A stretch of DNA of 20,660 nt from a virus. The number at the start of each line of letters is the position of its first letter. The first letter of the stretch is position 1. The stretch is taken from the IMG/VR virus record IMGVR_UViG_3300025914_000472, positions 1-20,660 of that record; one strand, written 5' to 3'. The notes beneath the pieces were generated by a model. That model was not told the origin of the DNA. It saw only the letters and a list, made by a program, of their open reading frames with translations, and did not search any database. Made by a program: the position numbers and the translations under genes. Positions 1 through 20,660 of the stretch are shown here, in pieces.

Positions 1-1428
1 GGACGTCCCGACATGGTCGAAAAGGCGATCTCGACCGGCACTGGCCTGGTCGCTTATGACCTGCAGGCGCCGGCCAAGAACCTTTATCCGGTCAACACGC
101 CGATCATCAAATCCCTGCCACGCGTCGGTGGCGGTGGCGGCACCGCAACCAACTGGAAGTCCGTCACCGCGCTGACCGGTTCGGGTTTCGACAACACGCC
201 CTGGGTGCCCGAGGGCCAGCGCGCCGGGCAGATGGCCTATACCACTGCCGACCGCGCGGCGCCGTATCGCACCCTTGGCGAAGAAGACCAGGCGACGTTC
301 GAGGCGATCTCTGCCGGCCGTACCTTCGAGGACATCAAGGCGTCGATGACGCAGCGCTTGCTGCAGAAAACGATGCTGAAGGAAGAAGCGGGGGTGATCT
401 TTGGCAACGCCTCGCTGGTGCTCGGCACGCCTGCGGCGCCGACGCTGAGCGTCGGCGGTACCGGATCGACGCTGCCGGCAGCGACCTATTCGGTGATCGT
501 CGTCGCGTTGACGATGGAAGGGATGCGCAACAGTTCGTTGTCGGGCGGTGTCGCGACGTCAAAGTCGGTGACCGGCGCCGATGGCAAGAGCTTCACGATC
601 AACGGCGGCTCGTCGATGAAGTCGGCGGCCGCGAGCCAGGCAACCGCGTCGGGTCAGGCGCTGTCCTGCAGCGTCCCCGCGATCCAGGGTGCCGCCGGCT
701 ATGCCTGGTTCGTCGGTACGGCGGGCAGCGAGAAGCTCGAGGCAATCACATCGACCAATTCGGTGGTGTTCAGCGGTGCCCTTGCCGGCACCCACCAAGC
801 AGCGACCGCGATCAGCGCGGACTGTTCGACCAACACCACCGCCTTCGACGGTTTGCTGACCACCGCGCTGAAGCCGGGATCGGGCGCGTATGTCAATTAT
901 CTCGCCACTGGCACGCCGGGTGCGGGCACCACCCTCACCTCTTCGGGGCAGGGATCGGTGGCCGAGATCGACGTGATGATGCAGTCGATGTGGGACAATT
1001 ATCAATGTTCGGTCGACGTGCTCTACGTGAACAGCCAGGAGCAGCGGAACATCACCAAGAAGGTGCTGGCGTCGGGCACCGCGTCGCTGCTCAATTATTT
1101 CCAGGATCCCAAGGCGGGCGAAGTCGCGCTGACTGCCGGCGGCGTGGTCGAATATTATTACAACCCGTACCTCAATAAGAAGATTCCGATCCGCCTGCAC
1201 CCCAATGTGTCGGCGGGGACGATCCTGGGCTGGGCGGGCGACCTGCCGGTCCAATACCAGTCGAGCGAGGTGCCCAATGTCGCGGAGATGAAGGTACGCC
1301 GCGATTACTATCAGATCGACTGGCCGATCACGACGCGCGCCGAGATGTCGGGCGTGTATGTCGAAGAGACGCTGGCGGTCTACGCGCCGTTCGCGATGGG
1401 CGTGATCGCCAATATCGCCAACGGCTGA
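1..1428 (+). CDS. Major capsid protein, HK97-like, with Ig-like insertion (5' partial)
   Basis: Main shell protein of the icosahedral head. The frame is open to base 1. An ATG lies at 13, but no strong ribosome site can be judged in the 12 bases before it, so the gene probably begins upstream. Numbered from that ATG, residues 1-50 (AISTGTGLVAYDLQAPAKNL, then a GGGGGTATNW stretch) resemble the start of mature phage capsid subunits, and the last 150 residues (about 320-471) read as ordinary capsid sequence. Residues about 139-272 look like an inserted Ig/Fn3-type beta domain: a Pro-rich entry, ATYSVIVVALTMEG, then GAAGYAWFVGTAG. Such insertions usually decorate the capsid surface. A terminator follows directly. 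Family assignment is by recognition and gene position, upstream of a head-tail connector. Confidence is good for capsid and moderate for the insertion borders. Confidence 0.85.
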   Translation, partial: GRPDMVEKAISTGTGLVAYDLQAPAKNLYPVNTPIIKSLPRVGGGGGTATNWKSVTALTGSGFDNTPWVPEGQRAGQMAYTTADRAAPYRTLGEEDQATFEAISAGRTFEDIKASMTQRLLQKTMLKEEAGVIFGNASLVLGTPAAPTLSVGGTGSTLPAATYSVIVVALTMEGMRNSSLSGGVATSKSVTGADGKSFTINGGSSMKSAAASQATASGQALSCSVPAIQGAAGYAWFVGTAGSEKLEAITSTNSVVFSGALAGTHQAATAISADCSTNTTAFDGLLTTALKPGSGAYVNYLATGTPGAGTTLTSSGQGSVAEIDVMMQSMWDNYQCSVDVLYVNSQEQRNITKKVLASGTASLLNYFQDPKAGEVALTAGGVVEYYYNPYLNKKIPIRLHPNVSAGTILGWAGDLPVQYQSSEVPNVAEMKVRRDYYQIDWPITTRAEMSGVYVEETLAVYAPFAMGVIANIANG

Positions 1429-1469
1429 TCCTTCGCCCGGGCGCCCACCCCTTGCTCCCGGGCTTTCCT

Positions 1470-1509
1470 GGCCCCGCCGCGATGACCGGCGGGGCCTTTT
1501 CATTTTTCG
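1470..1509 (+). terminator. Rho-independent terminator after the capsid gene
   Basis: A perfect 9-bp stem (GGCCCCGCC at 1470-1478 with GGCGGGGCC at 1488-1496) encloses a 9-base loop and is followed by TTTTCATTTTT. It lies 41 bases after the capsid stop and just before the ribosome site of the next gene. It probably limits read-through, so capsid is made in excess of the neck proteins. Confidence 0.85.
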
Positions 1510-1523
1510 ACAGGAGACGCCGC

Positions 1524-1718
1524 GTGGCCGACAACCCTTCCCCGCGCCGTGCGCCGAAAGCGGCGGCCGTTGATAGCGTCGCGATGCATCATGAGGACGG
1601 CGCCGGGTGTAGCTGGCGCCGGCGATCGTTCGCGGCCGATGCCAAGGGCGTCGTGACCGTGCCGGTCGCGGCGGCGGCCGAGCTGCTCGTGCACGGCTTC
1701 AACTTCGCGGGCCGATGA
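1524..1718 (+). CDS. Small phage protein of unknown function
   Basis: 64 residues starting at GTG 1524, chosen because CAGGAG (1511-1516) sits 7 bases upstream; an earlier ATG in this frame falls inside the terminator region. The N-terminus is short, basic and Ala/Pro-rich. The C-terminal half (KGVVTVPVAAAAELLVHGF) looks like a beta strand followed by a helix. Its position between the capsid and the head-tail connector is typical for small head-completion or accessory proteins, but I do not recognise a named family. The C-terminal pattern, Gly-Val-hydrophobic-Thr-x-Pro then a helix ending near His/Thr-Gly, resembles the 77-residue protein at 3214-3447. The stop lies 4 bases before the next start, which indicates an operon. 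Confidence 0.6.
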   Translation: MADNPSPRRAPKAAAVDSVAMHHEDGAGCSWRRRSFAADAKGVVTVPVAAAAELLVHGFNFAGR

Positions 1719-1722
1719 CGTC

Positions 1723-2283
1723 ATGGCGGCAGGCGACCTCACCAACCTGTCGGCGGTCAAACGCTGGCTCAACATTTCGAGCGACAATGAGGATGCCCTG
1801 CTGACCGATCTGGTCGCCCAGGTATCGGCATTTGTCGAGAACACGATCCAGCGCACCGTCCTGACGGCGACGCATGTCGAAACCTATCGCGGCACCGGCG
1901 GATCGCGGTTCCTGCTGAGGAATTGGCCGGTCCAGTCGGTAACGTCGGTCGAATGGGGGGAAACGCGGATCGACAATGCGGTCGATGCGGTCGGCAACGC
2001 CTCTGGCGTTGCGACCGATGGGCGCAGCGTGATCCTGGTCGGATCGCGCACGCCGTACGATCGGCCGGTACGCGTGACCTACGTCGCCGGATATGACACG
2101 GTTCCCGCCGACTTGATGCTGGCCGTGACCGAATTGGTCGGTGAGGCCTATTCGGCCCGCACGCATATCGGCGAGACCAGCCACGCGAGTTCGGGCGCGA
2201 CCACCGTCGCGTTCAGCCGCGAGGCGATGCACCAGGCGGTACTCGCCCGGCTCAACAATTACATGTTGGCGGCGCCACTGTGA
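1723..2283 (+). CDS. Head-tail connector protein (gp6-like)
   Basis: 186 residues. The N-terminus is a helical block (LSAVKRWLNI, then DALLTDLVAQVSAFVENTI) typical of phage gp6-like / phiE125 gp8-like connector proteins, which form the ring joining the portal to the tail. The middle carries the usual beta-rich stretch (RGTGGSRFLLRNWPVQSVTSV) and the end is helical. Members normally have about 100-200 residues, so the length fits. The start is ATG 1723, 4 bases after the preceding stop, with no strong ribosome site, so translation probably couples to the upstream gene. Its stop overlaps the GTG start of the next gene. Confidence 0.8.
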   Translation: MAAGDLTNLSAVKRWLNISSDNEDALLTDLVAQVSAFVENTIQRTVLTATHVETYRGTGGSRFLLRNWPVQSVTSVEWGETRIDNAVDAVGNASGVATDGRSVILVGSRTPYDRPVRVTYVAGYDTVPADLMLAVTELVGEAYSARTHIGETSHASSGATTVAFSREAMHQAVLARLNNYMLAAPL

Positions 2284-2768
2284 GCGTGACGCTGGAGGCC
2301 GAAGGGTTGAGCGCAGGCCTCGACCGCCTGTCGTCGCAAGTGTCGGCGGCGGTCGAAGCCAAGGCGACGGCGGCGACCGCCGAGCTGCAGCGGCATGTGA
2401 TCGACGACAAGCTCCACGGCCAGATGTTGAACGCGCGCACCGGGCGGCTGGCAAGCGCGGTCGAGCGCATGGTCGAGACCAAGGGCGACAGCATCGTCGG
2501 CGAGGTATTCGTCAATGATAGCGTATGTTACGCAGCGATCCTGGAGCACGGTGGCAGTACGTCACCGCACGACATCGTGCCCGACAAGGCCAAGGCACTC
2601 GCCTTCGCGGCGGGTGGCAAACATGTCTTCGCGCGGGTGGTCCACCATCCCGGGTCCCGTTTTCCGGCGCGCCCCTATCTGGCGAGCGCGTTGGGCGACG
2701 AGGCCGACGAGATCGCCGCGGCGCTGAAACTGGCGGCGATCACCGCTGCACAGGAGGCGATCGGATGA
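2280..2768 (+). CDS. HK97 gp10-like neck/tail completion protein
   Basis: 162 residues, starting at GTG 2280, which overlaps the preceding TGA as GTGA. The C-terminal half shows the pattern of the HK97-gp10 family: an EHGGS turn, DIVPDKAKALAF, then HHPGSRFPARPYLASAL. In siphophages this protein takes part in head-tail joining. The family is usually 110-160 residues, so this is full length. The N-terminus is Ala-rich and helical. The next gene starts inside its stop codon (ATGA at 2765), so this is a tightly coupled neck operon. The exact role in this phage is inferred from family and position. Confidence 0.8.
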   Translation: MSVTLEAEGLSAGLDRLSSQVSAAVEAKATAATAELQRHVIDDKLHGQMLNARTGRLASAVERMVETKGDSIVGEVFVNDSVCYAAILEHGGSTSPHDIVPDKAKALAFAAGGKHVFARVVHHPGSRFPARPYLASALGDEADEIAAALKLAAITAAQEAIG

Positions 2769-3196
2769 CTAGCCGCAACCAAGTGTTCGACGCATTGCTG
2801 GCGCTGGGCGACGTGCGTTGGGGCAATGACGAAAGCTTTGTCGAGCGCTCGCGCCGACTCAAGATGTGGGACAAGGCGCCGGTGCCCGGACTGTACCAGA
2901 TCGAGGGCACCGAGACGGTTACCTCGCTCGACGGGCAGCTCGACAAGCACAGCCTGCGCGCGAGCTGGATCATCTATCATCGCGGCGGCAAGGATCAGGC
3001 GGCGACCCCAGCCGAAACCAGCAACGTGATCCTCGACGCGATCGAGGCGGCGTTTCGCCCCGCGCTTCCCGGTGCGCGGCAGACGCTCGGCGGACTCGCC
3101 TATCGCGCGTTCATCGACGGCACGATCCACAAGGACAATGGCGACCTGGACGGTCAGGCCATGCTGATCGTGCCGATCACCATCATCCTTCCCTGA
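2765..3196 (+). CDS. Putative tail terminator/completion protein
   Basis: 143 residues, starting at ATG 2765, which overlaps the preceding stop (ATGA); the open frame continues far upstream but only as antisense-like arginine-rich sequence. It is a compact alpha/beta protein with SNVILDAIEAAFRP, then GARQTLGGLAYRAFIDGT, then a hydrophobic end (MLIVPITIILP). That pattern is seen in small siphophage proteins between the HK97 gp10-like gene and the major tail gene, the slot of lambda gpU-type tail terminators, which cap the tail tube at the head end. The function rests mainly on gene order; I see no catalytic motif. Confidence 0.65.
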   Translation: MTSRNQVFDALLALGDVRWGNDESFVERSRRLKMWDKAPVPGLYQIEGTETVTSLDGQLDKHSLRASWIIYHRGGKDQAATPAETSNVILDAIEAAFRPALPGARQTLGGLAYRAFIDGTIHKDNGDLDGQAMLIVPITIILP

Positions 3197-3213
3197 CGAT
3201 AACGGAGACACCA

Positions 3214-3447
3214 ATGGCACGATCGCAATCCGCCGCGGCCGAGACTGATCCCCCGACGCCAACGGCGGACGACGCAGCGGCGACCTCATCTACACCGCCG
3301 CGCTTCGCGGCGCCGGCCCATGTCGGTGCGATCACGCTGTCGACCGGGCGCGAAATCCATGTCGAGGATGGTGTGCTCACCGCGCCCGCCGACTTGAGCG
3401 ACGACGAGCGACGCCAGATCGCGCGTACTGGCTGCACTCCCGTCTAA
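3214..3447 (+). CDS. Small phage protein of unknown function, low-complexity N-terminus
   Basis: 77 residues. The start is ATG 3214 with a GGAG ribosome site at 3204-3207. Residues 1-32 are Ala/Thr/Pro/Ser-rich and probably disordered. The remainder (HVGAITLSTGREIHVEDGVLTAPADLSDDERRQIARTG, read in parts) looks like a small beta hairpin followed by an acidic-basic helix. No family was recognised. The C-terminal layout is similar to that of the protein at 1524-1718. It lies between the putative tail terminator and the major tail protein, and a hairpin terminator follows it, so it ends the neck transcription block. Confidence 0.65.
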   Translation: MARSQSAAAETDPPTPTADDAAATSSTPPRFAAPAHVGAITLSTGREIHVEDGVLTAPADLSDDERRQIARTGCTPV

Positions 3448-3479
3448 GTTACCAATCACTTTCAACTACGAACGCCAAC

Positions 3480-3504
3480 GCCCGTTTCTTGCGGGCTTTT
3501 TATT
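3480..3504 (+). terminator. Short hairpin terminator before the major tail gene
   Basis: GCCCG at 3480-3484 pairs with CGGGC at 3492-3496 across a 7-base loop and is followed by TTTTTATT. The 5-bp stem is weaker than the one after the capsid gene. It abuts the ribosome site (GGAG at 3505-3508) of the major tail protein gene, so it is either a partial terminator or an mRNA 5'-end stabiliser for that gene. Confidence 0.65.
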
Positions 3505-3515
3505 GGAGAATTGGC

Positions 3516-4277
3516 ATGGCCATGTACAATTTCGGTGCCGGGGTGCTGTGGGGCACACCGACCTTCGACGCGACGGGCGCAGCGATCGCCAATCCCACGC
3601 CGCTGATGCTCGCGGTGACGCAGGAAGTCTCGATCGATATCCAGGGCGACATCAAGGAGCTGTACGGCTCCAACCAGTTCCCGGTCGCAGTCGGCCGCGG
3701 CAAGATGAAGATCACCGGCAAGGCCAAATACGGCCAGTTCAACGGCGCGGTGATGAACAGCCTGTTCTTTGGCCAGACGGTGACGTCGAGCCTGTACAGC
3801 ATCGTCAACGACGTCACCGGCGCGACGATCCCGGCGACGCCGTTCACGATCACGCCGACCGTGCCCGGCAGCGGCACCTGGGCGAGCGACCTGGGCGTAC
3901 GCGATGCCAGCGGCAACCCGATGACGCGCGTCGCTTCCGCTCCGACCGCCGGCCAATATAGCGTCACCGCCGGCGCGTATCTGTTCGCCGCCGCCGATAC
4001 CGGGAAGGTGGTCTTCATCAACTACAGCTACACGGCGACCTCCACCGTCGCGAAGACCTCGGTGGTGCAGAATCTCCAGATGGGTCAGGCGCCTACCTTC
4101 CGTGCCGATTTCTTCAACCAACTGGGCGGCAACGGGCTGGCGCTGACTTTGTTTTCCTGCGTTTCGAACAAGCTCGCGCTGCAAACCAAGGTCGACGACT
4201 TCATGATCCCGGAACTCGATTTCTCGGCATTCGCCGATCCGTCGGGCAACGTGTTGAAATGGGGGTCGGCGCAGTAA
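3516..4277 (+). CDS. Major tail (tube) protein
   Basis: 253 residues, the subunit that stacks into the tail tube. The start is ATG 3516, 7 bases after GGAG (3505-3508); the frame extends back to 3489, but that would put the start inside the terminator hairpin. The protein is rich in Gly, Thr and beta-branched residues. Its first part (LMLAVTQEVSIDIQGDIKEL, then GRGKMKITGKAKYGQFNG) matches the usual tube-protein pattern, in which a strand pair precedes the Lys/Gly-rich segment. An extended Thr/Pro-rich beta segment at about 100-180 may be a surface loop or domain. It is followed directly by the tail chaperone pair and tape measure, the conserved siphophage order, which supports the call. Confidence 0.85.
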   Translation: MAMYNFGAGVLWGTPTFDATGAAIANPTPLMLAVTQEVSIDIQGDIKELYGSNQFPVAVGRGKMKITGKAKYGQFNGAVMNSLFFGQTVTSSLYSIVNDVTGATIPATPFTITPTVPGSGTWASDLGVRDASGNPMTRVASAPTAGQYSVTAGAYLFAAADTGKVVFINYSYTATSTVAKTSVVQNLQMGQAPTFRADFFNQLGGNGLALTLFSCVSNKLALQTKVDDFMIPELDFSAFADPSGNVLKWGSAQ

Positions 4278-4278
4278 G

Positions 4279-4653
4279 ATGGCCAATATCCACGTCCTTG
4301 GGCGCGATTTCGCGATCGCGCCCTACAAGCTCGGCGAACTGCGCCGGGCGGCACCGTTCATCGACAACATCCAGCGCAAAACCGATGGCAGCGGATCACT
4401 GTCCGATCTGATGGATTCGGCGCTCGATCTGCTCAACGTGTTGTCGATCGGATTGATCAAGATCGATCCCGTGCTGACCGCCGACTATCTGGAAGCGAAC
4501 GTGTCGATGGACGAGTTCGTCGGGCTCCAGACGGCATTCCTGGAGCTAAGCGAGGAATCGGGGCTGAAGCGTAAGGGGGAAGCGACGGCTCCCACGGAAA
4601 CGGCGTCGGTGGGAGCCTCGAGCACGGACTTGCCGAGCTCGTCCACGATCTGA
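4279..4653 (+). CDS. Tail assembly chaperone, short (G-like) product
   Basis: 124 residues, the zero-frame product of the two-frame tail chaperone gene between the major tail protein and the tape measure. Residues 1-95 are helical and acidic (LGELRRAAPFIDNI, then SLSDLMDSALDLLNVLSIGL). After residue 100 the zero frame turns into a low-complexity Ala/Thr/Ser tail ending at TGA 4651-4653. In lambda and many siphophages, G and the frameshifted GT product together coat the tape measure during tail assembly. Here the -1 frame becomes open immediately after a TAA at 4572-4574 and continues to 4964, giving a GT-like protein of about 228 residues. The start at 4279 lies one base after the preceding stop. 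Confidence 0.8.
   Translation: MANIHVLGRDFAIAPYKLGELRRAAPFIDNIQRKTDGSGSLSDLMDSALDLLNVLSIGLIKIDPVLTADYLEANVSMDEFVGLQTAFLELSEESGLKRKGEATAPTETASVGASSTDLPSSSTI
4573..4581 (+). other. Candidate -1 programmed frameshift site
   Basis: The sequence is AAG GGG GAA in the zero frame, a run of five G. A tRNA-Gly on GGG (4576-4578) can re-pair perfectly on GGG (4575-4577). The -1 frame has TAA at 4572-4574 and the zero frame stops at 4651, so any productive slip must occur in the roughly 75 bases after 4574, and this G run is the best-looking site there. It is not the lambda GGGAAAG heptamer, and the second codon would re-pair with one mismatch (GAA to GGA). Confidence 0.6.
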
Positions 4654-4964
4654 TCGCCGCCGGGATAGAGGGCGGATCGAAGGTCGCGATCGAACGCGAC
4701 TGGGGGCTGGCCGATGTCGATGCCCAGCATCGGACCTGGCGGCGAACCGGCCCTCCGCTCAATATTGCGGCGGTTGCGATCGCGCGAGCGCTGGGAGTCG
4801 ATCTGATCGCCAGTGACGACCGCAATTCGGTGGAGACACGGGAGATCTCTCCCGACCAGCCCACGTTGGCGCGGCTTTCCGCCGAGGTCGCGATGCCCGT
4901 CGCCGGCGGCGATACTGCGGCCGCATCGCAAGCGATACTCCAGAAACTGAAGGACATGTCATGA
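4575..4964 (+). CDS. Tail assembly chaperone, T-like extension in the -1 frame
   Basis: An open frame with no convincing start of its own, reached by a -1 slip from the gene at 4279. From the slip it adds about 128 residues and ends at TGA 4962-4964, overlapping the tape measure ATG at 4961. The peptide reads like real protein with high-GC third positions: an acidic-basic helix (LAELVHDLIAAGIEGG), then KVAIERDWGLADVDAQHRTW, then PPLNIAAVAIARALGV and an Ala-rich C-terminus. The other alternative frame here is Arg-rich and stops after about 250 bases. In phages with this gene order, the T domain of the GT fusion recruits the major tail protein to the tape measure. A sequencing error or simple mutation is possible but less likely given the position. 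Confidence 0.75.
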   Translation, partial: GGSDGSHGNGVGGSLEHGLAELVHDLIAAGIEGGSKVAIERDWGLADVDAQHRTWRRTGPPLNIAAVAIARALGVDLIASDDRNSVETREISPDQPTLARLSAEVAMPVAGGDTAAASQAILQKLKDMS

Positions 4965-7609
4965 GCGATATCGTCTCCATCCGGATCACGGCCGACACAT
5001 CCGGCGTGGAGGCGGGCTTGCAGGACGTTCGCGGCGATCTGGGCGAACTGAAGAGCTCGGTCCAGGGCGCCGCGGACAGCATGACCGAAGGCTTTGCCGG
5101 GATGCGCGGCGCGGTCGAGCGCAACGCTCAGTCGATCGACAGGTTGGCCGCCAGCATGCGTGGGTTGAAGCCGCAGGAGATCGTGAGCGGCTTGAACGAA
5201 ATGGCCATCTCGCTGAAGGAGAACAGCGCGGCGCTGCAGGAAATGGCGGCCAAGTCGGGCGAAGGCAAAAGCGGGTTCGGCAAGCTGGTCGAAGGGATCA
5301 ACGGTGCCAAGGAGATGGCGGGCAGCCTGATTGAGGTCGGCAAGCAGGCGGCCGAAGCGATCATCGCGATGGGCGAGTCGTCCGAGAAGATCACCGTCCT
5401 GTCCAAGCAGCTCGGCATGTCGACGCACCAGGTACAATTGCTGCAGGGCATGGCGAAGGCGACCGGAACCGACTTCACCAAATTGTCGCAGAGCACCGCG
5501 GCGCTGGACAAGAATTTCAAACAGAGTCCCGACTCGTTCAAGAAGCTGGGCATCGATATCAAGGCCGGGTCGGATCAGATGACGATCCTGACCACGGTTG
5601 CCGACAAGTTCGCCAAGACCGCCGATGGCCCGCAAAAAACCGCGATGGCAATCAAACTGATGGGCCAGAGCGGCGCTGAGGCGATCCCATTCCTGAACCA
5701 GGGCGGCGCGGCGATCTCTGCACTGGCGCAGAAGACCGAATCCTATGGTGCCGCCAACGACCGGGCGATCGAGCGCGGCACCAAACTTGGCGAGTCGGTC
5801 AACGAAGCCCAACTTGCCTGGACGGGCATGGGCAACGTGTTGACCGATGCGTTGGCGCCGGTGCTGACCGATATAGTCAACAGCTTCACTGGCTTGGTCA
5901 AAGCCTGTATCGACAGCTACACGTCGGGTGGCGCGGTGGCCAAGATCTTCGACGTAGTCATCCTCGTGGTCAAAGAGCTGGGCGTGGAGATCGACGGGGT
6001 AGCTGGGATCTTCAAAGCGCTGTGGGATGCGGTCGTCGATATCGTCGGGGCGCTGGTGAGCGACATCAGCGACGCGTTCGGAGTGAAGACGCCGAATGCG
6101 ACCCAAATGGCGGAAACCGCACTCAACCTGTTCAAGGACACCTGGCAAATCCTGAAGGACAGCGTGATCATCGTCATCGAGGTGATCAAGGCGGCGATCA
6201 TCCTGTTCATCGACCGGCTGACGATGATGGGCACGATCGCGCGCGACGTATTCACGCTGAATTGGGGCGCTATCGCAGGCGACTGGCAATCGGGACTCGA
6301 CCGCATCCAGAAGCATGCAATCGAGACGGCGGCGAAGATCAAGGCCGTCTATGCCGACCTGGCGAAGACGATGGCGGCAGCGGCTAACGGGCAAGCCGTG
6401 CCCGGTCCGGCTCCCACCCGCGGAATCGCGCATGTGCCCGGCGGCACGGATGAAAAAGGTGGCGACAATGGTCGAACCGGGGGCACGTCCGGCCAGGGCG
6501 GTGGCCGGGGTGTACGGCGGCCAGCCGGTGGCGGGAGCGCCGGAAAGGGCTCCCCGGTTTCCAACGCGAAGGTCAAGGCCGCCGAGCAAGGCGATAGGCA
6601 AATCGTCGTCTCGGCCAGCAAAACCTCCGCCGAATTGGCCAAGATCGACGATAAAACCATCCAGGACTTCGAAAAGGACCAGCAGGATCGTATCGACACG
6701 GCCCAGAAATCCGGCGAGTTCCTCGTCCAGATGGGTGTCAAGACTCAGGGCCAATTGCTCCAGGAAGAGATCAAGACCGAACAGGCTCGGAAGGCCGCCG
6801 AGGAGAAGTTCTTCGCCGACCAGCAGAAGCTGTACGCGAACGATTTGACGCAGTGGAAGGCGTTGCAGAAAAAGAAGGAAGATGCGGCCAAGGCGTCAGA
6901 TGCGAAGATCGTCGATCTCAAGCGCAAGGCGCTGCTCGAGAGTAGCCAAGTCGAGCGACAGGCGATCAACGCGACCGCCCAATTGTGGAGCCAGAACTTT
7001 TCCAAGCTTCTGACATTCCAGCAGTCGTTTGCGGCCACCCTCCAGAATCTCTACAAGGGCATGGTCGGCATCCTGTCCGACGCGCTTGCCCAGATCATCC
7101 AGAAATGGCTGGTGCAGCATCTGTCGGCGCTGTTGCTGAGCGGGGCGGCGAGCAAGGCGGCGGCGACCGGCGAGATTGCCAGCAATGCCGCCGTCGCAGG
7201 GTCAGGCGCCTATGCCGCAACGGCAGCCATCCCTATCGTCGGACCAGGCCTCGCGCCCGCGGCAGCGGCAACGGCATATTCCGGTGCTATGGCCTTCATT
7301 TCCACTCTGGCCATTCCCAGCGGGGCCGGCGGTATTTGGGACGTCGACGGCGGGCTGACCATGCTGCATGAGCGGGAAATGGTGCTCCCCGCCTGGGCCG
7401 CGCAGCCCTTACGATCGATGTTAGGGGGCGCCGCCGCCAATTCGAACGCGCCGGCCGCCGCGAACGATGGCTCCGGCAGCTACCATTACCACGATCATAG
7501 CGCGCGCGGCTTGAGCGAGAGCCAGATCATCGCCAACCGCAATGCCTTCGCCAAGGCGATGAAAATGGCGCACCGCGAGGGCAAGCTGGGCTTTTCGCTA
7601 CCGGACTGA
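4961..7609 (+). CDS. Tail tape measure protein
   Basis: 882 residues; it sets tail length and leaves the tail during DNA delivery. The start is ATG 4961, overlapping the stop of the T-like frame, with AAGGA at 4950-4954. The N-terminus (ITADTSGVEAGLQDVRGDL) is the usual tape measure opening. Helical sequence fills residues 20-320. Long hydrophobic helices lie at about 328-435, a Gly/Pro-rich linker at 477-534, a charged coiled coil at 560-664, and an Ala/Gly-rich hydrophobic stretch at 717-787. Near the C-terminus, LHEREMVLPAWAAQPLRSML and then YHYHDHS are typical of this family. No lysozyme or peptidase motif was seen. At the usual ratio of about 0.15 nm per residue the tail would be near 130 nm, an inference only. 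Confidence 0.9.
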   Translation: MSDIVSIRITADTSGVEAGLQDVRGDLGELKSSVQGAADSMTEGFAGMRGAVERNAQSIDRLAASMRGLKPQEIVSGLNEMAISLKENSAALQEMAAKSGEGKSGFGKLVEGINGAKEMAGSLIEVGKQAAEAIIAMGESSEKITVLSKQLGMSTHQVQLLQGMAKATGTDFTKLSQSTAALDKNFKQSPDSFKKLGIDIKAGSDQMTILTTVADKFAKTADGPQKTAMAIKLMGQSGAEAIPFLNQGGAAISALAQKTESYGAANDRAIERGTKLGESVNEAQLAWTGMGNVLTDALAPVLTDIVNSFTGLVKACIDSYTSGGAVAKIFDVVILVVKELGVEIDGVAGIFKALWDAVVDIVGALVSDISDAFGVKTPNATQMAETALNLFKDTWQILKDSVIIVIEVIKAAIILFIDRLTMMGTIARDVFTLNWGAIAGDWQSGLDRIQKHAIETAAKIKAVYADLAKTMAAAANGQAVPGPAPTRGIAHVPGGTDEKGGDNGRTGGTSGQGGGRGVRRPAGGGSAGKGSPVSNAKVKAAEQGDRQIVVSASKTSAELAKIDDKTIQDFEKDQQDRIDTAQKSGEFLVQMGVKTQGQLLQEEIKTEQARKAAEEKFFADQQKLYANDLTQWKALQKKKEDAAKASDAKIVDLKRKALLESSQVERQAINATAQLWSQNFSKLLTFQQSFAATLQNLYKGMVGILSDALAQIIQKWLVQHLSALLLSGAASKAAATGEIASNAAVAGSGAYAATAAIPIVGPGLAPAAAATAYSGAMAFISTLAIPSGAGGIWDVDGGLTMLHEREMVLPAWAAQPLRSMLGGAAANSNAPAAANDGSGSYHYHDHSARGLSESQIIANRNAFAKAMKMAHREGKLGFSLPD

Positions 7610-7647
7610 GGATGGACGTCTATGTGCCCGAAGCAGGATCGATAGCG

Positions 7648-8346
7648 TCATAGCGTGAACCTGAGCGAGCTTCCGTATCCCAACGAACGGGAATATTGGC
7701 TGCTCGATCCGACGGACATGGTCACGCCGCAGATCTTCATATTGCCGGTGAGTAGCGAGTAGCGGTTGGCGTTACGACCGCGGTCGACATAGTCCGTGCT
7801 GGATTGCCTCTGTATCGCGTCATAGCGCCGGTAAAAGCCAATCCGATCGGATCCTACACAAGCTGCGCCCAGCACAGCCGTGGCTAGATCGAAAACGCGG
7901 GTTGCATCCCAGTCGCTCTCCGTATGGGCAAATAGCGGACTCTGGTTGAGCGAGAAATAGATGGTGTCGACGTGTTCGCCATCACTGAGATCGATTTGGG
8001 TGTAGACGTCGTCATCATCGACAAGATCGCGATTCGTGGCATTGAATCTAACCCGAAAGCTCATCGTGGCCGAAACGGTGCGGCCATAGATATCGTGACC
8101 GGCCGGTCCCGGCAGCGCGAAAACGCCGCCTATCGCTGTCGTAGGCGTAACGCGAAGACTGAGGCTGGCAAGGCACGTAACGGCATCGGCGCCGAGACAC
8201 TTCCGGTCTTGCGGGTCGGCACGCAATTGCGCGATCCGCGCCTGGATCACGGCGATCGGGTCGGTCTTCTTGTTCTCTTTGCGGGCCAGCGCGGGTGAAG
8301 CCGTCCCGACCGCCACCATTGCGAACAACGCCAACACGTACCGCAT
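7648..8346 (-). CDS. Secreted protein of unknown function, moron-like
   Basis: 232 residues on the strand opposite the tail operon. The start is ATG at 8346, with a purine-rich ribosome site (GGGGGGAG on the minus strand) a few bases upstream. Residues 1-21 form a signal peptide: Arg2, a hydrophobic core, then ALA before a predicted cut at Ala21. The mature part has four Cys (50, 58, 163, 206), enough for two disulfides, and is polar and Ser/Tyr-rich at the C-terminus, suggesting a periplasmic or exported beta protein. I recognise no family. A 60-base line counted within it (7981-8040) has 30 G/C, against 43 of 60 at 12301-12360 in the hub gene, which suggests a separate origin. It sits between the tape measure and DUF2460 genes, which are normally adjacent, so it looks like an inserted lysogen-expressed gene. 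Confidence 0.75.
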   Translation of the reverse strand: MRYVLALFAMVAVGTASPALARKENKKTDPIAVIQARIAQLRADPQDRKCLGADAVTCLASLSLRVTPTTAIGGVFALPGPAGHDIYGRTVSATMSFRVRFNATNRDLVDDDDVYTQIDLSDGEHVDTIYFSLNQSPLFAHTESDWDATRVFDLATAVLGAACVGSDRIGFYRRYDAIQRQSSTDYVDRGRNANRYSLLTGNMKICGVTMSVGSSSQYSRSLGYGSSLRFTL

Positions 8347-8368
8347 CCCGTCTCCCCCCGACCGTCGT

Positions 8369-8389
8369 CACGTTCGGATTTCGAACGTG
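8369..8389. promoter_or_regulatory. Perfect inverted repeat, possible operator
   Basis: CACGTTCG (8369-8376), 5 bases, CGAACGTG (8382-8389): a perfect 8-bp dyad that begins 23 bases upstream of the minus-strand start codon at 8346. Its size and position suit a dimeric regulator site controlling the secreted-protein gene. The function is inferred from symmetry and location only. Confidence 0.45.
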
Positions 8390-8579
8390 GCGGACATGCC
8401 ATTGAACCGATGCCCGAACGGCAGACCGCAGAGCTAACAGGACGCCATAATCCCGCAAGACGGGCGACCGGCGGATAGCTCCAATTCGGATGCGATCGTC
8501 TGGCGCTTGTCCGAAGCCACACCGGGTCGAGCCAGCGCGCGTGATCGCTCGCGCACTGCCGCCGCGGCACCACCTTTCC

Positions 8580-8595
8580 GATCGCTTCGGCGATC
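8580..8595 (+). promoter_or_regulatory. UUCG-capped hairpin upstream of the DUF2460 gene
   Basis: GATCGC, TTCG, GCGATC: a perfect 6-bp stem with a stable tetraloop, 28 bases before the TTG start at 8623. No U-run follows, so it is not a classical terminator. It could be an mRNA 5'-stabilising or leader structure. Confidence 0.35.
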
Positions 8596-8622
8596 CGAGC
8601 AGCCATCCGATTGGAGACGAGT

Positions 8623-9279
8623 TTGCCCACGCTCTATCTACCGACACGCTGGCTCGTCACCGCCGATCCGTCGATCGACGACCCCGACGTGTTCCCGGCG
8701 TTGATCGGACAGTCGTTCCTGGTCGCCAAGACCCCGACATGGGCGACGAAGATCGCGACGGCGTCGTCCGGCCGCGAGCGTCGGCGCAAGACCTGGTCGT
8801 ATCCGCGGTGGCAATTCAAGGTGTCGTACGAGGTGTTGCGCGACCTCCCCGCCACGCCCGACCTCGAACGCCTGGCCGCGTTCTTCCTGCTGCACGGCGG
8901 TCAATATCAGGAATTCTTCTTCTTCGACCCCGGCGACAACAATGTCGCCGGACAGAAGTTCGGTGTCGGCGACGGAATCACGACCTCGTTCCAGCTTAGC
9001 CGGAGCATGACGTTCGGCAGCGCAGCCTTCACCGAGCCCGTCGGCAGCGTGCTCGGAACGCCGACCGTGTTCGCCGATGCCACCCCCGTCGCGAGCTTCA
9101 CGGTTGGCTCGCGTGGGTCGATCACTTTCACAAGTCCGCCCGCCGCCGGCAAGGTGCTGACCTGGAGCGGGCGTTTCATGTTCGTCTGCCGCTTCGACGA
9201 CGACGCGCTCGAACTCAACCAGATGATGCAGAGCCTGTGGTCGCAGGACGGCCTCTCCTTCACCACGACCAAGGGCTGA
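8623..9279 (+). CDS. DUF2460 family tail protein (TIGR02217-like)
   Basis: 218 residues, starting at TTG 8623, chosen because GGAG (8613-8616) is 6 bases upstream; the frame opens earlier at TTG 8611 but that would remove the ribosome site. The protein resembles the DUF2460 family (gene transfer agent gp12-like), a distal tail protein ring at the tube end: RKTWSYPRWQFKVSYEVL, then AAFFLLHGGQYQEFFFFDPGD (read in parts), GDGITTSFQLSR, and beta-rich PPAAGKVLTWSGRF. The family is about 210 residues, so this is complete. The DUF2163 gene follows 2 bases after its stop. The rare TTG start could lower its translation. Confidence 0.85.
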   Translation: MPTLYLPTRWLVTADPSIDDPDVFPALIGQSFLVAKTPTWATKIATASSGRERRRKTWSYPRWQFKVSYEVLRDLPATPDLERLAAFFLLHGGQYQEFFFFDPGDNNVAGQKFGVGDGITTSFQLSRSMTFGSAAFTEPVGSVLGTPTVFADATPVASFTVGSRGSITFTSPPAAGKVLTWSGRFMFVCRFDDDALELNQMMQSLWSQDGLSFTTTKG

Positions 9280-9281
9280 CC

Positions 9282-10148
9282 ATGAAAGCTGCATCGCCTG
9301 CGCTGATCGCCTTGCTCAACAGCGGCGCGGACTTTCAGATGGTCGACCTGTGGACGATTACGCTGGTCGGCGGTGTGGTCATCCGATGGTCGGGCGGCGA
9401 TGTCCCGATCGTGTCGGGCGGTCACACCTATGCGCTTGGCCCGATGATCGAGAGGCAGGACATCAGCGAGAAGATCGGGCTCGACGTCACGACGGTCGAC
9501 ATGGCCATTATCGCGAATTCGGACGATCTGATCAATGGGGTGCCGATCATCCCGTTCATCCGAGGGCACGGCTTCGATGGCGCGAATGTCCGGCTGGACC
9601 GCGCCTTTCTTACTGACTGGAGCCTGCCGGTGGTCGGGTCCGTGCTGAGATTTTCGGGACGCGTCACCGCGGTCAGCGCGATTACCGGCGATGGCGCCAC
9701 GATCACGGTGTCGTCCTGGACCGTGCTGCTCAACGCCAACATGCCGGCCAACCTCTATCAGGCGGCCTGCCTGCATGCGGTCTATGACGCCGGCTGCGCG
9801 CTCAATCCGGCAGCTTTCGCGGTGACGGGCACGATCGGTGCGTCGCCTACTCCGACACGGACGGTCTTCGATACCAGCCTGACGCCGCCCACCAATGATT
9901 TCGCGCAAGGGCGGATCGTGTTCACGTCAGGACCGAATACCGGCGTCTCGGCGACGATCATGTCGAACGATGCGGCGGGGTTGTTCCAGCTCGTCTCACC
10001 CCTCCCCGCACCGCCGATCGCGGGCAACAGCTTCACCGCCTATCCGGGTTGCGACCTGACGCAGAGCCGGTGTTCGGTTCGGTTCAACAATCTGGGGCGG
10101 TTCAAGGCGACGCCTTATGTCCCCGTCCCGGAGACCGCGTTCGGATGA
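9282..10148 (+). CDS. DUF2163 / BR0599-type distal tail hub protein
   Basis: 288 residues. ATG 9282 lies 2 bases after the preceding stop, with AAGGG (9271-9275) as ribosome site. The N-terminal half matches DUF2163 (LWTITLVGGVVIRWSGGD, then GPMIERQDISEKIGLDVTTV). The C-terminal half matches the phage BR0599 domain, with CLHAVYDAGC (Cys163, Cys172) and GCDLTQSRC (Cys257, Cys264) followed by FNNLGRFKATPYVP. In gene transfer agents this is the gp13-like hub protein. The same four-Cys pattern occurs in lambda gpL, which binds a 4Fe-4S cluster, so a cluster is plausible here. The stop overlaps the next start as ATGA. Confidence 0.88.
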   Translation: MKAASPALIALLNSGADFQMVDLWTITLVGGVVIRWSGGDVPIVSGGHTYALGPMIERQDISEKIGLDVTTVDMAIIANSDDLINGVPIIPFIRGHGFDGANVRLDRAFLTDWSLPVVGSVLRFSGRVTAVSAITGDGATITVSSWTVLLNANMPANLYQAACLHAVYDAGCALNPAAFAVTGTIGASPTPTRTVFDTSLTPPTNDFAQGRIVFTSGPNTGVSATIMSNDAAGLFQLVSPLPAPPIAGNSFTAYPGCDLTQSRCSVRFNNLGRFKATPYVPVPETAFG

Positions 10149-10573
10149 CGCGCGAGGATGTCGTCCGCGAGGCGCTGCGCTGGGAAGGGACACCGTATCA
10201 TCACCGCGCGCGGCTTCGCGGAGCCGGGGTCGACTGCGCGATGCTGCCGGCGGCGGTCTATGAAGCAGTCGGCCTGATCCCGCATGTCGAGCCCGATTAT
10301 TCGCCGCAATGGATGCTGCATCGCGACGAGGAGCAGTTCCTGGGGTGGGTCACGCGGTTCGCGCTCGAAATTCCGCGCGAGGCGGTCGGGCCGGGCGACC
10401 TCGCGATCTGGAAATATGGCCGCTGCTATTCGCATGCGGCGATCGTCATCGACCTGCCCGAAGTGCTCCACGCCGTGATCCGCGGCGGCGGCGTTCTGCG
10501 CGCAAACGCCGATCGCGACGAGGAGTTGCGCTCCCGGCCGGTCAAGTTCTTCACCTTGTTCGAGGATCAATGA
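10145..10573 (+). CDS. NlpC/P60-family tail peptidase (GTA gp14-like)
   Basis: 142 residues, starting at ATG 10145 inside the preceding stop (ATGA). The NlpC/P60 cysteine peptidase core is clear: EALRWEGTPYHHRA, then GAGVDCAML with nucleophile Cys31, then PGDLAIWKYGRCYSHAAIVI with catalytic His97. In tailed phages and gene transfer agents this protein sits at the tail tip and is thought to cut peptidoglycan cross-links as DNA enters. Length and position between the DUF2163 and hub genes match the family. The stop overlaps the ATG of the hub gene, so the three proteins are probably made together. Confidence 0.88.
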   Translation: MTREDVVREALRWEGTPYHHRARLRGAGVDCAMLPAAVYEAVGLIPHVEPDYSPQWMLHRDEEQFLGWVTRFALEIPREAVGPGDLAIWKYGRCYSHAAIVIDLPEVLHAVIRGGGVLRANADRDEELRSRPVKFFTLFEDQ

Positions 10574-13569
10574 TGGGCGGCAAGACCACCTCGACCACAT
10601 CGCCGAAGCTCAACGGGCTGCAGGTGCAGTCCTCTACTCTCGGCCTGCCCATCTCCTTGGGCTGGGGTCGGGGTCGAATGAAATGCAATCTGATGTGGTA
10701 CGGCGCTTTCACTGCGATCGCGCACACCACCAAGACCGGTGGCGGCAAGGGTTTGGGCGGTGGGTCGAAAAACACGACCTATACCTACACAGCTTCGATC
10801 ATGCTGGGCATTTGCGAGGGTGGTGCCGGCGGCATCCGGAGCATTCGCACGATCTACAAGGATACGGCGGTGCTGACGTCACTGTCGGCCGCCGGGTTGA
10901 GCCTGGCAACCGGCACGCCGACGCAACCGGTGTGGAGTTATCTGACCTCCAAAGTTCCGGCGCAGGCGATCCCCTATAGCGGGATCGCTTACGTCTATGC
11001 CCAGGATTACGACCTGGCCGACAGCGCGACATTGCCGAACCACAGCTTTGAAATCGACTTCGCCGTGCAACTGAGCGGCGTCGCGAACGGCGATGCCGAT
11101 CCGAAGGATGTCATCACCGATTTCCTGACCAATCCCGCATACGGCGTGCCGATGTGGGGATCGGGGTTGATCGGCGACCTCTCCGACTATTCCTCATATT
11201 GCCGGGCCAATAATCTCCTCTTGTCCCCCGTCCTCGAATCGCAGTCGAGCGCGGCGTCGATCCTGGAGGAATGGCTGACGGCGACGAACTCGGCTGCCTT
11301 CTGGTCCGAGGGGATGCTCAAGATCCGGCCCTATGGCGACGCGCCGGCAACCGGCAACAGCGTCACCTGGAATCCGAACCTAACGCCCGCTTATGACCTG
11401 ACCGAGGATGACCTGATCGTCGACGACAGCGGCAATGCCGTGTCGATCGAGATCGTCGATCAGTCGGACGCCTATAACATCGTCCAGTTCGAATTCCTGG
11501 ACCGCAGCCAGCAATATAATGTCGGCATCGCGACCGCCCAGGACCTGGACAACATCGTGACCTATGGCCGGCGCAAGCAGGATCCGACGACGGTCCACTG
11601 CATCTGCGACGCCGACATCGCGCGCAAGGCCGTGCAGCTCTATGGCCAACGCGTTCTCTACACGCGCGAGAAATACACGTTCAAACTGCCGTGGAACTTC
11701 GCGCTGCTCGAACCGACCGATCTCGTCACCCTGACGACGACGACCGATTCCCTGCTTCTCGACCGCGTCTTGGTCCGGATCACGGAAATTGCGGAGGACG
11801 CCGACGGCTTGCTGGCGATCGCGGCCGAAGGCGTTCCCATCGGAGTCGCTTCGGCGGCGCTCTATGCCTCGCATTCCGGCTCGGGCGGATACAAGCCGAA
11901 CACCGACATCGCGCCGGGGTCGGTGACGGCCCCCTGGCTGTTCATCGCGCCCCCGAACCTCGCCGGGCTCGATGCCGAGATTTGGGTGGCGGCCGCGTCG
12001 ACATCGCCGGCCTGGGGCGGGTGTCAGGTCTGGGTCAGCACCGATGGTGCCAATTATTCGATGATCGGGACGATCGACGGCCCAGCGCGTTATGGCACCC
12101 TCACGTCAGCGCTGGCTGCGGGCGCCGATCCGGACATGGCGAACACGCTGGCGGTCGAGCTTTCGAGCAGCCTGGGGCAACTCGACAGTGTCAGCACATC
12201 GGATCGCGACGCCGGAGTCACCTTGTGCATGGTCGGGGACGAGGTGGTGTCTTATCAGGCGGCGACCCTGACGGCGGCCAATAGCTACAACCTGACCCGG
12301 CTCCGCCGCGGCCAGCGCGGCACGATTTCCGGCGCGCATGCCAGTGGGACCAATTTCGCGCGGATCGACGATGCGATCTTCAAGTTCGGCTATGACGCCA
12401 GCAACGTCGGCGACACGATCTACGTCAAGCTACCTTCGTTCAACATTTACGGCCGTGGACTCGAGGATCTGGCGAGCGCCACTGCTTATTCGATCGCGAT
12501 CAGCTCGGCGCCGGCACGCGCCGCCTATCGCGACATCAAATTCATGCGTTCCTATGCGCAGCCCTCGACGCCGAGCGGCGATAGTCCGCCGGGATGGTAT
12601 GACGGCATACCGGCCGGCACGGCGACGATCTGGTCGAGCACAGCGCTCAAGACGGCGAACGGGACGCTGTTGGGCATCTGGACCGCGCCGCAATCGCTGT
12701 CCGGCCTGACGCCGCGCGGCGATTACGACAATATTGCGACCTATTTCCTGAACAACAGCGTCGCCTATGGCGGCGGCAGCTACGTCGCGACGCAGGACAA
12801 TTTCAGCGGCCACGCGCCGACCGGCACCGGCCAGGCCAATGCCTATTGGGACGTGCTGGCCGCGCCCGGGAGCGCCGGGGCACCCGCCGTGCCGCCGGGG
12901 GCATTCAGCGCGACGATCAGCGTACCGTCGGGATCGGCGGCCAACCTGCGATCCTTGGCCGATGCCGCCGGCTATACCGGCAATTCGGACGCGACGGTGA
13001 CGTTCAACGTCCCCAATGGCGTCGACGTCACCGGACTTGCGAGCGGCGGGATCGGTATCGACACTGGAACCTGGCCGACAACGTCCCATACGATCGCGCT
13101 GACCCTGATCATCCAGAACGGCGGGTCGGTCAGCGGCGGCGGTGGCAATGGCGGGAGCGGCGGAGGTGCCGGCCTGGCCGGCGGCGACGCCATCTATGTT
13201 CGAGTACCGATGACAGGCGGGATCACGATCGATGCAGGCGGCGCAGTGCGCGCCGGCGGTGGCGGCGGCGGCTCGAACGCGATGGCTTCCCCATATAAGA
13301 TCGGGACCGGCGGCGGCGGCGGCGGCGCGCCTAACGGCGAAGGCGGCGCCGGCAGCGAGGGCTATTTGACGACCGGCACGGACGGCCAGGACTGGTCGGC
13401 GGGTGGTGCCGGCGGCTCGCCGGGCGGCGGCTCCGGCGGCGGCTACGCGAGCCCCGGCGGCCCGTCGGGCGGAGGGACGCCCGGCGGCGGTGCCGGTTTC
13501 GCCGTCCGAAAGAACGGCAACGCCGTCACCGTCACCAATAACGGCACGATGACCGGATCCGCCGCGTAA
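10570..13569 (+). CDS. Tail tip hub protein with sugar-binding-like module and polyglycine C-terminus
   Basis: 999 residues, from ATG 10570 overlapping the preceding stop; the longer upstream frame is antisense-like and rejected. Residues 1-600 form the phage hub/TipJ-type core: GLPISLGWGRGRMKCNLMWY near the start, SILEEWLTATNSAAFWSEGM at about 235-255, and LTRLRRGQRGT near 580, a hallmark of Phage-tail_3 and gene transfer agent hub proteins. Residues 715-766 (GDYDNIATYFLNNSVAYGGG, ending YWDVLAAPG) resemble the small chitin/cellulose-binding modules of CBM5/12 type. Residues 851-978 are Gly-rich with repeated runs of four to six Gly, ending in NNGTMTGSAA. The core anchors the tip and the C-terminal parts probably contact the host surface. 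The join to the Gly-rich region is continuous in frame. Confidence 0.85.
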   Translation: MMGGKTTSTTSPKLNGLQVQSSTLGLPISLGWGRGRMKCNLMWYGAFTAIAHTTKTGGGKGLGGGSKNTTYTYTASIMLGICEGGAGGIRSIRTIYKDTAVLTSLSAAGLSLATGTPTQPVWSYLTSKVPAQAIPYSGIAYVYAQDYDLADSATLPNHSFEIDFAVQLSGVANGDADPKDVITDFLTNPAYGVPMWGSGLIGDLSDYSSYCRANNLLLSPVLESQSSAASILEEWLTATNSAAFWSEGMLKIRPYGDAPATGNSVTWNPNLTPAYDLTEDDLIVDDSGNAVSIEIVDQSDAYNIVQFEFLDRSQQYNVGIATAQDLDNIVTYGRRKQDPTTVHCICDADIARKAVQLYGQRVLYTREKYTFKLPWNFALLEPTDLVTLTTTTDSLLLDRVLVRITEIAEDADGLLAIAAEGVPIGVASAALYASHSGSGGYKPNTDIAPGSVTAPWLFIAPPNLAGLDAEIWVAAASTSPAWGGCQVWVSTDGANYSMIGTIDGPARYGTLTSALAAGADPDMANTLAVELSSSLGQLDSVSTSDRDAGVTLCMVGDEVVSYQAATLTAANSYNLTRLRRGQRGTISGAHASGTNFARIDDAIFKFGYDASNVGDTIYVKLPSFNIYGRGLEDLASATAYSIAISSAPARAAYRDIKFMRSYAQPSTPSGDSPPGWYDGIPAGTATIWSSTALKTANGTLLGIWTAPQSLSGLTPRGDYDNIATYFLNNSVAYGGGSYVATQDNFSGHAPTGTGQANAYWDVLAAPGSAGAPAVPPGAFSATISVPSGSAANLRSLADAAGYTGNSDATVTFNVPNGVDVTGLASGGIGIDTGTWPTTSHTIALTLIIQNGGSVSGGGGNGGSGGGAGLAGGDAIYVRVPMTGGITIDAGGAVRAGGGGGGSNAMASPYKIGTGGGGGGAPNGEGGAGSEGYLTTGTDGQDWSAGGAGGSPGGGSGGGYASPGGPSGGGTPGGGAGFAVRKNGNAVTVTNNGTMTGSAA
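13120..13500 (+). repeat. Glycine-codon-rich low-complexity tract
   Basis: GGC/GGT/GGA codons are repeated here with interspersed Ala, Ser, Asn and Pro, encoding residues about 851-978 of the hub protein. There is no fixed repeat period, so this is low-complexity sequence and not a tandem repeat. Such Gly-rich domains in phage adhesins can fold as bundles of polyglycine II helices. Confidence 0.7.
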
Positions 13570-13602
13570 CCACATCACGTCTTCGCAAAGGACGGCCTCA
13601 AT

Positions 13603-15726
13603 ATGCAATATTACGAGTTCATCGCCTCCCGTGGCGACACGGGGGCCGTGTTGCCGCTTGCCAAGGTCACCGTGTTTCAGGCGGGTACGACTACGCCGGC
13701 ATCGATCTATGACAGTGCCGGCGCCGGCTTGGCGAATCCGATGACGGCGGCGATATCCGGTCTGGCAGGGTTTGCGGCGGCCAATGGCGCCTACGACATC
13801 CAGATAGCGTCGGCGGACGGATCGTATCTCGCGCCAAAGGTCCACGATCTGCAGCTGTATGACCTGACGCAGTTGGATGCGCAGGTGGCGACGGTTACAG
13901 CGGCTACGACCGCTCCGGGATTTCTCGCCGTAGCGGCGGACTTGGCGCTCGGCGCGGCGAGCAAGATCGGGACGGTGGCCGCGGACCTGTTAAGCGGGGC
14001 CAGCAATATAGCGGTGGTTGCCGGTGATCTGGCTTTGGGCGGCGCGTCGCTGATCAGGCAGGCGATTTCGAGTGCTTCGGCGGCGGCATCTTCGGCTGCT
14101 GCTGCGGCGGCGAGTGCTGCCAGTGTGCCTGCGGGGTTTCGAGGCCCGGCGGGCTTCGCCCTCACCGACTCTGCCGGCTATCGTTGGCTCAATATAACGC
14201 TGTCCGACATCAAACACGCCGCCGTCGACCTGATCAAATCACGTCTGACTGCGATGGAGACATACGCGGCGAAGATGCCGCTCGTCGGTACGGCGGGCCT
14301 TGCATCGTGGGGGCTCACCGACAGTAACGGCTATAATTGGCTGAAGGCCACCCCCACCACTCTGCAGCACAAGGTCATTGAGGCGATGTCGAACCGGATC
14401 GTGGCGGCCCTTCGCGGGCCTGCCGATCCGTCGATCGCCAACATGCGCATCATCGCCGAACGCATCGGCCTGCATGTCTCAGGCGAATCGTTGTCGCTCG
14501 GGCACGGCTCACCCATCGTATCGATCGGCACTAGCACCACTTCGGACATGTTCGGCAATGCCGGGCTCACAGAGGCAAGCATTGTCCCGGACGACATCGA
14601 TGACATTTCGAGTTCGTCGGATCCTGATCTCATTGCCAACCGTGCGGCGCTCACACCGGCGATCGAAACCAATTACGGTCCCGACGCCGATGACTGGACC
14701 AGCCACGGCGAAACGCCGCTCACCGGCTGCGCCCAGATGATCGTGCAGCTCCTCAAGGACGACGACGGCATCGATTTCCTTGGGTCGGGCATGCGTTTCC
14801 TGCTCGCCGACGATGGCCGAAATGGCGGCAGCATTATGACGGAGGATGAAACCAACGTCGGTCTGACCGCCCAGCGCGTCTATGCATCGTGGTCCCAGGC
14901 TCAAGCGCTCTACGGAGCCCTTAGCAAGTCGTATGCCCCGGCGGCTCAGATGATCATCACCGGCACGAACGATAACGCCAGCGACGCGACCTATTACCCC
15001 ATTGGCAATGAAAAGTGGTTCTACACACGCGCGCAAACGGTCCAGGCGCAGCGTCAGGCGAAAGCGATTGCCCTCAAGCTCATCAGTTCGAACGCGCGAC
15101 TTCCGCTCCTCATCGGGCAAACGGCGACCCACACCAATCCTGCCTTCAATGCGCCGGTCCCGCACGTCGCGCTGGACCAGCTTCAGCTAGCGATCGATCG
15201 CCCCGAGTTCATCCTAGCGTGTATCCAGTACGCGGTGCAGAACGGCGTCAACGACGTCCACATGACGGGTGCCGGTAGTAAGCAGATGGGTGCTTATTTC
15301 GGCTGGCACCTCAAGCGGCTGATGTTCGATGGCCTGCGTATCGCCCCGATGGTCCCGACGTTCACGGCACAAAATTCGCAGATCATCGCGACCTTCCCGG
15401 TCCGTCCAGGGCACGCGATCGGCGGCGGCCTGACCGTAGCTGATACGACCGTGCTGGCGAATTGGGGTGTCGCCGCGGTTGATGCCGGCGGCGTCGCGAA
15501 GACGCTCAGCAACCCTCGCGTGGTAGCCCGGGATCGGATCGTTTGGGATGCCCCCGCAGCGCCCGCCAACACCTGGAAATTCCACTGCGGTTACACCGGC
15601 AATATGACCAAGGGCTGGACCAACATCGCCGAGACGCGTGCCGATTCCGCCCTGATCTTCGATCCCAACGGCCTGCGTCTGCCAATGTATCGCTGGCTGC
15701 CAATCTGTGAGGTGCCCCTAACATGA
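13603..15726 (+). CDS. Tail fibre/tailspike with SGNH-hydrolase-like domain
   Basis: 707 residues; ATG 13603 with AAAGGA a few bases upstream. Residues 1-90 are a fibre anchor domain (LAKVTVFQAGTTTPASIYDS, then GAYDIQIAS). Residues 150-180 are an Ala/Ser-rich helix. LTDSxGYxWL occurs at 187 and 238, two copies of a 51-residue repeat. The C-terminal part carries SGNH hydrolase-like blocks: GESLSLGHGS (candidate nucleophile Ser296), GTND (454-457, the block III oxyanion Asn456), and NDVHMTGAG (Asp551, His553), followed by a beta domain. Phage SGNH domains commonly de-esterify capsule or O-antigen sugars during adsorption. Asp sits two residues before His, where the textbook form has three, so catalysis is likely but unproven. 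It couples by ATGA to the next gene. Confidence 0.8.
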   Translation: MQYYEFIASRGDTGAVLPLAKVTVFQAGTTTPASIYDSAGAGLANPMTAAISGLAGFAAANGAYDIQIASADGSYLAPKVHDLQLYDLTQLDAQVATVTAATTAPGFLAVAADLALGAASKIGTVAADLLSGASNIAVVAGDLALGGASLIRQAISSASAAASSAAAAAASAASVPAGFRGPAGFALTDSAGYRWLNITLSDIKHAAVDLIKSRLTAMETYAAKMPLVGTAGLASWGLTDSNGYNWLKATPTTLQHKVIEAMSNRIVAALRGPADPSIANMRIIAERIGLHVSGESLSLGHGSPIVSIGTSTTSDMFGNAGLTEASIVPDDIDDISSSSDPDLIANRAALTPAIETNYGPDADDWTSHGETPLTGCAQMIVQLLKDDDGIDFLGSGMRFLLADDGRNGGSIMTEDETNVGLTAQRVYASWSQAQALYGALSKSYAPAAQMIITGTNDNASDATYYPIGNEKWFYTRAQTVQAQRQAKAIALKLISSNARLPLLIGQTATHTNPAFNAPVPHVALDQLQLAIDRPEFILACIQYAVQNGVNDVHMTGAGSKQMGAYFGWHLKRLMFDGLRIAPMVPTFTAQNSQIIATFPVRPGHAIGGGLTVADTTVLANWGVAAVDAGGVAKTLSNPRVVARDRIVWDAPAAPANTWKFHCGYTGNMTKGWTNIAETRADSALIFDPNGLRLPMYRWLPICEVPLT
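14161..14400 (+). repeat. Two-copy 153-base (51-residue) repeat in the tail fibre gene
   Basis: The motif LTDSxGYxWL starts at 14161 and again at 14314, exactly 153 bases apart, each time followed by a helix (SDIKHAAVDLIKSRL and TTLQHKVIEAMSNRI). The copies are diverged in DNA but clear in protein. They probably form repeating segments of a trimeric fibre shaft just before the esterase-like domain. Confidence 0.65.
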
Positions 15727-16670
15727 GAGTTGCAATCCCGTTCACCGGCGTCGATGCTTCTAGCTTCGGCTATGGACGCACTAGGTCGTGCCCGACCTTC
15801 GGCGCGGGCTACGCCGCGTACATGTTCGGCACGGCCATCAACGACGCGCCGACGGTCAACCTGTTCACCGGGGCGAACGATGGGCGTCTGATCGGCACGC
15901 CGGCGTCGATCGGCCTGGTTGGCGGCCCGATGGCGACCGCGTTCAGCGGTGCCATCACCGGAGGCAATCTGCTGACCGTTACCGGCGCGGTGACGGGCGA
16001 CCCCCTGGCGGTCGGTCAAACGATCGAATTGGCGGCGGGTGTTGGCGGCAGTCTCGGCGTCATCTCGTCGCTCGGCACGGGCACCGGTGGCGCCGGCACG
16101 TACAACCTGACCGGCGGGGTCAATAACTCCTCTGCATCAATGCGCGCCTTCACTCGATTTTTCGAGGTTCCCGGCTTCGCGCGAGACATCTTTAACGTCG
16201 GGAGCGCGCTTACGCTGCTGGCCATCTACAAATCGCCGCTCTCCCAAGGCCTTTTGATGGACGACGTGAACGGTGGCAATCTCGGCATGTTGGTGCCAGG
16301 CGCATTCGATGTCCAAACCTTCGGCCGCGACAGCGCCGCCACCGTAGTCAACGTCTCGACCAGTTCCGGTTTCGCTAACGGTGCCACGACCTGGAACATG
16401 GGCGTCTCCGAGTTCAATACGACGACCGCTCAGGGCTTCATCCAGCGGTCAGGCTCAGCGCGCGTGGCTTCGGCTTTCGCAACAACGCGCACCGCTAACC
16501 CGATGGGCATTACGACGCGGAAGCTTCGGACGCATCTCTACACCTCAACGACGCCCGGTGCGACAATCGCCGGCATCGCCATCTATACCAAGATGCTCAG
16601 CAGCGCCGAACTGGACGACGCATTCGTCTTCTGGCGCGACCTCCTTAGCGACGCCGGCGAAGTGCTCTGA
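15723..16670 (+). CDS. Putative receptor-binding/tail protein with LamG-like C-terminus
   Basis: 315 residues, ATG 15723 overlapping the preceding stop (ATGA). Residues 74-142 are a beta module (SGAITGGNLLTVTG, then LGTGTGGAGTYNLTGG) of the type GTGTGGxGTY often found repeated in phage tail proteins; it seems inserted within a larger domain. Residues 145-315 look LamG/concanavalin-like: SALTLLAIYKSPL early, and the closing pattern GIAIYTKMLSSAELDDAF typical of such domains. This suggests a sugar-binding protein tied to the fibre, either a second fibre or a fibre partner. It is the last plus-strand tail gene before the minus-strand cassette and ends only 9 bases from the facing methyltransferase stop. 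The function is inferred. Confidence 0.7.
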   Translation: MRVAIPFTGVDASSFGYGRTRSCPTFGAGYAAYMFGTAINDAPTVNLFTGANDGRLIGTPASIGLVGGPMATAFSGAITGGNLLTVTGAVTGDPLAVGQTIELAAGVGGSLGVISSLGTGTGGAGTYNLTGGVNNSSASMRAFTRFFEVPGFARDIFNVGSALTLLAIYKSPLSQGLLMDDVNGGNLGMLVPGAFDVQTFGRDSAATVVNVSTSSGFANGATTWNMGVSEFNTTTAQGFIQRSGSARVASAFATTRTANPMGITTRKLRTHLYTSTTPGATIAGIAIYTKMLSSAELDDAFVFWRDLLSDAGEVL

Positions 16671-16679
16671 TACGCAGCA

Positions 16680-17504
16680 TCAGGCATACCCATCCGGTAT
16701 AACTAGATAGTCGCCGACGGGAAGGTATTCCTCGGAATGCTGGGCTAACACGGTGCGATTGAGCAGCACGCCCTTGTTGCTGACGAAGCGCATCATTCGG
16801 AAGGGTAGCGGGATGATCTCGGCGAGCGCAGACGTAGCCTGCTTGGGCAGCGTCGTTTCGCTGATTTCCACCCAGATTAACGGGCGGGAGACTTTGATCG
16901 TCTCATGCAAGCCGCGGAGAACGTGCGGCTCGAATCCTTGCACGTCGATCTTCAACGCGTCGATCGTCACGCCAGCTAATTGCTCGTCGCCGACGGCGAT
17001 GTGAGTAGCGAGGCCCTTAGCGTTGTCGAGCTCGCCGGTAAGGAACGTGGAGAGGCCGTGATTGTCGTTGACGAAGATCGGCAGGTCCGCCTCCTCTTCG
17101 CCGAGACCCACCTTGCGCAGTTCTATGTTTGCCCAAGGGTTGATTGCGATATTGCGCTCGATCGCCGGCCAGATTTGAGGGTTAGGCTCAAACGAGATGA
17201 CGCGATCGAAGTGGCGGGCGAAGGCGAGTGCATGATTGCCGATATTCGCGCCGACATCGACTATCGTACCCCTCCGCTTCGCCTGTGCCAGAAAAGGTCC
17301 GATCTTATGCCAATCATAGGCGCCATAGAGGTACGCCTCGCGATCAATCCCGGAGCGTAGATTGCCGGCGAAATTTCCGTGCCGGCCCCGAGATTCGAAT
17401 TCGACATCATGCTTCGCGAGCTTGGTGGCGATCGTTGGCCACCCACGAACACGGCGCATGAAGCTGAGCGATCGTGCGACCTTTGCGGTGAATGGAACTG
17501 TCAT
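16680..17504 (-). CDS. FkbM-family SAM-dependent methyltransferase
   Basis: 274 residues from ATG 17504; the frame is open upstream to a TTG at 17582, but that would overlap the neighbouring gene, so the ATG is preferred. The methyltransferase core is clear: VDVGANIGNHALAFA (about 82-96) for SAM binding, ISFEPN with acidic Glu106, and KIDVQGFEPHVLRG (185-198), the FkbM hallmark. FkbM enzymes O-methylate sugars or natural products, and several act on surface polysaccharide. It is the second gene of a minus-strand pair, 49 bases after the acyltransferase. A 60-base line counted in it (17101-17160) has 33 G/C, lower than the tail genes. Likely role: lysogenic modification of the host surface glycan; the substrate is unknown. 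Confidence 0.88.
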   Translation of the reverse strand: MTVPFTAKVARSLSFMRRVRGWPTIATKLAKHDVEFESRGRHGNFAGNLRSGIDREAYLYGAYDWHKIGPFLAQAKRRGTIVDVGANIGNHALAFARHFDRVISFEPNPQIWPAIERNIAINPWANIELRKVGLGEEEADLPIFVNDNHGLSTFLTGELDNAKGLATHIAVGDEQLAGVTIDALKIDVQGFEPHVLRGLHETIKVSRPLIWVEISETTLPKQATSALAEIIPLPFRMMRFVSNKGVLLNRTVLAQHSEEYLPVGDYLVIPDGYA

Positions 17505-17553
17505 TATTGGCTGCCTATCAAATCGGAATGCGCGAGGCCAACCGGATTCGCAT

Positions 17554-18636
17554 TTACAGCGGCTGCTCAGCGACCTCTTCAATTGCCGACGGCTTCATTT
17601 TGCCACGAGACCTTATCCACTCGCGAGCGGGCTCCTCGAAACAGAGGAACATGATGACCGAGGCCAATACCACGCCAACATATTGAAGCGGAACCAGCCA
17701 CTTATCGGCTCCCAGCAACCAAACCAGGTAGAAGTGGACCGGCTGATGCAGGAGGTAGAGCGAGTAGCTCGCGGCGCCGAGCAAAACGATCGCGCGGTGC
17801 TGCAGCAGCCGGCTTATAAGCGACCCTCGGGCATCCGCTAGCGCAGCGATCAAGAGCGCGGCGAGGGCTGTGACCGCTGAGGCAACCCAAGGCGAGTGGG
17901 ACACGATTAGGACGCCGAGCAGACCTATCGTCGGAACCCAGACCGGTATTGGGAAGGGTCGCCCCTCACGCCTGAAATGCAACTCCCCCACGAGCACCCC
18001 AATCATGAATTCAGGCAGACGGATCAGCGGCGTCGGTACCCACCGGAGCCAATCGAAATACGCAGGATGCAGCGAGAAGAATGCTGAGCTGCCAGTGACA
18101 AAATCGAAAACGATCAAGACCGACAATACGCCCAAAATCACACGGCTGGGCAGGTGCTCAGCGCCTTTGGAAAGGCAGGGAAAACAGACGTAGAAGAACG
18201 CTTCGACGGAGATCGTCCAAGACGGCCCGTTCCAAAGACCAAAGATGGGCCAGGGTGCCGTAATCCACCAGTGCAGCAGAAAGAACTGCGGCACGTCCCG
18301 CCAGTCGTAACGCACGCCCACAAACGGGATCATCACCAAGAGAGTGGCGAAGTAAACCGGATAGATGCGCGCGAATCTTGCAACGGCGAACCTCTTGATC
18401 CAGCCGCGGCCGACCAGCTTCCCGCGGTAGGTGCGGTGCAGGATGAAACCGGACAGCACAAAGAAGAAGGTCACGCCGGTATAGCCGTTCAGCAATAGAG
18501 ATTTGATTATCCCGGGAACGCCGGCCTGGGCTGACATGAACGTCGAGCCGGAGTGATAAAATACTACGAACATAGCGGCGAAGAATCGGATGCTGGTCAG
18601 CGGCCTGATCAGGTCTGGGGTGCGCGACGTCGTCAT
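17554..18636 (-). CDS. Acyltransferase-3 family membrane protein (O-acetyltransferase-like)
   Basis: 360 residues from ATG 18636, the size of a complete acyltransferase-3 domain; the frame extends upstream to 18909 but overlaps the divergent lysis gene, so the internal ATG is chosen. Arg17 and His28 form the R-x10-H pair typical of the family (SIRFFAAMFVVFYH), followed by TGVTFFFVLSGFILHRTY and GPSWTISVEAFFYVCFP. About ten hydrophobic segments are visible, so it sits in the inner membrane. Family members such as Shigella phage Oac and OafA O-acetylate O-antigen sugars and change serotype. A 60-base line counted in it (18061-18120) has 30 G/C. It is first in the minus-strand pair with the FkbM gene. 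Acyl donor and target are inferred. Confidence 0.9.
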   Translation of the reverse strand: MTTSRTPDLIRPLTSIRFFAAMFVVFYHSGSTFMSAQAGVPGIIKSLLLNGYTGVTFFFVLSGFILHRTYRGKLVGRGWIKRFAVARFARIYPVYFATLLVMIPFVGVRYDWRDVPQFFLLHWWITAPWPIFGLWNGPSWTISVEAFFYVCFPCLSKGAEHLPSRVILGVLSVLIVFDFVTGSSAFFSLHPAYFDWLRWVPTPLIRLPEFMIGVLVGELHFRREGRPFPIPVWVPTIGLLGVLIVSHSPWVASAVTALAALLIAALADARGSLISRLLQHRAIVLLGAASYSLYLLHQPVHFYLVWLLGADKWLVPLQYVGVVLASVIMFLCFEEPAREWIRSRGKMKPSAIEEVAEQPL

Positions 18637-18721
18637 GATGGAGCCGTAACCGCTCCGGCGACGCCATGAAAGCCCAGGATCAAAGCGATGGACTCCTCTC
18701 TCAAAGGAAAGACCCTCCCCA
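18637..18721. other. Divergent intergenic region between the surface cassette and lysis genes
   Basis: 85 bases between the minus-strand acyltransferase start and the plus-strand lysis start. It should contain the minus-strand promoter and possibly a plus-strand one; no clear consensus was seen. A GGAGC/GCTCC dyad occurs near 18640-18656. A 19-codon frame, ATG 18666 to TGA 18725, overlaps the next start as ATGA and may be a leader or a gene remnant. Confidence 0.5.
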
Positions 18722-18991
18722 ATGACCATGCCCGCCAAGCCCCCGCCGACCTGGTTGGCGTGGCTTCCCGTCGTCACGACGATCTTCCTGATCGCAGGCT
18801 TTCTATGGGCGGGCGGCGGCAAGATGAACGAACTGGCTGAACACGAACGCCGCCTCACCGCGCTGGAAACCCGGCGCGAGTCCGATGCCGACAAGCTCGA
18901 CAAGATCAATGAGCGGACCGCGCGGATCGAGGCGAAGCTCGAGGTGCTCGTCCCCTCATCCGGCCGAACCAGGATAGGACAACCCCAATGA
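18722..18991 (+). CDS. Small membrane protein with coiled coil, lysis cassette
   Basis: 89 residues, ATG 18722 with AAGGAAAG (18704-18711) upstream; a second in-frame ATG is at 18728. There is one hydrophobic segment at about residues 11-30 (WLAWLPVVTTIFLIAGFLW), then a charged coiled coil at 36-78 (LAEHERRLTALETRR, then INERTARIEAKLEVLV). Many phages carry a protein like this next to the holin. It has some likeness to the XhlA-type haemolysin/holin accessory proteins, though there the membrane segment follows the coiled coil. The next gene starts within its stop. I infer a lysis accessory or membrane-anchor role, not a proven holin. Confidence 0.65.
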   Translation: MTMPAKPPPTWLAWLPVVTTIFLIAGFLWAGGGKMNELAEHERRLTALETRRESDADKLDKINERTARIEAKLEVLVPSSGRTRIGQPQ

Positions 18992-19227
18992 TCGATGCGG
19001 GCTCGATGCTCATTCTCTTCGCCCTGGCGCTAATGATGGTGTCGCCGATCCATGTGACGATCACGCGGCCATCCGCCAGCGCGTCTCGGATCGCGCCGAC
19101 GTTGCGCGGATCGGTCACGCCGGCAGCTGCTGCGTGCGACCTGGGCGAGCTAATCCGGCTGGCCGACGACGCCCTTGCCCCCGACCCGCTGATCCGCGCG
19201 ACTGCCGAGACCTACGACCAAACCTGA
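18988..19227 (+). CDS. Small membrane-associated protein of unknown function
   Basis: 79 residues, ATG 18988 overlapping the preceding TGA (ATGA), which supports a coupled gene. A hydrophobic segment covers about residues 6-24 (SMLILFALALMMVSPIHVTI), and the rest is polar with an acidic helix (DLGELIRLADDALAPDPLIR). No family was recognised. It lies in the lysis cassette between a coiled-coil membrane protein and the holin. It could be a second holin-like or antiholin protein, but one membrane segment alone does not show this. Its stop is 32 bases before the holin start. Confidence 0.5.
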   Translation: MIDAGSMLILFALALMMVSPIHVTITRPSASASRIAPTLRGSVTPAAAACDLGELIRLADDALAPDPLIRATAETYDQT

Positions 19228-19259
19228 CACCCGCGGCGCTGCCGCAAGTGGAGGAAATC

Positions 19260-19544
19260 ATGACCCTGCTACGCAAATGGTGGGCGCCGCTCCGCGCCCG
19301 CCTGATCGACGACGCGCGCCTGTGGTGGCGTTTCTGGAGCATGCGCCTGGCCGCGGCCGGGGCCATCGTCACCGCGTTGGCGCAATGGTTCCCGGACGCC
19401 CTCTCCGCCGCGTGGAACGCGATGCCGTATGACCTGCGGGCCTATCTTCCCGCATCGTTGCTCCACTCGATCCCCGTGATCCTGTTCGTCGCCATCATGG
19501 TGGCGCGGATCGTGGCGCAGAAGAAGGCGATGCCCAATGGCTGA
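19260..19544 (+). CDS. Putative holin
   Basis: 94 residues; ATG 19260 behind a strong GGAGG site (19250-19254). The frame runs back to 19134, but the ribosome site fixes the start. There are two hydrophobic segments, about residues 26-46 (MRLAAAGAIVTALAQWF) and 68-86 (LLHSIPVILFVAIMVARIV), with a basic N-terminus and C-terminal QKK. This matches a small two-helix holin family common in proteobacterial prophages beside GH108 or other lysozymes. The end overlaps the endolysin start by 8 bases. The holin would set lysis timing by permeabilising the inner membrane. Confidence 0.75.
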   Translation: MTLLRKWWAPLRARLIDDARLWWRFWSMRLAAAGAIVTALAQWFPDALSAAWNAMPYDLRAYLPASLLHSIPVILFVAIMVARIVAQKKAMPNG

Positions 19545-20202
19545 AGGCGTCGACAGCTTCGTCGAAAGCGCCGTCGCGGCGCGCGCCGGCTGGGCGAGCA
19601 AGGGCGCTATCGCTGCGGCGGTCGCGGTCATCCTGGCCGGCGTCTATGCCGTCGAGGGCGGCTATGTGAACGACGCCCGCGATCCCGGCGGCGCAACGAG
19701 TTACGGCGTCACCGAGCAGGTCGCTCGCGCCAATGGCTATCGCGGCGACATGCGCCGGTTCCCGCAGCATTGCGACGGCCCCGCGACCATTTGCGCCGAT
19801 GCCGTCTATGTGCGGAGCTACATCGCCGCGCCCGGCTATATGCCGCTGGTGGAGATCGAACCCGCCGTTGCCGGCGAGTTGATCGACACGGCGGTCAATA
19901 TGGGGTCGCGGCGACCCAATCGCTGGTACCGGCTGACGATGAACGTGCTCGGCGGGGCGCGCTTGCCGGACAGCGCTGCGTCGCTTGGCCCTGCCGACAT
20001 CGCAGCCTATCGGATGCTCCAGACAAAGCTTGGCGTCATCCCGGCTTGCACCGCGACGCTCGACGCGCTCGATGCCCGGCAAGCGGCGGAATATCGCCGG
20101 CTGGCCGCCGCCAATCCCAGACTGCGCGCCTTCCTCAAGGGATGGTTACGGAACCGGATCGGCAACGTCGATCGCCGATCCTGCGGCAAGGGAGACGGCT
20201 GA
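19537..20202 (+). CDS. GH108 endolysin with SAR-like N-terminal hydrophobic segment
   Basis: 221 residues, ATG 19537 overlapping the holin end. The muramidase core is clear: EGGYVNDARDPGGATSYGVT with catalytic Glu40, then GELIDTAVNMGS, matching the glyco_hydro_108 family. The C-terminus (ADIAAYRMLQTKLGVI to AAANPRLRAFLKGWLRNR) resembles the PG_binding_3 domain. Residues 23-39 (GAIAAAVAVILAGVYAV) are uncharged and Ala/Gly-rich, directly before Glu40 and preceded by Arg16 and Lys22. That resembles the signal-arrest-release segment of phage 21 and P1 endolysins, although this helix is also part of the GH108 fold. Cytoplasmic export by a holin is the alternative. Confidence 0.9.
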   Translation: MAEGVDSFVESAVAARAGWASKGAIAAAVAVILAGVYAVEGGYVNDARDPGGATSYGVTEQVARANGYRGDMRRFPQHCDGPATICADAVYVRSYIAAPGYMPLVEIEPAVAGELIDTAVNMGSRRPNRWYRLTMNVLGGARLPDSAASLGPADIAAYRMLQTKLGVIPACTATLDALDARQAAEYRRLAAANPRLRAFLKGWLRNRIGNVDRRSCGKGDG

Positions 20203-20660
20203 TGGCCTTTCTCATTTCGCTCGCGCGCGCCTGGAAATGGCCTGGCTGGGCCGCTCGCCTGTTCGGCTGGGCCGTGCCGGTCCTGGTCGCGCTCCTAAGT
20301 GTCGGCGCCATGATCGCGCTGATCTATCACAAGGGCGAAGCCGCCGGCGGGGCGAAGTCCGAGGTGCAGGCCGAGAAGGCACACGCCAAAACCGTCGCCG
20401 CCGCGCGCACCGACGAACGCCAGGCACAAGCAACCGTCGATGCCATCGGCAAACGCGTCGCGGCGGCCGACGACAAGACCGACATTCTCGTCCGAACCAA
20501 GATCAGGGAGATGCACGATGCGCTCGATGCTACGCCGGGCAGGCTTGCCGGCGACCCTAGTTCCGCTGTTCCTGTCGACGCTGACGGCGTGCGGGACCAC
20601 CTCAACGCTCTCATCGTCGATGCGGATCGATCGGCCGACGCTGCCGACGCCGAGCGCTGA
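20202..20660 (+). CDS. Inner-membrane spanin (Rz-like)
   Basis: 152 residues, ATG 20202 sharing a base with the preceding TGA (TGATG). A single membrane segment lies at about 21-42 (FGWAVPVLVALLSVGAMIAL), followed by a long Ala/Lys/Glu-rich coiled coil (residues 47-115) containing QATVDAIGKRVAAADDKTD. This N-in, C-out design is the i-spanin of the Rz/Rz1 pair, which fuses inner and outer membranes at the last stage of lysis. The o-spanin is encoded within its 3' third in another frame. The stop is the last codon of the window. Confidence 0.82.
   Translation: MAFLISLARAWKWPGWAARLFGWAVPVLVALLSVGAMIALIYHKGEAAGGAKSEVQAEKAHAKTVAAARTDERQAQATVDAIGKRVAAADDKTDILVRTKIREMHDALDATPGRLAGDPSSAVPVDADGVRDHLNALIVDADRSADAADAER
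20505..20510 (+). promoter_or_regulatory. Internal ribosome binding site for the embedded o-spanin
   Basis: AGGGAG lies inside the i-spanin gene, 7 bases before ATG 20518, which is in the +1 frame. Its quality supports a real internal translation start. The ATG at 20511 is in the i-spanin frame and too close to use. Confidence 0.65.
20518..20660 (+). CDS. Outer-membrane spanin lipoprotein (Rz1-like), embedded, 3' partial
   Basis: 47 codons in the window, starting at ATG 20518 in the +1 frame of the i-spanin and continuing past the last base. The product has a basic start (MRSMLRRAG), a hydrophobic core (TLVPLFLS) and a lipobox LTAC with Cys25, then a Ser-rich and Pro-containing tail (RPTLPTPSA). 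Signal peptidase II cleavage before Cys25 would give a short outer-membrane lipoprotein, as in Rz1. Nested Rz/Rz1 genes are a known arrangement in phages. The end of the protein is not visible here. Confidence 0.75.
   Translation, partial: MRSMLRRAGLPATLVPLFLSTLTACGTTSTLSSSMRIDRPTLPTPSA

Follow-up and report, generated by a model that had tools for sequence, protein, structure and literature searches.

Why does a prophage carry a gene for a secreted protein in reverse orientation inside its tail operon? Our study addresses this question in a 20,660-base virus record (IMG/VR IMGVR_UViG_3300025914_000472, analysed over its whole length and called the window below), which contains a siphophage head-tail operon with a connector (PF05135), a tape measure protein (TMP), a DUF2460 tail protein, a phiJL001 Gp84-like and BR0599 hub, a Phage-tail_3/Rcc01698 protein and a GH108 endolysin. 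The gene in question, X, lies between the TMP and DUF2460 genes, convergent with the former and divergent from the latter (Table 1). An initial annotation had proposed that it is a moron for a secreted protein of no recognised family, and had speculated on an effect on the host envelope or on phage exclusion.

Table 1. Positions of gene X and associated features in the window.
Feature	Position	Strand	Evidence
Gene X, moron; predicted secreted protein of 232 aa with four invariant Cys	7648..8346	-	ORF, alignment, dN/dS
Predicted signal peptide of X, residues 1-21, cleavage between ALA and RK	8284..8346	-	Sequence reading, hydropathy peak at residues 3-21
5' region of X, common to the divergent DUF2460 gene	8347..8610	-	RBS-like GGGGGGAGACGGG, conserved upstream block
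TMP, 882 aa, convergent with X	4961..7609	+	PHROGs tail length tape measure protein, E 3.5e-25
TMP residues 321-660, central region whose divergence tracks X	5921..6940	+	Distance correlations, hydropathy
DUF2460 tail protein, right-hand neighbour, divergent from X	8611..9279	+	Pfam PF09343, E 2.7e-42
FkbM-type methyltransferase and acyltransferase family 3 genes, the second antisense cargo	16680..18909	-	PF05050, E 7.7e-13; PF01757, E 6e-31

Results

Gene X encodes a conserved protein

The limits of the X reading frame are exact, with an ATG at 8346 and a stop at 7648 on the minus strand. In a GC-rich window long antisense ORFs arise commonly by chance, and one of 765 aa overlies the TMP region, so the length of the X frame is no evidence of coding. 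A chance ORF is excluded by dN/dS and by the indels among X relatives, which keep the frame and include none that breaks it. Pairwise comparison of seven type-I sequences gives dN/dS values of 0.21-0.45 in 20 of 21 pairs, with a mean of 0.36 and a value of 0.86 for a near-identical pair; for three tail genes of the same loci the values are 0.07-0.12. X is under purifying selection, yet it is evolving faster than the tail genes tested.

The N-terminus, MRYVLALFAMVAVGTASPALA followed by RK, reads by eye and in a hydropathy scan as a typical Sec/SPase I signal with an AxA site. Cysteines at positions 50, 58, 163 and 206 are invariant across all 14 aligned relatives, in agreement with the secreted four-cysteine protein first described, and as no cysteine precedes residue 50 the protein lacks a lipobox. 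The product would be exported to the periplasm, where it is probably folded with disulfides. The difference in base composition from the structural genes was also borne out; it is real but modest, as the structural genes have a GC content of 60.8-68.3% and a GC3 of 0.72-0.86, and X has 58.8% and 0.69. Ahead of the start codon lies an RBS-like purine run (GGGGGGAGACGGG), and a conserved block is found approximately 90-155 nt upstream; a simple sigma-70/terminator scan returned nothing beyond chance, with neither a consensus promoter nor a terminator-like site on the X strand.

The TMP/DUF2460 junction is a cargo slot

Searching with the neighbouring DUF2460 protein identified 27 IMG/VR contigs (84-100% identity) and two Sphingomonas genomes, which together with two partial contigs and the window make up a set of 32 close loci; S. 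asaccharolytica is counted twice in this set, as L051 and probably as L023. In the comparison of related prophages that the initial annotation had suggested, the TMP/DUF2460 junction is occupied in 32/32 close loci, and the cargo is antisense every time. X fills the slot in 23 of these loci (42-99% identity) and a second family, Y, in the remaining nine (L013, L015, L016, L017, L019-L022 and L050). The Y proteins are about 210 aa long with a signal that ends in AANAQ or a similar motif. Both families have signal-like N-termini; no sequence similarity between them is detectable, and the idea that they are sequence homologues was dropped. In the distant relatives L039, L041 and L042-L045 the slot is empty, and the stop codon of the TMP gene overlaps the start of DUF2460 or lies directly against it, as expected of the normal neighbours that the two genes had been taken to be. 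X is thus not a constant, co-directional member of the operon: no close relative has an empty slot, but the occupant comes from one family or the other and in each case runs against the tail genes.

Intermediate relatives carry other genes at the junction: an antisense gene for a secreted 133-aa protein in L097, an antisense P22_AR_N antirepressor-like gene in L098, several sense genes in L038, and Y with small secreted proteins in L133 and L134. The L097 protein belongs to no Pfam family and a search for its relatives was empty. The small secreted proteins at L097:7833-8234, L133:3640-4116 and L038:3577-4248 have a similar stretch (FEWPY, FEWPN and IRWPY), and their orientations in the slot differ. 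About five relatives (L012, L014, L023, L025 and L034) have a minus-strand gene upstream of X for a conserved protein of 55 aa with the form CPQC-hydrophobic helix-CRQCNF (Pfam BRI3, E 5e-7), which is not found in the window.

The TMP/DUF2460 junction is a cargo slot. The occupied and empty versions of the junction, the alternation of unrelated genes within it, the gene's own 5' region and its lower GC together provide good support for the original proposal of a moron, with X as a self-contained gene inserted in reverse orientation at this junction of a Sphingomonas prophage.

The window contains a second antisense cargo, the methyltransferase and acyltransferase genes listed in Table 1, with a GC content of 57.6-59.1%, low like that of X. 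This cassette probably functions in surface-polysaccharide modification. Homologues occur in the same place in L050, which has both genes (60-85%), and in L051, which has the acyltransferase only (51-61%).

The host is Sphingomonas

The element lies within a 1.26-Mb contig of a Sphingomonas MAG (G023), and S. asaccharolytica (G024) carries it at the same position, flanked by azoR/HxlR-type genes on one side and a citrate-synthase-like neighbourhood on the other (the flanking genes were named from reading their protein sequences, not from a family search). Two further genomes hold deleted copies, G098 retaining just the two ends of the element and G126 less, neither with the slot, and the window ends in 560 bases that match the G023/G024 flank at 79-88%. 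Either X or Y is present in 2/295 genomes of the genus; a weak X match in G312 (E 2e-6, with stops) was not convincing. From the shared site, the deleted copies, the flank match of the window and the count in the genus, we conclude that the element is an integrated, site-fixed prophage that is rare in Sphingomonas. Apart from a sub-threshold match in one distant record, no integrase was found in the searched records, which are fragments.

Beside the prophage in G023 lies a helicase-containing block (G023:C7:617018-641671), possibly a defence island, that ends in a serine recombinase near tRNA-Ala and is missing from the corresponding place in G024. A GTA-like DUF2460 gene is common in the genus, with no close match in G023, G024, G098 or G126.

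Divergence of X follows the central region of the TMP

The divergence of X was compared with that of the tail genes over 12 distinct X loci, which represent about four X types. In windows over TMP residues 281-660 the distances of X and the TMP are correlated, with r values of 0.70-0.83, and with a drop to 0.53 at residues 641-700, against 0.23-0.30 for residues 681-860, the end that lies beside the X gene, and 0.28-0.40 for other tail genes. For the central stretch with the predicted hydrophobic segments r is 0.75-0.83. The partial correlation of X with TMP residues 321-535, given DUF2460, p262 and gp84, is 0.81, and the X-TMP correlation is stable when any single locus is omitted. When each X type is represented by one locus the contrast between TMP regions is weaker and was once reversed, and the permutation P values for the covariation are inflated by the relatedness of the loci. 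Hydrophobic segments predicted at residues 324-342, 347-365 and 402-420 lie in the first part of the correlated region. Simple linkage would be expected to produce the opposite gradient, and the poor correlation of the TMP end nearest to X argues against it.

An alignment of 24 loci highlights the mosaic nature of the TMP genes. In L013 an X14-like N-terminal half with the hydrophobic region is joined to a Y-type C-terminal third, and the slot holds Y; in L132 Y is paired with an X-type TMP end. These exchanges mean that slot family and TMP do not correspond one-to-one. In the 24 complete loci the slot family predicted the type of TMP C-terminus without exception, as linkage would have it, and L132 broke this rule; among the X loci it is the central TMP that carries the correlation, rather than the C-terminus. 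In the deleted prophage L132 a single ORF fuses terminase-small-like sequence and TMP C-terminal sequence, while Y survives intact, as does an acyltransferase gene.

Searches for related proteins and folds

X gave nothing significant in Pfam, PHROGs, NCBIfam, PADLOC, PDB sequences, INPHARED phages or PLSDB plasmids, in keeping with the earlier statement that the protein matches no recognised family. Protein and profile scans of IMG/VR recovered 21 X loci with the broadest query, all of them in this slot, and a scan of GTDB contigs that used the type-I alignment and confirmation by tblastn recovered none; a later search of the genus identified the X homologue in S. asaccharolytica NBRC 15499, at L051:6448-7170. 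A match of X relatives to the LapG cysteine protease (E 0.03-0.14) was not significant.

The AlphaFold2 model of X, from 14 sequences, has a pLDDT of 73 and a pTM of 0.71, and its predicted C-terminal domain consists of three strands, helices and four strands. The model of Y, from eight sequences, is poor (pLDDT 54), with an order of elements that resembles X. Foldseek searches of the PDB gave best E values of 0.05 for X and 0.015 for Y with TM-scores of 0.1-0.4, none of them significant. Weak matches common to both models are EagT6, SciW, DcrB and MTC28, and none of the matches to the DcrB/Eag proteins (DUF1795, with a Mog1/PsbP-like fold) falls below E 0.001. Eag proteins bind transmembrane domains of effectors (PMC7773334). 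The remote-homology and structure searches thus leave this resemblance of the two models as only a lead.

Discussion

Known exclusion proteins and morons provide the closest precedents for X. The TMP is the target of the TP-J34 exclusion protein Ltp (PMC3952083), it is implicated for HK97 gp15 (PMC10883804), and the nuclease SNIPE appears to act via siphophage TMPs (PMC13190303). Like the predicted X product, Ltp is an extracytoplasmic prophage protein, and it targets the TMP to block DNA injection; unlike X, which has no lipobox cysteine, it is a lipoprotein of a Gram-positive host and is encoded in the lysogeny module. Like X, HK97 gp15 is the product of a moron that immediately adjoins the TMP gene in the tail operon of a siphophage, and which incoming phages it excludes depends on their tail tube/TMP genes. 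It differs in being a predicted inner-membrane protein of 62 aa whose gene is co-directional and upstream of the TMP gene, and hhalign gives a probability of 0.2% for its homology with X. The HK97 'reverse moron' gp23 is antisense within the tail gene cluster, as X is, although it is small and at another position; it is likened to X by arrangement. Glo of Vibrio phage K139 is, like the predicted X product, a prophage-encoded periplasmic protein, and it is involved in phage exclusion; it has 137 aa, is encoded between int and lysogeny genes, and hhalign probabilities against X and Y are 0.2-0.3%.

We tentatively favour, as the most plausible single reading but one that may well be wrong, a role for X in superinfection exclusion or self-immunity, as a periplasmic factor that acts on the DNA entry mediated by the TMP. 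X would be made in the lysogen and would engage the membrane-crossing central region of an incoming TMP; particles of the same or a related type would then be blocked at the DNA-entry step and the lysogen protected. It is the combination of the site beside the TMP gene, export, turnover and covariation that favours such a role, and to this can be added the slot that is always antisense-filled in close relatives (X 23, Y 9) and empty in distant ones, and the surface-modification-type antisense cassette in the same prophage. The exclusion part of the initial speculation thus gains circumstantial support, through the X-TMP covariation. Against exclusion, the X sequence has no match to known exclusion proteins; the covariation comes from 12 loci and about four types, and the pairings in L013 and L132 fit imperfectly. 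In addition, distant Y relatives in another slot (L131) and in a non-tail context (L135) suggest a broader role.

The last point leads to the reading that ranks close behind, in which X is a lysogenic-conversion factor that confers a periplasmic benefit on the host envelope or on soil fitness, unrelated to exclusion. The predicted secretion of X, the presence of Y outside the slot and its survival in the deleted remnant L132, and the other surface-modifying genes of the prophage are all consistent with this. X itself is confined to this slot and to these prophages, however, and a general host factor would not explain why its divergence tracks one TMP region; on balance we regard conversion as possible but unlikely. 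Less probable again is that X is a nearly neutral hitchhiker, carried as cargo in a recombination hotspot, with the X-TMP correlation reflecting the shared ancestry of recombining blocks. The many unrelated slot genes of the wider relatives, including the antirepressor-like gene of L098, and the TMP mosaic would fit such an origin, whereas purifying selection on X and the poor correlation of the closest TMP segment, contrary to simple linkage, do not.

The fixed site of the element raises the question of whether X might confer self-immunity to killer or transducing particles of a resident PBSX- or GTA-like element, rather than exclusion of plaque-forming phages. The shared position in two Sphingomonas genomes and deleted copies in two others, the match of the window's end to that flank, the failure to find an integrase in the searched records and purifying selection on the tail genes are in line with this idea; set against it, the element is rare, with X or Y in 2/295 genomes, and the records are fragments, and we consider it improbable. 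More doubtful still is the narrower proposal that X and Y share a single DcrB/Eag-like fold and can replace each other as periplasmic immunity proteins, which would capture TMP transmembrane helices, the immunity gene beside its matching TMP gene giving kin-specific immunity at DNA entry. Finally, as X is convergent to the TMP gene and the 3' ends of the two overlap in several relatives, the locus could act on the tail genes through antisense RNA or transcriptional interference; protein conservation, cysteine invariance and a signal peptide would be needless for this purpose, and we find it highly improbable.

Reverse morons and exclusion genes in tail operons are already known from HK97 gp23 and gp15. 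Families X and Y are both new with respect to the searched libraries, and a slot that alternates unrelated secreted proteins makes a useful system, in which two unnamed families replace one another in one phage position and X diverges alongside the membrane-crossing part of the TMP. If X does not act in exclusion, it remains a clear, ordinary reverse moron of a tail operon. If its exclusion is tied to TMP type, the X/TMP pairs would form a natural series for the study of how the DNA of a long-tailed phage passes the Gram-negative inner membrane, and of the means by which a soluble protein of the periplasm could stop it.
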